In this document: positions 1 to 64,000 of the stretch, in pieces
How the letters are laid out: the number at the start of each line of letters is the position of its first letter
Numbering within the stretch: the stretch's first letter is position 1
NCBI RefSeq assembly: GCF_003030345.1
Contig: NZ_CP028158.1
Location: 6,882,001-6,946,000 of the forward strand
Source of the DNA: Plantactinospora sp. BC1
GTDB taxonomy: Bacteria; Actinomycetota; Actinomycetes; Mycobacteriales; Micromonosporaceae
Direction: 5' to 3'
DNA length: 64,000 bases
Notes under the pieces: model-generated
What the model was told of the DNA's origin: nothing
The model's database searches: none
What the model saw: the letters and a program-made list of their open reading frames with translations, nothing else
Program-made: the position numbers and the translations under genes

Positions 1-837
1 CGGCGGCCGGGTCGGCGCCGGCTCGGCGTCGTCCCGGAGCACCCCGATGACCTGCCGGAGCCGGTCGGTGGCGAGCGCCACGCTGGCCCGCAGCTCACCG
101 GCGGCCCGCCGGTGCCGCTCGTCCAGGTCCGCCGCCACCTCCAGGGCGCCCGCCCGCAGCGCGATCAGGCTCAGGTCGTGGCCGAGCGAGTCGTGCATGT
201 CCTGGGCGATCCGGGCCCGCTCCCGCATCCGGACCCGTTCGGCGGCACCGCGCTGTTCCCGCTCCAGCAGGTCGGCCTGCTCCCAGCCGGCCAGCACCAA
301 GGCCCGGTGCTGCCGGTGGTAGCGGCCCACCAGCCACGGGAAGACGCCGCCGACCAGCAGCGTGCTGGCGAGCAGGAACCAGACCTCGGCCTCGGTGCCG
401 AGCAGTCCGAGGTTGATAATCGTGCCGCCGAGCCCGATCCCGGCGAAGACGAGCGCGGCCGGGCCGGAGCTGCGCTCGCGCAGCCCGACCAGATAGCTCA
501 ACACCGGAATCCCGAACATGAAGTTGCCGTCCCAGGCGGTCGGCAGCACCACCAGCAGGAGGCCGAGCAGCGGCGCCCACCGGCTGGCCAGCACGGCGAG
601 CCCGGTCAGCAGCAGCGAACCGGCCAGCCGGTCGAGAAACCAGGAGGAGTTCGGCGGGGTGAGCAGCGCGATCGCGATCGGTGCCGAGATCACGACCCAG
701 AGCGCCAGGTCGAGGAGGCGGTCGCGGCGGCCCGGCGCCACCGCACCGGCGGCGCGCGGCGCGGCGACCGGCGCGGCCCGCCAGCCGGCCGGCGGCAGCA
801 GGCCGCGCCACCACCGTACGTCGCGGAGCCGGGCCAT
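1..837 (-). CDS. Sensor histidine kinase, partial (HisKA_3 type)
   Basis: The reading frame is open from the ATG at 837 to the window edge, so the C-terminal ATPase domain is missing from view. The first 175 residues hold several hydrophobic segments (about 42-62, 71-100, 105-118, 127-147, 152-172) typical of a membrane-bound NarL-class kinase. The dimerisation/phosphoacceptor box MHDSLGHDLSL follows, with the phosphorylatable His at about residue 215. A GTG at 840 is an alternative start. Kinases of this family normally sit next to a LuxR-type response regulator, which would lie outside the window. The signal sensed cannot be read from the sequence. Confidence 0.88.
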   Translation of the reverse strand, partial: MARLRDVRWWRGLLPPAGWRAAPVAAPRAAGAVAPGRRDRLLDLALWVVISAPIAIALLTPPNSSWFLDRLAGSLLLTGLAVLASRWAPLLGLLLVVLPTAWDGNFMFGIPVLSYLVGLRERSSGPAALVFAGIGLGGTIINLGLLGTEAEVWFLLASTLLVGGVFPWLVGRYHRQHRALVLAGWEQADLLEREQRGAAERVRMRERARIAQDMHDSLGHDLSLIALRAGALEVAADLDERHRRAAGELRASVALATDRLRQVIGVLRDDAEPAPTRPP

Positions 838-935
838 CACCCGGCCAGGCTACAAGCCGCGCCACCGGCCGGTTACTGCCGAAAGTCAGGAACCGGACCG
901 GCCCCGCTCGGACTCCCCGCGTCGGCGGCGCCCGG

Positions 936-1670
936 TCAACTGACCTCTTCGGCCCAGGCCCGCCAGTCGTCGAGTACGCCGTAGAGGGCCGGGGTGAGCC
1001 AGCCGGGTGCGGAACGGCGGAACACGCCCGGTTCGAGGGTGCCGGCCCCGTCCGGCAGCGCGCCCACCATGTTGGGGACCAGTTCACGCAGGTTGGCCCA
1101 GTGCACCAGCTCCGGCTCGGCCGGCCAGGCGCCGAGCACCACACCGCAGGGCACCGCGCGCCGGTCCAGCGCCTCCAGGGTGAGCGCGGTGTGGTTCAGC
1201 GTGCCGAGCCCGGCCCGGGTGACCACCACCGCCGGGGCGCCGATCGACACCGCGAGGTCGGCCAGCGTCCACGCCTCGCCGGACGGGCGCAACCCCATCG
1301 GGACCAGCAGCCCGCCCGCCCCCTCGACAAGGACGATGTCGTGCTTCTCCGCGTCGGCCCTGATCTCGTCGGCGACCGCGTACAGCTCCAGCGGCTCCGC
1401 CTGGGCGACCCGGGCCGCCGCGAGCGGCGCCAGCGGATCGGGATAGCTGACCAGGGTGCGCGCGGTCATCGGCGCCGCCAGCCGGTTCACCGTGTCGACG
1501 TCGGATTCCGCCCCGGTCGCCGTACCCGTCTGGCCGGGCTTGATCACCGCGACCCGCAGGCCGGCGGCCTGGGCCGAGGCGGTGATCGCCGCGGTGACCA
1601 CCGTCTTGCCCACGTCGGTGTCGGTGCCGGTCACCAGGATCGGCCCCCGCCACGCCACGCCGCTCACCAC
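936..1670 (-). CDS. bioD: Dethiobiotin synthetase BioD
   Basis: ATP-dependent carboxylase that closes the ureido ring of dethiobiotin from 7,8-diaminopelargonate, the penultimate step of biotin synthesis. The P-loop GTDTDVGKT lies at residues 15-23 and the VIKPGQTGT and EGAGGLLVP motifs of the family follow. Length 244 aa fits. I chose the GTG at 1670, which has GGGAG five nt upstream and begins 16 nt after the bioF stop. An ATG at 1697 would overlap bioF by 11 nt and add a charged N-terminus. It is co-transcribed with bioF; bioA is not in the window. Confidence 0.95.
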
Positions 1671-1686
1671 AGACTCCCGGTCCCGG

Positions 1687-2823
1687 TCACGGGGCACACT
1701 CCACGATCACTTCGAGGGCCCGGTCGAAGTCGGCCCGGTCGATCCCGACGTTGATGGTGAGCCGCAGCCGGGAGCGGTTGTCCGGGGTCGACGGCGGCCG
1801 GAAGCAGCCGACCGCGACGCCCCGGTCCCGGCAGTCGGCCGCCCAGGCCACCGCCGTCTCCGGGCCGGGTGCGGTCACCGAGACCACCCCGGCGGCCGGG
1901 GCGGAGACCTCCAGCCCGGCCGCACCGAGCCGGCGGGTCACCGTGGCCGCCCGGTCGGCCAGCTCGGCCCGGAGCGCGTCGCCGGACCGGGTCAGCCCGG
2001 CGGCGGCGAGCACCCCGGCGACCACCGCCGGTGGCGGCGCGGTGTCGTAGATGAAGGTGCGGCCGGTGTCGATCAGGTGCCGGACCAGCTCGGTCGGGCC
2101 GGCGACGACCCCGCCGGCTCCGCCGAGCGACTTGGAGAGGGTCGCGGTCACCACCACGTCCGGCTCGCCGGCCAGACCGGCGCCGGCCACCGCGCCCGCA
2201 CCGGCCGGGCCGAGTACGCCGAGCGCGTGCGCGTCGTCGACCAGCAGCAGTGCGCCGTACCGGCGGGCCACCGCGTGCAGCTCGGCGAGCGGGGCGAGGT
2301 CGCCGTCGACCGAGAAGACCGACTCGGTGACCAGTACCGCCGGCCGCCCCGGCGCCCCGGCCAGGGCCGCCTCGACGGCGTCGACGTCGAGATGCGGAAT
2401 GACCCGGGTCTCCGCACCGGAGAGCTTGCAGCCGTCGATCAGCGAGGCGTGGTTGTGCGCGTCGGAGAGCAGCAGGGTGCGGGGCTGGACCAGGGCGCGG
2501 ACCGCCCCGAGGTTGGCGAGGTAGCCGGAGGAGTAGACCAGCGCCCGTCCGGTGCCGAGCCAGTCGGCGAGGGTGGACTCCAGCGCGTGGTGGGCCTCGG
2601 TGGAACCGCGCACCAGCCGGGAGCCGGTGGCGCCCAGTCCGTACCCGGCCAGCGCCTCGGTCGCGGCGGCGACCACCGCCGGGTGCCGGGAGAGTCCGAG
2701 GTAGTCGTTGCCGGCGAGGTCTATCACGTCCTCGGCGGCGCTCCTCGGCCGCAGCCGCCGGGTGAGCCCGGCCTTGCCGCGCAGCCGCGCCCGCCGGTCC
2801 AGCACCTCCAGCCAGCTCGGCAC
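1687..2823 (-). CDS. bioF: 8-amino-7-oxononanoate synthase BioF
   Basis: PLP-dependent condensation of pimeloyl thioester with alanine, the first ring-building step of biotin synthesis. The alpha-oxoamine synthase signature is clear: NDYLGL near residue 39, the DDAHALG aspartate near 197, and the PLP lysine in [10 protein letters not shown] at about residue 231. From the GTG at 2823 the product is 378 aa, the family length. The frame is open upstream as far as an ATG at 3066, but that extension is low-complexity and not family-like. It is first gene of bioF-bioD and divergent from bioB, with 276 nt between them. Confidence 0.95.
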
Positions 2824-3086
2824 CGCCACCCCCAGACTGGTCCGCGTCCGCCCCCCGGGCGCTGTCGGAAACCCGATCACCGCACGTGCCGCGGCTCCGG
2901 CCCGCCGTTGTCGGCTCGCGCCGGGCCCGGTCCGCCGGGCCTGCGGCACCTCGCGGGTGACAGCCCCCGACCGGCGAAAATACCATCCGTCGCGGTTTGC
3001 GGCCGCCCGCCGGGCCGGCAGCGGTGCAGCGACGGGCGTCGGGCCGGCTCCGCCGGGTGGGCCCACATCGACGGACGGTCCGCTTG

Positions 3087-3092
3087 TAGGGT
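3087..3092 (+). promoter_or_regulatory. -10 box for leaderless bioB transcript
   Basis: TAGGGT ends seven nt before the bioB ATG, so transcription should begin at or next to the start codon. There is no Shine-Dalgarno sequence in between. No convincing -35 box is visible. Confidence 0.6.
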
Positions 3093-3099
3093 ACGACCC

Positions 3100-4095
3100 A
3101 TGTCAGAAATCCTCGACCGGGCCCGTAGCCAGGTGCTCGACGGCGGTGTCGGACTCGACGAGGCCGGCGTGCTCGCCGTGCTGCGGCTGCCCGACGAGCA
3201 CCTCTCGGCGGCGCTCCAGCTCGCCCACGAGGTACGGATGCGCTGGTGCGGCCCGGAGGTCGAGGTCGAGGGGATCGTCTCGCTGAAGACCGGCGGCTGC
3301 CCGGAGGACTGCCACTTCTGCTCGCAGTCCGGGCTGTTCGCCTCGCCGGTCCGGTCGGTCTGGCTCGACATACCGTCGCTGGTCGAGGCGGCGAAGCAGA
3401 CCGCCGCCACCGGGGCAACCGAGTTCTGCATCGTCGCCGCCGTCCGGGGCCCCGACGAGCGGCTGATGAAGCAGATGCGCGAGGGCGTCGCCGCGATCCG
3501 GGCCGAGGTGGACATCCAGGTCGCCGCCTCGCTCGGGATGCTGACCCAGGCCCAGGTCGACGAACTGGTCGAGATGGGCGTGCACCGCTACAACCACAAC
3601 CTGGAGACCTGCCGCTCCTTCTTCCCCAACGTGGTGAGCACGCACTCCTGGGAGGAGCGCTGGGAGACGCTGCGGATGGTCCGCGCCTCCGGCATGGAGG
3701 TCTGCTGCGGCGGAATCCTGGGGCTGGGTGAGACCGTCGAGCAGCGTGCCGAGTTCGCGGCGCAGCTCGCCGAACTGGACCCGCACGAGGTGCCGCTGAA
3801 CTTCCTCAACCCCCGGCCGGGCACCCCGCTGGGCGACCAGCCGGTGGTCGCGCCGCGCGACGCGCTGCGGGCCATCGCCGCGTTCCGGCTGGCGATGCCG
3901 CGCACCATCCTCCGGTACGCCGGCGGCCGCGAGATCACCCTCGGCGACCTCGGCACCCGGGACGGCCTGCTCGGCGGGATCAACGCGGTCATCGTCGGCA
4001 ACTACCTGACCACGCTCGGCCGGCCGGCCGGCGACGACCTGGCGCTGCTCGACGAGCTGAAGATGCCGGTCAAGGCGCTCTCGGCGACGCTGTGA
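3100..4095 (+). CDS. bioB: Biotin synthase BioB
   Basis: Radical-SAM enzyme that inserts sulfur into dethiobiotin, the last step of the pathway. The radical [4Fe-4S] ligands are seen as CxxxCxxC at residues 67, 71 and 74, and the [16 protein letters not shown] and [11 protein letters not shown] motifs of the family are intact. The product is 331 aa. The ATG at 3100 is preferred because a -10 box lies exactly seven nt upstream and because the frame before it has no family similarity. Its stop overlaps the GTG of the next gene by four nt, implying translational coupling. Confidence 0.97.
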
Positions 4096-4298
4096 CGATG
4101 TCGACGGAGACGGCCAACTGGTGCGACCGGTGCGGCGAGGCCGCCGCCACCGGCAGCCATGACGCCTGCCGGGCCGCCCGCGAGCTGGAGCCGCCGCGCT
4201 ACTGCGCGCACTGCCGGCGCCGGATGAAGGTGCAGGTGCTCCCCTCCGGCTGGGCGGCGGTCTGCGTCGAGCACGGCGAGACCGCCTCCACCCGCTGA
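4092..4298 (+). CDS. bsaP: Biotin synthase auxiliary protein BsaP
   Basis: Small 68-residue protein beginning with GTG that overlaps the bioB stop (GTGA). It carries six cysteines (11, 14, 26, 38, 41, 58) and the conserved block YCAHCRRRM followed by [10 protein letters not shown]. This matches the mycobacterial protein encoded just downstream of bioB (Rv1590 type), which is reported to bind an iron-sulfur cluster and to be needed for biotin synthase turnover. The identification rests on length, position and the cysteine pattern. It likely helps BioB by supplying or rebuilding its auxiliary cluster. Confidence 0.85.
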
Positions 4299-4491
4299 TC
4301 CCCGCGCCGCGCGGGTCCCGGCGGTACCGGGTCCCGGCGTTACCAGGTCTTGGGCTCAGCCTCGGGGCGACCCGGCTCTTCTTCGGCTGGCTTCGCCTCC
4401 GGCTCTCCGTGGTTGCTGGCTTCGGCTCCGATCGCGCCGACGGTCAACCCGGGCACCCGCCGCCGGGCGCTTCCGTCCCGCCGGCTCCGGC

Positions 4492-4881
4492 TCAGTCGGC
4501 GGAGCGCCGCTCGGCGAGCAGCAGCAGGTCGGTGACGACGAATCCGGGCAGCGGCAGCGCCTCGGCTTCTCCGGCGCCGGCCAGTACGAAGGTGCCGCCG
4601 ATCTCGTCCGGCTGCCAGCCGTGCGCGAGGGCGTGGTCGACCAGCGCGCGGACGTGCTTCGGCTCCGGGTACGCGCCGTCGGTCATCGCCGGGTCACCCC
4701 AGGCCGAGCGGGGAGCCGTGGAGAGCAGGTCCACCTGGAGCGCCCGGCTGTTCTTGCCGGCGCCCCAGACCCGTACCCGGATGCACCGGCGCAGCCCCTG
4801 TCCGGTCCGGACGTGGTCGATCCGGGCCGTCCAGGCGAACTGCCGGTCGTGGGCGTAGAGCCGGCGCAGTCTGGACCTCAC
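4492..4881 (-). CDS. Conserved hypothetical protein, 129 aa
   Basis: I do not recognise a named family. The GTG at 4881 has GGAGG seven nt upstream, so this start is well supported over the ATG at 4902. The protein has no signal peptide or membrane helix. Its N-terminal half is Arg-rich with alternating beta-like strands, and the C-terminal half ends in a hydrophobic PGFVVTDLLLL segment. It stands alone between bsaP (convergent, 193 nt away) and the carboxypeptidase gene. Confidence 0.65.
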   Translation of the reverse strand: MRSRLRRLYAHDRQFAWTARIDHVRTGQGLRRCIRVRVWGAGKNSRALQVDLLSTAPRSAWGDPAMTDGAYPEPKHVRALVDHALAHGWQPDEIGGTFVLAGAGEAEALPLPGFVVTDLLLLAERRSAD

Positions 4882-4999
4882 GGGGCCTCCGCCCTTTCCC
4901 AATTTCGTGCCATCGCGGCGCGGCTACCGCCCCGTCGGTGCTCCGGTCCGCTTCACTTGCCGAGAGTACGACGTCCGCGGCCTCGGGCAGGTGTGTGCA

Positions 5000-5068
5000 C
5001 CGGAGCCGGTCGGGGCCGGCGGGTCTGCGAAGCTGCGGGGCAGACCCGCCGGTGCCGACCGGCCCCGG
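5000..5068. terminator. Long inverted repeat (29-bp arms)
   Basis: Arms 5000-5028 and 5040-5068 pair over 29 bp with three mismatches around an 11-nt loop. The inner 13 bp are perfect. It lies about 105 nt beyond the stop of the carboxypeptidase gene and upstream of the hypothetical gene at 4492-4881, so it could end transcription in the minus direction. Confidence 0.5.
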
Positions 5069-5117
5069 ACCCGGACTCAAACAGGGCCCGGGACGCGGCA
5101 GGATCCGGGACACGGCA

Positions 5118-5147
5118 GGGCCCGGGCGCCCACCGGCACCCGGGCCC
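5118..5147 (-). terminator. Candidate terminator hairpin after carboxypeptidase gene
   Basis: Arms 5118-5130 and 5135-5147 pair over 13 bp with one mismatch and a 4-nt loop, starting 28 nt after the carboxypeptidase stop. There is no T-run, as is common for actinobacterial terminators. Confidence 0.5.
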
Positions 5148-5174
5148 GCCACCCGGCCGCTGCGCGGGATCGGG

Positions 5175-7631
5175 TCAGCGCTGGGCGGCCCAGAGCAGGG
5201 CCCGGCCCAACTGCGAGTGCAGGCCCTTGGGGTGCAGCCGGAACGTCGGGTCCGTACCGAAGAGCACCACACCGTTGCCGCCGGGGCTGACCGCACGGAC
5301 GATGCTGGCCTGCCCGGCCGCCGCGGCCTGGCCGGTGGTGCCGGCCTCGTTCGCCGCCCACCAGCCGGCGAGCAGCGGGTCGGCGGCGTACGACTGCTCC
5401 ACCGTCACGCCGGCACCGAGGTCGGTGAACCAGACCGGTTCGTTGATGAACGCGTGCGGGATGGCGCCCGCCGTCACCGGCCCGCCCCGGTTGAGGATGT
5501 TCGCCACCCCGCTGGCCAGGCTGGCCCCGGCGGTGGCGGTGACGTCGACCAGTCCGGTGGCGTTGCCGAAGCCCGCCCCGGCGACACCGAGTCCGACGAC
5601 CCCGCCGCCCCGGGCCAGGAACGCGTCCAGCGCGGCGCGGTTGTCCGGGGTCAGGGTCGTCAGGTTGACGGTGCTCGCCACCAGCAGGACGTCGACGTCG
5701 GCGGTCAGCGTCGTGGCCAGGGTGGTCGCGGTGAGCGTGCGGGCGTCGAAGCCGGTGTCGAGCAGGGTGTCCCGCTCCTCGACGGTACCGAGGTAGCCGA
5801 CGACCACCTCGTCGAGCAGGGTGCCCCGCCAGCGGGCCGGCGCCCGGGTGAAGGTGACCGCGTGTTCACGGGCCTCGGCCCGGGCCAGCCAGCGGTTGAC
5901 CGGGGTACCGGGCACCACGACCGAGCCGTCGGCCAACCGGTAGACCTTGACGCCCCTGTCCAGCAGGGAGTTGACCGCGAGCAGGTCGGCGCCGTCCTGG
6001 ATGTCCAGTCGCAGGTCGACGTTGCCGCCGGGCAGGTCACCGTCGGCGGTGCCGTCGTAGGTCCGCGCGAGGCGTACCTCGGGGAGGCGGTTCCAGACGG
6101 TGTCGACGGTGGCGCCCCAGGTCAGCCCCTGGCTCCAGGCGGCCGGGCCGGCGTAGAGGTCGTCCACCCGTCCGGTGAGGTCGATGCCGGGTTCGAGCAG
6201 GGAGTTGACCAGGCCGCGCTTGGGCTGGTGCATGTCGATGACGTACGAGCCGGCCCGGTAGGACTTCCCGTTCGCCCGGAAGTCCTGCCTCGCCTGCCAG
6301 ACCCGGCCGCCGCTGCCGACCAGCAGGTCGACCAGGCGGGCCGCGGCGGGCTCGGAGTGCTGGCCGGGGCCGGTCGGGATCACGTACGCCCGGGGGAAGG
6401 TGGTGCGGTAGTCGTCCTCCGGCCCCCAGCCCGGCACGTACCCGTCCGGGATGTCGCGCAGCGGCTCACCGGCCCAGCCGCGCCGGTAGACCTCGGCCTG
6501 GTCGTGGATCACCTGGTCGCGGTGTTCCTGGATGTACCGCAGCGACGTCTTGATCGCCACCTCGTGCACGTCGGTGTTGATGCCCGAGCGGCGTACCTTC
6601 TCCTCCGGGGTGAGGTTGCCGCGCGGGTTCAGCGGCGCCTCGATGGTGTACGGGATGCTGCTCTGCAACATCGCGAACGACGGTACGTAGATCGGCGGGA
6701 AGTCGTCCCAGACGCCCGGCTCGTCGTCCCGGAACGGGATCCGGGCGCGCTGCGTCTCCGGGTAGCCGAGGGTGCGCAGCCCCTCCTCGATCGCCAGCGC
6801 GTTCGGCAGCCCGTGCTTGATGTAGAGGTCGTACTCGTTGTTGACGTTGTGCGGCGGGGTGCTCGGGTGCAGCAGCGTCGGGTTGACGTACCCGTGCAGG
6901 TCGAGCGTGATGATCGGCTTGGTGTCGATGATCAGCTCGCGGATCAGGTTGGTCTCCGGCTGCGCCACGATCGTCAGGTCGCGGTTGAGGTCGTAGCCGG
7001 CCGCGTTCTGCCGGGTGCCGGCGATCCGGCCGTCCGGGTTCGAGGTGATGTTGAAGACCAGCCGGTTCCGCTTCAGCAGCGTGACGATCGCCGGGTCGGT
7101 GCTGGTGGCGTACTCCTCGATCACCCGCAGCGCGGCGTCGGTGCCCTCCCACTCGTTGCCGTGGATGTTGGCGTTGACGAAGAGCGGGGTCTTGTAGTCG
7201 CGGAGCAGCCGGCGGTCGTTGCGGGCCCGGACCGGCTCCTCCTCGATGAGGCGCTTCCACTCCTCCTGCTGGCGCGCCTCGGCGCGGCTCTCCGGCGCCG
7301 TGACGGTGACCGCGTAGAGGTCGTGTCCGCCGGAGGACTTTCCGGCCACCCGGGCGGAGACCCGGTCGCTGGCCTTCTGCAACGCGTTCAGCTTCGGCGC
7401 GATCTCGTCGTACGGCGTGACGCCGATCGGGATCGACGCGTCGTTCGGGTTGTCCGGCCAGACCGGCAGCACGTTCTGCCGGGGGTAGCCCTTGATCTCG
7501 TGCAGGTCGACGGGACGCGGCGGTACGGCTGGCAGCGCGGACGCGGCCGCCGGTCCGGTCCAGACCGCCGTGCCGAGCAGCGCGGCGGCGACCGCCACGG
7601 CGGCGAGCCGAGGATGGGGACGTCTGAGCAT
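5175..7631 (-). CDS. Secreted M14 family zinc carboxypeptidase
   Basis: 818-residue exoenzyme with an N-terminal signal peptide (RR near the start, then a long Ala/Val-rich core, cleavage near residue 30). The M14 zinc site is visible as HGNEW with His157 and Glu160, and a third ligand His246 in LDLHGY; the general-base Glu is probably in YTIEAPL. The C-terminal 300 residues include a glutamine-amidotransferase-like segment (GGGVVGLG) seen in related large M14 proteins. I start at ATG 7631 rather than 7685 because the signal peptide begins there. A sigma70-like promoter lies 200 nt upstream. It probably trims peptides for nutrition. Confidence 0.9.
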   Translation of the reverse strand: MLRRPHPRLAAVAVAAALLGTAVWTGPAAASALPAVPPRPVDLHEIKGYPRQNVLPVWPDNPNDASIPIGVTPYDEIAPKLNALQKASDRVSARVAGKSSGGHDLYAVTVTAPESRAEARQQEEWKRLIEEEPVRARNDRRLLRDYKTPLFVNANIHGNEWEGTDAALRVIEEYATSTDPAIVTLLKRNRLVFNITSNPDGRIAGTRQNAAGYDLNRDLTIVAQPETNLIRELIIDTKPIITLDLHGYVNPTLLHPSTPPHNVNNEYDLYIKHGLPNALAIEEGLRTLGYPETQRARIPFRDDEPGVWDDFPPIYVPSFAMLQSSIPYTIEAPLNPRGNLTPEEKVRRSGINTDVHEVAIKTSLRYIQEHRDQVIHDQAEVYRRGWAGEPLRDIPDGYVPGWGPEDDYRTTFPRAYVIPTGPGQHSEPAAARLVDLLVGSGGRVWQARQDFRANGKSYRAGSYVIDMHQPKRGLVNSLLEPGIDLTGRVDDLYAGPAAWSQGLTWGATVDTVWNRLPEVRLARTYDGTADGDLPGGNVDLRLDIQDGADLLAVNSLLDRGVKVYRLADGSVVVPGTPVNRWLARAEAREHAVTFTRAPARWRGTLLDEVVVGYLGTVEERDTLLDTGFDARTLTATTLATTLTADVDVLLVASTVNLTTLTPDNRAALDAFLARGGGVVGLGVAGAGFGNATGLVDVTATAGASLASGVANILNRGGPVTAGAIPHAFINEPVWFTDLGAGVTVEQSYAADPLLAGWWAANEAGTTGQAAAAGQASIVRAVSPGGNGVVLFGTDPTFRLHPKGLHSQLGRALLWAAQR

Positions 7632-8058
7632 GAAGGAGAGTACTCCTGTCGGGAGAGGAGGAATTGCCGCGCGGACGGACGCCACCGTGGGGCCGGAGAC
7701 CCACGGGTCGGGAAACGCCGCCGGCAGGCGGAACGGAACTGGAGCCCGGCGTCAGAGGGACGGTCGACAGGCGGCGCTGGCGACGCGCAGGAGGTCGATG
7801 TGACCCCGCTTGGTCAGAAAGGCGCTTCGCACAAAGTAGATCTTGATCGAGCATCGACGCGGTGTCAACCGTCGATCCACTCCGTGCGACGGAACGTCTC
7901 TGTACGCCACACCCCGGCCGTCCGCACCCACCCCCGGGCCCGCACCTGCCCACCCCGGTCCGCCGACCCGGACCGGCGACACCGGACCGATTGACTCAGG
8001 CCGGCAGCGGAACCCGTGGACCGAAGCCGGCGGACCGGAGGCACGGCGCGTCGGCCGC
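7632..8058. other. 427-nt intergenic region
   Basis: Apart from the promoter at 7840-7868 I see no gene. The minus strand between the promoter and the carboxypeptidase start would form a 5' leader of about 200 nt. I found no known riboswitch core in it. Confidence 0.5.
7840..7868 (-). promoter_or_regulatory. Sigma70-like promoter for the M14 carboxypeptidase gene
   Basis: On the minus strand TTGACA (7863-7868) is followed after exactly 17 nt by CAAGAT (7840-7845), one base from a consensus -10. The region is AT-richer than its surroundings. Confidence 0.6.
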
Positions 8059-8670
8059 TCAGTTCCCGGTCGGTACGGGGAGCAGATCCTGGTGCCGGAC
8101 GGTGTAGTCGCCCCGGGTGACCGGAGCGAACGGACCCGGTCCCATGCAGGTCCCCACGCCCGCCTCGCCCCACTCGCCGTTCTCGTCCTGCTCGCCGTTC
8201 ACCACCGACCAGGAGAAGCCCATCCGGTCGGTACCGTGCCGGCCCGCGTCGTAGACGCTGAAACCGAGTCGCTTGCCGACCCAGTCCCGCACCGGCTCGT
8301 CCGCCTCGGTGACCACGGCCGTCAGGGTGGCGACGCCCGGTCCGGTCGCCAGGCAGTCGACCCGGGCCGACATGCCGATCGTGACGCCCGCCTCGGCCAC
8401 CCGGTGCGAGATGCGTACCGTCCCGGTCGCGTCGGTGGGCAGGCCCTCCGGCATTCCGGGCATCGGCCGACTGTACGGCGTACCGACGGCGTCGAAGGTG
8501 AACGACCGGATGTCACTGTCCGGCCAGTACGGCAAGCGGATTTCCGCCGACCCCGTCACCCGAGCCGCCGGTCCCGGCCGTGACGCGGGCGCGGCGGACG
8601 CTCCCGTCCCGGTCACCACGATCGCGGCCGCTGCCGCCGCCACGGCGATGCGCCTTCCTGTCGTCCTCAT
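8059..8670 (-). CDS. Secreted protein of unknown function, 203 aa
   Basis: The ATG at 8670 has a perfect GGAGGAAACG ribosome binding site. The N-terminus MRTTGRR followed by a run of Ala/Val and ending near SAAPA is a Sec-type signal peptide. The mature part is about 175 residues with many beta-strand-like stretches and two cysteines (in RVDCLAT and GTCMGPG) that could form one disulfide. I know no family for it. It stands alone, with 258 nt separating it from the next upstream gene. Confidence 0.75.
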   Translation of the reverse strand: MRTTGRRIAVAAAAAAIVVTGTGASAAPASRPGPAARVTGSAEIRLPYWPDSDIRSFTFDAVGTPYSRPMPGMPEGLPTDATGTVRISHRVAEAGVTIGMSARVDCLATGPGVATLTAVVTEADEPVRDWVGKRLGFSVYDAGRHGTDRMGFSWSVVNGEQDENGEWGEAGVGTCMGPGPFAPVTRGDYTVRHQDLLPVPTGN

Positions 8671-8891
8671 CGTTTCCTCCTCGTCCCCGCCCGTCCGGGC
8701 GTTCAGAGGTCCACTGTGTCCGGGCCGGCGGTCCGGCACCTCCCTCCCGCGAGGCAGCGCCACCCCCCGGTCGGGGTAGCACCGGGGGCTTCGTCGTCCC
8801 CGCCCCAGGGGCGGGGCGCGGACGACAGAGCCGTCGGAACCGCTCCGGCGCCGGGGGACGGCGGGTGCCCTCGGGCGGCACCGGACCGGTT

Positions 8892-8897
8892 TACACT
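8892..8897 (+). promoter_or_regulatory. Orphan -10 box (TACACT) seven nt before a GTG
   Basis: TACACT followed by seven nt and GTG at 8905 has the same geometry as the leaderless genes of this window. The frame that follows runs antisense to two convincing minus-strand genes and is not protein-like, so it may be the beginning of a gene lost by rearrangement. Confidence 0.3.
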
Positions 8898-8928
8898 CGG
8901 CCCCGTGACGCGGTCCGACGGATACCGA

Positions 8929-9087
8929 TCAGACGACGAGGCTCTCGCCGGAATGGGCGCGGGGGTACGCGGCGTCGCCGCGCACGTCGTGCAGTTTCCG
9001 CCGTACGTCGTCGAGGGCGGTTGCCCGGTCCGTCGCCCCGGTGGCGAACTGATGCAGTGCCTCTGGGTCAACCGTGAACTGGGTCAT
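8929..9087 (-). CDS. Short WXG100/ESX-like protein, 52 aa
   Basis: The start ATG overlaps the stop of the upstream gene (ATGA), so the two are translationally coupled. The 52 residues begin MTQFTVDPEALHQFA and continue as one amphipathic helix (DRATALDDVRRKL), resembling the first helix of WXG100 type-VII secretion substrates. Family members are about 100 residues with a WxG turn and a second helix; both are missing here. It is therefore either a truncated gene or a short orphan helix. The call rests on the N-terminal pattern only. Confidence 0.5.
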   Translation of the reverse strand: MTQFTVDPEALHQFATGATDRATALDDVRRKLHDVRGDAAYPRAHSGESLVV

Positions 9088-9692
9088 CGCGGGCCGGTTC
9101 CCTTCGTCTGCCCGGAGAGCGCGGCGACGAGCCTGCGCGCCGCGGAGGTGGAGAACATCCCCGGAGTCCATGCCTTCATCGAGCCGTCGGCAAAACGCAC
9201 CTCGACCCGGCCGCGCTGCATCAGCAGCTTGCCGCGCACTGTGGCGGCGACCACCTGGGCGAGCGGCACTTCGAAGAGAAGGTCGAAGGTGTCAGCGCCG
9301 GGGTTGTTGCCCACCAGCAGCAGGCGACGGTCGGTGACGGCGTAGTAGGCGATTCCGCCGTAGCCCTTCGCCGCCCGCCACAGTCGACCCGCTGCGGAGC
9401 CGGGACCACCCTCGCCGGACAAGCCGCCCAGGAACCGGTCGATCCGGTCGGGATTGGTCTGCAGGCCACCGGCGAACGGATCGAAGCCCTGAACGAACTT
9501 CTCCGACTGCATCGCCCCAGGGCTGCGTTCCTCGACCCGCCGCGCTCGTGCACCCATCTCCTCGGGCGTCCGGCCCAGCCGGCTCTCGTCACCGATCAGC
9601 GGTTCGCGGTATCCACCCATGTCGACCAGCCGCTCGCCCGAGGCGAACAACCGGGCAACGTCGGAGCCGTACACCTTCACATAATTGATCAT
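9084..9692 (-). CDS. Conserved hypothetical protein with PH-like C-terminal half
   Basis: 202 residues from the ATG at 9692, the first start that leaves only family-like sequence; the open frame to 9902 contains Arg/Pro-rich filler. The C-terminal 80 residues have the strand pattern of bacterial PH-like domains (TDRRLLLVGNN, then FEVPLAQV, then VEVRFADGS). The N-terminal half is helical and charged. It shares an ATGA overlap with a WXG100-like gene, so a link to type VII secretion or a toxin system is possible but unproven. No signal peptide or membrane helix is seen. Confidence 0.65.
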   Translation of the reverse strand: MINYVKVYGSDVARLFASGERLVDMGGYREPLIGDESRLGRTPEEMGARARRVEERSPGAMQSEKFVQGFDPFAGGLQTNPDRIDRFLGGLSGEGGPGSAAGRLWRAAKGYGGIAYYAVTDRRLLLVGNNPGADTFDLLFEVPLAQVVAATVRGKLLMQRGRVEVRFADGSMKAWTPGMFSTSAARRLVAALSGQTKGTGPR

Positions 9693-10022
9693 GAGATCGT
9701 CGGCCGCGCTTTCCGTCAACGCCCTGGTGACCCACCATAACGCTCTGGGCGCCTGCGAGCGGCCCCGTGGCACCGACGGTGGGCGCGGCACCGCCGAGGT
9801 GCGGTCCGCGCGCTCTCCGCTCGGCCGGTCCCGTCGGTGACTCCGTAACCCAATACCGAGTGCTCGTCCAGGTGCCTCATAATGAGGTACAAAACGGGAC
9901 ACAAGTATCCGGATAGAGCGCTCTCACGCAGGAATGCTTACCGTTCGATATTGACGTCGTCTTATCGGCCCCGGGAGGATCGGGCCTGGCGCGTACCCCG
10001 ATCGGTCCTGGGAGGGCATTTC
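9693..10022. other. 330-nt divergent intergenic region
   Basis: It contains the palindrome at 9915-9924 and AT-rich stretches (9880-9960) that should hold the promoters of the GH3 gene and of the minus-strand pair. I could not place a convincing -35/-10 pair. Confidence 0.4.
9915..9924. promoter_or_regulatory. GAGCGCTC palindrome, LacI/CebR-type operator candidate
   Basis: AGAGCGCTCT is a perfect 10-bp palindrome about 100 nt before the GH3 start. CebR-type LacI repressors of actinobacteria bind TGGGAGCGCTCCCA in front of beta-glucoside genes, and the GAGCGCTC core is shared. Confidence 0.5.
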
Positions 10023-12038
10023 ATGCGTCCACACTGGCGAATCCGAACCCCATTGATAACCATGCTCACCGGCCTGCTCGTCGCCTCGCTGCTGCCCGCC
10101 GGCACGGCCGCCGCGACCTCCGCCGACGCCGACGCCGACGCCGCCGTCGCCGACGCGCGCGGACACGGCGGCAAGCCGGACTACCGCAACCCGAGGCTGC
10201 CGATCGACCGGCGGGTCGACGACCTGCTCCGCCGGATGACCCTGGAGGAGAAGGTCGGCCAGATGGCCCAGGCCGAGCGGCTGGCGGTCGACGCCGACCC
10301 CACGCTGGTCGCCCAGTGGGGCCTCGGCTCGCTGCTCTCCGGGGGTGGTTCCGTCCCCACCCCGAACACCCCGGAAGCCTGGCTGTCGATGATCAACAAC
10401 TTTCAGCGGCAGGCGCTGAGCACCCGGCTGGGCATCCCGATCATCTACGGCGTCGACGCGGTGCACGGGCACTCCAACGTCTACGGCGCCACCGTCTTCC
10501 CGCACAACATCGGCCTCGGCGCGACCCGCAACCCGGAACTCGTCCGGCAGATCGGCAAGGCCACCGGCGAGGAGGTGAAGGCCACCGGCATCCCGTGGAA
10601 CTTCGCCCCCTGCCTCTGCGTCTCCCGGGACGAGCGCTGGGGCCGGGCGTACGAGGCGTTCAGCGAGGAACCGAAGCTGGTCGGAGAGATGAGCAGCTAC
10701 GTCGACGGGCTGCGCGACGCCGGTGTGCTCGCCACCATCAAGCACTACGCCGGGGACGGCGACACCGAGTACGACCAGGCCGCCGCCGAGGCCAACGAGA
10801 GCCTCCCGCCCGGCTCCCAGCGGTACGTCATCGACCAGGGCGTCACCGTCACCACCCGGGCCGACTTCGCCCGTACCAACCTGGCGCCGTTCTGGACGGC
10901 ACTGCGTCGGCACGACGTGGACAGCGTGATGCCCTCCTTCTCCAGCGTGGACTGGATCGAGGACGGCGTCGGCAACCCGGTCAAGATGCACGCGCACAAG
11001 GAGCTGCTCACCGACGTACTCAAGGGGGCGCAGCGGTTCAAGGGCTTCGTCATCTCGGACTGGGAGGGCATCCACCAGATCCCCGACCCGAACGAGCCGA
11101 CCGTGGCCGGGCTGACCGCGTACAAGGTACGGACCTCGGTCAACGCCGGCATCGACATGTTCATGGTGCCGAACAACGCCAAGCAGTTCATCGACCTGCT
11201 CCTCGCCGAGGTACGGGCCGGCCGGGTCAGCCAGGCGCGGATCGACGACGCGGTACGCCGGATCCTGCGGGCCAAGTTCGAGATCGGCCTCTTCGAGCGC
11301 CCGTACGCCTCCGCCGACGACCTCGACGAGGTCGGCAGCCGCGAGCACCGGGCGCTGGCCCGGCGGGCGGTGGCCGAGTCGCAGGTGCTGCTGAAGAACA
11401 GCGACCGGGCGCTGCCGCTGCGCAAGGACGCGAAGATCTACGTCGCCGGCCGCAACGCCGACGACATCGGCAACCAGGCCGGCGGCTGGACCATCACCTG
11501 GCAGGGCGCCTCCGGCGACATCATCCCGGGTACCACCATCCTGGAGGGGATCCGGGAGGTGGCGCCGCGCGCCAAGGTCACCTACAGCGCGGACGGCTCC
11601 GCCCCGACCGCCGGCTCCGACGTCGCCGTCGTGGTGGTCGGCGAGACGCCGTACACGGAGGGCTTCGGGGACGTCGGCGGGCCGGAGTGCACCTGGTGCA
11701 CGACGCCGCAGCAGGAGGAGAAGTCGCTCTCCCTCCAGCCCGGTGACCGGGCGGTCGTCGACAAGGTCTGCGGGGCGATCGACACCTGCGTGGTGCTCGT
11801 CGTCTCCGGCCGGCCGCAGGTGGTCACCGACCAGCTCGGTCAGATGGACGCGCTGGTCGCCTCCTGGTTGCCCGGCAGCGAGGGTGCCGGCGTGGCCGAT
11901 GTGCTCTTCGGCCGACGCCCGTTCACCGGCAAGCTCTCGGTGAGCTGGCCGCGCAGCGAGGCGCAGGTGCCGATCAACATCGGCGACCGGAACTACCGCC
12001 CGCTCTTCCCGTACGGGTACGGCCTGCGGACCCGCTGA
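10023..12038 (+). CDS. Secreted GH3 beta-glucosidase / glucan exohydrolase
   Basis: 671-residue exoenzyme of glycoside hydrolase family 3. A signal peptide occupies about residues 1-35, then the N-terminal TIM barrel begins at MTLEEKVGQM. The catalytic nucleophile is the Asp of VISDWEG, about residue 346, and KHYAGDG is the conserved substrate loop. The C-terminal sandwich domain (from about residue 445) carries the acid/base region. Start ATG 10023 has GGGAGG upstream. The sequence resembles plant-type exo-1,3/1,4-beta-glucanases. The operator at 9915-9924 suggests induction by cello-oligosaccharides. A strong hairpin follows the stop. Confidence 0.93.
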   Translation: MRPHWRIRTPLITMLTGLLVASLLPAGTAAATSADADADAAVADARGHGGKPDYRNPRLPIDRRVDDLLRRMTLEEKVGQMAQAERLAVDADPTLVAQWGLGSLLSGGGSVPTPNTPEAWLSMINNFQRQALSTRLGIPIIYGVDAVHGHSNVYGATVFPHNIGLGATRNPELVRQIGKATGEEVKATGIPWNFAPCLCVSRDERWGRAYEAFSEEPKLVGEMSSYVDGLRDAGVLATIKHYAGDGDTEYDQAAAEANESLPPGSQRYVIDQGVTVTTRADFARTNLAPFWTALRRHDVDSVMPSFSSVDWIEDGVGNPVKMHAHKELLTDVLKGAQRFKGFVISDWEGIHQIPDPNEPTVAGLTAYKVRTSVNAGIDMFMVPNNAKQFIDLLLAEVRAGRVSQARIDDAVRRILRAKFEIGLFERPYASADDLDEVGSREHRALARRAVAESQVLLKNSDRALPLRKDAKIYVAGRNADDIGNQAGGWTITWQGASGDIIPGTTILEGIREVAPRAKVTYSADGSAPTAGSDVAVVVVGETPYTEGFGDVGGPECTWCTTPQQEEKSLSLQPGDRAVVDKVCGAIDTCVVLVVSGRPQVVTDQLGQMDALVASWLPGSEGAGVADVLFGRRPFTGKLSVSWPRSEAQVPINIGDRNYRPLFPYGYGLRTR

Positions 12039-12053
12039 CAATCGGTTCGACCC

Positions 12054-12097
12054 GTCCCCGCCGCCGGCACCGTGCCCCGGGCACCGACGGCGGGGAC
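12054..12097 (+). terminator. Terminator hairpin after GH3 gene
   Basis: A perfect 10-bp outer stem (12054-12063 with 12088-12097) encloses a second GC-rich stem, starting 16 nt after the GH3 stop. Confidence 0.6.
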
Positions 12098-12214
12098 GTG
12101 CACGTCGGCCGGCCCGCCGCCCGCCGGACGGGCGAGGGGCGCGGTCACCGGCGGAACGCCCTGCGCCGACCTGGTCGGCGGCGACACCCGGCTCACCTGC
12201 TTGAATACCGTGCC

Positions 12215-12520
12215 ATGGATTCCTGGTTGATTCTGGTCGTCGCCGTCCCGCTCCTGGTGCTGCTGATGACGGAGTTGTCGTCGGCCGGGCGGCGCCAGCG
12301 GGAGACCGCCGCCCGGCTCCGCCGGGTCGAGGCCAAACTCGACCTGGTCGTGGGACATCTCGGCCTCGCCCTGCCCGAGCCGGCGCTGCCGGAGGTGGTG
12401 GCGCAACTGGAGCGGGGGCAGAAGATCGCCGCCGTCAAGGCGTACCGGGAGGCCACCGGCGAGGGGCTGCGGGAGGCGAAGGAGGCGGTGGACCGACTCG
12501 CCGCCGAGCGCGGACTCTGA
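12215..12520 (+). CDS. Membrane-anchored L7/L12 C-terminal-domain-like protein
   Basis: 101 residues. The first 20 form a membrane helix (WLILVVAVPLLVLLM), followed by a charged helix and then a segment with the L7/L12 C-terminal pattern (GQKIAAVKAYREAT, then GLREAKEAVDRL). Ribosomal L7/L12 uses that fold to recruit translation GTPases, but this protein lacks the N-terminal dimer domain, and such membrane versions are common and uncharacterised in actinobacteria. ATG 12215 is preferred over upstream in-frame codons because the helix starts there. Confidence 0.8.
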   Translation: MDSWLILVVAVPLLVLLMTELSSAGRRQRETAARLRRVEAKLDLVVGHLGLALPEPALPEVVAQLERGQKIAAVKAYREATGEGLREAKEAVDRLAAERGL

Positions 12521-12643
12521 CCGGCCCCGCCACGACAGAGCGGAACAGGCCACGATGGGCCGGGCCGGGCCGGGCCGTCGACGGCGGGAGGCGGGAGGCG
12601 GGCGCGGCCACGGAACGGCCGCGGATCCGTCGGACCGCCCCGA

Positions 12644-12649
12644 TAGGGT
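12644..12649 (+). promoter_or_regulatory. -10 box for leaderless SMI1/KNR4 gene
   Basis: TAGGGT ends seven nt before the GTG at 12657, the same arrangement as bioB. Confidence 0.55.
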
Positions 12650-12656
12650 CCGGGCC

Positions 12657-13334
12657 GTGACGAACATCGACTGGTCCGGGGTACGCGACCGGGTGGCCGC
12701 GCTCTCCGCGACGCCCGAGGCCAAGGTCTTCGGCGCCAACGGCCACCGGTGGCTACTCGAACCGCCCCTGGAGCCGACCGAGCTGGCGGAGTTGGAGGAG
12801 CAGCTCGGCGTACGGCTGCCGGACGACTACCGCAGCTTCCTGCTGGAGGTGAGCCGGGGCGGCGCCGGCCCGTTCTACGGCCTGTTTCCGCTGCGCCGGG
12901 TGGACGGCCGCTGGCGCTGGGAGGGCGACGGCGCCGAGCTCACCGAGATCGGCGCCCTCGCCGAGCCGTTTCCGCACACCGGACCGGTGAACCCGGCGGC
13001 CGACCTGCCGGAGCCGCCGGACGAGGAGGACTTCGGCACCGTCGAGGAGTTCACCGCGGCCGAGGACGCCTACTGGGAGCTGCACGACCGGGTGGCGTAC
13101 GACCCGAGGCACACCGTCGGCACCGTCTACCTGTGCCACCTCGGCTGTGCGTACCGGCAGATGCTGGTGGTCAGCGGCCCGGAACGGGGCACGATGTGGG
13201 CCGACGACAGCGCCGACGACGGTGGCTTCAGCCCGCTGGCCGGCCCGCACGGCGAGCGGATCGGCTTCGCCCGGTGGTATCTCGACTGGCTCGACGAGGC
13301 GACCGCGAAGGCCCGGGAACCGGTGCACAGCTAG
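12657..13334 (+). CDS. SMI1/KNR4 (SUKH) family protein
   Basis: 225 residues. The SUKH core is recognisable: LEEQLGVRLPDDYRSFLLE, then the YGLFPLRRV strand. SUKH proteins include immunity proteins of polymorphic toxins and regulators of cell-wall synthesis; no toxin gene is adjacent, so this is probably a solitary housekeeping type. The GTG at 12657 is chosen because of the -10 box seven nt upstream. Its stop lies inside a 12-bp palindrome (ACAGCTAGCTGT, 13326-13337) that also holds the stop of the IS481 fragment, so the natural C-terminus may have been altered. Confidence 0.8.
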   Translation: MTNIDWSGVRDRVAALSATPEAKVFGANGHRWLLEPPLEPTELAELEEQLGVRLPDDYRSFLLEVSRGGAGPFYGLFPLRRVDGRWRWEGDGAELTEIGALAEPFPHTGPVNPAADLPEPPDEEDFGTVEEFTAAEDAYWELHDRVAYDPRHTVGTVYLCHLGCAYRQMLVVSGPERGTMWADDSADDGGFSPLAGPHGERIGFARWYLDWLDEATAKAREPVHS

Positions 13335-13570
13335 CTGTAGGGACCAGCAGCGTTGTTGACGCGGCTGATGGGTGGTTGGCCTCCGAGTGCGGTGTGTCCG
13401 CGATGGTGGTTGTAGGTGTGGATCCAGGTGGGTAGGGCGTCGGCGCGGTGTTGGTTGCTGGTGTAGGGCTGTTGGTAGGCCCATTCGTCGAGGAGGGTGC
13501 GGTTGAAGCGTTCGGCTTTGCCGTTGGTTTGTGGTCGGTAGCGGCGGGTGAAGCGGGGTTGTGCGCCGAC
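13331..13570 (-). pseudogene. IS481-family transposase, C-terminal fragment
   Basis: About 80 residues of the integrase core survive: RPQTNGKAERFNRTL (the DDE region with its final Glu), then WIHTYNHHRGHTALGG and the natural C-terminus ending SRVNNAAGPYS. The N-terminal HTH and the first two acidic residues are missing because upstream sequence is 16S rRNA. It cannot be active. Its stop codon overlaps the SMI1 stop on the other strand. The copy is driven, in principle, by the rrn promoter upstream on the same strand. Confidence 0.85.
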
Positions 13571-13660
13571 GAGTACCCCGAAGGGCCTTTCCGCTCGACT
13601 TGCATGTGTTAAGCACGCCGCCAGCGTTCGTCCTGAGCCAGGATCAAACTCTCCAACAAA
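13571..13660 (-). rRNA. 16S rRNA 5' fragment (about 90 nt), truncated
   Basis: Read on the minus strand this begins with the universal AGAGTTTGATCCTGGCTCAG priming region, then the actinobacterial GACGAACGCTGGCGGCGTGC stretch, and continues to about position 90 of 16S (CCCTTCGGGG, TACTCG). The next base onward is transposase, where an intact gene would continue with the AGCGGCGAAC stretch. It is a real 16S start that lacks 94% of the gene, so it is either a rearrangement scar or a misjoined repeat. Not a functional rRNA gene as read. Confidence 0.9.
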
Positions 13661-13851
13661 AACCATCGAAAAATTTGCAACCCGGCAACAATAAAAACAC
13701 TTGCTGCCAAACAAACAAACAATTTGGCACTGGCTTATCAAGCACCCTGTTGAGTTCTCAAAGAACAACCACACACCGAACACGAACCTCGCTGGGAGGA
13801 CCGCCCTCGGGGCAACTTGCCCAACCTACCCGCTCGGCCTCACAGTGTCAA
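13661..13851 (-). promoter_or_regulatory. rRNA operon promoter and leader
   Basis: On the minus strand TTGACA (13846-13851) and TAGGTT (13823-13828) are separated by exactly 17 nt, a near-consensus rrn promoter. The AT-rich leader follows, including TTCTTTGAGAACTCAACAGG, the antitermination-type element typical of actinobacterial rrn leaders, and repeats of GTTT. All parts of a normal rrn start are intact up to the 16S fragment. Confidence 0.8.
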
Positions 13852-14266
13852 GCCCCAACTTTGGGCCCGTCCGCTTCACCCGAGAGGTTCCCCGTACGCA
13901 CGCACACCTGATGGTGGTCGCTTCTGTCGGGGGGAAGCCCGCAGACCGGCCGATGGCCGCTCGCGGCGCATCTGCCCGGCTCCTGCCGGCCTGGAACACT
14001 CTACCCGGTTGGTCCCGCAATCTCAACCTGACGTTCATCCGGTCGAGCGCACCACCCGGCCTCCGTCCCCGTCAGGCGGATGCCCTCCGAGAGACCGAGG
14101 TGCTCGCGGCCCGGCCTTTTCGTCCGGGGCGCCGCGCGCAGAGAGAAAGTTACGCCGCCGAGCCGCTGGGCGCAAATCGACGTACTCCTCCTCGCTGTAC
14201 CGCTGTGACCTGACCGTGCCACGGTTGTCCGTGTCGGAGCGGGCCGGTCGTGTCAGAGTGGCAACC
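13852..14266. other. 415-nt region upstream of the rrn promoter
   Basis: Normal upstream rrn territory; further rrn promoters could lie here but I could not pick one with both boxes. No protein gene is supported. Confidence 0.35.
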
Positions 14267-14491
14267 ATGGCCGCGTTTGCGAGCTCCACACAGATCACCC
14301 TCGCGCAGGACAGCATCACCGCGCTCCTGTTGCCGTTCTGGCAGCTCGTGATCGGTGGGCTGGTGCTGGTGGCCGTGGTCGCCTCGGTACGCCGGCTGGC
14401 CCGCCGTGGCCGATCCCGGATGACCACCGGGCTGCTCGTGACGGCCTCCGCGATCATCGGCCTGGCCGTCGTCGGCATGCTGCTCCAGTGA
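14267..14491 (+). CDS. Small two-helix membrane protein, 74 aa
   Basis: Two hydrophobic helices (FWQLVIGGLVLVAVVASV and LLVTASAIIGLAVVGMLL) are separated by a short Arg-rich cytoplasmic loop (RRLARRGRSR). The loop with six arginines indicates that both termini face outward. The ATG at 14267 is likely; a GTG three codons earlier is possible. I do not recognise a family. It is convergent with the nitrilase gene. Confidence 0.6.
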   Translation: MAAFASSTQITLAQDSITALLLPFWQLVIGGLVLVAVVASVRRLARRGRSRMTTGLLVTASAIIGLAVVGMLLQ

Positions 14492-14568
14492 CCGTACGGC
14501 GGCCGGTGGGCCGATCGCTCCCGTGATCCGGGCCACCGTGGAAGCCCCCGACCGGATCGGCCCGTGCG

Positions 14569-15366
14569 TCAGAGGCGGCGGTTCGCCAGGCTGGGCAGCT
14601 CGGTGCGGATCTCCCGCAGCCGATCCAGATCGAGGTCGCTGACGACGATCCCGACCGTGTCGGGCGCCTGGCCGAGCACGGTCCCCCAGGGGTCGACCAC
14701 CATGCTGCGGCCGAAACAGGTACGCCCGGGATCGTGGTCGCCGATCTGCGCCGCCGCCGCGACGTAACACTGGTTCTCGATCGCCCGCGCGCGCAGCAGC
14801 ACCTCCCAGTGGTCCCGACCGGTGTGCAGCATGAAGGCGGCGGGCACCACCAGCAGCTGAGCCTGGCCGACGACCGCCAACTGCCGGTACAGCTCGGGGA
14901 AGCGCAGGTCGTAACAGATCGACAGGCCGACGCGTACCCCTTCGACGTCGACGGTGACCGGCTCGGAGCCGGCGGCGACGGTCTTGGACTCCAGGTAGGA
15001 GACCCGCCCGGGGATCTCCACGTCGTAGAGATGGATCTTCCGGTACGTCCCGGCGAGCGCACCCGTGCGGTCGAAGACCAGCGAGGTGTTGTAGGTGTGC
15101 TCCGGATCCGGGCCCGTCTCGTGAAACGAGCCGGCGTGCACCCATATTCCGTGCTGCCGGGCCGCCTCGGCGAAGAACTCGGCGAACTCGCCGTCGACCG
15201 GCTCCGGGGCCGGCAGCCCACGCGACGGGCCGAGATAGTCGACGTACTCCGGCAGGATCGCCAGGTCCGCCCCGGCGGCCGCAGCCCGGGCGAGCAGCTC
15301 GCCGGCGGCGGTCAGGTTGGCCTTCCGGTCGTCGCGGGCGTTGAGCTGGCAGACGGCGACGCGCAT
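14569..15366 (-). CDS. Carbon-nitrogen hydrolase (Nit1-like omega-amidase family)
   Basis: 265 residues with the nitrilase-superfamily triad Glu40 (ILPEYVD), Lys110 (YRKIHLYD) and Cys151 (SICYDLRFPE). The KIHLYD and DLRFPELYR motifs place it in the Nit branch, whose characterised members hydrolyse deaminated glutathione or alpha-ketoglutaramate (metabolite repair). The ATG at 15366 is supported by a -10 box TAGGCT six nt upstream. It lies downstream of clpX on the same strand... reading order is clpX upstream, with 64 nt between the clpX stop and its start. Confidence 0.88.
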   Translation of the reverse strand: MRVAVCQLNARDDRKANLTAAGELLARAAAAGADLAILPEYVDYLGPSRGLPAPEPVDGEFAEFFAEAARQHGIWVHAGSFHETGPDPEHTYNTSLVFDRTGALAGTYRKIHLYDVEIPGRVSYLESKTVAAGSEPVTVDVEGVRVGLSICYDLRFPELYRQLAVVGQAQLLVVPAAFMLHTGRDHWEVLLRARAIENQCYVAAAAQIGDHDPGRTCFGRSMVVDPWGTVLGQAPDTVGIVVSDLDLDRLREIRTELPSLANRRL

Positions 15367-15372
15367 GCGGAG

Positions 15373-15378
15373 AGCCTA
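15373..15378 (-). promoter_or_regulatory. -10 box for leaderless nitrilase transcript
   Basis: TAGGCT on the minus strand ends six nt before the ATG at 15366. Confidence 0.5.
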
Positions 15379-15430
15379 CGGGGACGGTCCCCTGGTGACC
15401 AGGCTTACCGGAACGGTCGGCGGAGCGGCC

Positions 15431-16723
15431 TCAGGCCGAGCGCTCCTCACGCTCCCGGCGGGCGCGCCGGCCGGTGAACTCGCGCGGCACGATCGTCGGG
15501 TTGACGTTCTCCAGCACGACACCCCGGGTGATCAGGACGCGGGCCGCGTTGGGGTTGCTGGGCACCTCGTACATCACGGAGAGCAGGACCTCTTCGAGGA
15601 TGGCGCGCAGGCCCCGGGCACCGGTGCCCCGCAGCATCGCCTGGTCGGCGATCGCCTCCAGCGCCGCCGGCTCGAACTCGAGCTCCACGCCGTCGAGCTC
15701 GAAGAGGCGTTGGTATTGCCGGACGAGCGCGTTGCGGGGCTCGGTGAGGATCCGGACCAGCGCCTCGCGGTTGAGGCTCCGGACGTTGGTGATCACCGGA
15801 AGCCGGCCGATGAACTCGGGAATCAGACCGAACTTGAGCATGTCCTCCGGCATCACCCGGCCGAAGATGTCGTCGGTCGAGCGCTCGGAGACCGAGCGGA
15901 GGTGGGCACCGAAGCCGAGCCCACCCTGACCGGTGCGGGCCTCGATGATCTGGTCGAGGCCGGCGAAGGCACCACCGCAGATGAAGAGCACGTTGGTGGT
16001 GTCGATCTGGATGAACTCCTGGTGCGGGTGTTTCCGGCCACCCTGCGGCGGCACGTTCGCCACGGTACCTTCGAGGATCTTGAGCAGCGCCTGCTGCACA
16101 CCCTCACCGGAGACGTCCCGGGTGATCGACGGGTTCTCCGACTTTCGGGCGATCTTGTCGACCTCGTCGATGTAGATGATTCCGGTCTCGGCCCGCTTGA
16201 TGTCGTAGTCGGCGGCCTGGATCAGCTTGAGCAGGATGTTCTCGACGTCCTCGCCGACGTAGCCCGCCTCGGTCAGCGCGGTGGCGTCGGCGATCGCGAA
16301 CGGCACGTTCAGCATCCGGGCGAGGGTCTGGGCCAGGTGTGTCTTGCCGCACCCCGTCGGGCCGATCAGCAGGATGTTGGACTTCGACAGCTCCACGCCG
16401 TCGCTCGCGCCGGGCCCGCCGGCCGACTCCGCCTGGATCCGCTTGTAGTGGTTGTAGACCGCGACCGCGAGGGCCTTCTTCGCCTGGTCCTGACCCACGA
16501 CGTACTGGTCGAGGAACTGGCAGATCTCCATCGGCTTGGGAAGCTCTTCCCACTTCACCTCGCCGGACTCGGCCAGCTCCTCTTCGATGATCTCGTTGCA
16601 GAGGTCTATGCACTCGTCACAGATGTAGACCCCGGGGCCCGCGATGAGCTTCTTGACCTGCTTCTGCGACTTACCGCAGAAGGAGCACTTCAGTAGGTCG
16701 CCACCGTCGCCGATCCGTGCCAC
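15431..16723 (-). CDS. clpX: ATP-dependent Clp protease ATPase subunit ClpX
   Basis: 430-residue AAA+ unfoldase that feeds tagged proteins to ClpP. The N-terminal zinc-binding domain shows Cys13, Cys16, Cys35 and Cys38. Walker A is GPTGCGKT at 121-128, Walker B is [10 protein letters not shown], and the pore loop is the GYVGEDVE segment. The start is GTG 16723 with GGGAG upstream. It lies downstream of clpP2 on the same strand in transcription order clpP1-clpP2-clpX, but a strong terminator separates it, so it probably also has its own promoter. Confidence 0.97.
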
Positions 16724-16889
16724 CTACGTTCTCCCTGCGCTCATCGGCCAGCCTCGCTGAGCGGAGGCCCTGGCCTGCGGACGGTACACCCCGTCGGTTC
16801 TCTTCGCCGGCCGGTTCCGACCGGCCGTGGGCGGTGCAGAACCGACGTTACCCGCTGCGCGAGGTTTCTCCGACCCCCAAAACGGGTGT

Positions 16890-16932
16890 GTCAGAGGCCG
16901 GCCGCCGGACAGCCGGCCGGCCGGCCTCTGAC
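16890..16932 (-). terminator. Terminator between clpP2 and clpX
   Basis: A perfect 13-bp inverted repeat (16890-16902 with 16920-16932) starts ten nt after the clpP2 stop. Confidence 0.65.
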
Positions 16933-16941
16933 CCAAGATGA

Positions 16942-17610
16942 TCAGCTCGAGGCGTTCGCCGCGAGCAGGCCCTTCTTTCGGCTGGTCAGGATGGTGTCGA
17001 CCAGGCCGTACTCACGAGACTCCTCGGCAGTCATGAACTTGTCACGGTCGATATCACGACGGACTCGTTCAATCGGCTGGTTGGAGTGTCGGGAGAGCAT
17101 CTCCTCGAGCTGGGTACGCATCCGGAGGATCTCCCGAGCCTGGATCTCGATGTCCGAGCCCTGCCCGTAGCCGCCCTCGGTGGCCGGCTGGTGGATGATG
17201 ATCCGGGAGTTCGGCAGCGCCATGCGCTTGCCGGGGGTACCGGCGGCGAGGAGTACGGCCGCGGCGCTGGCCGCCTGCCCGAGGCAGACGGTCTGGATGT
17301 CCGGCCGGACGTACTGCATCGTGTCGTAGATCGCCGTCATGGCGGTGAACGAGCCGCCGGGCGAGTTGATGTACATGATGATGTCGCGGTCCGGGTCGGT
17401 GCCCTCCAGCGTCAGCAGCTGGGCCATCACGTCGTTGGCCGACGCGTCGTCCACCTGCACGCCGAGGAAGATGATCCGGTCCTCGAAGAGCTTGTTGTAG
17501 GGGTTCGACTCCTTGACGCCGTACGAGGTGCGCTCGACGAAGGAGGGCAGGACGTACCGGTTGTGCACGGGCTGGAAGCCACCACCGGCAAGCAGGGTCG
17601 GGTCAGTCAT
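16942..17610 (-). CDS. clpP2: ATP-dependent Clp protease proteolytic subunit ClpP2
   Basis: 222 residues. Ser115 (GQAASAAAVL) and His140 (IIIHQP) of the serine-protease triad are visible, with the third residue an Asp near 190. The longer N-terminus with FVERTSYG is typical of the second actinobacterial ClpP, which forms a mixed tetradecamer with ClpP1. The ATG at 17610 follows the clpP1 stop by 12 nt with GGAG before it, so the two are one operon. Confidence 0.96.
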   Translation of the reverse strand: MTDPTLLAGGGFQPVHNRYVLPSFVERTSYGVKESNPYNKLFEDRIIFLGVQVDDASANDVMAQLLTLEGTDPDRDIIMYINSPGGSFTAMTAIYDTMQYVRPDIQTVCLGQAASAAAVLLAAGTPGKRMALPNSRIIIHQPATEGGYGQGSDIEIQAREILRMRTQLEEMLSRHSNQPIERVRRDIDRDKFMTAEESREYGLVDTILTSRKKGLLAANASS

Positions 17611-17622
17611 CGTTTCCGCTCC

Positions 17623-18267
17623 TCAGCTCAGGGTCCCGGCGCCTTCCGGAACCTGCGCGGCTCCGGTGATCACCTTGTCGATGAAGCCGTAGTCCTTGGC
17701 CTCGGTGGCGGTGAACCAGCGGTCCCGGTCCGAGTCGGCCTCGATCTGGGCCTGGTCCTGGCCGGTGTGGTGGGCCACCCGCTCCTGGAACATCCGCTTG
17801 GTGTAGAGCATCTGCTCCGCCTGGATGGCGATGTCCGATGCCGTACCGCCCATGCCGCCGGAGGGCTGGTGCATCATGATCCGCGCGTGTGGCAGGGCGT
17901 AACGCTTGCCCTTGGTGCCGGCGCAGAGCAGGAGCTGGCCCATCGAGGCGGCCATGCCCATGGCGACCGTGGAGACGTCGTTGTCGATGAATTGCATGGT
18001 GTCGTAGATCGCCATGCCGGAGTAGACCGAGCCACCCGGCGAGTTGATCCACAGGTTGATGTCGCGGCCGGGGTCCTCCGCGGCGAGTAGCAGCAGCTGT
18101 GCGCAGATGCGGTTGGCGACCTGGTCGGTCACCTCGCTGCCAAGGAAGATGATCCGCTCCTTGAGCAGCCGGTTGTAGACCGAGTCGTCGAGGTTGCCAC
18201 CAAGTGCGTCCGCACCGCGGGCTTCGGTCACCCGCAGGGGCATAGCTGAGAAGTCTGAACCAGTCAT
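17623..18267 (-). CDS. clpP1: ATP-dependent Clp protease proteolytic subunit ClpP1
   Basis: 214 residues from ATG 18267, which has AAGGG six nt upstream; an internal ATG at 18243 is possible. Ser108 ([11 protein letters not shown]) and His133 (ARIMMHQP) are visible. First gene of clpP1-clpP2. A ClgR-type operator lies about 80 nt upstream, in agreement with control of clpP operons by ClgR in Streptomyces, Corynebacterium and Mycobacterium. Confidence 0.96.
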
Positions 18268-18345
18268 GGCAGCCCTTCGCTCTCCGTGCGTCTTACGCCC
18301 GACATTAACCGCTGGCCGGGGTCGTAACGTCCCGGTCCGGGCACT

Positions 18346-18360
18346 GTTCGCTAACAGCGC
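18346..18360. promoter_or_regulatory. ClgR operator upstream of clpP1P2
   Basis: GTTCGC-N5-GCG. The 18 bases around it fit the corynebacterial ClgR consensus WNNWCGCYNANRGCGWWS at every fixed position but one. The distance to the clpP1 start (79 nt) is suitable for an activator. Confidence 0.65.
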
Positions 18361-18425
18361 AGTTGCCGGCGGTACGGCAGCGGCGTGCTGACCGCCGGGG
18401 CGTACCCGGTGGGGTTCTGGTTGGT

Positions 18426-18453
18426 CGGGCCCGGAGCGGAGCGTCCGGGCCCG
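18426..18453 (-). terminator. Terminator hairpin after trigger factor gene
   Basis: A perfect 10-bp stem (18426-18435 with 18444-18453) and 8-nt loop, beginning 23 nt after the tig stop. Confidence 0.6.
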
Positions 18454-18475
18454 GCGGTCCGCGACCCCGCGCGGC

Positions 18476-19828
18476 TCAGTGCTCGTGGTCGTGGTCGTGC
18501 TCCTCGCCACTCGCGGCGCGGAGCTCGTCCATGTTGATCGGGTTGCCGGCCGAGTCGGTGATCTTGATCCGCTCCATCACCATGGCCAGCGCCTTGCCGC
18601 GCCGGACGTCGCCGAAGACCGCGCCGGCCGCGCCGGAGCGGACGAGCTGGTCGTAGTACTGCTGAGGGGCCATCCCGGCGCGCTGCGCCCGGTGCACGAT
18701 CTCGTGCCCGAACTCGTCGTCGGAGACCTGGACCTGCTCGGCGTCGGCCAGGGTGTCCAGCAGCAGCTGGATCTTCACTCCCTCGGTGGCCGCGTCCTTC
18801 AGCTCGGCGTCGATCTGCTCCTCGGTCTTCTCCTCGGAGGTCAGGTATTCCTCCAGGGAGGCGCCGATCCGCTCAAGCTGGTCGACCATGGCCTGCTTGC
18901 GGTGCTCGACCTCCTCGCGCACGACCCCCTCCGGAGCCGGCACGTCGGCGGCCGCCACCATCTGCTCCAGGGCGCGGTCCCGGGCGGCGTAGATCTGCTC
19001 GATCTTCTTCGACCGGCTCACCCGCTCGCGGATGTCGCCACGCAGCTCGTCGAGGGTGTCAAACTCGCTGGCGAGCTGAGCAAAATCGTCGTCGAGCGGC
19101 GGAAGTTCCTTCTCCTTGACCGTGCGGACCGTCACAGCGACGTCGGCGTCCCGGCCGGCGAAGTCGCCGCCGACGAGCTGGGTCTGGAAGGTGGTCGAGT
19201 CGCCGGCCGAGAGGCCGACCAGCACCTCGTCCAGCCCCGGCAGGAGCTGCTTGCTGCCGACCTCGTGCGAGATGTTGGTGGCCGAGCCACCCGGCACCTC
19301 CTCGCCGTCGACGGTCGCGGCCAGGTCGATCTGCACGTAGTCGCCCTCCTGGGCGGCCCGCTCGACCGTCTTGAGGGTGGCGAACCGCTCCCGCAGACTG
19401 GCAACCTGGGCGTCGATCTCGCTCTCGTCGATCTGGAGCTCGTCGACGGTCACCTCGACCGTGGAGAGGTCGGGCAGCGTGATCTCGGGCCGGACGTCGA
19501 CCTCGGCGGTGAACTTCAGCGAGTCACCGTCGTTGAACTCGGTGATCTCGACCTCGGGCCGGCCCAGCGTCTTCACGTCGTGCTCGCGGACCGCGGCGAG
19601 AATGTTCTCCGGGATGGCGTCCTGGACGGCCTCGTTCAGCACCGTGCCCCGGCCGACCCGCTGGTCGATCACGGCGGCCGGCACCTTGCCGCGCCGGAAG
19701 CCCGGGACGTTGACCTGCGAGGCGATCTCCCGGTACGCCTTCTTGAGGCTCGGCTCGAGCTCGACGAACGGCACCTCGATGGCGAGCCGCACGCGCGTCG
19801 GGCTCAGAGTCTCGACGGTGCTCTTCAC
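18476..19828 (-). CDS. tig: Trigger factor
   Basis: Ribosome-bound chaperone and peptidyl-prolyl isomerase, 450 residues. The ribosome-docking signature GFRRGKVP is at about 43-50, the FKBP-like isomerase domain at about 150-240 ([14 protein letters not shown]), and the helical C-terminal chaperone domain follows, ending in a His/Glu/Asp-rich tail (EHDHDHEH) usual in actinobacterial versions. It stands directly upstream of clpP1-clpP2-clpX in the transcription direction, the conserved bacterial order. Confidence 0.97.
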
Positions 19829-20021
19829 AGGCGTACTCCTTGACGGATCTCGATCTTAATTCTGGGCCGGTCTTCAGCCCATCGCCGGTCTTCAGCCCAT
19901 CGAGTGTAGGCGAGCCGGCAGCGGCGGCTGACGGCGCGGGGTGGTAGGACTCACCCCGCAGCCGAGGCTCACCCGCCCCGCGACCGAGGCTCTCCCCCGC
20001 AGCCACAGCCGCGGGCGACAG

Positions 20022-20095
20022 TCGGGGTGGCGGGATTTGAACCCACGGCCCCTCGCTCCCAAAGCGAGTGCGCTACCAAGCTGCGCCACACCCCG
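20022..20095 (-). tRNA. tRNA-Pro (TGG)
   Basis: Reads 5' to 3' on the minus strand with a 7-bp acceptor stem (CGGGGTG with CACCCCG), D-arm with TTGGTAGCGC, anticodon loop TTTGGGA giving TGG, and T-arm GGGTTCAAATCCC. The CCA end is not encoded. Confidence 0.95.
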
Positions 20096-20219
20096 TGGCG
20101 GTGAAGAGTGTATGCCGTCCGGTCAGGGTCGCGCCCGCCCGGTCTCCGTGCCGGACCGCCGTGTCGTCCCGATCCAGCTTGATCCTGGCGTACGCGGGGT
20201 GCTGGCACTTCCGGTTCCG

Positions 20220-20261
20220 GCTGTCGGTGAGGGGTGGGCGGCTGTCGGTGAGGGGTGGGCG
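20220..20261. repeat. Tandem 21-bp repeat, two copies
   Basis: GCTGTCGGTGAGGGGTGGGC plus one G, repeated exactly, between the two tRNA genes. Confidence 0.7.
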
Positions 20262-20342
20262 GCGCTCGGCGGGATGCCGGTATCCAGGGGGCGGGGCGAC
20301 CCGTTAGGCTATCCGTCGCGTCCCGAGATGATCGGGGCGAGC

Positions 20343-20413
20343 GCGGGCGTAGCTCAATGGCAGAGCTTCAGTCTTCCAAACTGACGGTGCGGGTTCGATT
20401 CCCGTCGCCCGCT
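20343..20413 (+). tRNA. tRNA-Gly (TCC)
   Basis: Acceptor stem GCGGGCG with CGCCCGC, D-arm GCTCAATGGCAGAGC, anticodon loop CTTCCAA giving TCC, T-loop TTCGATT. A CCA is encoded at 20414-20416. Its 3' half from the anticodon loop is duplicated at 24810, which marks this gene as the attachment site of an integrated element. Confidence 0.95.
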
Positions 20414-20497
20414 CCAGTCCTTCCGGCCCAGGTCAGCGGCAGTTTCGCCGAGCCTGGGCCGTTCTGTTTCCGGCTCTGATCGATCTTGCGGGCCATT
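20372..20497 (+). repeat. attL: direct repeat of tRNA-Gly 3' half and flank
   Basis: 126 bp repeated at 24810-24935 with three mismatches and no indel; the first 68 bp (to 20439) are identical. The repeat begins at the anticodon loop, a usual crossover place for tyrosine integrases. Confidence 0.9.
20424..20461 (+). terminator. Terminator of tRNA-Gly
   Basis: 9-bp stem (20424-20432 with 20453-20461) followed by TTCTGTTTC. In the copy at 24810-24935 one base of the stem is changed. Confidence 0.6.
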
Positions 20498-20573
20498 GGT
20501 GTGGGACGGGCTGGTCAAGTAGCACCTGCGCGGCAAGCGGCTCCCTCCGGTCGCCGGCCCGACAGGTAGAGGC

Positions 20574-20816
20574 TCACTGCGAGGATCGGTCGGTGGCCAG
20601 CCGGGAGGCACGGACGAGGACCTGGGCCTGGTCGCCGGAACGACCGTCGTAGCCGATCTTCACGCCCTCCAGCCACACCCACTCGTCCTGCTCCGGCCGA
20701 TTCGCCACCAGCCGTACGCCGGTCACCCACAGCACCACCGGGCCCTCTGTCGGACGGAGCCGGTCGGCGGCGGACAGCCGGATCACCTCGCCGAGCCGCA
20801 CCCGAAGGTCGAACAC
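20574..20816 (-). CDS. Small beta-rich protein of the island, 80 aa
   Basis: Begins with GTG 20816 preceded by GAGGGGG. The pattern is beta-rich: GPVVLWVTGVRLV, then EWVWLEGVKI, then QAQVLVRASRL. It is a paralogue of the gene immediately upstream, which shows the same order of motifs (ILLRVTVVCGRP, WCWLTGYVLD, DVFVRLAGLRL). I do not recognise a family. Such tandem pairs are seen to me only as accessory genes; position next to the attachment site suggests cargo of the element. Confidence 0.55.
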   Translation of the reverse strand: MFDLRVRLGEVIRLSAADRLRPTEGPVVLWVTGVRLVANRPEQDEWVWLEGVKIGYDGRSGDQAQVLVRASRLATDRSSQ

Positions 20817-20828
20817 GACGCCCCCTCG

Positions 20829-21090
20829 CTACCGGCGGACGTCCCGCCGAGACCGAACGCCGAGCCGGAGCGGCCAGACGGAGGCCGGCGAGGCGGACGA
20901 AGACGTCGCGCCGGTCGAGCGCCTGCCCGCGCTGATCGAGGACGTAGCCGGTCAGCCAACACCAGCCGTGGTATGTCGGACGGCCACAGACCACGGTCAC
21001 TCGGAGCAGGATCGACCGGCCTCCGGCGAACTGGACCGACGCGTGACCATCCAGCAACAACAGGTCACCCGGCTTGGAACCACCCGCCAT
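20829..21090 (-). pseudogene. Paralogue of the downstream small protein, probably frameshifted
   Basis: The ATG at 21090 has a strong GGGGAGGG site. Residues 1-75 align in motif order with the 80-residue neighbour. After that, in frame, the sequence runs on through the whole of the neighbour in another frame to 20515 (191 aa), which is implausible. A shift of one base near 20880 would give a stop at 20829-20831, just before the ribosome binding site of the next gene. Either a frameshift has occurred or a sequencing indel is present. Confidence 0.4.
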
Positions 21091-21466
21091 CCCTCCCCAC
21101 TCGTTGGACGGGCGTCGAGGCGGGCGGGCATTCGGACGGCCGTACGTCGACCGTGCGGCCTGGCGCCGGCACCCACCCCGACGCCCAGCTCACGAAACAG
21201 TCACCGGACCCGAGCCCGCACAGTCCAGAGACGACGGCCGCGCCACCGCTCGCCTGAACAGCGGTGCCACTCCCACCGACCGCTGATGGCACCGGCGCCT
21301 TGTGACATCGACTCTCTCTTCCCAGGTGACAGCGGCTCGAAGGTCGGAAGACCGATGCCAACAGGGTCGATCAGAAACGGAGACGCTCCGACCCCACGGT
21401 TGGACAACTTGGGACGTCTTGACTAGTTTGAACCCGTCCCCACTTGTCCAGGGCGAGGGTCAGGGC
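21091..21466. other. 376-nt island intergenic region
   Basis: Holds the promoter at 21400-21429 for the HTH gene. The rest shows no credible gene on either strand. Confidence 0.4.
21400..21429 (+). promoter_or_regulatory. Promoter of the HTH gene
   Basis: TTGGAC (21400-21405), 18-nt spacer, TAGTTT (21424-21429), about 38 nt before the ATG at 21467. Confidence 0.5.
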
Positions 21467-22225
21467 ATGCCGAACGACCGGCTACGTGACGTACTTCTGC
21501 GCAACGGGCTGACTCCCGTCGCCGTCGCCGAGAAGCTGGGCGTCGATCCGAAGAGCGTCGAACGATGGATGACGCAGGACCGGACGCCGTACCCCCGTCA
21601 CCGGCACGCGATCGCGGCCCTGGTCCGCGAGAGTGAGTCGTACCTGTGGCCAAACGCGGTCTCGTCGGAGAGGGCGACCCGGATAGCTCAGTCGGAGGTT
21701 GTACAGGTCTACCCCCGGCGTGCCGCAGTACCGTCCGACCTTTGGGGCAGGCTCCTCCGCAACGCAGACAGCCAGATCGGCATCCTGGTCTACGCCGGCC
21801 TGTTCCTCGTGGAGCAAGAGCCCAGGCTGGTCCACCTTCTGAAAACCAAGGCGGTTGAGGGAGTGAAGGTCCGTGTCCTGCTCGGCGACCCTGAGGCGAA
21901 GGCGATTGCGTTGAAGAGCGTCGAGGAGGGAACCGCCGGGGTCATGAGAGCGAAGATCGAGCAGGTCATGCGGTATTACCGCCACCTACGAGGCGTCGCC
22001 AACACGCAGGTGCGCTTCCACCACACCACGCTCTACAACTCGATCTACCGTTTTGACGACGAGATGCTGGTCAACACCCACGTCTACGGCTTCCCTGCCC
22101 CCCACGCCCCGGTGCTGCACATCCGCAAGCTCTCCGGCGGCGACCTGTTCGACACGTACGCCGACAGCTTCGACCGGGTGGAGGCCGCAGCACGCCCGGC
22201 CTGGCCGGCAGAGGTGACAGCCTAG
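21467..22225 (+). CDS. HTH protein with degenerate phospholipase-D-like domain
   Basis: 252 residues. The N-terminus is an XRE-like helix-turn-helix (GLTPVAVAEKLGVDPKSVER at about 12-31). From about residue 95 a mixed alpha/beta domain follows (IGILVYAGLFLVE, then VKVRVLLGDPE, then RFHHTTLYNSIYRFDDEM), which matches the layout of PLD-like domains but lacks the Lys of HxK. I recall this architecture from actinobacterial DUF5919 proteins; that family name is from memory. Start ATG 21467 is preferred over 21302. It is followed after 2 nt by a Nudix gene, so they are one operon. Confidence 0.75.
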   Translation: MPNDRLRDVLLRNGLTPVAVAEKLGVDPKSVERWMTQDRTPYPRHRHAIAALVRESESYLWPNAVSSERATRIAQSEVVQVYPRRAAVPSDLWGRLLRNADSQIGILVYAGLFLVEQEPRLVHLLKTKAVEGVKVRVLLGDPEAKAIALKSVEEGTAGVMRAKIEQVMRYYRHLRGVANTQVRFHHTTLYNSIYRFDDEMLVNTHVYGFPAPHAPVLHIRKLSGGDLFDTYADSFDRVEAAARPAWPAEVTA

Positions 22226-22227
22226 AC

Positions 22228-22695
22228 ATGACCAGGACCGATCACTACCACGAGCCAGACGCGCCGAAGGCCAACAGCATCGTTGTCGCCGTCACCGTGT
22301 TCGTTCGGGACGACCAGGACCGCGTACTGCTCATCCAGCGGGCCGACAACGGACTGTGGTCCATCCCCGGCGGCGGCCACGAGATCGGTGAGTACATCGC
22401 CGACACGGCGGTCCGGGAGACGCACGAGGAGACCGGCATCGACGTGGAGGTGACCGGGATCGTCGGCGTCTACTCCGACCCCAACCATGTCGTCGAGTAC
22501 TCCGACGGCCAGGTACGCCAGCAGTTCTCCGTCTGCTTCCGGGCCGAATACCGAGACGGCAGCCCGACAACCAGCGACGAGTCACCTTCCGTCCGCTGGG
22601 TAGCACGCGACGAGCTGGACGATCTGACCATTCACCCATCGATCCGACTACGGATCGAGCACGGCTACGATCGCCGCGATCCCTACATCGGTTAA
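22228..22695 (+). CDS. Nudix hydrolase
   Basis: 155 residues with a complete Nudix box: G-x5-E-x7-REThEE-x-GI beginning at GGHEIGE (about residue 50). Nudix enzymes cleave nucleoside diphosphates linked to another group; substrate is not predictable here. It starts 2 nt after the HTH gene stop and overlaps the convergent HD gene by 4 nt at the 3' end. In the island, so probably accessory. Confidence 0.9.
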   Translation: MTRTDHYHEPDAPKANSIVVAVTVFVRDDQDRVLLIQRADNGLWSIPGGGHEIGEYIADTAVRETHEETGIDVEVTGIVGVYSDPNHVVEYSDGQVRQQFSVCFRAEYRDGSPTTSDESPSVRWVARDELDDLTIHPSIRLRIEHGYDRRDPYIG

Positions 22696-23252
22696 GCCAG
22701 CGACCTCCGGGCCAACCGCTGCTCCGTACGCCGCACTGCGGCCACGATCTCCGGCTCGGCCCGATTGATGAAACGGGTCACCAGATGCTCAGGTCCGTAA
22801 CGGGAGCAGATCTCCGCCAACCGCTCCAGCACCTCGAAGCTCTGCCCGTCCGGACCGGTCGTCATGTCGGCGTAGCAGAGAGCATCGGTGACCGGGCCTT
22901 CTTCCCGCTCGAACTCCTCGCGCAACGCCTGGCCGAGCCCGCGCTCCTCTGCCTCCAGCCAGGCACAGGAGTGATGGGCGACCAGTGCGGTGACGCGCTC
23001 GTCAACCTGTTGTCGCCGGAGCCACCGGGCACCGTCCAGCGAGTGGAAGCCGGTATCCACAAGTCCCGGGCTGTAGCCCACGTCGTGAAGCCACGCGGCA
23101 GCGATCAAGGTTTCCCGATCCGAGGACGGGACCGCACCAGCAGCTTCATCTGCTTTGGCTGCGACGGCTTGGACATGTCGCCACCGGCGAGGCAGCGTCT
23201 CCTCTAGCCGCTGCCGGGCGAGGGAGCGAGCGGCAGCGACAGCAGCGGTCAT
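22692..23252 (-). CDS. HD-domain phosphohydrolase
   Basis: 186 residues from the ATG at 23252. The metal site is visible as RRWRHVQ (first His), AAWLHDVGY (HD) and LVAHHSCAW (later His). Family members hydrolyse nucleotides or cyclic nucleotides. A -10 box TAGGCT seven nt before the ATG decides the start against an ATG nine codons upstream. It faces the Nudix gene (convergent) and is divergent from the second Nudix gene with 84 nt between the starts. Confidence 0.85.
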   Translation of the reverse strand: MTAAVAAARSLARQRLEETLPRRWRHVQAVAAKADEAAGAVPSSDRETLIAAAWLHDVGYSPGLVDTGFHSLDGARWLRRQQVDERVTALVAHHSCAWLEAEERGLGQALREEFEREEGPVTDALCYADMTTGPDGQSFEVLERLAEICSRYGPEHLVTRFINRAEPEIVAAVRRTEQRLARRSLA

Positions 23253-23259
23253 GTGAAGG

Positions 23260-23265
23260 AGCCTA
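23260..23265 (-). promoter_or_regulatory. -10 box for leaderless HD gene
   Basis: TAGGCT on the minus strand, seven nt before the ATG at 23252. Confidence 0.55.
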
Positions 23266-23323
23266 CGTAGCCGCTCCATGCCTCCCTACCCGCGTGGCGC
23301 GTGCTGGCGGTGGGAAGCACATC

Positions 23324-23329
23324 TACGCT
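23324..23329 (+). promoter_or_regulatory. -10 box for leaderless second Nudix gene
   Basis: TACGCT ends seven nt before the GTG at 23337. Confidence 0.5.
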
Positions 23330-23336
23330 GCCGGGA

Positions 23337-23834
23337 GTGACCGCCTCCCAGCAGCCACCTATGGCAACGCCACGCGTTGCCGCAGGCGCCCTCTTCTTTG
23401 ACGCCGCCGGCCGCGTGCTCCTCGTGCGCCCCAGCTACAAGCAGGGCTGGGAGATCCCTGGTGGCTACGTCCAGCTCGGCGAGTCACCCCGCGCCGCTTG
23501 CATGCGGGAGGTTCAGGAGGAGCTTGGTCTCACAGTTGACGTGGGCGCTCTCCTCGTCATCGACTGGGCGCCCGCTGCCAACGAGGGTGACAAGCTCCTT
23601 TTCGTCTTCGACGCGGGCCCTTTCGACGGTGACCGCCAACGCCGCATCGCCTTCACCGACGGCGAAATCACCGAGTGGCGGTTTGTCGCCGTCGAGGACT
23701 TGGACGACTACGGGCCAGACCGCCTGATCCGTCGCATCCGTACGGCGATCGCAGGCAGGACCCGAGGGCGCACGATCTATGCCGAACACGGAATGATGGC
23801 GGGTCCGCAGCCTGAGACCCTGCCCGAGCCGTGA
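23337..23834 (+). CDS. Nudix hydrolase (second)
   Basis: 165 residues with the Nudix box GGYVQLGESPRAACMREVQE extending to EELGL. Start GTG 23337 is chosen because of the -10 box seven nt upstream; the frame is open to 23301. A decayed copy of its C-terminal third lies at 24970-25086, just outside attR. That duplication suggests the element was captured or exchanged next to a related gene. Confidence 0.88.
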   Translation: MTASQQPPMATPRVAAGALFFDAAGRVLLVRPSYKQGWEIPGGYVQLGESPRAACMREVQEELGLTVDVGALLVIDWAPAANEGDKLLFVFDAGPFDGDRQRRIAFTDGEITEWRFVAVEDLDDYGPDRLIRRIRTAIAGRTRGRTIYAEHGMMAGPQPETLPEP

Positions 23835-24131
23835 GACGTTTCTGTACGTCTTCAAGGCGGCCCTTGACCGGCCGCACGCGCCGCCGCCTGAGCGCGCGGA
23901 GGGCGGGAAGCCCCTTGGGCCGCCGGATGACGACACGAGATGCGCTGCAGATCACCTCATCGGGCACCACAAGGGCTACCAGCCTCTTCAGACGGGGTCA
24001 AGGTCGTTCGTCCGGTAGCGCACTCCACCTTGGCCCCGTCCGGGGAGGCTGGACGGTCTACGACTGCCCGACGAGGAAATCCGCTTTCAAGCAGCTGGTA
24101 AACCAGGGCGATGCGGCAATGCATGCGGCTA

Positions 24132-24311
24132 CTAGCTGGACTGGCGTCTGTTCCGGCGAGCCGGGAGAACTCGGTCGATCACTATCACCGGAAGCATGGC
24201 GATTGCACCGGCCACGGCGAGTGCCCACCAAGGCCAGTCGCTGAGGAAGAGCCCAGCCGCTGTCAAGATGGCGAAAGTCGACAGATAGGCGAGGTACACG
24301 GGCCAGCGCAT
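24132..24311 (-). CDS. Small two-helix membrane protein, 59 aa
   Basis: Two helices (VYLAYLSTFAILTAAGLFL and WWALAVAGAIAMLPVIVI) followed by an Arg-rich C-terminus (ARRNRRQSS). ATG 24311 has TAGGCT seven nt upstream, so the longer frame to 24626 is not used. Function unknown. Last gene of the island before attR. Confidence 0.6.
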   Translation of the reverse strand: MRWPVYLAYLSTFAILTAAGLFLSDWPWWALAVAGAIAMLPVIVIDRVLPARRNRRQSS

Positions 24312-24318
24312 GCCGCTC

Positions 24319-24324
24319 AGCCTA
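24319..24324 (-). promoter_or_regulatory. -10 box for leaderless small membrane gene
   Basis: TAGGCT on the minus strand, seven nt before the ATG at 24311. Confidence 0.5.
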
Positions 24325-24809
24325 GATGGCAGGGGCAATCCCGTCGGCCATGAGCGGTCCGCAAGAGGCCGGTTGACGGCGGGAGAGCGGCGAGAGATGA
24401 GGAGAAGCAGAAACGCTGGTAGACCGCCGTCCGCGCAGCTTGTCGGGCCGCCCGTTTTGATCTCGTAATGCGTCGGTCGTTGTCCGGGGATGCCACCGGA
24501 CAATGCCGTGACGATCGCACGGGTTGCTGGGGCATCGTCGAGCGTAGGGCGATCACTGCCGAGCCGCTTCGCGGCTTGCCACCGGAGTACGTGGTCCAGG
24601 CGCACGGTGAACCGGCGCCACGGCAAGCCGTCCCGGCCCGAAGGCCGGGGCGGGAAGCCGTACGACGCCGGCCAGTCGCCCTGAGGTCGAGCGCGTGCCA
24701 GCCACGTGCCAGAAGCCGATGCCGTAGACGGTCACCAGCGGGCAGTACCGGTCATCGCCATCCCGCCGTTGACCAGGCACAACGGACAGATCTGGGCAGG
24801 CGGAAACGA
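24325..24809. other. 485-nt region before attR
   Basis: No gene is supported and no integrase can be read. CGTGCCA occurs twice 11 bp apart (24694-24700, 24705-24711), which could be an arm-type site, but this is a weak signal. Confidence 0.35.
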
Positions 24810-24935
24810 TCTTCCAAACTGACGGTGCGGGTTCGATTCCCGTCGCCCGCTCCAGTCCTTCCGGCCCAGGTCAGCGGTGGTTTCGCCGAGCCTGGACCGT
24901 TCTGTTTCCGGCTCTGATCGATCTTGCGGGCCATT
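24810..24935 (+). repeat. attR: displaced 3' half of tRNA-Gly and flank
   Basis: Copy of 20372-20497 with three mismatches. It lacks the 5' half of the tRNA, so it is the original chromosomal 3' end displaced by integration. The interval between the copies is about 4.4 kb. Confidence 0.9.
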
Positions 24936-24969
24936 CGCGGGCCAGTAGCGCCGTCTCCCTTCCGGGGCG

Positions 24970-25086
24970 GTTTTGTCGCCGCCGAGGACTTGGACACCTA
25001 CGGACCGGAGCGCCTCATCCGCCGCATCCGTATGGCGATCACAGCCAGGATCCGGGGCGCACGATCTACGCCGAACACCGAATCGA
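24970..25086 (+). pseudogene. Remnant of a Nudix gene C-terminus
   Basis: About 115 bp similar to 23682-23800, encoding FVAAEDLDTYGPERLIRRIR, with a one-base deletion afterwards. No Nudix box and no start. It lies 35 bp outside attR. Confidence 0.65.
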
Positions 25087-25131
25087 TGATCAGGTGGATG
25101 GGGTTTCGGACTCGGCGCGTCGCGGGACTGG

Positions 25132-25758
25132 TCAGCTCTGTAGGCGCTGCGCCCAGAAGAGGGCGTGTCCGCTGGCGCCTTCCGGGATGAAGTCCTCGGC
25201 TGTGATCGTCAGTCCCGCCTGTTGTAGCCAGGACCGGTAGGTGGGGGCGTCGGCGTGGCTCCACCACATGGTGGCGGAGCCGTCGAGCCAGTTGTCCTCG
25301 GTACCGGTCCAGGCGCTGTTGCCGACGGTGGTCAGCAGCCAGCCACCGGGGCGTAGCCAGGTGGCGATGCTGTTGAGGAGCCGGGGTTGGTCGGCCAGGG
25401 GCATGTGGATGAGGGCGTAGAGGCAGACCACGGCGTCGAACGAGCCCGGTGGCAGGTCGAGTTGCGTGGCGTCGTCACGGAAGAAGGTGCCGGTCGGTAC
25501 CAGGCGGCGTGCCCGCTCGATCTGCACGTCGCTGATGTCGACGCCGGTGACGTGGTGCCCAGCGTTGGCGAGGAAGCGGGCGACCGGCACGCCGCACCCG
25601 CATCCGAGGTCGAGGACCGCTGCTGACGCCGGTAAGCGGCGATGCAGGCCCGCGAGCCAGGGGGCGTACTGACCGTCGTCGGCATCGTCCGATCGATAGT
25701 GGTAGGAGAGTGCGTCGTACCCGCGTCGGACCAAGTCGCGCTCGTCGTTGCTGCCCAT
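25132..25758 (-). CDS. Class I SAM-dependent methyltransferase
   Basis: 208 residues. SAM motif I is VLDLGCGCGVPVARFL (about 48-63), the acidic ribose-binding loop is VTGVDISD, and motif post-I DDATQLDLPPGSFD follows. The closest general type is the UbiE/small-molecule group; substrate is unknown. The ATG at 25758 is supported by TAGCGT six nt upstream. It is the first gene outside the tRNA-Gly island on the right. Confidence 0.88.
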   Translation of the reverse strand: MGSNDERDLVRRGYDALSYHYRSDDADDGQYAPWLAGLHRRLPASAAVLDLGCGCGVPVARFLANAGHHVTGVDISDVQIERARRLVPTGTFFRDDATQLDLPPGSFDAVVCLYALIHMPLADQPRLLNSIATWLRPGGWLLTTVGNSAWTGTEDNWLDGSATMWWSHADAPTYRSWLQQAGLTITAEDFIPEGASGHALFWAQRLQS

Positions 25759-25764
25759 CCTCGG

Positions 25765-25770
25765 ACGCTA
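25765..25770 (-). promoter_or_regulatory. -10 box for leaderless methyltransferase gene
   Basis: TAGCGT on the minus strand, six nt before the ATG. Confidence 0.5.
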
Positions 25771-26135
25771 CGAGTGCGGGTGGCGCTTGCCGACTCATTT
25801 ATCGGCACAGGGCTCCTTAGGATCACAGCGCCGCGCGAGATCCTGCTCATGTCTCACGGCGCGGTCGGCGGCCCCGGGCGGCCTGTTGCCAGCCATCAGC
25901 TCCACGTCCCGCTCCTGAGCCGGGCTCGTGGGCCGGGTGGTGGCTAGTTCGCAGCAACGGGTCGTACGAGATCGTGCCGCCCGGTACCACTCCCTGACCG
26001 TCCGCAGCGTCACCGCCGCCGGTCTCCGCTCGACGACCACCACCTACAGGTTCCTCGTGGTGGCCGAAGCCGCCCGGACCGGTTGACCAGCCGCCGGCCA
26101 CGGTGGTGGTGGCGGCAACGCTCCAGCCGCCCGCG
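25771..26135. other. 365-nt region without a convincing gene
   Basis: A plus-strand frame at 25939-26085 (about 48 codons) is open but resembles nothing I know. It may be debris; no ribosome site supports it. Confidence 0.35.
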
Positions 26136-26717
26136 CTACCGTGGCCGCGCCCGGCCGACCGGGTCGCCGGGACCGGCCCACTCCTCCGCCAGCAGCCCGT
26201 AGATCAGGTTGTCCGCCCAGGTGCCCTTGGTCCAGTAGTCCCGCCGCAGGTGCGCTTCCCTGACCATGCCGACCCGTTCGCAGAGCCGCGCCGACGCCTC
26301 GTTCAACGCGTTGAGCTGTGCGATCACCCGATGCATCCCGCAGTGTGTGAAGGCGACGCCGAGGAACGCGCGTACCGCCTCGGTGGCGAAGCCACGGCCG
26401 GAGACCGACGGGTGAAAGGCCCAGCCCATCTCGCCCCGGGACAGCGTCTCGTCGGCCGGCCACAGGATCAGGTCGCCGACCACCTCGCCCTTGTGCTCCA
26501 CCACCACCGCCAGCCGGGATTCGATCCCGGTGATGCTGGTGTAGTGGATCCGCCGGCCGACCATCTCGGCCGCGAACTCGCGCGTCCACGGCTCCCACGG
26601 GATGTAGCGGGCGACCACTGGGTCGCTGTAGTAGGAGTACAGCGCGTCCACGTCGTCGGGACGGTACTGCCGCAGCAGCAGTCGCTCGGTACGGATCGGC
26701 AGTGCCAGCTCAGACAT
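26136..26717 (-). CDS. GNAT N-acetyltransferase, RimJ/RimL type
   Basis: 193 residues with the GNAT3-like pattern: TERLLLRQYRPDD at the start, GEMGWAFHPSVSGRGFATEA (the acetyl-CoA pyrophosphate loop is SGRGFATE), and NEASARLCERVGM near the end. Such enzymes acetylate protein N-termini, amines or antibiotics. ATG 26717 overlaps the end of the permease gene by 8 nt, so it is co-transcribed with it. Confidence 0.88.
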   Translation of the reverse strand: MSELALPIRTERLLLRQYRPDDVDALYSYYSDPVVARYIPWEPWTREFAAEMVGRRIHYTSITGIESRLAVVVEHKGEVVGDLILWPADETLSRGEMGWAFHPSVSGRGFATEAVRAFLGVAFTHCGMHRVIAQLNALNEASARLCERVGMVREAHLRRDYWTKGTWADNLIYGLLAEEWAGPGDPVGRARPR

Positions 26718-28113
26718 GCTCCCAGTATCGTTCCTGATCTCCGTCGCACCCGGGCTGACCCGGCACGAGCCCCGACCGACCGGCGCCGGCGTCCGGGGAA
26801 GAGGAAGAGGCACCGGCCTGCGGGGAAGAGACATCGGCCCGCGAGGAAGAGGCATCGGCCCGCGGGCGGAGCCGAAGGCGGCCGGGCCGGCGTGCGGCGA
26901 GCAGGGCCAGTGCGGTGACGCAGGCGGCGGGAATCAGGGCGTACCCGCTGAAGGCCAGCACCACGACGACCGCGCCGAAGGCGACGGCGGCGACCGCCCG
27001 CAGCGGCCCCGCCAGCACCCGACAGGCGGCGGCGGTGCAGCCGAGGTAGACGACCAGGAAGAACGTCGTCGGCACGTTGACCAGGGTGGCCAGGCTGATC
27101 ATCCCACTGCCGAGCAGCCCGATCAGCAGGGCGCCCGAGCCGAGGAGGGCGGCGACCAGCCACGGTGGAACCGTGTCCCGGGCGACCCGGCCGGGCGCCA
27201 GCGAGCGGGCCAGGCTGCCGGCGCCGGAGAGGTACGCGAGGACGGCGCCGACGGTGAGCACCACCGCGCCGACGGCGGCCACGGTCTGCCCGGCCGGGCC
27301 GACGGCGAGGGTGAGCAGCGCGGCGAGCGGCACCGACGTGCTCGCCTGCGGGCCGAGCGCGGCGACGGTGACGGCGCCGAGCGCCAGGTAGATCACGGTG
27401 GTGACGCCGAAGGCGATGCCGATGACGACCGGGAGTTGCCGGCGGGGCTCGGCGAACCGGTTGGTCAGCGGTGCGATCGCCTCCCAGCCGACGAAGGCGA
27501 GCATCAGGGTCGAGGCCGCCGGGCCGATCGCCGCCCAGCCGTGCGGCGCGAACGGCGTCCAGTTGGCGGTGCTGCTCGCCGGTGCCGCCCCGGCGACCGC
27601 GCCGACGACGATCGTGACGAGCAGCACGACCAGGCCGAACTGCACCGTGGCCGAGGTACGGACGCCGCGCAGCGTCACCCCGAGGGTGCCGAGCAGCAGC
27701 ACGGCCGCGGTGGCGCAGGCGAGCCCGACGCCGCCGCCGAGCAGGTCGGCGACGTAGTTTCCGCAGGTGACACAGACGATCGGCGCACCGGTGACCACCC
27801 CGGCGAGGAAGCACCAGGCGACCGCCCGGCCGACCCGGGGACCGAGACCCGCCTCCGCGTACGCCCGGACTCCGCCGGCCGACGGGTGACGCACGCCGAG
27901 GGCGGCGAAGACGACCGCGAAGAGGCCGGACGCGACCAGCAGGCCGGCCCAGGCCAGGATCGACGCCGGTCCGGCCCGGGTCACCGCCAGGCCGGGCAAC
28001 AGCAGCAGGCCCGGCCCGAGCAGGGCTCCGACGTAGAGCGCGGCTCCGCGCAGCACACCGAGATCGGGTACGACGGCCGCACGCTGGCCGGTCAGGCTCG
28101 TCACGCTGGTCAT
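26710..28113 (-). CDS. APC-superfamily amino acid permease (YjeH-like)
   Basis: 467 residues with about 12 hydrophobic segments. The first shows the APC signature GPGLLLLPGLA; FVGWEAIAPLTNRFAEPRRQ is the conserved middle region. This layout resembles the YjeH group of methionine/branched-chain amino acid exporters. The C-terminal tail after about residue 415 is Ser/Ala-rich and repetitive (RADASSS, RADVSSP, QAGASSS). It is divergent from an Lrp-type gene 112 nt away, the usual arrangement for Lrp-controlled exporters. Confidence 0.88.
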   Translation of the reverse strand: MTSVTSLTGQRAAVVPDLGVLRGAALYVGALLGPGLLLLPGLAVTRAGPASILAWAGLLVASGLFAVVFAALGVRHPSAGGVRAYAEAGLGPRVGRAVAWCFLAGVVTGAPIVCVTCGNYVADLLGGGVGLACATAAVLLLGTLGVTLRGVRTSATVQFGLVVLLVTIVVGAVAGAAPASSTANWTPFAPHGWAAIGPAASTLMLAFVGWEAIAPLTNRFAEPRRQLPVVIGIAFGVTTVIYLALGAVTVAALGPQASTSVPLAALLTLAVGPAGQTVAAVGAVVLTVGAVLAYLSGAGSLARSLAPGRVARDTVPPWLVAALLGSGALLIGLLGSGMISLATLVNVPTTFFLVVYLGCTAAACRVLAGPLRAVAAVAFGAVVVVLAFSGYALIPAACVTALALLAARRPGRLRLRPRADASSSRADVSSPQAGASSSSPDAGAGRSGLVPGQPGCDGDQERYWEHV

Positions 28114-28178
28114 GCCATGGAGTCTTGCAGCGTACCCGAGGCATACGATGGCAAATGTGCGCGCCTGGACTCGCTGCT

Positions 28179-28195
28179 ACGCAACATCGTTGCGT
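28179..28195. promoter_or_regulatory. Palindrome between permease and lrp, Lrp-type operator candidate
   Basis: ACGCAAC-ATC-GTTGCGT is a perfect 7-bp inverted repeat, 66 nt before the permease start and 31 nt before the regulator start. Size and place suit an Lrp/AsnC dimer site. Confidence 0.5.
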
Positions 28196-28225
28196 GACAT
28201 GCAGATGTTGCCGCATCATGTGCCG

Positions 28226-28699
28226 ATGGCCTCGTACGACTCCACGGACCGGGCGATCCTCGACCGCCTCCAGACCGACGGGCGGATCGCCAACGTCGAC
28301 CTCGCCGAGGCGGTCGCGCTCTCGCCGTCGGCCTGCCTGCGTCGGGTACGCGCCCTCGAACAGGACGGGTTGATCGCCGGCTACCGGGCCGAGCTGGACC
28401 GGGCCCGGCTCGGGCTGGACCTGACGGTCTTCATCGAGCTGAAGGTCGGGCAGCACTCCCGGGAGACGGCGGCCCGGATCGAGTCGGTGCTGAGCGGCAT
28501 CCCCGAGGTCGTCGCCTGTCACGTGATCTCCGGCTCCGCCGACTTCCTGGTGGAGGCGGCGGTGGCCAACCTCGCCGCGTACGAGCGGCTGCTGATCGAC
28601 CAGATCCTGGTCATCCCGGCGATCGTGGACGCCCGCAGCACCTTCGCCATCCGCACGGTGAAGACCCGTGGACCCCTGCCGCTGAGCCAACTCCGCTGA
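28226..28699 (+). CDS. Lrp/AsnC family transcriptional regulator
   Basis: 157 residues. An N-terminal winged HTH (DRAILDRLQTDGR, then DLAEAVALSPSACLRRV) is followed by the RAM effector domain (VIELKV-like strand FIELKVG, then VVACHVISGSADFLVEA). ATG 28226 fits the family; ATG 28199 and 28205 are alternatives. It probably senses an amino acid and controls the divergent permease-GNAT operon and itself. Confidence 0.93.
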   Translation: MASYDSTDRAILDRLQTDGRIANVDLAEAVALSPSACLRRVRALEQDGLIAGYRAELDRARLGLDLTVFIELKVGQHSRETAARIESVLSGIPEVVACHVISGSADFLVEAAVANLAAYERLLIDQILVIPAIVDARSTFAIRTVKTRGPLPLSQLR

Positions 28700-28772
28700 C
28701 CCAACCTCCGCTGACCCAACTCCGCTGAGCCAACCTCCGCTGACTCAACCTCCACCTCCGCTGACCGAGCCA
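28681..28772. repeat. Degenerate 14-15 bp tandem repeat
   Basis: About six units of GCTGACCCAACTCC and variants, starting within the last codons of the Lrp gene and extending into the intergenic region. Confidence 0.7.
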
Positions 28773-28888
28773 GCGCGGCCGGGGACCGCCCGGCAGTCGC
28801 GAAATAGGCTGCTCGGCACCGGTACGGTGCGGCATCCTGCTGTCACGGCGTCACCGAACGTGACCCGGGTCAGGAGGTACGGCCGGCG

Positions 28889-31804
28889 ATGGCGGTGGAG
28901 CTGTTGCTCTTCGGCGAGGTGCGGGCCCTGGTCGACGGGCGGCCGCTCGATCTCGGGCACGCGCGGCAGCGCTGCGTACTGGCGGCGCTGCTGGTCGACG
29001 CCAACCGGATCGTCCCGGCCGACCGGCTGCTGGACCGGGTCTGGGGCGAGCACCGGCCCCGGCACGCCCGCAACGCGCTGGCCGGGTACGTCTCCCGGCT
29101 GCGTACCCTGCTCGGCGGCAGCGGCGGGCTCGCCATCACCCACCGGTCGGACGGGTACCTGCTGACGGTGCAGCCGGACGCGGTCGACCTGCACCGGTTC
29201 CGCCGGCTGCTCGCCCGGGCCCGCTCCCTCGCCCGTCCCGAGAGCCTCGACACCGGCGGCGAAGCCCCGTCAACACCGCGGATCGACGGCGAGACCCCGG
29301 CGGCACTGCTCGAAGCGGCGCTGTCGCTCTGCCGGGGCGAGCCCTTCGGCACCCTCGACACGCCCTGGCTGGCCGGGCTCCGGACCACGCTCGCCGCCGA
29401 GCGGCTGGCCGCCGAACTCGACCTGGCCGATCTCGCCCTCGCCGCCGGCCGGCATGCCGAACTCCTCGGCGAACTGGCCGCCCGCGCCGCTGGGTACCCG
29501 TTCGACGAGCGGATCGCCGGGCAGGTGATGACCGCGCTCTACCGCTGCGGCCGGCAGGCCGACGCGCTCCGGCACTACCAGGAGGTCCGGTCCCGGCTGG
29601 CCGGGGAACTGGGCATGGACCCGGCCCCGGCGCTGCGCCGACTGCACCGGCAGATCCTGACCAACGACCCGACGCTGGACGGCCCGCCCGCGCCGGCCCC
29701 GGAGCGGCCCCCGGCCGGCACCGCCACCACCGCGTCGCCGTCGGTGCCGCGACAACTGCCGGCGCCGCCGGTCGCGTTCACCGGCCGGGAGTACGAACTG
29801 ACCGAACTGGACGGGCTCCTCGACCCGCCCTCGGGTACCGGCGCCACCGCCGTGGTCTCCGGTTCGGCCGGGGTGGGCAAGAGCGCCCTGACGCTGTACT
29901 GGGCACACCGCAACGCCGACCACTTCCCCGACGGGCAGCTCTACGTCAACCTGCGCGGCTTCGACCCGGACGGCGTGGTGGTCGCCCCCGAGGAGGCGGT
30001 ACGCGGCTTTCTCGACGCGTTCGGGATCGCCGCCCGGCGGGTACCGGTGGGGCTCGCCGCGCAGACCGCGCTCTACCGCAGCCTCGTCGCCGGGCGGCGG
30101 ATCCTGGTCGTCCTCGACAACGCCCGCGACGCCGCGCAGGTACGCCCGCTGCTGCCCGGCGCACCCGGCTGCGCCACCGTGGTGACCAGCCGGAACCGGC
30201 TCGCCGGCCTGGTCGCGGTCGACGGTGCCCGGCCGGTCGGCGTCGACCTGTTCAGCCCGGCCGAGGCCCGGCACTTCCTGGCCCGGCGCCTCGGCACCGA
30301 CCGGGTGGCCGAGGAGCCGGCCGCCGTGGCCGAGATCGCGGCCCGGTGCGCGCGGCTGCCACTGGCGCTGGCCGTGGTGGCCGCCCGTGCCGCCGCCTAC
30401 CGGAGCTTCCGCCTCACCGACCTGGCCGCCGAGCTGCGGACCGCCGGCGACAGCCTCGACCCGTTCGACGGCGGCGACCCGGCGGCGGACGTCCGGGCGG
30501 TCTTCTCCTGGTCCTACCGGGCGCTGAGTCCCACCGCCGCCCAGGTGTTCCGGCTGGTCGGACTCCACCCCGGAGCCGAGTTGACCGGCCCGGCCGTGGC
30601 CAGCCTCGCCGGCCTGCCGGTGGCGGCGGCCCGCCGGCCACTGACCGAGCTGGCCCAGGCACACCTGCTCGACGAGCGGTCGCCGGGGCGGTACGCCCGA
30701 CACGACCTGCTGCGGGCGTACGCCGCCGAGCGGGCCGAGGCGGAGGAGACCGGCACCGACCGGCGTACGGCGGCGAACCGGCTGCTCGACCACTATCTGC
30801 ACACCGCGTACGCGGCCGACCGGCTGCTCTATCCGCACCGGGACCCGATCGTGCTCGCCGAGCCGGTGCCGGGGGCCGGAGTCGAGTCCTTCGCCGACCA
30901 GGCCGGGGCGAGAGCCTGGCTGCACGCCGAGCACCGGACGCTGCACGCCCTGGTCGACTGGGCCGGCCGGACCGGCTTCGACCGGCACTGCTGGGAGCTG
31001 GCCTGGAGCCTGACCAGCTTCTTCAACCTCAGCGGGTACTGGCACGACCAGGTCGCCGTGCAGCGTACCGCCCTGGAGGCGGCGGGCCGGATCGGCGACG
31101 AGGCGGCGCAGGCGCACGTACACCGGAATCTCGGCCGGGCACAGACCCAGCTCGGCCGCCTCGACCAGGCCCGGACCCACCTCGCCGAGGCGGCCCGGCT
31201 CTTCGTCGCGGTCGGCGACCGGGCCAACCAGGCGCAGACCCGGGTGAACCTCGCGCGGATCCTCGAACAGCAGGGTCGTGACCTGGAGGCGCTCCGTCAC
31301 GACCGACGCTCGCTCGACCTCTATCGGGAGGCCGGCCACCTGACCGGGCAGGCCCGGGCGTTGAACAACATCGCCTGCATGCTGACCCGGCTCGGCGACC
31401 ACGACCAGGCCCGGGAGCTGTGCCGGCAGGCGCTCCGGCTCAACGAGGAGATCGGCAACCGGCACGGCGCCGCCACCAACTGGCAGAGCCTCGGCTATCT
31501 CGAATGCGCCGCCGGGGCGTACCCGGCAGCGGTCGCCGGCTGCCGGCGGGCGCTCGATCTCTTCGCCGAGGTCGGCGACCGGGCCGGCGCCGCCGAGACG
31601 CTGACCTGCCTGGGCGAGGCGCTGCACGGCAACGGTGAGCTCCGGGCCGCCGTGCGGGCCTGGGAACGGGCCCTGCTGCTGCACGACGAGATGGGCCATC
31701 CGGACGCCGACCGGGTCCGCCGGCACCTGCTCGCGGCCCGGGAGGCCGGCCGGGTGCGGAGCGCGCTTCCGACGGGTACGGCCGGCGCCGCCCTGGACGG
31801 TTAG
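28889..31804 (+). CDS. AfsR/SARP family transcriptional regulator
   Basis: 971 residues. An OmpR-like DNA-binding domain (about 5-95), a BTAD domain (about 100-250), an NB-ARC ATPase with Walker A GSAGVGKSAL (about 325) and a C-terminal row of TPR repeats (about 715-955, e.g. RNLGRAQTQLGRLDQA) give the full AfsR layout. These are pathway or global activators of secondary metabolism in actinobacteria. AGGAGG lies 11 nt before the ATG. It stands alone between terminator-like structures; the nearest candidate biosynthetic locus is at 44-52 kb. Confidence 0.94.
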   Translation: MAVELLLFGEVRALVDGRPLDLGHARQRCVLAALLVDANRIVPADRLLDRVWGEHRPRHARNALAGYVSRLRTLLGGSGGLAITHRSDGYLLTVQPDAVDLHRFRRLLARARSLARPESLDTGGEAPSTPRIDGETPAALLEAALSLCRGEPFGTLDTPWLAGLRTTLAAERLAAELDLADLALAAGRHAELLGELAARAAGYPFDERIAGQVMTALYRCGRQADALRHYQEVRSRLAGELGMDPAPALRRLHRQILTNDPTLDGPPAPAPERPPAGTATTASPSVPRQLPAPPVAFTGREYELTELDGLLDPPSGTGATAVVSGSAGVGKSALTLYWAHRNADHFPDGQLYVNLRGFDPDGVVVAPEEAVRGFLDAFGIAARRVPVGLAAQTALYRSLVAGRRILVVLDNARDAAQVRPLLPGAPGCATVVTSRNRLAGLVAVDGARPVGVDLFSPAEARHFLARRLGTDRVAEEPAAVAEIAARCARLPLALAVVAARAAAYRSFRLTDLAAELRTAGDSLDPFDGGDPAADVRAVFSWSYRALSPTAAQVFRLVGLHPGAELTGPAVASLAGLPVAAARRPLTELAQAHLLDERSPGRYARHDLLRAYAAERAEAEETGTDRRTAANRLLDHYLHTAYAADRLLYPHRDPIVLAEPVPGAGVESFADQAGARAWLHAEHRTLHALVDWAGRTGFDRHCWELAWSLTSFFNLSGYWHDQVAVQRTALEAAGRIGDEAAQAHVHRNLGRAQTQLGRLDQARTHLAEAARLFVAVGDRANQAQTRVNLARILEQQGRDLEALRHDRRSLDLYREAGHLTGQARALNNIACMLTRLGDHDQARELCRQALRLNEEIGNRHGAATNWQSLGYLECAAGAYPAAVAGCRRALDLFAEVGDRAGAAETLTCLGEALHGNGELRAAVRAWERALLLHDEMGHPDADRVRRHLLAAREAGRVRSALPTGTAGAALDG

Positions 31805-31873
31805 CGCGCGCTGTCCCGGATGGATAGCGGTGCTGTCCCGGCTCGGGATCCGCCGCCCGGCCCGGAACGTTCC

Positions 31874-31906
31874 GCGGGCCGCCACCGGTGGACGGTGGCG
31901 GCCCGC
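31874..31906. terminator. Bidirectional terminator hairpin
   Basis: Perfect 13-bp stem (31874-31886 with 31894-31906) and 7-nt loop between the convergent SARP gene and the secreted-protein gene. Confidence 0.65.
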
Positions 31907-31914
31907 TCCGATCG

Positions 31915-32820
31915 TCAGGAGGCGCAGATCGCCTGGCTGACGATGAAGTCCCAGTCCTGGCTGACCGGGGTGTTCTCCACCGCGAACGCCTCGACGTCGT
32001 CGAGCGCGTTGGCCGGGTAGATCACCTGGAGCGACACGCCACCGGGTGCGGCGTCGGAGATGGCCGCACCCGCGCCGTGCACCCGGGTACCGGTCGGGCA
32101 GCGCGCGAACGCGATCTTCTCCGCCTCCGAGTCGCTCTGCGTCGAGGCGGTGGTGACCACCTGGTAGCCGGCCGGCCGGTTCACGCAGACCGCGTACGCG
32201 TCCACGGTCCAGTTCCCGGCGTAGCCGTCGGCGTCCTCGTGTGCGGTGGCCCGGAAGATGTCACCGGTGGCGGAGGCGCGGGACACCTGGAGTGCCACGT
32301 CCCGTCCCGGGTTGACGATCCGGGCGCCGCCGCCGAGGGCCCGCCTGGTGCCGCAGGACGCCCGCGCCTCCACCTCGACAGGTGACGAGGTCGCCGAGTT
32401 CCGGGTACCCACCACCTGGTAGCCGGCCAGCCCGGACGGACTGGCGCAGATGGCGTACGCCTGCACCCACCAGTCGCCGGTCATCGCGGCCGTGGTCTCC
32501 GAGCCGGTCACCACGTAGCTGTCCGGCGTCCCGTCGGTGCGGTGCTCCGGGAAGAGCTGCACCAGCGTCACCTTGGCGCTGTCCGCGGCGGCCACGGCGA
32601 AGGCCCAGCCCCCGCCGCCGATCACCCACTTGCCGGCCGGGCACTGCGCCCGGGCGGTGTGCGTCTGCTGTGAGTCGACCGCCGACAGCGGCGACGTCAC
32701 CTTCTCGATGCCGGTCACCGCCGCGGCCGGGCCGGCGCCGGCCAACTGGATTCCGACCTGGGCGGCCAGCACGATGGTGGCGGCACCGGCCGGGGCGAAC
32801 CAGCGGTACGTCCGAGTCAT
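31915..32820 (-). CDS. Secreted protein with three internal repeats
   Basis: 301 residues. An N-terminal signal peptide ends near GPAAAV (about residue 34). The mature part is three copies of about 85 residues, each with a Cys early in the unit (AQCPAGKWVIGGG, ASCGTRRALGGGAR, ARCPTGTRVHGAG) and a second near its end (AYAICAS, AYAVCV, QAICAS). This suggests three similar beta domains, each with a disulfide. Function unknown. RBS GAAGGGAAC precedes the ATG. Confidence 0.8.
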   Translation of the reverse strand: MTRTYRWFAPAGAATIVLAAQVGIQLAGAGPAAAVTGIEKVTSPLSAVDSQQTHTARAQCPAGKWVIGGGGWAFAVAAADSAKVTLVQLFPEHRTDGTPDSYVVTGSETTAAMTGDWWVQAYAICASPSGLAGYQVVGTRNSATSSPVEVEARASCGTRRALGGGARIVNPGRDVALQVSRASATGDIFRATAHEDADGYAGNWTVDAYAVCVNRPAGYQVVTTASTQSDSEAEKIAFARCPTGTRVHGAGAAISDAAPGGVSLQVIYPANALDDVEAFAVENTPVSQDWDFIVSQAICAS

Positions 32821-32940
32821 TGCCCTGTTCCCTTCTCGTTCCGGGTCGGCGATCGGCCCGGGTAACTGCCGACAACGGTGGCCGGCCGGGTTTCGGCAAC
32901 TCTTCGGCGACGATGAAATCGCAGGTCAGCGGCCCACGCG

Positions 32941-33060
32941 GTGTGGGATCTCGTCCACTACCGGCGCGGGCAGGTGGTGTCCCGGTCACTGGCCGAGTTC
33001 TGCATGCTGCTCGACGTACCGCTGGGGATCGGTGTCGTCGGTCTCGCGTTCCTCGGCTGA
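32941..33060 (+). pseudogene. Possible gene fragment
   Basis: A 39-codon frame (AVWDLVHYRRGQVVSR, then LAEFCMLLDVPLGIGVVG) ends at 33060. It looks protein-like with a hydrophobic end but has no start region, so it may be a C-terminal remnant. I do not recognise a family. Confidence 0.25.
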
Positions 33061-33116
33061 CCCTGGCGAGAGGAGGCCCGCCTGCTGCGCCGTACCGACG
33101 CTGGGCGGACGGGCGG

Positions 33117-34298
33117 CTACCAGCCGCGCAGCCGGGGCCAGACCTCGGTCGCGTCGCCGCTGGCCGGGTCGAGCACCAGATATTCGTCGTGCTGGGCGGC
33201 GGTCGCGCAGGCGTGGATCGGCAGGATCCGGACCCGGGTACCGACCGGAAGATCGGGCAGCGCGGCGGGGCTGCCCGGGCGGACCGTCAGGATGCCGTGC
33301 TCCTGGCTGGCGTCGGTCATCACCAGGTCCGGATAGAGCGGCCCGTCGAGCCGGGCGACCAGGCCGTACCCCTGGTCGACGGGCTGCGCCGAGGTACCCC
33401 GGTCGCGCGAGGTGGCCATCCAGCCGCCGTCGGTGAGGATCCAGCCCTTCTCCGGCCGGTGGCCGATGACCGTGACGACCACGGACATCGCCAAATCGTC
33501 CACGGCGCAGACGCCGATCCCGGCCATCACCAGGTCGAAGAAGACGAAGTTGCCGGCCCGGACCTCGGTGACCCCGGTGAGGTCCTCCGCGAAGTGCGCG
33601 GTCGGGGTCGAGCCGACGCTCAGCACCGGCGTGGCGAACCCGGCCGACCGGAGCAGTTCGGCGGCCCGGACAGCGCTGGCCCGCTCGTTCTCGGCCGCCG
33701 CGACGAGTTTCTCCCGGGACCGGCAGTGATAGGACTCACCGGCGTGCAGCAACACTCCCCGGGCCTCGGCGCCGCCCCGCTCCAGCGTCTCGGCGATCCG
33801 CACCGCCGTCGGGTCGTCCGGGAGCAGCCCGCCCCGGTGCCCGTCACAGTCGACCTCGATCAGTGCCGGGACGGATATCCCGGTCCGGGCCGAGGCGGCG
33901 GCCACCGCCTCGGCCTGGGCGACGCTGTCGATCAGTACCTGAAGGTCCACCCCGGCGCGGTGCAGCGCCAGTATCCGGTCCAGCTTCTGCGGGGCGAGCC
34001 CGACCGCGTACAGGATGTCGGTGTAGCCGTGTGCGGCGAACGCCTCTGCCTCGCGCAGCGTCGACACGGTGATCGGCCCCGGTTCGCCGTCGAAGAGCAG
34101 CCGGGCGACGGCGAGCGACTTCGCCGTCTTGACGTGCGGGCGCAGCGGGGTGCCCAGCCGGGCCAGCCGGGACCGGAGCCGGGCGATGTTCCGACCCACC
34201 CGCTCCGGGTCGACCACCAGGAACGGGGTCTCGGGCTGGCCCTCGGCGGGCCGTACCTCGCCGGCCGGCGCCGGCCGGGCGTCACTGGTCAGGGTCAC
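33117..34298 (-). CDS. D-serine dehydratase / D-threonine aldolase-like PLP enzyme
   Basis: 393 residues of the alanine-racemase fold (type III). The PLP lysine is Lys57 in RPHVKTAKS. His362 and Cys364 in PIHACATA are the zinc ligands of the DSD1/D-threonine-aldolase group, which act on D-beta-hydroxy amino acids. GTG 34298 has GGAGGAGAG upstream, and TAGACT at 34326-34331 is a likely -10 box. It stands alone. Substrate (D-serine, D-threonine or 3-hydroxyaspartate) cannot be decided. Confidence 0.88.
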   Translation of the reverse strand: MTLTSDARPAPAGEVRPAEGQPETPFLVVDPERVGRNIARLRSRLARLGTPLRPHVKTAKSLAVARLLFDGEPGPITVSTLREAEAFAAHGYTDILYAVGLAPQKLDRILALHRAGVDLQVLIDSVAQAEAVAAASARTGISVPALIEVDCDGHRGGLLPDDPTAVRIAETLERGGAEARGVLLHAGESYHCRSREKLVAAAENERASAVRAAELLRSAGFATPVLSVGSTPTAHFAEDLTGVTEVRAGNFVFFDLVMAGIGVCAVDDLAMSVVVTVIGHRPEKGWILTDGGWMATSRDRGTSAQPVDQGYGLVARLDGPLYPDLVMTDASQEHGILTVRPGSPAALPDLPVGTRVRILPIHACATAAQHDEYLVLDPASGDATEVWPRLRGW

Positions 34299-34392
34299 GG
34301 CGCTCTCCTCCGGGTTGCCCGGGCAAGTCTAGGCCGCCCACCCCGGCCGGAACCGGGGCGGCCGGGGTCAGCAGCCTGTGCCGGGGCACCGG

Positions 34393-34782
34393 TCAGCGCG
34401 GCGGGCCGGCGACTCCGACCAGGTTGCCCTCGGGGTCGGTGAAGTGCCCGACCGAGAAGGCTCCACCGCTGTCCGGGGCGGGACCGAGCACCCGGGTCCC
34501 GCCGAGGCTCTCGGCCCTCCGCAGCGCCGCCTCTACGTCGGGGACTCCCACGTAGAACAGGACCCGACGCTGGTATCCGGCGCCGCCGCCGACGCCGCCG
34601 TTGATCCCGGTACCGTCGCCGGCCGCGCTCCCGTCGACGAAGCCGTACTCGCCCGGCGCGGAGACCGCCTCGGTGGCGGCGTCGCCGACGCCGAACTCCC
34701 AGCCGAAGAGTTCACCGTAGTAGCCGCGCAGCGCCGCTGGATCGGTACCGATGATCTCGAAGTGCACCACCTGATGTCCCAT
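34393..34782 (-). CDS. VOC (glyoxalase-fold) protein
   Basis: 129 residues, two beta-alpha-beta-beta-beta halves: VVHFEIIGTDPAALRGYYGE at the start and HFTDPEGNLVGV at the end. RBS GGAGGGAAAG precedes the ATG at 34782. The family covers lyases, dioxygenases and antibiotic-binding proteins; the metal-ligand pattern (His7, Glu near 113) is partial, so the activity is not predicted. Confidence 0.85.
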   Translation of the reverse strand: MGHQVVHFEIIGTDPAALRGYYGELFGWEFGVGDAATEAVSAPGEYGFVDGSAAGDGTGINGGVGGGAGYQRRVLFYVGVPDVEAALRRAESLGGTRVLGPAPDSGGAFSVGHFTDPEGNLVGVAGPPR

Positions 34783-35090
34783 GGTCTTTCCCTCCAGGTC
34801 ACGATGTCGCGCCCACGGCCAACGGCCCACGGCTCACGGCCGTCGACCCTCCGGGGCGCGGCGGCACCTTGGCGGCACCACGCAGCAGAGGTCGGAGCCG
34901 ACAGCCCGTCCTCGACCTCCGGCGGCCCGGCCCAGGACCGCCGGCCCGGCCAGCCGCGCGGCCGGGGCATCGCGTACCGCCGATATCGGCTGGCCACAGC
35001 GGCCTCGGGACCGCTCCCACCGGGCCCGGTGATACAGTCCACCGGCCGGCCCGACCAGGAGTGGCCGCGACCTGGATCGGGGAGGGAATG
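34783..35090. other. 308-nt region before the stressosome operon
   Basis: TACAGT at 35033-35038 is the best -10 candidate for the operon; I found no matching -35 and no SigB-type box. A possible GGGGAGGG ribosome site ends at 35085. Confidence 0.4.
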
Positions 35091-35966
35091 ATGGGCATCA
35101 CGGCCGACGAGAGCAGCCGATTCGCCGCGGTACTCGAGACCCACTCGGAGCGGCTGGTCGAGCGCTGGACCGAGGTCGTCGCCGCCTCCCTGCGAGGTCG
35201 GATGACCCAGACGGAGTTGCGCCAGCAGGTGCGGGAGCTCCACAGGGCGTTGCGCTCCGCGCTCGACGACGGACGGTTCGACCTCTCCGCCGAGGGGTCG
35301 GCCGCGCTCCGGTCCACCCTCGTGGAGATGTCCCGCAGCCGGGCGCAGCAGGGCTTCACCGCCTCCGAGACGGCGGTCAGCGTCTTCTCGCTCAAGAACG
35401 CCCTGCTCGACGTGCTGGACGTCCATGCCGGCGACAAGCAGGCGCTGGCGGACTACGTCGCCGCCTCCGCGGTCGTCGACGAGCTGGGGCTGTTCACCTT
35501 CGAGCGGTACGCCCGCTCCCGGGAGGAACTGCTCGGCGAGCAGGCCGAACAGCTCCTGGAACTCTCCACCCCGGTGGTGAAGCTCTGGGAGGGCGTGGTC
35601 GCCATCCCGCTGGTCGGCACCCTGGACTCGGCCCGGGCCCAGGTCGTGATGGAACGACTGTTGCAGACCCTGGTCGACACCGGCTCGCCGTACGCGATCA
35701 TCGACATCACCGGCGTACCGGCGGTGGACACCCAGGTCGCGCAGCACATCCTGAAGACCGTGGTGGCCGCCCGGCTGATGGGCGCCGAGTGCATCGTCTC
35801 CGGCATCCGGCCGCAGATCGCCCAGACCATCGTGGCGCTCGGCATCGAGTTCGGTGACATCGCCACCAAGGCGACCCTGGCCGACGCGCTCCGGCACGCC
35901 CTGCGGATGATCGAGCAGTCCCGCCGGAGCAACGGCAGCGGCACGGCCGGGACCCGGGGCGCCTGA
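35091..35966 (+). CDS. RsbR-like stressosome sensor
   Basis: 291 residues: an N-terminal four-helix RsbRD sensor-type domain (about 1-155) and a C-terminal STAS domain with DITGVPAVDTQVAQHIL, the phosphorylatable threonine region of RsbR. In Bacillus, RsbR and RsbS form the stressosome that holds the kinase RsbT. ATG 35091 is preferred to ATG 35088 for spacing to GGGGAGGG. First gene of a six-gene operon; its stop overlaps the next start (TGATG). Confidence 0.9.
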   Translation: MGITADESSRFAAVLETHSERLVERWTEVVAASLRGRMTQTELRQQVRELHRALRSALDDGRFDLSAEGSAALRSTLVEMSRSRAQQGFTASETAVSVFSLKNALLDVLDVHAGDKQALADYVAASAVVDELGLFTFERYARSREELLGEQAEQLLELSTPVVKLWEGVVAIPLVGTLDSARAQVVMERLLQTLVDTGSPYAIIDITGVPAVDTQVAQHILKTVVAARLMGAECIVSGIRPQIAQTIVALGIEFGDIATKATLADALRHALRMIEQSRRSNGSGTAGTRGA

Positions 35967-36415
35967 TGGACCGGGTACCGGTCCTCAAGATCGGCGACCT
36001 GCTCCTGGTTTCGATCCAGGTCGACATGGAGGACCAGACCGCGCTGGCCCTGCAACAGGACCTCTCCGACCGGATCGTGGAGAGCGGCTGCCACGGGGTG
36101 ATCATCGACATCACCGCGATGGACATCGTCGACTCCTTCGTCGGCCGGATGCTCTCCACCATCGCGGCGATAGCCCGGGTCCTCGACGCCGAAACCGTGG
36201 TGGTCGGGATGCGCCCGGCCGTCGCGATCACCCTCGTCGAGCTGGGCCTGTCGTTGAACGGCATCCGGACCGCGCTCAACGTCGAACGCGGCATGGAGCT
36301 GCTGGCCCGGTCGCGGCAGGAGGAGCCGGATTCGGCACCGGGCGCGGAGTCGGACACGGCGTGGATGCTCGCCCTGAGCCCCGACTCCGACCACCCGACG
36401 GCGATCACGTCTTGA
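35966..36415 (+). CDS. RsbS-like stressosome scaffold
   Basis: 149 residues, a single STAS domain with DITAMDIVDSFVGRM; Ser57 corresponds to the serine phosphorylated by RsbT. It has a C-terminal extension of about 35 acidic residues not present in the minimal family. The start overlaps the rsbR stop by one nt. Binds RsbR and sequesters RsbT in the resting cell by analogy. Confidence 0.92.
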   Translation: MDRVPVLKIGDLLLVSIQVDMEDQTALALQQDLSDRIVESGCHGVIIDITAMDIVDSFVGRMLSTIAAIARVLDAETVVVGMRPAVAITLVELGLSLNGIRTALNVERGMELLARSRQEEPDSAPGAESDTAWMLALSPDSDHPTAITS

Positions 36416-36837
36416 CCGGGGCCGCCAAGCTGACCACTCCGCAGCTCGTGACGATCAGCTCGGACGCGGACGTGGTCCGGGTCCGGCAGCTCGTCCGCAC
36501 CGCCGCCGTGGCGGTCTCGCTCTCCCTGGTCGACCAGACCAAGCTGGTCACCGCAGCGAGCGAGCTGGCCCGGAACACCCTGGTCTACGGCGGTGGCGGC
36601 GGCGCCGAGGTCGACGTCGTGGACAGCGGCCGCCGCAAGGGCATCCGGATCGTCTTCTCCGACGACGGGCCCGGGATCGCCGACCTGGAGCTGGCGCTCA
36701 CCGACGGCTACACCTCCGGTGGCGGCCTGGGCCTCGGCCTCGGCGGCGCCCGTCGACTGGTCGACGAGTTCGAGGTGGACACCGGCAAGGGCCGGGGGAC
36801 CCGGGTCACCATCACGAAATGGGCGCGGTCGATGTGA
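36412..36837 (+). CDS. RsbT-like serine/threonine kinase
   Basis: 141 residues, HATPase_c fold: N-box ELARNTLVYGGG, G1 FSDDGPGI and the lid GGGLGLGLGGARRLV. In the stressosome it phosphorylates RsbR/RsbS and is then released to activate a phosphatase. The TTG at 36412 overlaps the rsbS stop (TTGA); other starts would need a 50-nt overlap, so TTG is likely. Confidence 0.9.
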   Translation: MTGAAKLTTPQLVTISSDADVVRVRQLVRTAAVAVSLSLVDQTKLVTAASELARNTLVYGGGGGAEVDVVDSGRRKGIRIVFSDDGPGIADLELALTDGYTSGGGLGLGLGGARRLVDEFEVDTGKGRGTRVTITKWARSM

Positions 36838-37847
36838 GCGGCGACCACCGGCTCGACGACGAGGGCGTTTGGTTCCAGGTCGAGGAGCCCGGTGCGGTCG
36901 GCACGGTACGCCGGGCCGCCGAGCTGCTGGCCGGCCGGATGGGGCTCGACGAGGCCCACGCCGGCGCCCTGGCCATCGTCGCGGCCGAACTCGCCAGCAA
37001 TCTCGTCAAGCACGCCGACAGCGGACAACTGCTGGTCCGGCCGGCCCGGAACGACGAGGTGGCCGGGGTGGAGCTGATCGCCGTCGACTCCGGCCCCGGC
37101 ATGAGCGACGTGGTCTCGTCGACCCGGGACGGCCACTCGACCGCCGGCTCCCTGGGCATCGGGCTCGGGGCGATCGGCCGGCAGTCGAGCTGGTTCGACG
37201 TCTACTCCCTGCCCGGACGCGGCACGGTGAGCGCCGCCCAGGTCTGGCCGGCGCGGGCACCCGAGCCGGACTGGATCGCCGGGCTCAGCCGGCCGATGAG
37301 CGGCGAGCAGTCCTGCGGCGACGGGTTCGCGGTGCGTACCGTCGAGGGCCGGCGGCAGGTGCTGGTCTGCGACGGGCTCGGGCACGGGCCGCTCGCCGCG
37401 GTGGCCGCCCGGGCCGCCGTGCACGCGTTCCACCTCGCCCCGGCGGCACCTCCGGCGGCGGTCCTCGAACACCTGCACCGGGCGATCAGCCACACCCGGG
37501 GCGCCGCCGCCGCGGTCGCCGAATTCGACCCGGCGGCCGGGCTGCTGCGGTACGCCGGGCTCGGCAACATCGCCGGCTCCGTGCAGCACTACGACGAACG
37601 GCGCGGCCTGGTCTCCATGCCCGGCATCGTCGGTCACCAGCGTCGGACCGTACGCGAGTTCGACTACCCGTTCCCCGGCGGCGCCTGCCTCGTCATGCAC
37701 AGCGACGGGGTGACCGACCGCTGGCGGCTCGCCGACTACCCCGGACTGCTGGGGCGCTCGCCGCAGGTGATCGCCGGCACGCTCCTGCGGGATGCCGCCG
37801 TACGCCGCGACGACGCCTGCGTCCTGGTCGCCCGGGCCACGCCGTGA
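36819..37847 (+). CDS. HATPase-PP2C fusion, RsbX-like phosphatase
   Basis: 342 residues. An N-terminal anti-sigma-type ATPase domain (ELASNLVKHA, DSGPGMSD, GSLGIGLGAIG) is fused to a short PP2C domain (VCDGLGHGPLAA, then HSDGVTD) like RsbX, which dephosphorylates the stressosome. The fusion could give both kinase and phosphatase activity. A GTG at 36834 overlapping the rsbT stop (GTGA) is an attractive alternative start, since the neighbouring genes use such overlaps. Confidence 0.88.
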   Translation: MGAVDVSGDHRLDDEGVWFQVEEPGAVGTVRRAAELLAGRMGLDEAHAGALAIVAAELASNLVKHADSGQLLVRPARNDEVAGVELIAVDSGPGMSDVVSSTRDGHSTAGSLGIGLGAIGRQSSWFDVYSLPGRGTVSAAQVWPARAPEPDWIAGLSRPMSGEQSCGDGFAVRTVEGRRQVLVCDGLGHGPLAAVAARAAVHAFHLAPAAPPAAVLEHLHRAISHTRGAAAAVAEFDPAAGLLRYAGLGNIAGSVQHYDERRGLVSMPGIVGHQRRTVREFDYPFPGGACLVMHSDGVTDRWRLADYPGLLGRSPQVIAGTLLRDAAVRRDDACVLVARATP

Positions 37848-37860
37848 CCAGGGACCGGAG

Positions 37861-39243
37861 ATGACCGAGGGTACGGCGGCCGGCGCGGCACTGCTGCGGC
37901 TGACGCTGCGCGCCGAGTCGGACGTGTTCCTGGTCCGCCAGCGTGGCCGGGAGGTCGCCGCCGCGGTCGGCATGGAACACCAGGACCAGGTCCGGCTCGC
38001 CACCGCGCTCAGCGAGATCGGCCGGTACCTCGTGGTCACCCTGCCCACCGCGGCCCGGGCCGAGGTCGCCTTCACGGCCGCGGTCGGCGAGTCCGGGGCG
38101 ACGCTGGTCACCGAGGTGACCAGCGTGCTGCCGGCCGGCACGTCGACGCAGACGCTCACCGGCGCCCTGCTCGTCGGCCGGCTGGTCGACACCTTCGACG
38201 TCGGCCGGGACGGTGACGCCACCGTCATCCGGATGACCCGCAAGATCCCCGCCACTACCACGCTGACGCCGGAGCGTCTCGACGTGATACGCGACAACCT
38301 GAACGCCTCGGCCGCCCGTACTCCGCTGGAGGAGATGGCCGAGCAGAACGAGCAGCTCCTCGCCGCGCTGGAGCAGACCCGGGCCCAACGCGACGAACTC
38401 GCCCGGCTCAACGCCGAACTCGCCGAGACCAACCGGGGCGTACTCGCGCTCTACACGCAGCTCTCCGAGGAACTCGACGAGACCAACCGGGGCGTCGTCG
38501 CGCTGCACGCCGAGCTGGAGGACCGCTCGGTGCAGCTCCGTACGGCCAGCGAGGCGAAGACCCGGTTCCTGGCCAACGTCAGCCACGAACTGCGCGCACC
38601 GGTGACCGCGGTGATCGGGCTTACCCGGCTGCTGCTGGACCCGGCCTCCGACCCGCTCACCGCCGAGCAGCGGGAGCAGGCCGAGCTGATCCGCAGCTCC
38701 GCCGCCGACCTGCTGTCGCTGGTCAACGACCTGCTCGACCTCGGCAAGGCGGAGTCCGGCGCGATCGAGCCGAACTGGTCCGAGGTCGAGCTGCGGGCCG
38801 TCTTCGGCCAGCTCCGGGGCACGGTACGCGCGATGGCCACCCGGCCCGAGGTCCAGTTGGTGGTCGTCGACCCCGAACCGCCGGCGGTGATCCGTACCGA
38901 CGAGGTGCTGCTGACCCAGGTGCTGCGCAACCTGCTGCACAACGGGCTCAAGTTCACCGAGTACGGCGAGGTCCGGATGACGGCCGAGGTCGCCGACGAC
39001 TCGTTGGTCGTCCGGGTCCGCGACACCGGGATCGGCATTCCGGCCGAACTCCAGGAGCGGATCTTCGAGGAGTTCTACCAGGTACCGGGGCGTGGATCGC
39101 CGACCGGCGCCCGGGGCACCGGCCTGGGCCTGCCGTACGCCCGGCGGCTCTCCCGGCTGCTCGGCGGCGACCTGCGGGTCGCCAGCGAGCCCGACCGGGG
39201 CAGCACGTTCAGCGTCCACCTGCCGCTGGAACCGGTGCCGTGA
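37861..39243 (+). CDS. Sensor histidine kinase of the stressosome operon
   Basis: 460 residues, no membrane helix. A variant ATPase-like domain (about 1-140) precedes a coiled coil with an internal repeat (ETNRGVLALYTQL, ETNRGVVALHAEL). The HisKA box SHELRAPVTAVIGL has its His at about 242, and the ATPase motifs LLHNGLKF, DTGIGIP and GTGLGL are complete. ATG 37861 follows the previous stop by 13 nt. It probably phosphorylates the Rec domain of the next gene. Confidence 0.9.
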   Translation: MTEGTAAGAALLRLTLRAESDVFLVRQRGREVAAAVGMEHQDQVRLATALSEIGRYLVVTLPTAARAEVAFTAAVGESGATLVTEVTSVLPAGTSTQTLTGALLVGRLVDTFDVGRDGDATVIRMTRKIPATTTLTPERLDVIRDNLNASAARTPLEEMAEQNEQLLAALEQTRAQRDELARLNAELAETNRGVLALYTQLSEELDETNRGVVALHAELEDRSVQLRTASEAKTRFLANVSHELRAPVTAVIGLTRLLLDPASDPLTAEQREQAELIRSSAADLLSLVNDLLDLGKAESGAIEPNWSEVELRAVFGQLRGTVRAMATRPEVQLVVVDPEPPAVIRTDEVLLTQVLRNLLHNGLKFTEYGEVRMTAEVADDSLVVRVRDTGIGIPAELQERIFEEFYQVPGRGSPTGARGTGLGLPYARRLSRLLGGDLRVASEPDRGSTFSVHLPLEPVP

Positions 39244-40796
39244 ACAGCCCGGAACAGGTCGGCACCGGCGCGACCATCCTGGTGGTCGACGACAGCGCCG
39301 CCAAGCGCTACCTGCTGGTGAGCTGGCTCACCCGGGCCGGATTCACCGTGGTGCAGGCGGACAGCGGCGGTGCCGCGCTCGACCGGATGGAGCGGGAGGA
39401 GATCGACCTCGTCGTCCTCGACGTACGGCTCGGCGACATGAGCGGTTTCGAGGTGAGCGAGCGGATCAAGTCCGACCCTCGGCACGCCTCCCGACCGGTC
39501 ATCCACGTCTCGGCGCACGCGGTCAGCGTGGCCGACCGGGCGCAGGGGCTGACCCGGGGCGCCGACGCGTACCTCGTCGAACCGATCGAGCCGGACGAGC
39601 TGATCGCCACCACCCAGGCGGCGCTGCGCTACTACCGGGCCCGCAGCCGGGCCGAACTGCTGGCCACCCGGCTCGCCCGGCTCGCCGAGACCACCCTGGC
39701 GGTGAACGCCGCACCCTCGTTCGCGTCGATGCTGACCGCTGCGGCGAGCGGAGCGGCCCGGATCTTCGGCACCGGGGCGCTGGTCGCCGGGCAGGACGCC
39801 GACGGTCGGGGCTGGGCGGCGGTGGTCGGCGAACCGGAGGGGCCGGCGACGATCCAGGAGTGGGCGGCCGATCTCCGGGCGGTGCCGGTCGGCGTCGGGA
39901 TGCGCACCGAGACGCCGGCCGACTGGCCGGTGCCGGTCCACCCGGACGACCGGATCCGGGTCGCCACCGCACGGCTGCGGCCCGACCGCCCGGCCGTGCA
40001 GGTGGGGGTACCGGAATCGGTGCTGGCGACCGAGTCCGCCGTACTCAGCCAGCTCGTCCAGGCGGTGGCGACGGCGGTCGAGGCGCAGCGCTCGTACGAC
40101 GAGGAGCACCGGATCGCGGTGACGCTCCAGCGCAGCCTGCTGCCCCGCCGGCTACCCGCCGTACCCGGCCTCGACCTCGCCGTCTGCTACGAGCCGGCGA
40201 GCGCGCAGACCGAGGTCGGCGGCGACTTCTACGAACTCGCGATGATCGACGGCCGGCTGGTCGTCGCGATCGGCGACGTGGCGGGCCACTCGCTGCACGC
40301 CGCGACCGTGATGGCCGAACTCCGGCACGCGATCCGGGCGTACGCCGTGGAGCGGCATCCGCCGGGCGGCATCCTGGAACGGGTCGACGAACTCCTGCGC
40401 ACCCTGCTGCCGGGCGAGTTCGCGACGCTCTGCCTGCTGACCCTGGAGCCCGCGACCGGCCGGATCCGGCTGGCCAGTGCCGGGCACCTGCCGCCGCTGG
40501 TCGTCACGGCGGACTCGACCGAATTCGTCGTACACCGGGCCCCGCTGCTCGGCGTACGGGCCGATCGGCCGGACGACCTGGAACTCGTCCTTCCCCCCGG
40601 CGCCACCCTCGTGCTCTACACCGACGGCCTGGTCGAACGCCGGGACATCGATCTCGACCGCCGGCTGGACGACCTGGCCGGCTCGGCGGCGACGGTCGAA
40701 CCGGACCTCGACGGGTTCTGCCGGCGACTGCTGGCCGAACTCGGCCCGGTCGACGTCACCGACGACATCGCCGTGGTGGCGTTGCGCCGGCACTGA
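39240..40796 (+). CDS. Response regulator with PP2C phosphatase output
   Basis: 518 residues. A receiver domain (Asp61 in LVVLDVRLGDMSG), a GAF-like middle domain (about 150-290) and a SpoIIE/RsbU-type PP2C domain (about 300-518; GGDFYELAMIDG, IGDVAGHS, YTDGLVERR). Such proteins dephosphorylate anti-anti-sigma factors. GTG 39240 overlaps the kinase stop (GTGA). It makes the output of the operon; no sigma factor or anti-sigma pair is encoded nearby. Confidence 0.92.
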   Translation: MNSPEQVGTGATILVVDDSAAKRYLLVSWLTRAGFTVVQADSGGAALDRMEREEIDLVVLDVRLGDMSGFEVSERIKSDPRHASRPVIHVSAHAVSVADRAQGLTRGADAYLVEPIEPDELIATTQAALRYYRARSRAELLATRLARLAETTLAVNAAPSFASMLTAAASGAARIFGTGALVAGQDADGRGWAAVVGEPEGPATIQEWAADLRAVPVGVGMRTETPADWPVPVHPDDRIRVATARLRPDRPAVQVGVPESVLATESAVLSQLVQAVATAVEAQRSYDEEHRIAVTLQRSLLPRRLPAVPGLDLAVCYEPASAQTEVGGDFYELAMIDGRLVVAIGDVAGHSLHAATVMAELRHAIRAYAVERHPPGGILERVDELLRTLLPGEFATLCLLTLEPATGRIRLASAGHLPPLVVTADSTEFVVHRAPLLGVRADRPDDLELVLPPGATLVLYTDGLVERRDIDLDRRLDDLAGSAATVEPDLDGFCRRLLAELGPVDVTDDIAVVALRRH

Positions 40797-40950
40797 GGCC
40801 GCCGAGCCGGACGCCGACCGAACTTCCCGGCGCACGCCCGACCATCCGACGCTCCGCGAGCCGCCGGCCGGCGTAGCCGGTGGCCAGCGAACGCGTGTCC
40901 GGGTTGGAGCCGGCGTCGGACACCGACGTCCGGGACCGTCGGGCGCCCAC

Positions 40951-40956
40951 TAGGCT
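40951..40956 (+). promoter_or_regulatory. -10 box for leaderless Hsp70-SBP gene
   Basis: TAGGCT, six nt before the GTG at 40963, with no ribosome binding site. Confidence 0.55.
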
Positions 40957-40962
40957 GCCAGG

Positions 40963-43239
40963 GTGACGGACGGTGGGTTCCGGCTGAGCGTCGACTATGG
41001 AACGTCGCACACCGTTGCCGTGCTGCGCTGGCCCGACGGGCGTACCCGGCCGCTGCTCTTCGACGGTTCGCCACTGCTCTCCTCGGCCACCTGTGTGGAG
41101 GACGGCGGCACGATCCTGTCCGGTCAGGACGCCACCGATGCCGCCCGACGACGGCCACAGGGCTTCGAGCCGTACCCGAAGCGGCGCATCGGCGAGGGCA
41201 CCGTCTGGCTCGGCGACCGGGAGGTCTCGGTCACCTCGCTGGTGGCCGCCACGCTGGCCCGGGTCGCCGACGAGGCCAACCGGGTCGCGGGGCCGGGCGG
41301 GCCCGGATCGGTACTGTTCACCCTGCCCGCCACCTGGGGGCCGACCCGGCGGGCGCTGCTGGTGGCCGCCGCCGTCGAGGCCGGCCTGCCCGAGCCCCGG
41401 CTCGCCGCCGAGCCGGTCGCCGCCGCGAGCTATCTGGTGGGGGCCGGCGCGCTGGACGTGCCGGCCGGTGGTCACGTCGCCGTCTACGACCTCGGCGCGG
41501 GCACCTTCGACGCGACCGTCGTCCGGCGCACCGCCACGGGCGGCTTCACCGTGCTGGCCACCGACGGGCTGCCGCAGACCGGCGGGCTGGATCTCGACGC
41601 TGCGCTCGTCGACTACGTCGGCCGGCTGCTGGCGGAGCGCGATCCGGTCCGGTGGCGGCGGCTGACCGCACCGGGCGACGACGCCGACCGCCGCGCCGCG
41701 CTGGCCCTGTGGGACGAGGCCCGCCGGGCGAAGGAGAGCCTGAGCCGCACCTCGGTCGGTTACCTGCACGTCCCGCTCTTCGACGAGTCGGTGCCGGTCG
41801 GCCGGGAGGAGTTCGAACGGCTGGCCCGGGTGGTGCTGGACCGTACCGTCGAGGTGACGGTGGCGGCGGTCCGCTCGGCCGGCCCCGGAGTGGGACCGGC
41901 CACCGTCGTCCTGGTCGGGGGCGCGAGCCGGATCCCGCTGGCGGCGACGCTGCTGCACCGGGTCCTCGGGGTGGCACCGGTCGTCACCGAGCAGCCGGAA
42001 CTCGTGGTGGCCGAGGGCGCCCTCGCGGTGTCGCAGGACGACATACTGCCCACCGGCCCCGCCCCGGCACCGCCCGGCCTTCCCGTCCCGCCGCCACCCG
42101 GCGCTCCCGTGCCGCCGCCATCGCCACCCGGCCTCTCCTCGACCGGCTCTCCCCTGGCCGGCGTTCCGTCGACCGGCGTTCCGTCGACCGGCTCTCCCCC
42201 GACCGGCTCTCACCTATTACCGGTCGACCCGGTGGCGCCAGCGCCCGGACCACCGGTAGCGGTGCCCGGCCCGCCCGCTCCGGCCGCAGGGGCCGAGTCG
42301 CCGGCCGGCGCCCCGGGCCGGTCCGCGCCGCCCCAAAGAAGCGGTCGGATGCTCCTCGCCGGGGTACTCGCGTTGGCCGTACTGGCCGTGCTGGCCATCG
42401 TCGTGGTGCTGAATCCGTGGGACCGACCCGGTGGCGGGCCTGCCGACCCGACGCCGAGCGCCCAGGCGTCGCCGGTCTTCGCCGAGGGTACGACCATGCG
42501 ACGGTTGCAGGCGGCCCGGCAGATCGCGATCGGCAGCAGGTTCGACCTCCCCGGTACCGGCTACCGGGAGCCCGACGGGACGATGACCGGGTTCGACGTG
42601 GAGATCGGGCGGCTGATCGCCGGTGAACTCGGCATCGACCCCGACCGGGTGCGGTGGACCGACGCGCCGTTGACGGGCCGGGAAGAACTCATCGAGCAGG
42701 GCCGGGTCGACCTCGTCATCGCCAGCTACACCATCACCGAGACCCGCGCGCAACGGGTGGCGTTCGCCGGGCCGTACCACCTGCCGGGGCAGCAACTGCT
42801 GGTACGGGCCGGCGAGACCGCGATCACCGGCCCCGAGTCGCTACGGACCGAGGGCTACCGGATCTGCACCGTCACCGGAACTCCACACGGCAGGCGGCTC
42901 GAAGAGCACCTCGGTGGCCGGTCGCTGGCGCTGACGTCGCTCGGCGGCTACCAGGAGTGTGCGGAGGCGCTCGCGGCCGGCAGGGTCGACGCGATCACCG
43001 GGGACGGGCCGGCCCTGGTGGGACTGGCCGCCGGCAGCAGCGCCGGATTCCGCCTGGTGGGCCGGGCCTTCGATCCGCAGCCGTACGGGATCGGCCTGCG
43101 CCGGGGTGACGAGCCGTTCCGGGCCTGGCTCACCGAGACGTTGCGCCGGATCGTCGCCGACGGTCGTTGGCGGGCCGCCTGGCACCGCACACTTGGCCGG
43201 TACGACGAGCAGGAGCCCACCGTCCCCGAGGCCCGCTGA
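40963..43239 (+). CDS. Hsp70 ATPase domain fused to extracytoplasmic solute-binding domain
   Basis: 758 residues. Residues 5-365 are an Hsp70 actin-type ATPase (SVDYGTSHTVAVL, VYDLGAGTFDATVV, VVLVGGASRIPL); the substrate-binding domain is absent. A Pro/Ser/Thr linker with 15-bp repeats (about 366-460) leads to one membrane helix (463-484, LLAGVLALAVLAVLAIVVVL). The outer part (about 510-745) is a family-3 solute-binding domain (MTGFDVEIGRLIAGELG, then RVDLVIASYTIT) as in glutamate/polar amino acid transporters. The topology couples an external ligand to a cytoplasmic ATPase. No transporter genes are adjacent. Confidence 0.92.
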   Translation: MTDGGFRLSVDYGTSHTVAVLRWPDGRTRPLLFDGSPLLSSATCVEDGGTILSGQDATDAARRRPQGFEPYPKRRIGEGTVWLGDREVSVTSLVAATLARVADEANRVAGPGGPGSVLFTLPATWGPTRRALLVAAAVEAGLPEPRLAAEPVAAASYLVGAGALDVPAGGHVAVYDLGAGTFDATVVRRTATGGFTVLATDGLPQTGGLDLDAALVDYVGRLLAERDPVRWRRLTAPGDDADRRAALALWDEARRAKESLSRTSVGYLHVPLFDESVPVGREEFERLARVVLDRTVEVTVAAVRSAGPGVGPATVVLVGGASRIPLAATLLHRVLGVAPVVTEQPELVVAEGALAVSQDDILPTGPAPAPPGLPVPPPPGAPVPPPSPPGLSSTGSPLAGVPSTGVPSTGSPPTGSHLLPVDPVAPAPGPPVAVPGPPAPAAGAESPAGAPGRSAPPQRSGRMLLAGVLALAVLAVLAIVVVLNPWDRPGGGPADPTPSAQASPVFAEGTTMRRLQAARQIAIGSRFDLPGTGYREPDGTMTGFDVEIGRLIAGELGIDPDRVRWTDAPLTGREELIEQGRVDLVIASYTITETRAQRVAFAGPYHLPGQQLLVRAGETAITGPESLRTEGYRICTVTGTPHGRRLEEHLGGRSLALTSLGGYQECAEALAAGRVDAITGDGPALVGLAAGSSAGFRLVGRAFDPQPYGIGLRRGDEPFRAWLTETLRRIVADGRWRAAWHRTLGRYDEQEPTVPEAR
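42138..42214. repeat. 15-bp repeats in the linker of the Hsp70-SBP gene
   Basis: Four to five units of TCGACCGGCGTTCCG and variants, in frame, encoding the STGVP/STGSP linker. Confidence 0.75.
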
Positions 43240-43472
43240 CTCCCCGAGACCCGCTGAGTCCGCGAGGCTCGTTGCGTTTTCCCGGGGTGGAGGCGGCGTC
43301 GGGAACATCTCGGGCGACCGCTTCTGGGCGAGCCGCGACCGTCGGAGCGGATTCCCGGCCGAGAATGCATGGCATGCCGACGGTATCCGCAAGACCGGAC
43401 GGTGCGGCCCGGTGGCCGTCCCGAGCCGTATCCCGGCCCGGGACGGCGGCGAGGCCGGTCGCCGCCGGGTCG

Positions 43473-44162
43473 ATGCTGGACTACTACCTGGTCCGGCCCG
43501 ACAACCCGGACTTCGCCGGCCCGGCGGGAATCCTCGTCGAGGAGTTCGTGTTGGACCGCGACTATTCGGCGGTCCGGCTCGACAGCACCGGGTGGACGGC
43601 CGGCGGCTCCCGTTGGCGGGGCGCCTCGGCGTTCAGCCGGGGCGTACGTGCCGACGCCGCACTGCGGGACCGGGTCGTCGGCGCCAACCGGCAGGAGGTC
43701 GAGTTCGTCTACCGCCATCTCGGCGGAGGCGAACTACCCGGCGAGGAGGTGCTGCGCGGACACTTCGACGACGGCATCCGGCTGCCCGCCTCGGCACCGC
43801 TGCGGCTGAGCCCCGGCCGGGCCACCCCGGGCTTCACCGAAACCCGGCTCTACCGGGTCCTCTTCACCGCCGGACTCGACCCGGACGCCCTGACCGGACT
43901 GCTCGGCACCTGGCGGATGCGACCCGGTCAGCGCGGCACCGGCGCCCTGACCGGAGTCGTCGGTACGGCGCGACGCCGGATCGGTGCCGACGCCTTCACC
44001 TGGGAACTACGCCGGATCGGTGCGGGTGCCGCCTGGTGCCTGGACCTGACGGCCGACCTGGCCGGCGACCGCGACGACGCCATCGGAGCACTGCTGCGCG
44101 AGCTGGCAACGGCGGCCAGGATGGCGGGGCTGATCCCGGTGACGATCGAGCGCCTCCGCTGA
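43473..44162 (+). CDS. Conserved hypothetical protein, 229 aa
   Basis: Begins MLDYYLVRPDNPDFAG; the preceding in-frame codons (from ATG 43374 or 43365) are low-complexity, so 43473 is preferred with moderate certainty. No signal peptide or helix. The sequence is Arg- and Gly-rich with alternating strands and ends LIPVTIERLR. I do not recognise a family. Convergent with the CDP-alcohol phosphatidyltransferase gene across the 29-bp repeat array. Confidence 0.6.
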   Translation: MLDYYLVRPDNPDFAGPAGILVEEFVLDRDYSAVRLDSTGWTAGGSRWRGASAFSRGVRADAALRDRVVGANRQEVEFVYRHLGGGELPGEEVLRGHFDDGIRLPASAPLRLSPGRATPGFTETRLYRVLFTAGLDPDALTGLLGTWRMRPGQRGTGALTGVVGTARRRIGADAFTWELRRIGAGAAWCLDLTADLAGDRDDAIGALLRELATAARMAGLIPVTIERLR

Positions 44163-44239
44163 CCGACCGGGCCGGAATGCGGCGGATGCCACACCCCGGT
44201 CACCGGCGCGGCAGGTTCACCCCGCCTCCGCCAGCCCCC

Positions 44240-44402
44240 GCGACGGACCGTGCGGAGGGGCGTTCCCCGCGACGGACCGTGCGGAGGGGCGTTCCCCGCG
44301 ACGGACCGTGCGGAGGGGCGTTCCCCGCGACGGACCGTGCGGAGGGGCGTTCCCCGCGACGGACCGTGCGGAGGGCGTTCCCCCGCGACGGACCGTGCGG
44401 TG
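44240..44402. repeat. 29-bp tandem repeat array, about 5.6 copies
   Basis: Unit starts at 44240, 44269, 44298, 44327, 44356 and 44385; units are identical except small changes in the last two. Each unit contains the odd palindrome ACGGACCGT inside CCGC...GCGG, so each can form a hairpin. No spacers are present, so it is not CRISPR. It lies between two convergent genes. Confidence 0.9.
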
Positions 44403-44414
44403 GGCGGACGGGGT

Positions 44415-45239
44415 TCAGCGCGAACCGACCGGTACCGGGTCGCGGTGGTGTGCCCGCCACAGCCAGCCGACGTCCCGGCCGAACGACCAGCAGAGCAGGG
44501 CCAGCGCCAGCCCGACCGACGCGTACGCCAGTGGTCCCGGAAGCAGCCCGGAACTCGCCACCGCCAGCACGATGCCCTGCATCGCGGCGACGGTCTTCCG
44601 GGAGAACCGGTGCGGCAGCGCCGCGTTGAGCCACGGCAGCGCCCAGGCGGCCGCGACGAAGAGGTACCGGAGGACGCCGATGGCCAGTACCCAGGCACCG
44701 AGGGACTGCGCCAGATAGGCACTCAGGACCAGGATGAGGAAGGCGTCGACCTCCATGTCGAACCGGGCGCCGAGCGCGGAGGTCGTGCCGGTGCGCCGGG
44801 CGACCTGACCGTCGACCCAGTCCAGCGCCAGCGCCACCCCTGCCACGGCGACCAGCAGCCCGACCGGGGCCGGCGACCAGAAGGAGGCCGCCACCAGCGC
44901 GGTCACCCCGCCGACCAGGGTGCCCCGGGCCAGGGTGACCTGGTTGGCCGCGCCGAGCATCCGGGCGCCGGAGCGGCGCATCGCCCGGCCGAGCAGCAGC
45001 CAGGTGACCACCGCGTACGCCGAACCGGCGAACCAGCCGGCGGGGCCCAGCCCGACCGTGGCGGAGAGCGCCGCCAGCAGCACGAACTGGACGGCCAGCC
45101 CCACCGCCGGTCCGTCCAGCTCCGCTGGCGTGCCCACCGGTACGGGGCGACGACCATCGAGCGGTACGGATACCGCCCGCTGCCGCGCGGGACGCAGGCG
45201 GACCAGGGATGTTGCGATCGGGTGATCACTGACAGTCAA
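44415..45239 (-). CDS. CDP-alcohol phosphatidyltransferase family protein
   Basis: 274 residues with about seven membrane helices. The family motif D-x2-DG-x2-AR-x8-G-x3-D-x3-D is complete (DWVDGQVARR, then GARFDMEVD). It transfers a phosphate-linked group from a CDP-activated donor to an alcohol. The TTG at 45239 has GGAGG four nt upstream. It is divergent from the dehydrogenase gene and may belong to the biosynthetic locus that follows. Confidence 0.9.
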   Translation of the reverse strand: MTVSDHPIATSLVRLRPARQRAVSVPLDGRRPVPVGTPAELDGPAVGLAVQFVLLAALSATVGLGPAGWFAGSAYAVVTWLLLGRAMRRSGARMLGAANQVTLARGTLVGGVTALVAASFWSPAPVGLLVAVAGVALALDWVDGQVARRTGTTSALGARFDMEVDAFLILVLSAYLAQSLGAWVLAIGVLRYLFVAAAWALPWLNAALPHRFSRKTVAAMQGIVLAVASSGLLPGPLAYASVGLALALLCWSFGRDVGWLWRAHHRDPVPVGSR

Positions 45240-45352
45240 CGTTCCTCCGTCACGGTTTGGCGCGATCGACGCGCCGCGTATCGTTGCCGCTGCCCACCCC
45301 CGTGGAAACGGAAAACACCCGCGTTCGGTTCATCGCACCGGGAAAGGAGTTG

Positions 45353-46345
45353 ATGACAGTGCGTGCCGAGGCCTTCTGGCTTGCCGCACCCGGCCGGGGC
45401 GAGATCCGGTCGGTACCGCTGGCGCCGCCCGGTGCCGACGAGGTGTTGGTCCGCACTCTCCACTCCGGGCTGAGCCGGGGCACCGAGACGCTGGTCTTCG
45501 CCGGCAAGGTGCCGCCGAGCCAGTACGCGACGATGCGCGCCCCGTTCCAGGAGGGCGACTTCCCCGGCCCGGTGAAGTACGGCTACCTCAACGTCGGCCT
45601 GGTCGAGGCGGGGCCGGAGCACCTGGTCGGCCGTACCGTCTTCTGCCTCTTCCCGCACCAGACCCGGTACGTCGTGCCGGCGTCGGCGGTCACCGTCGTA
45701 CCGGAGGGGGTGCCGGCGTCCCGGGCGGTGCTCGCCGGCACCGTGGAGACCGCGGTGAACGCGCTCTGGGACGCCGCGCCGCTGGTCGGCGACCGGGTCA
45801 CGGTCGTCGGGGCGGGGATGGTCGGCAGCGCGGTGGCCGGGGTCCTCGCCCGGTTCCCCGGCGCCCGGGTGCAGCTGGTCGACGCCGACCCCGGCCGGGC
45901 GGGAGTCGCCGCCGCGCTCGGCGTCGACTTCGCGGCGCCCGCCGACGCGTCCGGCGACCGTGACCTGGTGGTGCACGCCAGCGCCACCTCGGCCGGGCTG
46001 ACCCGGTCGCTGGAACTGCTCGCTCCGGAGGGGACCGTCGTCGAGCTGAGCTGGTACGGCGACCGCCAGGTCAGCGTGCCGCTCGGAGAGAACTTCCACT
46101 CCCGCCGGCTGGTCGTACGCAGCAGTCAGGTCGGTACGGTGTCACCGAACGTACGCGGGCGGCGTACCTTCGCGGACCGGCTCGCGCTCGCCCTGGAGCT
46201 GCTAGCCGACCCGGTCTTCGACGCCCTGCTCACCGGTGCCTGCGACTTCGCCGAGCTGCCGGAGGTGCTTCCCCGGCTGGTCAGCGGGGAACTATCCGCG
46301 CTGTGTCACGTGGTCAACTACGGTGACGCGGCGATCGACCGTTAG
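45353..46345 (+). CDS. Medium-chain dehydrogenase/reductase without catalytic zinc site
   Basis: 330 residues of the zinc-alcohol-dehydrogenase superfamily. The NAD(P) fold shows VTVVGAGMVGSAVA. The usual first zinc ligand Cys is replaced (GLSRGTETL), as in BchC-like and related SRGTE proteins, so a zinc-free redox role is probable. ATG 45353 has AAAGGAG upstream. First gene of the run 45.3-50.7 kb that includes the PTPS-like and glycosyltransferase genes. Confidence 0.85.
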   Translation: MTVRAEAFWLAAPGRGEIRSVPLAPPGADEVLVRTLHSGLSRGTETLVFAGKVPPSQYATMRAPFQEGDFPGPVKYGYLNVGLVEAGPEHLVGRTVFCLFPHQTRYVVPASAVTVVPEGVPASRAVLAGTVETAVNALWDAAPLVGDRVTVVGAGMVGSAVAGVLARFPGARVQLVDADPGRAGVAAALGVDFAAPADASGDRDLVVHASATSAGLTRSLELLAPEGTVVELSWYGDRQVSVPLGENFHSRRLVVRSSQVGTVSPNVRGRRTFADRLALALELLADPVFDALLTGACDFAELPEVLPRLVSGELSALCHVVNYGDAAIDR

Positions 46346-46420
46346 CTCCGACAGACTGACCAGCTGCGACAGAGCGACCCGATCGGGCGACCCGATCGGG
46401 GAAACACCAGGAGGAGATCC

Positions 46421-46819
46421 TTGTTCAGCATCACCGTCCGTGACCACATCATGATCGCGCACAGCTTCCGGGGCGAGGTCTTCGGCCCCGCCCAGAAGCT
46501 GCACGGGGCGACCTTCGTGGTGGACGCCACGTTCCGCCGGCCCGAACTCGACGCCGACAACATCGTCGTCGACATCGGGCTGGCCTCCGGAGCGTTGGCC
46601 GAGGTGCTGGGCGAACTCAACTACCGCAACCTGGACGACGAGCCCTCGCTCGCCGGGATCAACACCTCGACCGAGGCGCTCGCCCAGATCATCGCCGACC
46701 GGCTCGCCGAGCGGGTGCAGGCCGGGCAGCTCGGTGCGGGAGCGCGCGGGCTGACCGGCATCACCGTCACGCTGCACGAGTCGCACATCGCCTGGGCCAG
46801 CTACGAGCGGACCCTGTGA
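46421..46819 (+). CDS. 6-pyruvoyl-tetrahydropterin synthase homologue lacking catalytic residues
   Basis: 132-residue T-fold protein. The family's zinc site is incomplete: His14 and His28 are present but the third ligand is Ala30 (LHGAT instead of HGH). The Cys before that motif is absent, and the Asp-His pair is Asn67-Tyr68 (LNYRNL). The pterin-anchoring Glu120 (HESHIAW) is kept. I recall that the S. coelicolor homologue SCO6650 was likewise described as lacking zinc and the triad and not catalysing the PTPS reaction. The TTG at 46421 has AGGAGGAG upstream. Confidence 0.88.
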
Positions 46820-46868
46820 CGGGAGCGGATCCCGGCGGCCCGCCGGGGCCGGGGCCACGGACGGCGCG

Positions 46869-47039
46869 ATGAACACCGGCGACACGGGCGCCACGCTGAA
46901 CGCCGGGGACGGGCGGCCGGACGCGATGAACGCCGGCGACGCGGGCGCCACGCTGGGCGCCGGGGACGGGCGGCCGGACGCGATGAACGCCGGCGACGCG
47001 GGCGCCACGCTGGGCGCCGGAGATGGGCGGACGGGCGCG
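46869..47039. repeat. 57-bp minisatellite, three copies
   Basis: Units at 46869, 46926 and 46983, in frame in the 5' end of the glycosyltransferase gene. Confidence 0.9.
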
Positions 47040-48347
47040 ACGAGCGCCGGGACCGCTTACGTGGTGCTGCCCGGGGACATCGACGACCCGGCCACCCCGA
47101 GCGGCGGCAACGCCTACGACCGCCAGGTCATCACCGGGCTGGTCCGGCTCGGCTGGCAGGTGCGCGAACTCGCCGTGCCTGGGAGCTGGCCCCGGCCGGA
47201 CCCGGCCGAGCGGGCGGCGCTGGCCGCCGCGCTCGACGGCGTACCGGACGGCGCGGTGGTGCTGCTCGACGGGCTGGTGGCCTGCGGGGTGCCCGAGGTC
47301 GTCGGCCCGGCCGCCGCTCGGCTCCGGCTGGCGGTGCTGGTGCACCTGCCGCTGCGCGACGAGACCGGGCTGCCGCCCGATCTGGCCGCCCGCCTCGACG
47401 ACCTGGAACGGCGCACCCTGCGGGTCGCCCCGGCGATCGTCGCGACCAGCGCCGGGACGGGGCGGACGCTGGTGCGGCGACACGGCCTGCCCGCCGGGCG
47501 GGTGCACGTCGTGCCGCCCGGGGTCGCGGCCGCACCGCTGGCATCGGGTACGGACGGCGCCGCGAGCCTGCTCTGCGTCGCCTCGGTCATCCCCCGCAAG
47601 GGCCACGACGTACTGGTGGAGGCGCTGGCGAGCGTCGCCGACCGCCCCTGGACCTGCCGCTGTGTCGGCCCCGTGGACCGGGATCCGGAGTACGTCGACC
47701 GGCTGCGCCGCTCCGCCGCGGCGGCCGGACTGGCCGACCGGGTACTGTTCGCCGGTCCGCGTACCGGTGTCGAGCTGGCCGCCGACTACGCCGCCGCCGA
47801 CCTGCTGGTGCTGCCGTCCCGGGCCGAGCCGTACGGCATGGTCGTCACCGAGGCACTGGCCCGGGGCGTACCGGTGCTGGGCAGCGAGGTGGACGGGCTA
47901 CCGGAGGCGGTCGGCCGGGCACCCGACGGAGCCGTACCCGGACTGCTGGTACCGCCCGGTGACCCGGCGGCGCTGGCCACGGCGCTGCGCCGCTGGTTCG
48001 ACGAGCCGGACCTGCGGCAGCGGCTCCGGGCCGCCGCCCGGGACCGCCGGGCGGACCTGCCGGGCTGGGACGTCACCGCCGCCCGCCTCGGCGAGGTGTT
48101 GACCGCGCTGGCCCGGCAACCGGGACCGCCCCGGCAGCCACGGTCGGCCGAGGACGATCCGCCGCCCACCGGCCAGGACGATCCGCCGCCCACCGGCCAG
48201 GACGATCCGCCGCCCACCGGCCAGGACGATCCATCGCCCGCCGGCCAGGACGATCCATCGCCAGCCAGCCAGGACGATCCGTCGTCAGCCAGCCAGGGCG
48301 ATCCGTTGGAAGACCGCAGAAGTGAGCGCAGCGAGGGGACGGCATGA
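46869..48347 (+). CDS. GT4-family glycosyltransferase with repetitive termini
   Basis: 492 residues. The GT-B fold shows SVIPRKGHDVLVEAL and the EX7E motif EPYGMVVTEALARG, typical of retaining GT4 enzymes. The N-terminus is three 19-residue repeats (MNAGDAGATLGAGDGRPDA) and the C-terminus about six DDPPPTGQ-type repeats, both unlike the family and encoded by minisatellites. The true core is about residues 60-420. Transfers a sugar from a nucleotide donor to the pathway product by inference. Confidence 0.88.
   Translation: MNTGDTGATLNAGDGRPDAMNAGDAGATLGAGDGRPDAMNAGDAGATLGAGDGRTGATSAGTAYVVLPGDIDDPATPSGGNAYDRQVITGLVRLGWQVRELAVPGSWPRPDPAERAALAAALDGVPDGAVVLLDGLVACGVPEVVGPAAARLRLAVLVHLPLRDETGLPPDLAARLDDLERRTLRVAPAIVATSAGTGRTLVRRHGLPAGRVHVVPPGVAAAPLASGTDGAASLLCVASVIPRKGHDVLVEALASVADRPWTCRCVGPVDRDPEYVDRLRRSAAAAGLADRVLFAGPRTGVELAADYAAADLLVLPSRAEPYGMVVTEALARGVPVLGSEVDGLPEAVGRAPDGAVPGLLVPPGDPAALATALRRWFDEPDLRQRLRAAARDRRADLPGWDVTAARLGEVLTALARQPGPPRQPRSAEDDPPPTGQDDPPPTGQDDPPPTGQDDPSPAGQDDPSPASQDDPSSASQGDPLEDRRSERSEGTA
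48153..48306. repeat. 24-bp minisatellite, about six copies
   Basis: In-frame units encoding DDPPPTGQ and variants at the 3' end of the glycosyltransferase gene. Confidence 0.85.
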
Positions 48348-49207
48348 CTGAGCACGGCGAGCGAACCGGGCAATCCGACGGCGGCGACGACGATTCGCCG
48401 TACAGCCTGGCCTGGCTCGGCCTGCGCGAGCCGGCCGACGCCCGGGCCCGGGCGGACGAGCTGGTGGAAGCGCTGCGTGGCCTGCTGCCGGACGCCGGCC
48501 CGATCGTGATCCGGGACCTCGGCTGCGGCAGTGGTTCGATGGGGCGCTGGCTCGCCGGTCGGCTACCCGGTCCGCAGCAGTGGGTGCTCTACGACCGGGA
48601 GGCCGGGCTGCTTGAGCACGCCCGGGACCACCTGCCGCGCACCGCCGCCGACGGCTCGCCGGTCAGCGTGCTGACCCGGGAGTGCGACCTCACCCGGCTG
48701 ACCGCCGACGATCTCGCCGGGGCGTCGCTGGTCACCGCCTCGGCCCTGCTCGACCTGCTCAGCCTGGCCGAGGTGGAGCGGCTCGTCACGGCCTGCGTCG
48801 ACGCCGGCTGCCCGGCGCTGCTGACCCTCTCGGTGCTCGGCGAGGTGGAAATCTCCCCGGCCGAACCGCTCGACGCCGAGATCGCCGCCGCGTTCAACGC
48901 CCACCAGCGACGCGACACCGCCGACGGAGCGCGACTGCTCGGCCCGGACGCCGTGGACGCGACCGCCGAGGCGTTCCGCCGGCTCGGTGCGCAGGTGCGG
49001 GTCCGGCCCAGCCCGTGGCGGCTCGGCCCGGCCGACGCGGAACTGGCCGCGTGGTGGCTGCGCGGCTGGGTCGCCGCCGCCGTCGAGCACCGTCCGGAGC
49101 TGGCCGGCCCGGCCGCCGGATACCTGGAGCGCCGGCTCGCCGCCGCGACCGCCGGTGAGCTGCGGGTGGTCGTCGGGCACGCCGACCTGCTCGCCACGCA
49201 GGCATGA
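48344..49207 (+). CDS. SAM-dependent methyltransferase of the locus
   Basis: 287 residues. Motif I is RDLGCGSGSMGRWLA (about 58-72) and the acidic loop VLYDREAGLLEHAR follows. The ATG overlaps the glycosyltransferase stop by four nt, so the two are coupled. The substrate is unknown; context suggests methylation of a pterin/pyrimidine or sugar intermediate. Confidence 0.86.
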   Translation: MTEHGERTGQSDGGDDDSPYSLAWLGLREPADARARADELVEALRGLLPDAGPIVIRDLGCGSGSMGRWLAGRLPGPQQWVLYDREAGLLEHARDHLPRTAADGSPVSVLTRECDLTRLTADDLAGASLVTASALLDLLSLAEVERLVTACVDAGCPALLTLSVLGEVEISPAEPLDAEIAAAFNAHQRRDTADGARLLGPDAVDATAEAFRRLGAQVRVRPSPWRLGPADAELAAWWLRGWVAAAVEHRPELAGPAAGYLERRLAAATAGELRVVVGHADLLATQA

Positions 49208-49304
49208 GCCCGTACCGACCCGCTCGGCACGCACGAGTGAGCCCGTACCGACCCGCTCGGCATGCACGAGTGAGGCCGTACCGATCCGCTCGCCGGGCAC
49301 GGAT
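49206..49304. repeat. 33-bp tandem repeat, three copies
   Basis: Units at 49206, 49239 and 49272 begin at the methyltransferase stop. The unit length is a multiple of three, so it may be a former coding tail. Confidence 0.8.
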
Positions 49305-49366
49305 GAACCGCAGCCCCGGTTGCCTCGTATAACTGGCGAGACACCGATCGAAGGAGGCTGGCGGAT

Positions 49367-50743
49367 GTGCGGGGCGAGGACGGCACGGCGGGGAGTTCCG
49401 GCGGACCGGGCGGCGTCGTGAGGCGTACGTTCTGGGCCTGGGCACGGCTGCTCGGCGGTGCCGCGATCCTCGGCTTCCTGCTGTGGCGGCTCGGCACCGA
49501 GGCGTTCCTGGACGGGCTGCGGGTGATCGACGCCGGCACCCTGCTCGCCGCGCTCGGGATCGGGCTGCTGACCACGGTGTTCAGCGCGTGGCGCTGGTGC
49601 CTGGTGGCCCGAGGGCTCGGCATCCGGTTGCCGCTGGGCAGGGCCGTCGCCGACTACTACCGGGGGCTCTTCCTCAACGCCGCGCTGCCGGGCGGCGTAC
49701 TCGGGGACGTGCACCGGGCGGTGCGGCACGGCCGGGACGTGGACGACGTGAGCCGCAGCGTCCGGGCGGTGGTGCTGGAACGTTCGGCCGGACAGATCGT
49801 GCTGGTCACCGTCGGCGTACTGGTGCTGCTGCTCGGCTATCCCGCCCCGCTGCCGGCCGGGGTCGGCTCCAATCCGACCGGCCCGCTGCTGGTCGTCGTC
49901 CTGGCTGCGGCCGGGGCGCTCGGTCTCGCCTGCTGGCTGGTACTGCGGTCGCGACGGCGACTGCACGCTTCCGCTGCGGACCACTCCCCTTCCGCTGCGG
50001 ACGGCGCCACCCCGGGACGGGTACGGCCTACCAGCCCGGAGGCGGTCCGCCCGGCCGGTTCGCGGTGGCGCCGGGCGTGCCGGACGGCCGTTTCCGACGT
50101 ACGGCTCGGGTTGCTCGCCCGGAACAGTTGGCCGGGAGTGGCGCTCTCCTCCGCCGTGGTGCTGGCCGGACATCTCGGCACCTTCGTCGTCGCGGCCCGG
50201 GCCGCCGGCTCGTCGGCGCCGGTCGGCCAGCTCGTACCGCTGATGCTGCTGGCCCTGATCGCGATGGCGCTGCCGCTGAACGTCGGCGGCTGGGGTCCCC
50301 GGGAGGGCGTCACCGCCTGGGCCTTCGGCGCCGCCGGGCTGGGCGCCTCGCTCGGTCTCACCGTCGCCGTGGTCTACGGGGTGCTCGCCTTCGTCGCGAG
50401 CCTGCCCGGAGCCGTGGTGTTGGTCACCCGCTGGATCGCCGGGCTCCGCACGACCGAAACCGGACCGACCGCGATCAGCACAACCGCGATCAGCCAGACC
50501 GTGATCAGCACGACCGCGATCAGCCAGACGGCAGCCGTGGCACCTGCGGCCATGGCGTCCGCGACCCTGGCGTCCGCAGCCGTGGCACCCGCGACCGTAG
50601 CGTCCGCAGCGCTGGCACCCGCGACCGTGGCGTCCGCAACGCTGGCACCCGCGACCGTAGCGTCCGCAACGCTGGCACCCGCGACCGTGGCGTCCGGCAA
50701 GCGGGTGACGGCGCGCCTCCGGCTACCCCGAGCGGTCGCGTGA
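49367..50743 (+). CDS. UPF0104 / lysylphosphatidylglycerol-synthase-TM-like membrane protein
   Basis: 458 residues with about eight helices. The family motif appears as YYRGLFLNAALPGGVLGDVHRA and later PLNVGGWGPREGV. These proteins are proposed flippases or transporters of lipid-linked products. GTG 49367 has AAGGAGG nine nt upstream. An ATG at 49365 would give an 18-codon peptide whose stop overlaps a GTG at 49418, an alternative start. The C-terminal tail is repetitive (LAPATVASAT). Confidence 0.83.
   Translation: MRGEDGTAGSSGGPGGVVRRTFWAWARLLGGAAILGFLLWRLGTEAFLDGLRVIDAGTLLAALGIGLLTTVFSAWRWCLVARGLGIRLPLGRAVADYYRGLFLNAALPGGVLGDVHRAVRHGRDVDDVSRSVRAVVLERSAGQIVLVTVGVLVLLLGYPAPLPAGVGSNPTGPLLVVVLAAAGALGLACWLVLRSRRRLHASAADHSPSAADGATPGRVRPTSPEAVRPAGSRWRRACRTAVSDVRLGLLARNSWPGVALSSAVVLAGHLGTFVVAARAAGSSAPVGQLVPLMLLALIAMALPLNVGGWGPREGVTAWAFGAAGLGASLGLTVAVVYGVLAFVASLPGAVVLVTRWIAGLRTTETGPTAISTTAISQTVISTTAISQTAAVAPAAMASATLASAAVAPATVASAALAPATVASATLAPATVASATLAPATVASGKRVTARLRLPRAVA
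50581..50697. repeat. 30-bp minisatellite, four copies
   Basis: In-frame units encoding LAPATVASAT in the tail of the membrane protein gene. Confidence 0.85.
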
Positions 50744-50805
50744 CCGGCGGCAAGGCCTCCCGCACGCCCTTCGCCGCCCCGGCCGGCCCGGCGGCCGTCC
50801 ACGGG

Positions 50806-51552
50806 TCACGTCGCGGCGAACCGCTCCGAGAGGGCGTAGCGCAACAGCACCACATCGTCGATCTGGCAGACCTCGGCGAGTTCCGCCCGGCGGTCGGGTC
50901 CCCACGGAAACCGGCCGTCGCCGACGAAGCGCGGCGCCCGGGAGTCACCGACGAAGAATGGCGCGATCACCAACTGCAACTCGTCGGCGAGGCCGGCGGT
51001 GAGGAACTGGGTGTGTATCTGCCCGCCGCCCTCGACCATCAGCCGGGCCACGCCCCGGGCGTGCAGGTCGGCGAGCACCATCTCCAGGTCGACGGGGTCG
51101 CCGCTGTCGACCACGGTCGCCACCTCGCCGAGACGCTTACGGGCCTCGTCCAGGCTGGCGCTCGCACAGTAGACGATCTTGTCGATGTCACCCGTGACGA
51201 AGAACCGGGCGGCCGGGTCCAGGTCGGCCCGACCGGTCACGGTCACCTTCAGCGGTGTCGGCCGCAGTCCCCGGGCCACCCGCTCGGCCCGGCGCCGCGC
51301 GGACCGGACCAGGAGTCGCGGGTTGTCCTGGCGGACCGTACCCGCGCCGACCAGGATGGCATCGCATTCCGCCCGTACCGCATCGACCCGGTCGAAATCC
51401 GCGTCGTTGGAGAGCAGCAGGCGCGTCTCGCCGGCGTTGTCCAGGTAACCGTCGATTGACATGCCGCAGCTGAGCAGTACGTACGGCCGGTCGCCCACTT
51501 GTCGCACCTCTCCGTCGATGAACAGCCCGCGCGGTGGGTCAGTCTTCCGCAT
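50806..51552 (-). CDS. RibD C-terminal-type (5-amino-6-ribosylaminouracil) reductase-like protein
   Basis: 248 residues, reductase domain only; the RibD deaminase domain is absent. Signatures are YVLLSCGMSIDGYL, AILVGAGTVRQDNPRL and RLMVEGGGQIHTQFL, shared with DHFR-fold pyrimidine reductases. It is divergent from the GTP cyclohydrolase II gene (174 nt) and probably reduces the ribosyl side chain of a product derived from it. Confidence 0.88.
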   Translation of the reverse strand: MRKTDPPRGLFIDGEVRQVGDRPYVLLSCGMSIDGYLDNAGETRLLLSNDADFDRVDAVRAECDAILVGAGTVRQDNPRLLVRSARRRAERVARGLRPTPLKVTVTGRADLDPAARFFVTGDIDKIVYCASASLDEARKRLGEVATVVDSGDPVDLEMVLADLHARGVARLMVEGGGQIHTQFLTAGLADELQLVIAPFFVGDSRAPRFVGDGRFPWGPDRRAELAEVCQIDDVVLLRYALSERFAAT

Positions 51553-51726
51553 CGTCGGCGCCCGTCCCCGCCGACCTCGCCCCGATGCTGGTCAGGTGGC
51601 CCGCATCGGATGACCGCGCACCGGGTACCAGCCTCCACGCTCTGCAGATGCGCGGGCGGGCAGACCCCCGAGAGAGGCACCCTAGATCTTCAGGGCGTAC
51701 GCACCCGACCCCAAGAGGGAGAACTG

Positions 51727-52434
51727 ATGCCGCACACACCGCCCCAGGTAACCACCGCCGAGGCGCCCGAAACGCTCGACGCCGTCGGGCCGGTTCCGGC
51801 CGCCACCGTCCGTCGGCAGGTGACCGTACCGCTCCGCTTCGCCGACGGCTACACCGCGACCGCGAGCGTCTTCACCTTCGACGGGCTGGTGGACGGCCGC
51901 GAGCATCTCGCACTCGGTCTGGGTGACTGGCGGAGCAGACTGGGCCAGTCCCTCGACGGCACTGCCGCGCCGCTGGTGCGGCCGCACAGCGAGTGCATGA
52001 CCGGTGACGTCTTCGGGAGTCAGCGGTGCGACTGCGGCCCGCAGCTACGGGAGGCGGTCGAGCGGATCAGCGACCAGGGCGGGTTCCTGCTCTACCTGCG
52101 GCAGGAGGGCCGGGGCATCGGGCTGTACGCGAAACTCGACGCGTACGCCCTACAGGACGTGGGGCTGGACACCTACGAGGCCAACCTGGCGCTCGGGCAC
52201 GGCGAGGACGAGCGGGACTACACCGTGGCGGCGCAGATGCTGCGTACCCTCGGCGCGGACCGGATCGCGCTGCTGAGCAACAACCCCGACAAGGCGGAAC
52301 AACTCGACCGGCTCGGCGTGCAGGTCGCGGAGCGGGTACCCACCGGTGTGCACCTCTCCGCCGCCAACGCCCGATATCTGAAGACGAAGGCCAACCACAC
52401 CGCGCACACCATCGACCTGCCGCTCGCCGACTGA
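51727..52434 (+). CDS. ribA: GTP cyclohydrolase II
   Basis: 235 residues. Zinc ligands Cys90, Cys101 and Cys103 (HSECMTGD, RCDCG), and LRQEGRGIGL are complete. Tyr140 in DAYALQD matches E. coli RibA Tyr105, needed for deformylation. SCO6655 of S. coelicolor is reported to have Met at this place and to release a formylated product; this protein keeps Tyr. It lacks the RibB half found in housekeeping RibBA of many actinobacteria, so it is probably dedicated to the locus. RBS GAGGGAG precedes ATG 51727. Confidence 0.92.
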   Translation: MPHTPPQVTTAEAPETLDAVGPVPAATVRRQVTVPLRFADGYTATASVFTFDGLVDGREHLALGLGDWRSRLGQSLDGTAAPLVRPHSECMTGDVFGSQRCDCGPQLREAVERISDQGGFLLYLRQEGRGIGLYAKLDAYALQDVGLDTYEANLALGHGEDERDYTVAAQMLRTLGADRIALLSNNPDKAEQLDRLGVQVAERVPTGVHLSAANARYLKTKANHTAHTIDLPLAD

Positions 52435-52503
52435 GGGCCGGTGCCGGTCCGTGTGCGGCCACCCCCGCCGGGACGGAGCGCCGGCCGGGCGGGACGGAGC
52501 GGA

Positions 52504-52509
52504 TAGAGT
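52504..52509 (+). promoter_or_regulatory. -10 box for leaderless GNAT gene
   Basis: TAGAGT, six nt before the ATG at 52516. Confidence 0.55.
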
Positions 52510-52515
52510 GCCGAG

Positions 52516-53004
52516 ATGTCGTCGTCGCCGCGCCTGGAGAAGGTCACTCCGGACAACGTCGTCGCCGCCTGCAAACTGCGGATCCGCCCCGACCAGGAGC
52601 ATCTGGTCGCGCCGGTCGCGCAGTCGCTGGCCGAGGCGTACGTCCAGCCGGAGGTCGCCTGGCCCCGGCTGGTCTACGACGCCGATCGGCTCGTCGGCTT
52701 CGTGATGGCCTTCTTCCTGGTCAGGTTCGATCCGGACGACCCGGCCGACGAGCCCCGCTCCGGGCTCTGGCGGCTGAACATCGCCGCCGACCAGCAGGGT
52801 CGGGGGTACGGCCGGTTCGCCGTGCTGGCGGTCTGCGACGAGCTTCGTCGGCGCGGGCAGGACCGGGCCTATGTGACCTGGGCGCCGGGCGAGCACGGAC
52901 CGGAGCGCTTCTACGCCCGGCTCGGCTTCCGGCTCACCGGCGAGCGGATCGGCGACCAGGTGGTCGGCGTCCTGGACCTGACCCTCCCGAACGACCAAAC
53001 CTGA
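52516..53004 (+). CDS. GNAT N-acetyltransferase (diamine/SpeG-like)
   Basis: 162 residues. LWRLNIAADQQGRGYGRFAV is the acetyl-CoA loop; GFRLTGERIGDQVV ends the domain. Length and the VMAFFLVRFD strand suit polyamine or small-amine acetyltransferases. It is separate from the GTP cyclohydrolase operon by its own -10 box. Confidence 0.87.
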   Translation: MSSSPRLEKVTPDNVVAACKLRIRPDQEHLVAPVAQSLAEAYVQPEVAWPRLVYDADRLVGFVMAFFLVRFDPDDPADEPRSGLWRLNIAADQQGRGYGRFAVLAVCDELRRRGQDRAYVTWAPGEHGPERFYARLGFRLTGERIGDQVVGVLDLTLPNDQT

Positions 53005-53070
53005 CCGTCCCGAACGACCGGACGGGCTTCCCGAACGACGGGACCTGACCGGCCCCGGACGACCGGAGCG
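52985..53070. repeat. Degenerate repeat after GNAT gene
   Basis: TCCCGAACGACC recurs at 52985, 53008 and 53029 with related GACC/GGACC motifs up to about 53070. Confidence 0.6.
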
Positions 53071-53252
53071 ACCTCCCACGCGACCAGGGACTCGACGACG
53101 ATTTCGCGTCGTCCGCACCGCGGTGCCGCGCACCGGCACGTGGCGATCCGCGGCCCGGACGCTACCCTCCGATTTCGGGACGCCTCGGCTCGCGGCCGGG
53201 GCCGCTCGCGGGCTGCACCCCTCCAGCCCGCGACGACGAGAGGAGACGGCGC

Positions 53253-54224
53253 ATGCTTGTCGACTGGCCACTGGACCGGTTGCGCGACTACCGACCGAAG
53301 CGCGAGGAACCGTCCGACTTCGACGCCTTCTGGGCCGACACCCTGGCCCAGGCCCGCGACGCCGGCACCCCGGCGCGGTTCGCACCGTACGACGCCGGAC
53401 TCTCCACTGTAGAGGTCTTCGACCTCACCTTCTCCGGCTTCGCCGGCCAGCCGGTACGCGGCTGGTTCCTGCTCCCCCGGCACAGCACCGGCCGACTCCC
53501 CTGCGTCGTCGACTACCTCGGGTACGGCGGCGGGCGCGGGTTGCCGCACGAGTGGCTCGCCTGGAGCGCCGCCGGCTACGCCCACCTGGTGATGGACACC
53601 CGGGGCCAGGGCAGCGCCGGTCACCTGGTCGGCGACACCCCGGACCCGGACCCGGTCGGCCTGCCGCAGACCCCCGGTTTCCTCACCCGGGGACTCACCG
53701 ATCCGAGCAGCTACTACTACCGGCGGGTCTTCACCGACGCGGTCCGGGCCGTGGAGACCGTCCGGGCGCACCCGAGGGTCGACCCGGAACGGGTGGTGGT
53801 GGGCGGCACCAGTCAGGGCGGCGGGATCAGCATCGCCGTCGCCGGCCTCGTCGACGGGCTCGCGGCGGTACTGCCGAACGTGCCGTTCCTCTGCCACTTC
53901 CGCCGGGCCACCGAGATCACCGACGCCACGCCGTACCACGAGCTGGTGACGTACCTGCGGACGCACCGGGGCGACGTGGAGCAGGCGTTCCACACCCTCA
54001 GCTACTTCGACGGGGTCAACTTCGCCAGCCGGGCGAGCGCCCCGGCGCTCTTCTCCGTCGCCCTGATGGACGCGGTCTGCCCGCCGTCGACGGTCTACGC
54101 CGCCTTCAACCACTACGCGGGCGAGGAGAAGGAGATCACGGTGTGGCCGTACAACGGGCACGAGGGCGGGGCGGGTTTCCAGTTCCCCCGGCAGGCCGCA
54201 CTGCTCCGCCGGCTCTTCGGCTGA
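53253..54224 (+). CDS. CE7 acetylxylan esterase / cephalosporin-C deacetylase family
   Basis: 323 residues, alpha/beta hydrolase. Nucleophile Ser187 in GGTSQGGG, the family's RGQG motif in MDTRGQGSA, and the HE pair in NGHEGG near the end. No signal peptide, as usual for CE7, which removes acetyl groups from imported xylo-oligosaccharides. GAGGAGA lies before the ATG. The next gene begins 3 nt after its stop. Confidence 0.9.
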   Translation: MLVDWPLDRLRDYRPKREEPSDFDAFWADTLAQARDAGTPARFAPYDAGLSTVEVFDLTFSGFAGQPVRGWFLLPRHSTGRLPCVVDYLGYGGGRGLPHEWLAWSAAGYAHLVMDTRGQGSAGHLVGDTPDPDPVGLPQTPGFLTRGLTDPSSYYYRRVFTDAVRAVETVRAHPRVDPERVVVGGTSQGGGISIAVAGLVDGLAAVLPNVPFLCHFRRATEITDATPYHELVTYLRTHRGDVEQAFHTLSYFDGVNFASRASAPALFSVALMDAVCPPSTVYAAFNHYAGEEKEITVWPYNGHEGGAGFQFPRQAALLRRLFG

Positions 54225-54226
54225 CC

Positions 54227-54970
54227 GTGGGTAGCTCGGAGCAGCGGAGGGTCGCCGAGCCGGTCGCCGGCTACGGCGCCGCCTTCGACCGGCTCTTCGT
54301 CCGGGGCCGCGACGCGGTGCTGGCCGGCAACCACTACCGGGACTCCCCGCCGGTCGACGGCGGCCGGTGGGGGCTGTCGGTGGTGCTGCCGCCCGATCCG
54401 GCCTGCGCCGCCCGGCTCGCGGCGGTGACCGCCGAGGCGCTCGCGGTGGCCGGCCCCGACCACTGGCCGACGGGTACGCCGGAGGCGGCGCATTTCACGG
54501 TACGGGCGTTGGAGGCGCACCGCAGCGGCGTGCGGGCCGGCGATCCGCTGGTACGCCGGGCCAGCTCGGCGCTGCGTCGGGCCGCGGCGGCGTGCCGGCC
54601 GGTACGCCTGGTACTGCGCGGGCTGACACTCACCCCGTCCGGCGTGATGGCCTGCGGGTACCCGGTCGACCCGGCGGCGGACGAGTTCGCCGCGCGGCTC
54701 GGCGGCGAACTCGGTGCCGACGCCTGGTTCGAGGCCGACTTCACCCGGGACATCTGGTACGCCACCCTCGTGCACTTCACCGGGCCACTGCGCGATCCGG
54801 TGGGCCTGGTCGACTGGGTCGCCGCAAGTCGTGGCCTGCACCTGGGTGACGTGGTCGTCGGCGCGGCCGAGCTGCTGCGCTTCCGGTTCAACGGCCGCCA
54901 GCCGGTACGGGTGCCGCTCGCCCGCGCACCCTTCGGCACCGGCACCGGTACCGGCACGGGTACCGGATAG
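54227..54970 (+). CDS. 2H phosphoesterase-like protein
   Basis: 247 residues. Two HFT motifs (AHFTVRAL and LVHFTGPL) about 95 residues apart are the signature of 2H (LigT-like) phosphoesterases, which act on 2',3'-cyclic or 2'-5' linkages. GTG 54227 is the first start after the esterase stop; the frame is open far upstream but overlaps that gene. The C-terminal GTGTGTGTG tail is encoded by a short repeat. The two genes are likely co-transcribed, for no obvious metabolic reason. Confidence 0.7.
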   Translation: MGSSEQRRVAEPVAGYGAAFDRLFVRGRDAVLAGNHYRDSPPVDGGRWGLSVVLPPDPACAARLAAVTAEALAVAGPDHWPTGTPEAAHFTVRALEAHRSGVRAGDPLVRRASSALRRAAAACRPVRLVLRGLTLTPSGVMACGYPVDPAADEFAARLGGELGADAWFEADFTRDIWYATLVHFTGPLRDPVGLVDWVAASRGLHLGDVVVGAAELLRFRFNGRQPVRVPLARAPFGTGTGTGTGTG

Positions 54971-55094
54971 TCCTGGCACGGTCCGGACGCCTCCGGCCGA
55001 CGGCGGCGGGAGGCGTCCGCGGACATCGGACGACGCGGCCACCTCCGCGACCGGGCGTGGGTCAGCGGGCCCCCACCGGAGGCGACCGTGGCCG

Positions 55095-55100
55095 TATGAT
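55095..55100 (+). promoter_or_regulatory. -10 box upstream of the subtilisin gene
   Basis: TATGAT, 105 nt before the ATG at 55206. No clear -35. Confidence 0.4.
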
Positions 55101-55205
55101 TACCCGGCTCCCCGACCGGTCGCACCCGACCCGTCCGCAACACAGTCGACGACGACTGTCAGATCCACGTCCGCCGCTTCTCCTCCGGCCGTCCGTGAGG
55201 AAACG

Positions 55206-56870
55206 ATGGTCCGGAAGTCACGGGAGGAATCGATGGACTCCGACAGCGTCGACCCGGGCCGTCCGACGGAGCCGCTGCCCGCCGAGTTCGGTTCGGCCGA
55301 GCAGAACGCCGACGGCGGCGACCGGGCGAGCCCGCTCTCGCCGGTGCCGACCTCACCCAGCCTGGTCACCGACTCGGTCATCGCCCGGCCATTGCAGGAG
55401 CGGATGCGGGAGTCGGGCGAGGAGCCGATCGGCGTGGTGATCGAGCTGCGCACCCGCTACGTCGGCGGCGTGCGCCGGGCACAGTCCCGGGTGACGGAGC
55501 TGATCCGGGAGGTCGCTGACGCCGAGACGCCGGTCTGGCCGATCGGCTCGTACGTCAGCACCGCCCTGACCGCCGCGCAGATCCGCGCCCTGGTCGCCGC
55601 CGACGCCGAGGAGGCCGAGGAGGTCGCCCAGGAGCAGGCGGAGATGGAGTCCGGGCTGGCGGAGCAGGCACCATATTCCGGCCCGGCCACCGAGGAGCCG
55701 TCGGCGTCGACGGTCGGCGCCGGTCCGGCCCCGCGCTCGGCGATCCACCGCATCTGGCCCAACTTCGAGGTCCAGCCGCTCATCCACCGCTCGGTGGTGA
55801 CCACCAAGTGCCAGGCGGCACACCGGGCCTTCAACGCGTACGGCCAGGACATCGTCTGGGCGGTACTCGACTCCGGCATCGACGAGCGGCACGGGCACTT
55901 CCAGCGGCACGGCAACCTGGCCCTGACCCCGCCACTGGCGCACCGGTCCTTCGTCGGCGACAGTGACGCCGAGGCGACCAGGGACGTGGCCGGGCACGGC
56001 ACGCACGTCGCCGGGATCCTGGCCGGCGAGCAGATCGTCGCCGACGACCAGGATCCGCTGACCGCCGCCACCTTCTATCAGCCGGAGGCGGGTGACCTGC
56101 GTACCGAGCGGCTGCGCCTGCGGTCGATCAGCGGGATGGCGCCGCGCTGCCGGCTGCTCTCCTGCAAGATCCTCCGGGACGACGGCTCCGGTGACATGGC
56201 GGCGGTGCTGGCCGCGCTGGAGTACATCCAGGAACTCAACGACCACGGCCGGGAACTCCTCGTGCACGGGGTCAACCTGTCGGTCGGCTATCCCTTCGAC
56301 CCGACCTGGTTCGCCACCGGTCTCAGCCCGATCTGCCGCGAGGTCGACCGGCTGGTGCAGTCCGGCGTGGTCGTGGTGGCGGCGGCCGGCAACACCGGCT
56401 ACGGCTACGTCATCGACGCCGGTGGCCGGCGGATGCGGACGGCGTTCGACCTGACCATCAACGATCCCGGCAACGCCGAGCTGGCCATCACGGTCGGCGC
56501 CACCTCGTGCCGGCCGCACGCCTCCGGCGTCTCCTACTTCTCCTCCAAGGGTCCGACCGGGGACGGCCGGGCCAAGCCGGATCTGGTGGCCCCGGGTGAG
56601 CGGGTGATCAGCGCCGGTACCGGCCGACTGCTCGACCAGGCGCGGCTGGGCGTCCCCGGCGCGACCTACGTGGAGAACTCCGGCACCTCCATGGCGGCAC
56701 CGCACGTCTCCGGGGTGGCAGCGGCGTTCATGTCGGTGCACCAGGAGTTCATCGGCCGCCCGCACCGGGTCAAGCGGGCGCTGCTCGACTCCGCCACCGA
56801 CCTCGGTCGGGATCCTTCGTTCCAGGGCCGTGGCCTCGTCGACGCGATGCGGGCCCTCCAGTCGGTCTGA
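55206..56870 (+). CDS. S8 family serine protease (subtilisin-like), no signal peptide
   Basis: 554 residues. The triad is Asp222 (VLDSGID), His264 (GHGTHVAGI) and Ser495 (GTSMAAPH). The N-terminal 200 residues are acidic and contain a segment VVIELRTRYVGGV like an inhibitor-type prodomain; no secretion signal is visible. RBS GAGGAAA precedes ATG 55206. The next gene starts 27 nt after the stop, so the protease and an alpha/beta hydrolase form a unit. Confidence 0.9.
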   Translation: MVRKSREESMDSDSVDPGRPTEPLPAEFGSAEQNADGGDRASPLSPVPTSPSLVTDSVIARPLQERMRESGEEPIGVVIELRTRYVGGVRRAQSRVTELIREVADAETPVWPIGSYVSTALTAAQIRALVAADAEEAEEVAQEQAEMESGLAEQAPYSGPATEEPSASTVGAGPAPRSAIHRIWPNFEVQPLIHRSVVTTKCQAAHRAFNAYGQDIVWAVLDSGIDERHGHFQRHGNLALTPPLAHRSFVGDSDAEATRDVAGHGTHVAGILAGEQIVADDQDPLTAATFYQPEAGDLRTERLRLRSISGMAPRCRLLSCKILRDDGSGDMAAVLAALEYIQELNDHGRELLVHGVNLSVGYPFDPTWFATGLSPICREVDRLVQSGVVVVAAAGNTGYGYVIDAGGRRMRTAFDLTINDPGNAELAITVGATSCRPHASGVSYFSSKGPTGDGRAKPDLVAPGERVISAGTGRLLDQARLGVPGATYVENSGTSMAAPHVSGVAAAFMSVHQEFIGRPHRVKRALLDSATDLGRDPSFQGRGLVDAMRALQSV

Positions 56871-56897
56871 CCCAGACGCAACGGACGAGGTGCACTG

Positions 56898-58256
56898 ATG
56901 CAGTTTCCGTACGCGGAGGTGGAGATCCGGTCCACCGGCGAGATCCACGACGACGCCCAGCGGCGGGCGGCGGTGGAGCTCGTCGCCTCCTCCGGCGCCA
57001 CCGACGTACTCGTGCTCTGCCACGGCTGGAACAACGACATCCCGCAGGCCCGTCGCCTCTACCAGCGGCTCACCGACAACCTGGCGGCGGTACGCCCGGC
57101 GGTGCCCGGCGCGGCGTCCCGGACCCTGGTCGTGGTCGGCGCGCTCTGGCCGTCGATCCGCTGGTCGGACGAGGACGAGGTGGCCGGCGGCGGGGTCGCG
57201 GTCGGCGACCAGGCAACGGCGCTGGTCGGGGCGATCGCGACCCGGGTCGAGGATCCGGCCCGGGCGGCGCTGCTGACCCGGCTGGTGCCGAGACTGACGG
57301 ATTCGGCCGAGGCCCGGCAGCGGTTCCTCGACGCCCTGCGGGAGCAGATCCCGCCCGCGCCGACCGCACCGTCGACGGCACCCTCGACGGCACCGTCGAC
57401 CGGTGCGACGGAGGTGGACGAGGACCCGCCGCCGACGGCGCTGCTGCACGCCGACGCGGAGACGGTCTTCCAGGCGGTGGGTGGCCCCGTGGTCGACCTC
57501 GGGTCCCCGGAGCGGACCGGCGGCGCCGCCGCCAGCGGCAGCATGTCGGGCGGGATGGCCGACACCACGGCCGGGGCGACAGCCGGCGGGGCGGCCGGGT
57601 TCGGCTTCGACCTCGACAGTGTGCTGGCCAAGGCGCGCGGGGTGCTGAACATCACCACCTACTACACGATGAAGGACCGGGCCGGGAAGGTCGGCTCGGG
57701 TGGCATCGCGACGCTCCTCTCCGAGCTGGCCGGGGCGTCGATGTCGGGCGTACGGCTGCACCTGGCCGGTCACTCGTTCGGCGCCCGGGCGCTGGCCGCC
57801 GCCGCCGTACGGCAGCCCCGGCTGCACTCCTACACGCTGATGCAGGGCGCCTTCAGTCACCACGCCTTCGCGGTGGACTTCGACGGCCGGGGCGGGAACG
57901 GACACTTCCGCTCGCTGCTGGCGGATCGGCGGCTCACCGGCCCGATGCTGGTCACGCACACCGTCAACGACCGGGCGGTCGGCCTGGCGTACGCGGCGGC
58001 GTCCCGGCTCGCCCGGCAGGCCGGTGCCGGGCTCGGCGACGCCAACGACCCGTACGGCGGGATCGGCCGGAACGGGGCGCTGAAGACACCCGAGGTGGTC
58101 CAGCCCGGCGTCGAGCTGCTGGAGGTGGGCGGCAGCTACCAGTTCCGGCCGGGGCGGGTGTTCAACCTGAAAGCGGACAGGTTCATCAGCTCGCACGGCG
58201 ACGTCAGCGGTCAACAGGTTGCCTACGCTCTGTATTGTGCGATCAACAGTCAGTGA
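56898..58256 (+). CDS. Alpha/beta hydrolase, lipase-like
   Basis: 452 residues. The nucleophile elbow is LAGHSFGARAL (Ser293) and the oxyanion region LVLCHGWNND is at about 37-46. A low-complexity insert (Thr/Ser/Ala/Pro-rich, about 155-235) interrupts the fold. No signal peptide. Co-transcribed with the S8 protease; such pairs are reported to me only as uncharacterised loci. Confidence 0.8.
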   Translation: MQFPYAEVEIRSTGEIHDDAQRRAAVELVASSGATDVLVLCHGWNNDIPQARRLYQRLTDNLAAVRPAVPGAASRTLVVVGALWPSIRWSDEDEVAGGGVAVGDQATALVGAIATRVEDPARAALLTRLVPRLTDSAEARQRFLDALREQIPPAPTAPSTAPSTAPSTGATEVDEDPPPTALLHADAETVFQAVGGPVVDLGSPERTGGAAASGSMSGGMADTTAGATAGGAAGFGFDLDSVLAKARGVLNITTYYTMKDRAGKVGSGGIATLLSELAGASMSGVRLHLAGHSFGARALAAAAVRQPRLHSYTLMQGAFSHHAFAVDFDGRGGNGHFRSLLADRRLTGPMLVTHTVNDRAVGLAYAAASRLARQAGAGLGDANDPYGGIGRNGALKTPEVVQPGVELLEVGGSYQFRPGRVFNLKADRFISSHGDVSGQQVAYALYCAINSQ

Positions 58257-58396
58257 GATCGGTGTCTCGGCCCTGCCCGAGGCGACGGTTCCGGCCCGCC
58301 CGGCGGGCTGAATCCTCGCTGGGCTTTGATTGACTCGGCCGCCGGTGGGTACCGTCCGCGCTGTACCCTGACGGGTCCGGTGACCTTGGAGGCGCC

Positions 58397-58894
58397 ATGA
58401 CGGACGGTCCGTTGCACGATCAACGGACGGAGACACAGCATGAGCCTCTGTTGCTCCAGGCCGAATTCGACGGGGACCAGGTCGCCGAGGTACGCCGCGC
58501 GCTGACCGAGTGCCTCCTCGTGGCCGGCTTGACCGGGGAGCGGCTGGACGACTTCGTGACCGCGGTCAACGAGGCGATGACCAACGCGGTCCGGCACGGT
58601 GGCGGAAGGGGCGAGCTGCGGTTCTGGCGGCGACGGCACCTGATCTGTGAGATCCGGGACTACGGGAGGGGCTTCGGCGATCCTCAACCGACCGTTCCGA
58701 CCAGCCGTCCCCGCCCCTCCGCCAGCGGCGGGATGGGGCTCTGGCTGGCGCAGGAACTCGCCGACTCGATCGAGGTGCGCAGCGACGCCGACGGGGTCCG
58801 GGTACGGCTGAGCATGGCCGTCACCGGCCCGGCCGACGTACCGGCGGCGTCCGGACCGGACGGCACCGCTGGCTTCGGCCCGAGTCACGCCTAG
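58397..58894 (+). CDS. RsbW-like anti-sigma factor ATPase
   Basis: 165 residues, HATPase_c_2: VNEAMTNAVRHGGG (N-box), EIRDYGRGF (G1) and GGMGLWLAQELAD (G2). Such proteins bind sigma factors or STAS partners and phosphorylate the latter. GGAGG lies before the ATG. No partner gene adjoins; it could work with the stressosome at 35-41 kb. Confidence 0.88.
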   Translation: MTDGPLHDQRTETQHEPLLLQAEFDGDQVAEVRRALTECLLVAGLTGERLDDFVTAVNEAMTNAVRHGGGRGELRFWRRRHLICEIRDYGRGFGDPQPTVPTSRPRPSASGGMGLWLAQELADSIEVRSDADGVRVRLSMAVTGPADVPAASGPDGTAGFGPSHA

Positions 58895-59059
58895 ATCGAC
58901 CGGACCGTGTGACGGTTTGGCCCGCTCGACCTCCGGCCGACCGCGCCCCTCCGGGACGAGCGCGACGGACGAGCCGGCGACGGACGGATCGGGGACGGGC
59001 GAGCGGGGAGCTGCCATGCCGCAACTCCCCACCCGCCCTCCCCCGGGCAGCGGGTCCGG

Positions 59060-61162
59060 TCAGCCGCGCGGCACCGAGTCGGCGACCGCGCCCGGCACCG
59101 GCTGGTAGCCGGTGGCCCGGGTGCTGAACGTTCCCCGGCCCTGGCTCCGGCTGCGCAGCCGGGTCGCGTAGCCGAAGAGTTCGGCCAGCGGCACGGTCGC
59201 GGTGACCACGACGGTGCCGGCCCGGGTGGTCGAGCCGACGACCCGGCCGCGCCGGGCGGCCAGGTCGCCCAGCACCGCGCCGACGGCGTCGTCCGGCACG
59301 GTCACCGTCACCTCGACCACCGGTTCCAGCAGGACCATCTCGCTGGCGGCGAGCGCCGCCCGCAGCGCGAGCCGGCCCGCCGTACGGAACGCCAGCTCCG
59401 AGGAGTCCTTCACGTGGGTGGCACCGTCGGTCAGGGTGACCCGCAACCCGATCACCGGGTGGCCGCCGAGCGGCCCGTCGGCGAGCGCGTCCCGGCAGCC
59501 GGCCTCGACCGCCCGGACGTACTCCTTCGGGACCCGGCCGCCGACGACCGTCGAGGAGAACTCGAACTCCGGTACGTCGCCGTCGCCCGCCGCCGGATCG
59601 CCGGGAAGCGGTGCCACGTCGAGGACGACGTGCGCCCACTGGCCGGCGCCACCGTCCTGCTTGACGTGCCGGTACACCAGTCCGGTGACGCCGCGCACGA
59701 CGGTCTCCCGGTAGGCCACCTGCGGCCGTCCCACGGTCACCTCCAGCCCCACGTCCTGGCGGATCTTCTCCACCGCCACCTCCAGGTGCAGCTCTCCCAT
59801 CCCGGAGAGCACGGTCTGGCCGGTCTCCGGGTCGGTCCGGACGGCCAGCGAGGGATCCTGCTCGACCAGCCGGGCCAGTGCCGAGGCCAACCGTCCGGTG
59901 TCGGTGCTCCGGCGCGCCTCGACGGCGACCGAGACCACCGGGTCGGCGGCGGTCGGCGGTTCGAGCAGCAGCGGCGCCTCGGGGGCGCAGAGCGTCGTAC
60001 CGACCCGTGCCGACTTCAGCCCGACCACCGCGACGATGTCGCCGGCCGCCGCCCGGTCCACTTCGGTGTGCCGGTCGGCCTGCACCCGGAGGATCCGGCT
60101 GACCCGTTCGGTACGCCCGGCTCCGGCGTCCAGCACCACTCCTCCCTTCCGGACTGTGCCGGCGTAGACCCGCAGGTAGCTCAGCCGGCCGGTACCGGTC
60201 GAGTTGACCTTGAACACGAGCGCGGTGAACGGCGCCGCCGGGTCGGCGGGACGCTCCCGCCGCTCGCCGTCGGAGGTGCTGCCGCGCACCGCCGGGACGT
60301 CCAGCGGTGACGGCAGGTAGCCGACGGCCGCGTCGAGCAGTGGCTCGATGCCGCGGTTGTGGTACGCCGAACCGCAGAGCACCACCACGCCGTCCCCGTC
60401 CCGGGTCAGGTCCCGCAGCGCGCCCCGGAGCGTCTCGGCGGCCAGCGTCGACCGTTCGCAGTACTCCTCCAGCGCGGCCGGATGCCGCTCGGCGACCGCC
60501 TCCACCAGTACCCGACGACGCCGCTCCGCCTCCGCCCGCAGCTCGTCGGGAACCGGGCCCTCGACGGGGGTCTCCGCGCCGTCGGCCCAGACCAGCGAGC
60601 GCATCGTGACCAGGTCCACCACGCCGGTGAAGTCGTCCTCCCGGCCGATCGGCAGTTGCACCACCAGCGGGGTGACCCGGAGCCGGTCGCGGATCGACCG
60701 GACCGCCGCGTCCAGGTCGGCGCCGGCCCGGTCCAGCTTGTTGACGAAGGCGATCCGGGGTACGCCGTGCCGGTCGGCCTGCCGCCACACCGACTCGCTC
60801 TGCGGCTCGACTCCGGCGACACCGTCGAAGACCGCGATCGCGCCGTCGAGTACCCGCAGGGCCCGCTCCACTTCGTCGGCGAAGTCGACGTGCCCCGGGG
60901 TGTCGATCAGGTTGATCCGGTGACCGGCCCACTCGCAGCTCACGGCGGCGGCGAAGATGGTGATGCCGCGGTCGCGTTCCTGGGTGTCGAAGTCGGTGAC
61001 GGTCGTCCCGTCGTGCACCTCGCCGCGCTTGTAGGTGGCTCCGGTGGCGTAGAGGATCCGTTCGGTGGTGGTGGTCTTGCCGGCGTCGACGTGGGCGAGG
61101 ATGCCCAGGTTACGCAGCAGACCAAGCGGGTGGGAAACGTTGCGGTGCAGCTCGGTACGCAT
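59060..61162 (-). CDS. Elongation factor G paralogue (EF-G-like GTPase)
   Basis: 700 residues, five EF-G domains. G1 is [16 protein letters not shown]3 DTPGHVDF, G4 NKLDRAGAD. It lies outside the rpsL-rpsG-fusA-tuf operon, so it is a second copy similar to the accessory FusB-type EF-G of Streptomyces, or a ribosomal-protection-type factor. ATG 61162 is preferred over the open frame to 61393. The 450-nt upstream region holds a candidate leader peptide and hairpin that may attenuate it. Confidence 0.92.
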
Positions 61163-61308
61163 GGCCGATGGCCTCTCTGGATGATCTGATCTCCGCTCTC
61201 CGACGGCGCGATTTCCGCGACGTCCCCTGGGCAGGACGCGGCCAGGCGGGACCCCCGGGCCGGCAGCCGGACCGACCGAGGCGACCAGCCGGTCGACGGA
61301 CGCGACCA

Positions 61309-61326
61309 CCCCGGCGACGACCGGGG
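61309..61326 (-). promoter_or_regulatory. Perfect hairpin in the EF-G leader
   Basis: CCCCGG-N6-CCGGGG, 147 nt before the EF-G start and 74 nt after the small frame; could be an attenuator. Confidence 0.4.
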
Positions 61327-61399
61327 TCGACGTCGGGGTGTGGCTCGGGGAGGATTCGTCACGGATCTGCGGTGTGGCCGCGCGGGCCGACACCGGACG

Positions 61400-61465
61400 T
61401 CAGGAAGACGCCAGAATCACCCGGTGCAGCGACTGGGGAATGACGACAGCGGTGCGGTAGCGCAC
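61400..61465 (-). CDS. Candidate leader peptide, 21 aa
   Basis: GTG at 61465 is preceded by GGGGAG with six-nt spacing, a good ribosome site. The peptide reads VRYRTAVVIPQSLHRVILAS and one more Ser. It lies between a likely promoter and the EF-G paralogue, as leader peptides of antibiotic- or translation-stress-regulated genes do. No database support is available to me. Confidence 0.35.
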   Translation of the reverse strand: MRYRTAVVIPQSLHRVILASS

Positions 61466-61535
61466 GGCCGGCTCCCCTCACTCGTCGTCGCGCGCGTCCG
61501 CCATCGATGGCCAAGATCGCGCTGGGCTGGTCACG

Positions 61536-61541
61536 AGTGTA
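61536..61541 (-). promoter_or_regulatory. -10 box for the EF-G leader transcript
   Basis: TACACT on the minus strand, about 70 nt before the small frame. Confidence 0.4.
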
Positions 61542-61614
61542 CTGAACGGAACCCGGACGCACAGCCCGGTTTTCCGGGCCGCGACAGGGTCCGGACCGCC
61601 CGGCGCAGCCGTGC

Positions 61615-62457
61615 TCACTTCACGGCGCCGGCGGTCAGGCCCTGCACCAGGAAGCGTTGCAGCATCAGGAATCCGGCCGCGACCGGCACGCTGACCACCA
61701 GCGAGGCGGCCATCACCTGGTTCCAGTAGACACCGGCCTGGGTGGAATAGAGCTGGAGCCCGACCGGCAGGGTACGGCTCTGCTCGCTGGTCATGATCGA
61801 GGCGAAGAGCACCTCGCTCCACGCCGTCACGAAGGCGTAGATGGCGACCGCCACGATCCCCGGGGTGGCGACCGGCACCACCACCCGGAGCAGCGCGCCG
61901 ATCGGCCCGGCGCCGTCGACCAGCGCCGCCTCGTCGAGTTCCCGGGGGATCGAGTTGAAGTAGCCGACCAGCATCCAGATGGAGAACGGCAGCGAGAAGG
62001 TCAGGTAGGTGATGACCAGACCGAACCGGGTGCCGTACAGGGTGATGCCGGTGAGCTGGTCGATGTTGACGTAGATGAGGAAGAGCGGCAGCAGGAAGAG
62101 GATGCCGGGGAACATCTGGGTGGAGAGCACGGTGACCGAGAAGAGGGCCCGGCCGGGAAACCGGAACCGGCTGATCGCGTACGCGGCGAAGACCGCGACC
62201 AGCACCGAGCAGACCGCGGCGGCGGTGGAGACCAGCACGCTGTTCAGGAAGTACCGGCCGAGCGGGATGGTCCGCCAGATCTCGGCGAACGGGCTCAGCG
62301 TCAGCTCGGTCGGCCACCAGTGGAACTCGCCCTGCACGTCCCGCAGCGGTTTCGCCGCCGAGGTCGCCATCACGTAGAGCGGCAGCAGCACGATGACGGT
62401 GAAGAAGGCCAGGCCCACCCAGCGGACCCAGCGGAACCAGCGGGGCTCAAACAGCAC
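61615..62457 (-). CDS. Sugar ABC transporter permease, MalG-like
   Basis: 280 residues, six helices. The EAA loop that contacts the ATPase is DEAALVDGAGPIGALLRVVVP. Its start overlaps the end of the other permease gene by 11 nt. With it and the binding protein it forms a CUT1-type importer; the ATPase is probably the shared MsiK protein encoded elsewhere. Confidence 0.93.
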   Translation of the reverse strand: MLFEPRWFRWVRWVGLAFFTVIVLLPLYVMATSAAKPLRDVQGEFHWWPTELTLSPFAEIWRTIPLGRYFLNSVLVSTAAAVCSVLVAVFAAYAISRFRFPGRALFSVTVLSTQMFPGILFLLPLFLIYVNIDQLTGITLYGTRFGLVITYLTFSLPFSIWMLVGYFNSIPRELDEAALVDGAGPIGALLRVVVPVATPGIVAVAIYAFVTAWSEVLFASIMTSEQSRTLPVGLQLYSTQAGVYWNQVMAASLVVSVPVAAGFLMLQRFLVQGLTAGAVK

Positions 62458-63454
62458 GGCGGCGCCTCCGGGAGGTCAGCAGCAGGTATCCGGTGGTGAG
62501 CAGGAGCAGGAAGAGCAGCAGCAACACGGACATCGCCGAGCCGAGCCCGAAGTTCCAGGTGACGAAGGAGGACTGGTAGATGTGCACCGATATCAGGTCG
62601 GCCTGGTCCGGCGTCGCCTCGCCGAACAGCACGAACGGGGTGGTGAAGTCGTTGAACGTCCAGAGGAAGAGCACCAGCGCCAGCACCAGGTTGACCGGTC
62701 GCAGCATCGGCAGGGTGACCCGGCGGATCTGCTGCGCCGGCCCGGCGCCGTCGATCGCCGCCGCCTCGTATAGCTCGGTCGGGATGTTCTGCATCCCGGC
62801 CATGATGATCAGGAAGGCGAACGGCCAGTGCCGCCAGATCGACACCATCACCACGGCGACGAAGCTGCGGTCGCCGAGCAGCCAGAACGCCCGGTCGTCG
62901 GTGAGGTGCAGGTTCTCCACCAGCAGGTGGTTGAGCATCCCGTTGTCCCGCTGGAGCAGGAAGTTCCAGGCGATCACCGCGGCGTACCCGGGCAGCGCGT
63001 ACGGGACGAGGAAGAGGGTGCGCAGCAGTCCCCGGCTGCGCATCGGGCGCTGGAGCAGCAGGGCGGCGACGAAGCCGAGCAGCCACGAGCCGGCGACCGC
63101 CAGCAGGGCGTACGCCAGGGTGATCCAGAGCGAGCGGAGCAGCGCGGCACCGATCGCGGAGTCGACGTCGAGCGCCACCCGGTAGTTGCGCAGTCCCGCC
63201 CAGGGTGCCGCCGACCAGTTGCGGATGAAGAACTGGGTCAGTTCGCGGAAGCTCATCCAGACGCCGACGGCCATCGGCACCAGGTGGACCAGCAACTCCA
63301 GTACGAACGCCGGCAGCAAGAGCAGGTACGCCAGGCCGGGCCGGCGCCAACCGGCACCGGCCCGACGACGTGCCCCGGCCGTCCCGGGGCGGTCGGCTGC
63401 CCCGGCCGCCTCGGGGCGGTCACGTACCCCGGTCGAGCCGGGGTGGTCAGCCAC
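62447..63454 (-). CDS. Sugar ABC transporter permease, MalF-like
   Basis: 335 residues. EAA loop YEAAAIDGAGPAQQIRRVTLP is present. The N-terminus before the first helix is a 35-residue Gly/Ala/Arg-rich tail. GTG 63454 overlaps the end of the binding-protein gene by eight nt. Partner of the MalG-like permease. Confidence 0.92.
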   Translation of the reverse strand: MADHPGSTGVRDRPEAAGAADRPGTAGARRRAGAGWRRPGLAYLLLLPAFVLELLVHLVPMAVGVWMSFRELTQFFIRNWSAAPWAGLRNYRVALDVDSAIGAALLRSLWITLAYALLAVAGSWLLGFVAALLLQRPMRSRGLLRTLFLVPYALPGYAAVIAWNFLLQRDNGMLNHLLVENLHLTDDRAFWLLGDRSFVAVVMVSIWRHWPFAFLIIMAGMQNIPTELYEAAAIDGAGPAQQIRRVTLPMLRPVNLVLALVLFLWTFNDFTTPFVLFGEATPDQADLISVHIYQSSFVTWNFGLGSAMSVLLLLFLLLLTTGYLLLTSRRRRRAV

Positions 63455-64000
63455 CGGTGCCCATCTCCTGCTGGGCCTTTTCCAGCGCCGCCGCGATCTC
63501 CGGTTCACCGACCGGCTGTCCACTGGCGACCTTGGTGAACAGGTCCCGCATCCCGCTGCCGACCGTGGTCTCGAACTTGCTCTCCTCGGGGACCTGGGGC
63601 AGCGGCGCGGCGGTGTTGCCGAGTACGTCCTGGAAGACCTTGATCAGCGGGGTCTGGAAGGCGGGGTCGTCGTAGGCGTCCTTGACCACCGGCAGCGAGC
63701 CGAACGCCTTGTTGAGGATCCGCTGCTCCTCGCTGCTGGTCAGGAACTTCACCAGTTCGAGCGCGCCGTCCCGGTTGTCGGTGTTCTTGAAGATCGAGAC
63801 GTTGATCCCGGCCACGTGGCTGTTCACCCGCCGGCCGCCGGCCGGCAGCGGGTCGGCGATCGGGATCGGGGCGACACCGTACTCGTCGGGCTTCATCCCG
63901 GCGGCGGCGAGCAGGCTCATCGCGTTGCTCTGCCAGAGCAGCATCGCGGCCTTGCCCTTGGCGAAGTCACCGATCGGCTGGTTCGGCGTGCTGTACTCGG
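63447..64000 (-). CDS. Sugar ABC transporter substrate-binding protein, C-terminal part
   Basis: The frame is open to the window edge; the N-terminus with the lipoprotein signal lies outside. The visible part has FAKGKAAMLLWQSNAM and GINVSIFKNT, then the helical C-terminus, typical of family-1 binding proteins. First gene of the importer operon in the transcription direction. The sugar bound cannot be deduced. Confidence 0.9.
   Translation of the reverse strand, partial: EYSTPNQPIGDFAKGKAAMLLWQSNAMSLLAAAGMKPDEYGVAPIPIADPLPAGGRRVNSHVAGINVSIFKNTDNRDGALELVKFLTSSEEQRILNKAFGSLPVVKDAYDDPAFQTPLIKVFQDVLGNTAAPLPQVPEESKFETTVGSGMRDLFTKVASGQPVGEPEIAAALEKAQQEMGTGG

Follow-up and report, generated by a model that had tools for sequence, protein, structure and literature searches.

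A gene cluster of Plantactinospora sp. BC1 that may modify a GTP-derived pyrimidine

Introduction

Positions 44415–52434 of the window (the whole 64,000-nucleotide stretch of the Plantactinospora sp. BC1 genome analyzed here) raise the question of what is made by enzymes for opening GTP and reducing a pyrimidine intermediate that are encoded beside a PTPS-fold protein, a glycosyltransferase, a methyltransferase, and membrane proteins. The original prediction was of nine genes for a GTP-derived pyrimidine or pterin glycoconjugate; GC-codon gene calling with Pfam and NCBIfam scans gives eight (Table 1), with every predicted family recovered in its place. As had been claimed, no described product of the gene set was found in the open-access PubMed Central literature.

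Table 1. Genes of the cluster, with window coordinates, strand, and main basis of assignment
Product	Coordinates	Strand	Basis
CDP-alcohol phosphotransferase (CDP-OH_P_transf)	44415..45239	-	motif DWVDGQVARRTGTTSALGARFDMEVD intact; ~5 hydrophobic segments
MDR-superfamily dehydrogenase without zinc-ligand motif	45353..46345	+	conserved blocks; NCBIfam BchC nearest
PTPS/QueD-fold protein, relative of SCO6650 (PDB 3d7j)	46421..46819	+	PF01242; structure match
GT4 glycosyltransferase	46869..48347	+	Glycos_transf_1; true start probably ~47061
Class I SAM methyltransferase	48344..49207	+	Methyltransf_25
LPG_synthase_TM (flippase-like) membrane protein	49367..50743	+	at least 7 hydrophobic segments
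Stand-alone RibD_C reductase, without deaminase domain	50806..51552	-	PF01872
GTP cyclohydrolase II (GCHII), Tyr-type	51727..52434	+	PF00925; AYALQD

Gene Content of the Cluster

The CDP-alcohol phosphotransferase (50 bits, cut-off 22) retains the complete pattern D-x2-D-G-x2-A-R-x8-G-x3-D-x3-D, which we take to be the catalytic motif of its family. The LPG_synthase_TM protein scores 119.4 bits against PF03706 (cut-off 33.4), the GT4 glycosyltransferase 105.8 bits (cut-off 26.4), and the methyltransferase 28.6 bits (cut-off 27). The GT4 reading frame carries low-complexity repeats at both ends, and its stop is overlapped by the methyltransferase start over 4 bases.

The MDR protein reaches 23.5 bits against ADH_zinc_N, below the cut-off of 31.8, and matches its nearest NCBIfam model far below cut-off (48 vs. 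291 bits). Its invariant blocks are S-x-G-T-E, PHQ, SWY, FH, and SSQVG; in 18 of 18 aligned MDR rows, S-x-G-T-E occupies the place that presumably belongs to the Cys motif of zinc MDRs. The substituted motif and the low score fit the predicted zinc-free dehydrogenase, and a zinc-dependent MDR alcohol dehydrogenase was rejected on the same two grounds. The gene probably starts at 45353, within a longer open reading frame (ORF) that opens at 45257.

The reductase scores 148.6 bits against RibD_C (cut-off 24.1) and falls below its NCBIfam cut-offs, the best of these models being the archaeal DARPP reductase TIGR01508 (144.9 bits, cut-off 186.45); its best PDB match is 5xux. The GCHII scores 184.7 bits against GTP_cyclohydro2 (cut-off 23.3) and has Tyr at the position of Tyr105 in what we take to be the E. 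coli RibA sequence. Its reading frame opens at 51499, with 51727 the probable start because of an RBS-like sequence.

Co-conservation and Spread

Co-conservation in other genomes, on which the original prediction had staked itself in advance, holds well beyond Streptomyces. Among 80 actinobacterial loci, the neighborhood of the PTPS-like gene contains GT4 in all 80, MDR and the methyltransferase in 79 each, LPG_synthase_TM in 78 (both misses are cut by contig ends), a CDP-alcohol phosphotransferase homolog in 75 (one miss lies at a contig end, and four are Micromonospora loci that are not cut), and GCHII in 70 (several of the ten misses are cut by contig ends). This clustering is far from chance: five control loci around ordinary or more distant PTPS/QueD hits (L156, L158–L161) give neither an MDR nor a GT4 match (E ≤ 1e-3). 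A point on the other side is control L158, where GCHII and a weak RibD_C match lie 5–7 kb from the QueD-like gene.

In the window's family, 100 of 150 genomes contain the gene set around the PTPS-like gene, with a strong MDR match in 99 of these 100; among Streptomyces, 50 of 121 contain it. A further family (f18) gave a match in 24 genomes; RibD_C, MDR, and PTPS occur in all 13 of its larger stretches, joined by GT4 in 12. In L145 GT4 is fused to the methyltransferase. Loci of f18 have no CDP-alcohol phosphotransferase or LPG_synthase_TM match, and GCHII occurs only in L154. Subsets of the genes also occur in a family resembling Rubrobacteraceae.

Beyond the actinobacteria the search was of plasmids, and 22 of the 25 plasmid records were read (all but H13, H16, and H19). 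Distant relatives of all eight genes occur on six Rhizobiaceae plasmids (27–55% identity), and subsets occur in one gammaproteobacterium and in haloarchaea. Neorhizobium L288 has only MDR, PTPS, GT4, and the methyltransferase, and Arthrobacter L292 only MDR, PTPS, and GT4. Of the 22 plasmid loci, 20 have MDR no more than 1 kb from PTPS, and a cytochrome b is annotated beside the reductase in four proteobacterial clusters (of the b561 family in L286). A gene set spread over two thirds of the sampled family genomes, 50 of 121 Streptomyces, and rhizobial and haloarchaeal plasmids should be useful to the cell.

Five of the 22 plasmid loci (L289, L291, L298, L300, and L301) have no GT4 between PTPS and the methyltransferase, four of them with a GT4 annotated about 4 kb away. 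Together with the lone PTPS-like genes of plasmid loci L284 and L296, this suggests that glycosylation may be a late decoration.

Supply of the Pyrimidine

By protein family, interchangeable enzymes provide for the opening of GTP: Tyr-type GCHII, Met- or His-type GCHII with a creatininase-family protein, and archaeal GCH III. The 15 loci with Tyr-type GCHII all lack a creatininase gene, and in 55 of 55 loci with Met (50) or His (5) GCHII one lies alongside; L012 and L040 have the creatininase gene and no GCHII in the stretch. The one creatininase-family protein scanned (L073) scores 211.9 bits against PF02633, matches MftE best (133.8 bits, cut-off 172), and matches ArfB weakly (38.1, cut-off 180). 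For BrbF, a creatininase-family protein, formamidase action on the FAPy/AFRPP intermediate is proven (PMC9478397). On three Haloarcula plasmids, which are close relatives, the core genes adjoin GCH III, an enzyme non-homologous to GCHII; in Haloarcula halophila it (PF05165, 271.7 bits) overlaps MDR by 8 bases, and the GCH III–MDR order is the same in the two further plasmids. Because different GTP-opening enzymes, GCH III included, adjoin the same core genes, a GTP-derived pyrimidine origin is well supported. The sugar part of the predicted glycoconjugate is weaker, given the plasmid loci without adjacent GT4.

The reductase also varies in placement. A diverged RibD_C lies within the cluster in 8 of 8 complete Streptomyces clusters whose genomes lack a RibD_C of the window type (E ≤ 1e-30), and in 0 of 40 (36 complete, 4 cut) where a window-type one lies elsewhere. 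The row counts of these supply patterns overstate independence, since each is a single tree event: the loss of Tyr in GCHII is one change on a quick tree of 98 rows (on a branch with only moderate support), and the in-cluster versus unlinked reductase is one change on a tree of 44. Both the Met/His–creatininase association and the reductase pattern were accordingly discarded as independent proof. Presence of RibD_C in the window's family is likewise uninformative, since 144 of 150 genomes carry a window-type one (E ≤ 1e-25), so that it is common without the cluster; 16 of 57 RibD_C-positive Streptomyces have it without the cluster, and in the window's family no more than 79 of 100 genomes have it at a distance of up to 12 kb from PTPS. 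At two loci (L232 and L234) from genomes without the PTPS-like gene, matches and ORF lists indicate a deaminase-like ORF adjoining RibD_C.

Proposed Pathway and Alternatives

The genes probably, though by no means certainly, work together as a single unit with two or three modules: supply of a GTP-derived diaminopyrimidine, a core, and a membrane module. We infer each reaction from protein family; the sequence of the steps, closure of a pterin ring, the target of glycosylation, and lipid linkage are speculative. The partial sets of f18, L288, and L292, the lone PTPS-like genes, and the window-type RibD_C genes in genomes without the cluster count against a single unit. In the supply module, GCHII would open GTP to 2,5-diamino-6-ribosylamino-4(3H)-pyrimidinone 5'-phosphate (DARPP), which the stand-alone RibD_C would reduce to the 2,5-diamino-6-ribitylamino compound. 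The Pfam scan of the window's genes found no deaminase, and the 2-amino group would accordingly be retained. In the bacterial riboflavin route deamination comes first and this intermediate lies off-route; in the archaeal route reduction comes first and it lies on-route. The position of the intermediate off the normal bacterial route would explain a dedicated reductase. RibD is not annotated in the haloarchaeal stretches, as would follow if the archaeal riboflavin route supplies the intermediate.

In the core, the nearly always neighboring MDR and PTPS-fold proteins would act jointly on the diaminopyrimidine, held by its 2-amino-4-oxo edge through the conserved T-fold Glu, and the methyltransferase, usually also GT4, would then decorate the product. 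The CDP-alcohol phosphotransferase and the flippase-like protein may link the product to a phospholipid or transfer it across the membrane; the predicted export or lipid anchoring is speculative, being read from the families CDP-OH_P_transf and LPG_synthase_TM only.

By family, archaeal GCH III (ArfA), the formamidase ArfB, and the reductase ArfC, together with bacterial BrbF, would yield the same first intermediates, with the reductase acting before deamination. Unlike those systems, the window lacks genes for a deaminase, lumazine synthase, and riboflavin synthase, and its genes instead encode MDR, PTPS-like, methyltransferase, GT4, and membrane proteins. Assembly of phosphatidylinositol-type glycolipids uses a CDP-alcohol phosphotransferase, GT4, and a flippase-like protein, which also stand side by side; the likeness is at family level, and the window differs in coupling them to a nucleotide-derived pyrimidine supply.

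In a rather unlikely alternative, the cell would export a soluble metabolite or antibiotic derived by modification of a pterin or pyrimidine, with the CDP-alcohol phosphotransferase and LPG_synthase_TM serving transport or protection and no lipid attached. On two Rhodobacterales plasmids (L289 and L291) MDR–PTPS–methyltransferase–RibD_C indeed occur with no match to either membrane protein, and toxoflavin-type pathways likewise begin with GCHII and RibD-like enzymes. Against a soluble product stand the high frequency of the phosphotransferase in the actinobacterial loci, its annotation in 5 of 5 haloarchaeal loci read, and its intact motif in the window; moreover, presence in two thirds of the genomes of one family would be unusual for an antibiotic gene set.

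A more specific version of the lipid-linked reading, which we think unlikely, is a membrane-bound redox cofactor or lipid common to bacteria and haloarchaea, made by a GCH I-independent dihydropterin route. GCHII (or GCH III with a formamidase) would open GTP, RibD_C would reduce C1' of the ribose, MDR would oxidize C2', and the PTPS-fold protein, without its old catalytic residues, would close the pyrazine on the C5 amine. Methylation and glycosylation of this 6-substituted dihydropterin would follow, and the CDP-alcohol enzyme would attach it to a phospholipid, with the cytochrome b beside the reductase as electron partner. A lipid-linked pterin, if real, would add a new class to the known membrane molecules.

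It is quite improbable that GCHII and RibD_C form a redundant pair supplying riboflavin or F420 that has settled beside an unrelated MDR–PTPS–GT4–methyltransferase membrane glycolipid cluster. Distances over 37 hand-picked loci are in its favor: GCHII and RibD_C correlate with each other at r = 0.91 and with PTPS at 0.53–0.58, compared with 0.83–0.94 between PTPS and MDR, GT4, the methyltransferase, LPG_synthase_TM, or the CDP-alcohol phosphotransferase; moreover, the pair sits elsewhere in many Streptomyces, and many genomes have RibD_C but not the cluster. However, different and partly non-homologous GTP-opening enzymes (GCHII clades, GCH III) adjoin the same core in separate lineages, and in phyla far apart a reductase accompanies the core. 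For the single functional unit that we favor, such swapping among the supply enzymes gives a pointer to the substrate.

The PTPS-Fold Protein and Its Public Annotation

The PTPS-like protein scores 80.7 bits against PF01242 (cut-off 22.4). With QueD and PTPS-I/II/III it shares the T-fold and Glu120; unlike them, it has Ala24 for the catalytic Cys and Asn67-Tyr68 for Asp-His in the alignment, and it keeps zinc ligands His14 and His28 with Ala30 as the third, bearing out the predicted PTPS fold without catalytic residues. Across alignments of 20, 9, and 13 cluster sequences (partly overlapping sets), Cys and His are absent from all members, Asp is retained in few (L154 and L280), and the third zinc His is kept only in f18 members and in L297, the one haloarchaeal member aligned. 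The QueD-like control L158 keeps Cys, Asp, and His. Having lost the catalytic Cys and His, the PTPS-like protein is probably misnamed in the public records that call it QueD (queuosine). A plain 6-carboxytetrahydropterin synthase in a queuosine-type pathway, as the product names in public records and the above-cut-off PF01242 match would have it, has almost no likelihood and was rejected, given these replacements, a QueD equivalog score of 33.7 (far below the cut-off of 89.25), and the absence of QueE, QueC, and GCH I from the scan of ten window proteins; those public entries would stand to be corrected.

The Streptomyces coelicolor counterpart named in the original prediction exists: the window protein matches PDB 3d7j, which is SCO6650, at E 3e-66, and a table of PMC2853524 gives SCO6655 as GTP cyclohydrolase II. 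The sampled Streptomyces loci have Met-type GCHII with creatininase in the cluster and a reductase that is diverged in-cluster or window-type elsewhere, whereas the window has Tyr-type GCHII and its own reductase inside the cluster. SCO6655 is said (Spoonamore, 2006) to stop at the formyl intermediate through a Met switch. To our knowledge, the structure of SCO6650 was published without a function, and neither PTPS activity nor zinc was reportedly described in the 3D7J paper; under the proposed pathway, SCO6650 becomes part of a testable scheme. Lone PTPS-like genes occur also at L230 and L231, and second PTPS copies in two genomes (G562 and G624) stand alone.

Gene Organization of the Cluster

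Gene calling and profile scans resolve the cluster into eight genes (see table); the gene set named in the original prediction was recovered, except that nine members had been counted. The GT4 glycosyltransferase and methyltransferase (MT) genes overlap by 4 bases, and gaps of 75 and 49 bases separate the zinc-free dehydrogenase (MDR) gene from the PTPS-like gene and the latter from GT4. The genome is a single contig of 8.33 Mb. The GT4 and LPG_TM (flippase-like) frames carry terminal low-complexity tandem repeats (in translation, MNAGDAGATLGAGDGRPDA, DDPPPTGQ, and APATVASATL), so these frames may exceed the true proteins or vary among strains. Just upstream of the cluster, a gene encodes a protein in which a hydrophobic, Pro-rich segment links an Hsp70-type ATPase domain with an extracellular solute-binding domain of the SBP_bac_3 type, giving an Hsp70-like protein whose ligand-binding part apparently lies outside; a match of 48–50% identity lies near the cluster in two Micromonospora loci (L020, L033).

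Features of the cluster, its upstream neighbor, and selected genes of related loci (window positions unless a locus is named)
Feature	Coordinates	Strand	Remarks
Hsp70-like/SBP_bac_3 protein	40963-43239	+	upstream of cluster
Cluster	44415-52434		eight genes, in the order below
CDP-alcohol phosphotransferase (CDP-OH)		-	first gene; catalytic motif intact
MDR	start 45353	+	start indicated by ribosome-binding-like sequence
PTPS-like		+	SCO6650 family
GT4	46869-48347	+	terminal repeats
MT		+	
LPG_TM	49367-50743	+	terminal repeats
RibD_C reductase		-	divergent from GCHII
GTP cyclohydrolase II (GCHII)	start 51727	+	start indicated by ribosome-binding-like sequence; Tyr at switch position
Creatininase-family protein, L073	14128-14904		sister cluster
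Small cytochrome b, L280	11528-12085		annotated beside RibD
Small cytochrome b, L285	11055-11582		annotated beside RibD
Small cytochrome b, L286	11026-11565		annotated beside RibD
Small cytochrome b, L287	11011-11544		annotated beside RibD

Co-conservation in Actinobacteria

At least 521 PTPS-like relatives were confirmed in the species-genome collection, and the best 80 of these were used, a selection that leans to close relatives. In these 80 loci (counted after subtraction of L001 and L002, which belong to the window genome itself), the PTPS-like gene (80) is accompanied by GT4 (80), MDR (79), MT (79), LPG_TM (78), CDP-OH (75), and GCHII (70). The co-conservation anticipated for the gene set across genomes is thus observed. 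RibD_C (E ≤ 1e-8) occurs in 26 of the 80 locus stretches, counting the locus stretch only. No GCHII was seen in 10 loci, of which several are truncated where the contig stops, and CDP-OH was not found in four uncut Micromonospora loci (L020, L028, L033, and L036). Within the window's family, 100 of 150 genomes encode the PTPS-like gene (E ≤ 1e-20), and 99 of these 100 have a strong MDR match, the exception (G399) being 69% complete; six further genomes with weak matches (36–41% identical) are left out of the MDR count. Across a phylum sample of 396 genomes, 85 have any PTPS match, but just 10 have a PTPS-like gene at or above roughly 60% identity, so the distribution is patchy at phylum scale.

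A Conserved Core With an Exchangeable GTP Supply

Pairwise distances were correlated over 37 hand-picked loci (13 to 37 per pair). PTPS-like distances track those of MDR (0.94), MT (0.92), LPG_TM (0.92), GT4 (0.91), and CDP-OH (0.83), and more loosely those of GCHII (0.58) and RibD_C (0.53), whereas GCHII and RibD_C correlate with each other at 0.91 (13 loci). None of 500 permutations attained these correlations, although taxonomic grouping inflates the values. Our reading is that the core genes have been inherited or transferred jointly and that the two GTP supply genes are swapped as a pair. Cluster GCHIIs fall in separate parts of a quick tree with long branches: the window type, a Met/His clade, and L029 and L061. 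GTP cyclohydrolase III (GCH III), which is non-homologous to GCHII and likewise opens GTP, lies directly before MDR on three Haloarcula plasmids (Pfam on L298); these are closely related and may represent one event. The GTP-opening supply is therefore exchangeable among clusters.

SCO6655, a GCHII of Streptomyces coelicolor, reportedly halts at the formyl stage through Met120. At this switch position (Tyr105 of Escherichia coli RibA), GCHII from the best 80 of at least 521 relatives has Met in 50 loci, Tyr in 15, and His in 5. All 55 Met/His-type loci carry a creatininase-family gene, as do two of the ten lacking GCHII, but none of the 15 Tyr-type loci does. The same holds for GCHII paralogues from 14 genomes (Met-type, 6 of 6 with a creatininase gene; Tyr-type, including the window GCHII and its riboflavin paralogue, 0 of 22; two not alignable), for 44 further Streptomyces cluster stretches (36 + 8; Met-type with the creatininase gene), for nine plasmid GCHIIs (two Met with, seven Tyr without), and for three far-actinobacterial and 21 cluster-free stretches (Tyr without; one cluster-free not alignable); the Streptomyces, plasmid, far-actinobacterial, and cluster-free sets share some genomes. 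On a 98-row GCHII tree, Tyr is lost just once, so the pattern amounts to one evolutionary event. The creatininase-family protein of the sister cluster L073 has the mycofactocin peptidase MftE as its top model, below cut-off, and matches ArfB weakly. BrbF, a protein with a creatininase annotation, has been demonstrated to be a formamidase whose substrate is the formyl intermediate (PMC9478397). By analogy, this fits a Met/His-type GCHII that would stop at the formyl intermediate, with the neighboring creatininase-family protein as putative deformylase.

The Stand-Alone Reductase

At E ≤ 1e-20, the PTPS-like gene is present in 50 of 121 Streptomyces genomes; at E ≤ 1e-30, 57 of the 121 have a RibD_C of the window type. 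Both genes occur in 41 genomes, PTPS alone in 9, RibD_C alone in 16, and neither in 55 (odds ratio 15.7, ignoring relatedness). In eight of the nine PTPS-only genomes the cluster is complete and includes a diverged RibD_C (26–28% identity); in the ninth it runs off the contig. No RibD_C match was found inside 40 Streptomyces clusters (36 complete, 4 cut) from the 41 genomes with both genes; in G625, left out of the 40, the order is MDR-PTPS-RibD_C and the contig starts within MDR. Many Streptomyces genomes have RibD_C at a site separate from the cluster, next to a Tyr-type GCHII of its own. These distributions fit a requirement of the cluster for a stand-alone reductase, although the in-cluster and unlinked states represent one split on a tree. 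Almost every genome sampled from the window's family has RibD_C (144 of 150), so its presence there proves nothing; in 79 of the 100 PTPS-positive genomes its distance from PTPS is at most 12 kb, and the other 21 include two with its place unlisted, one with no match, and some broken assemblies.

Motifs of the PTPS-Like Protein and MDR

The PTPS-like protein belongs to the same family as SCO6650 (PDB 3d7j, E = 3e-66); its closest named relative among the matches listed is from Phytohabitans maris (86%), which points to Micromonosporaceae as the probable family of the window. Across 20 aligned sequences, Glu120, His14, and His28 are invariant, and Ala24 and Tyr68 replace the catalytic Cys and His. 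Relatives at ~35–40% identity from f18, a family resembling Rubrobacteraceae, and haloarchaeal L297 retain the third zinc His but lack the triad Cys and His, and loss of the triad may thus predate that of the zinc site; the triad Asp is retained in L154 and L280. Public plasmid records name these proteins 6-carboxytetrahydropterin synthase, many adding queuosine biosynthetic process, yet those aligned lack the catalytic Cys and His. MDR has long invariant blocks, and each of the 18 aligned rows shows S-x-G-T-E where the zinc Cys motif usually stands.

Distant Relatives

Of 24 f18 genomes with a PTPS match, larger stretches were taken for 13: RibD_C, MDR, and PTPS occur together in all 13 and GT4 in 12, with GT4 and MT fused in L145; neither CDP-OH nor LPG_TM gave a match in these stretches. 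In L145, the operon is followed by PHP-domain, AlaX-like, and DUF192 genes, with related ORFs in several other f18 loci (L144–L157 except L156); on the opposite side, 13 f18 loci share an acyltransferase-like gene family. MDR and GT4 were not found in five loci around more distant PTPS/QueD matches; in one, L158, GCHII and a weak match to RibD_C lie 5–7 kb away, and in two (L160, L161) the PTPS query itself was not matched a second time.

PTPS-like matches occur in 25 plasmid records, of which 22 were read: MDR lies within 1 kb in 20 (annotation or tblastn), and the PTPS-like gene stands alone in L284 and L296. Six Rhizobiaceae plasmids (L282, L285, L286, L287, L293, and L294) bring together relatives of all eight window genes (tblastn), as does Streptomyces globisporus L295, with a creatininase gene. 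The gammaproteobacterium Candidatus Thiodictyon has MDR, PTPS, GT4, MT, cytochrome b, RibD, and CDP-OH in one row. Reduced sets comprise MDR, PTPS, GT4, and MT (Neorhizobium L288), MDR, PTPS, and GT4 (Arthrobacter L292), and the smallest, MDR-PTPS-MT-RibD, on two Rhodobacterales plasmids. All five haloarchaeal plasmids read carry CDP-OH, MDR, PTPS, and MT (in L297, MT by sub-threshold Pfam matches only), with no RibD annotated in the stretches.

Proposed Pathway

Bacteria normally deaminate first and archaea reduce first, and the archaeal-type reductase, to which the window RibD_C is closest, works before deamination. No deaminase was detected among the window's cluster genes (Pfam scan), and the plasmid stretches that were read have none annotated next to the core. 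Together these point to 2,5-diamino-6-ribitylamino-4(3H)-pyrimidinone 5'-phosphate as the likely branch point, and, given the bacterial order, a dedicated reductase would be needed. MDR and the PTPS-like protein, the tightest pair, would presumably act on this ribitylamino diaminopyrimidine phosphate; on paper, oxidizing C2' and then closing the ring onto the C5 amine could yield a dihydropterin. Since MT is present in the smallest sets and GT4 absent from them, methylation probably precedes, or is more central than, glycosylation.

The predicted pyrimidine or pterin glycoconjugate is supported in part: the co-conserved, GTP-derived pathway stands, and the glycoconjugate itself is plausible. 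No description of the product was found in the open-access literature searched. The presence of CDP-OH and LPG_TM suggests a membrane-associated product, for which a lipid anchor is plausible. In four proteobacterial clusters, a small cytochrome b is annotated next to RibD (b561 family, PF01292, in L286, the one scanned), a hint that the product could be redox-active.
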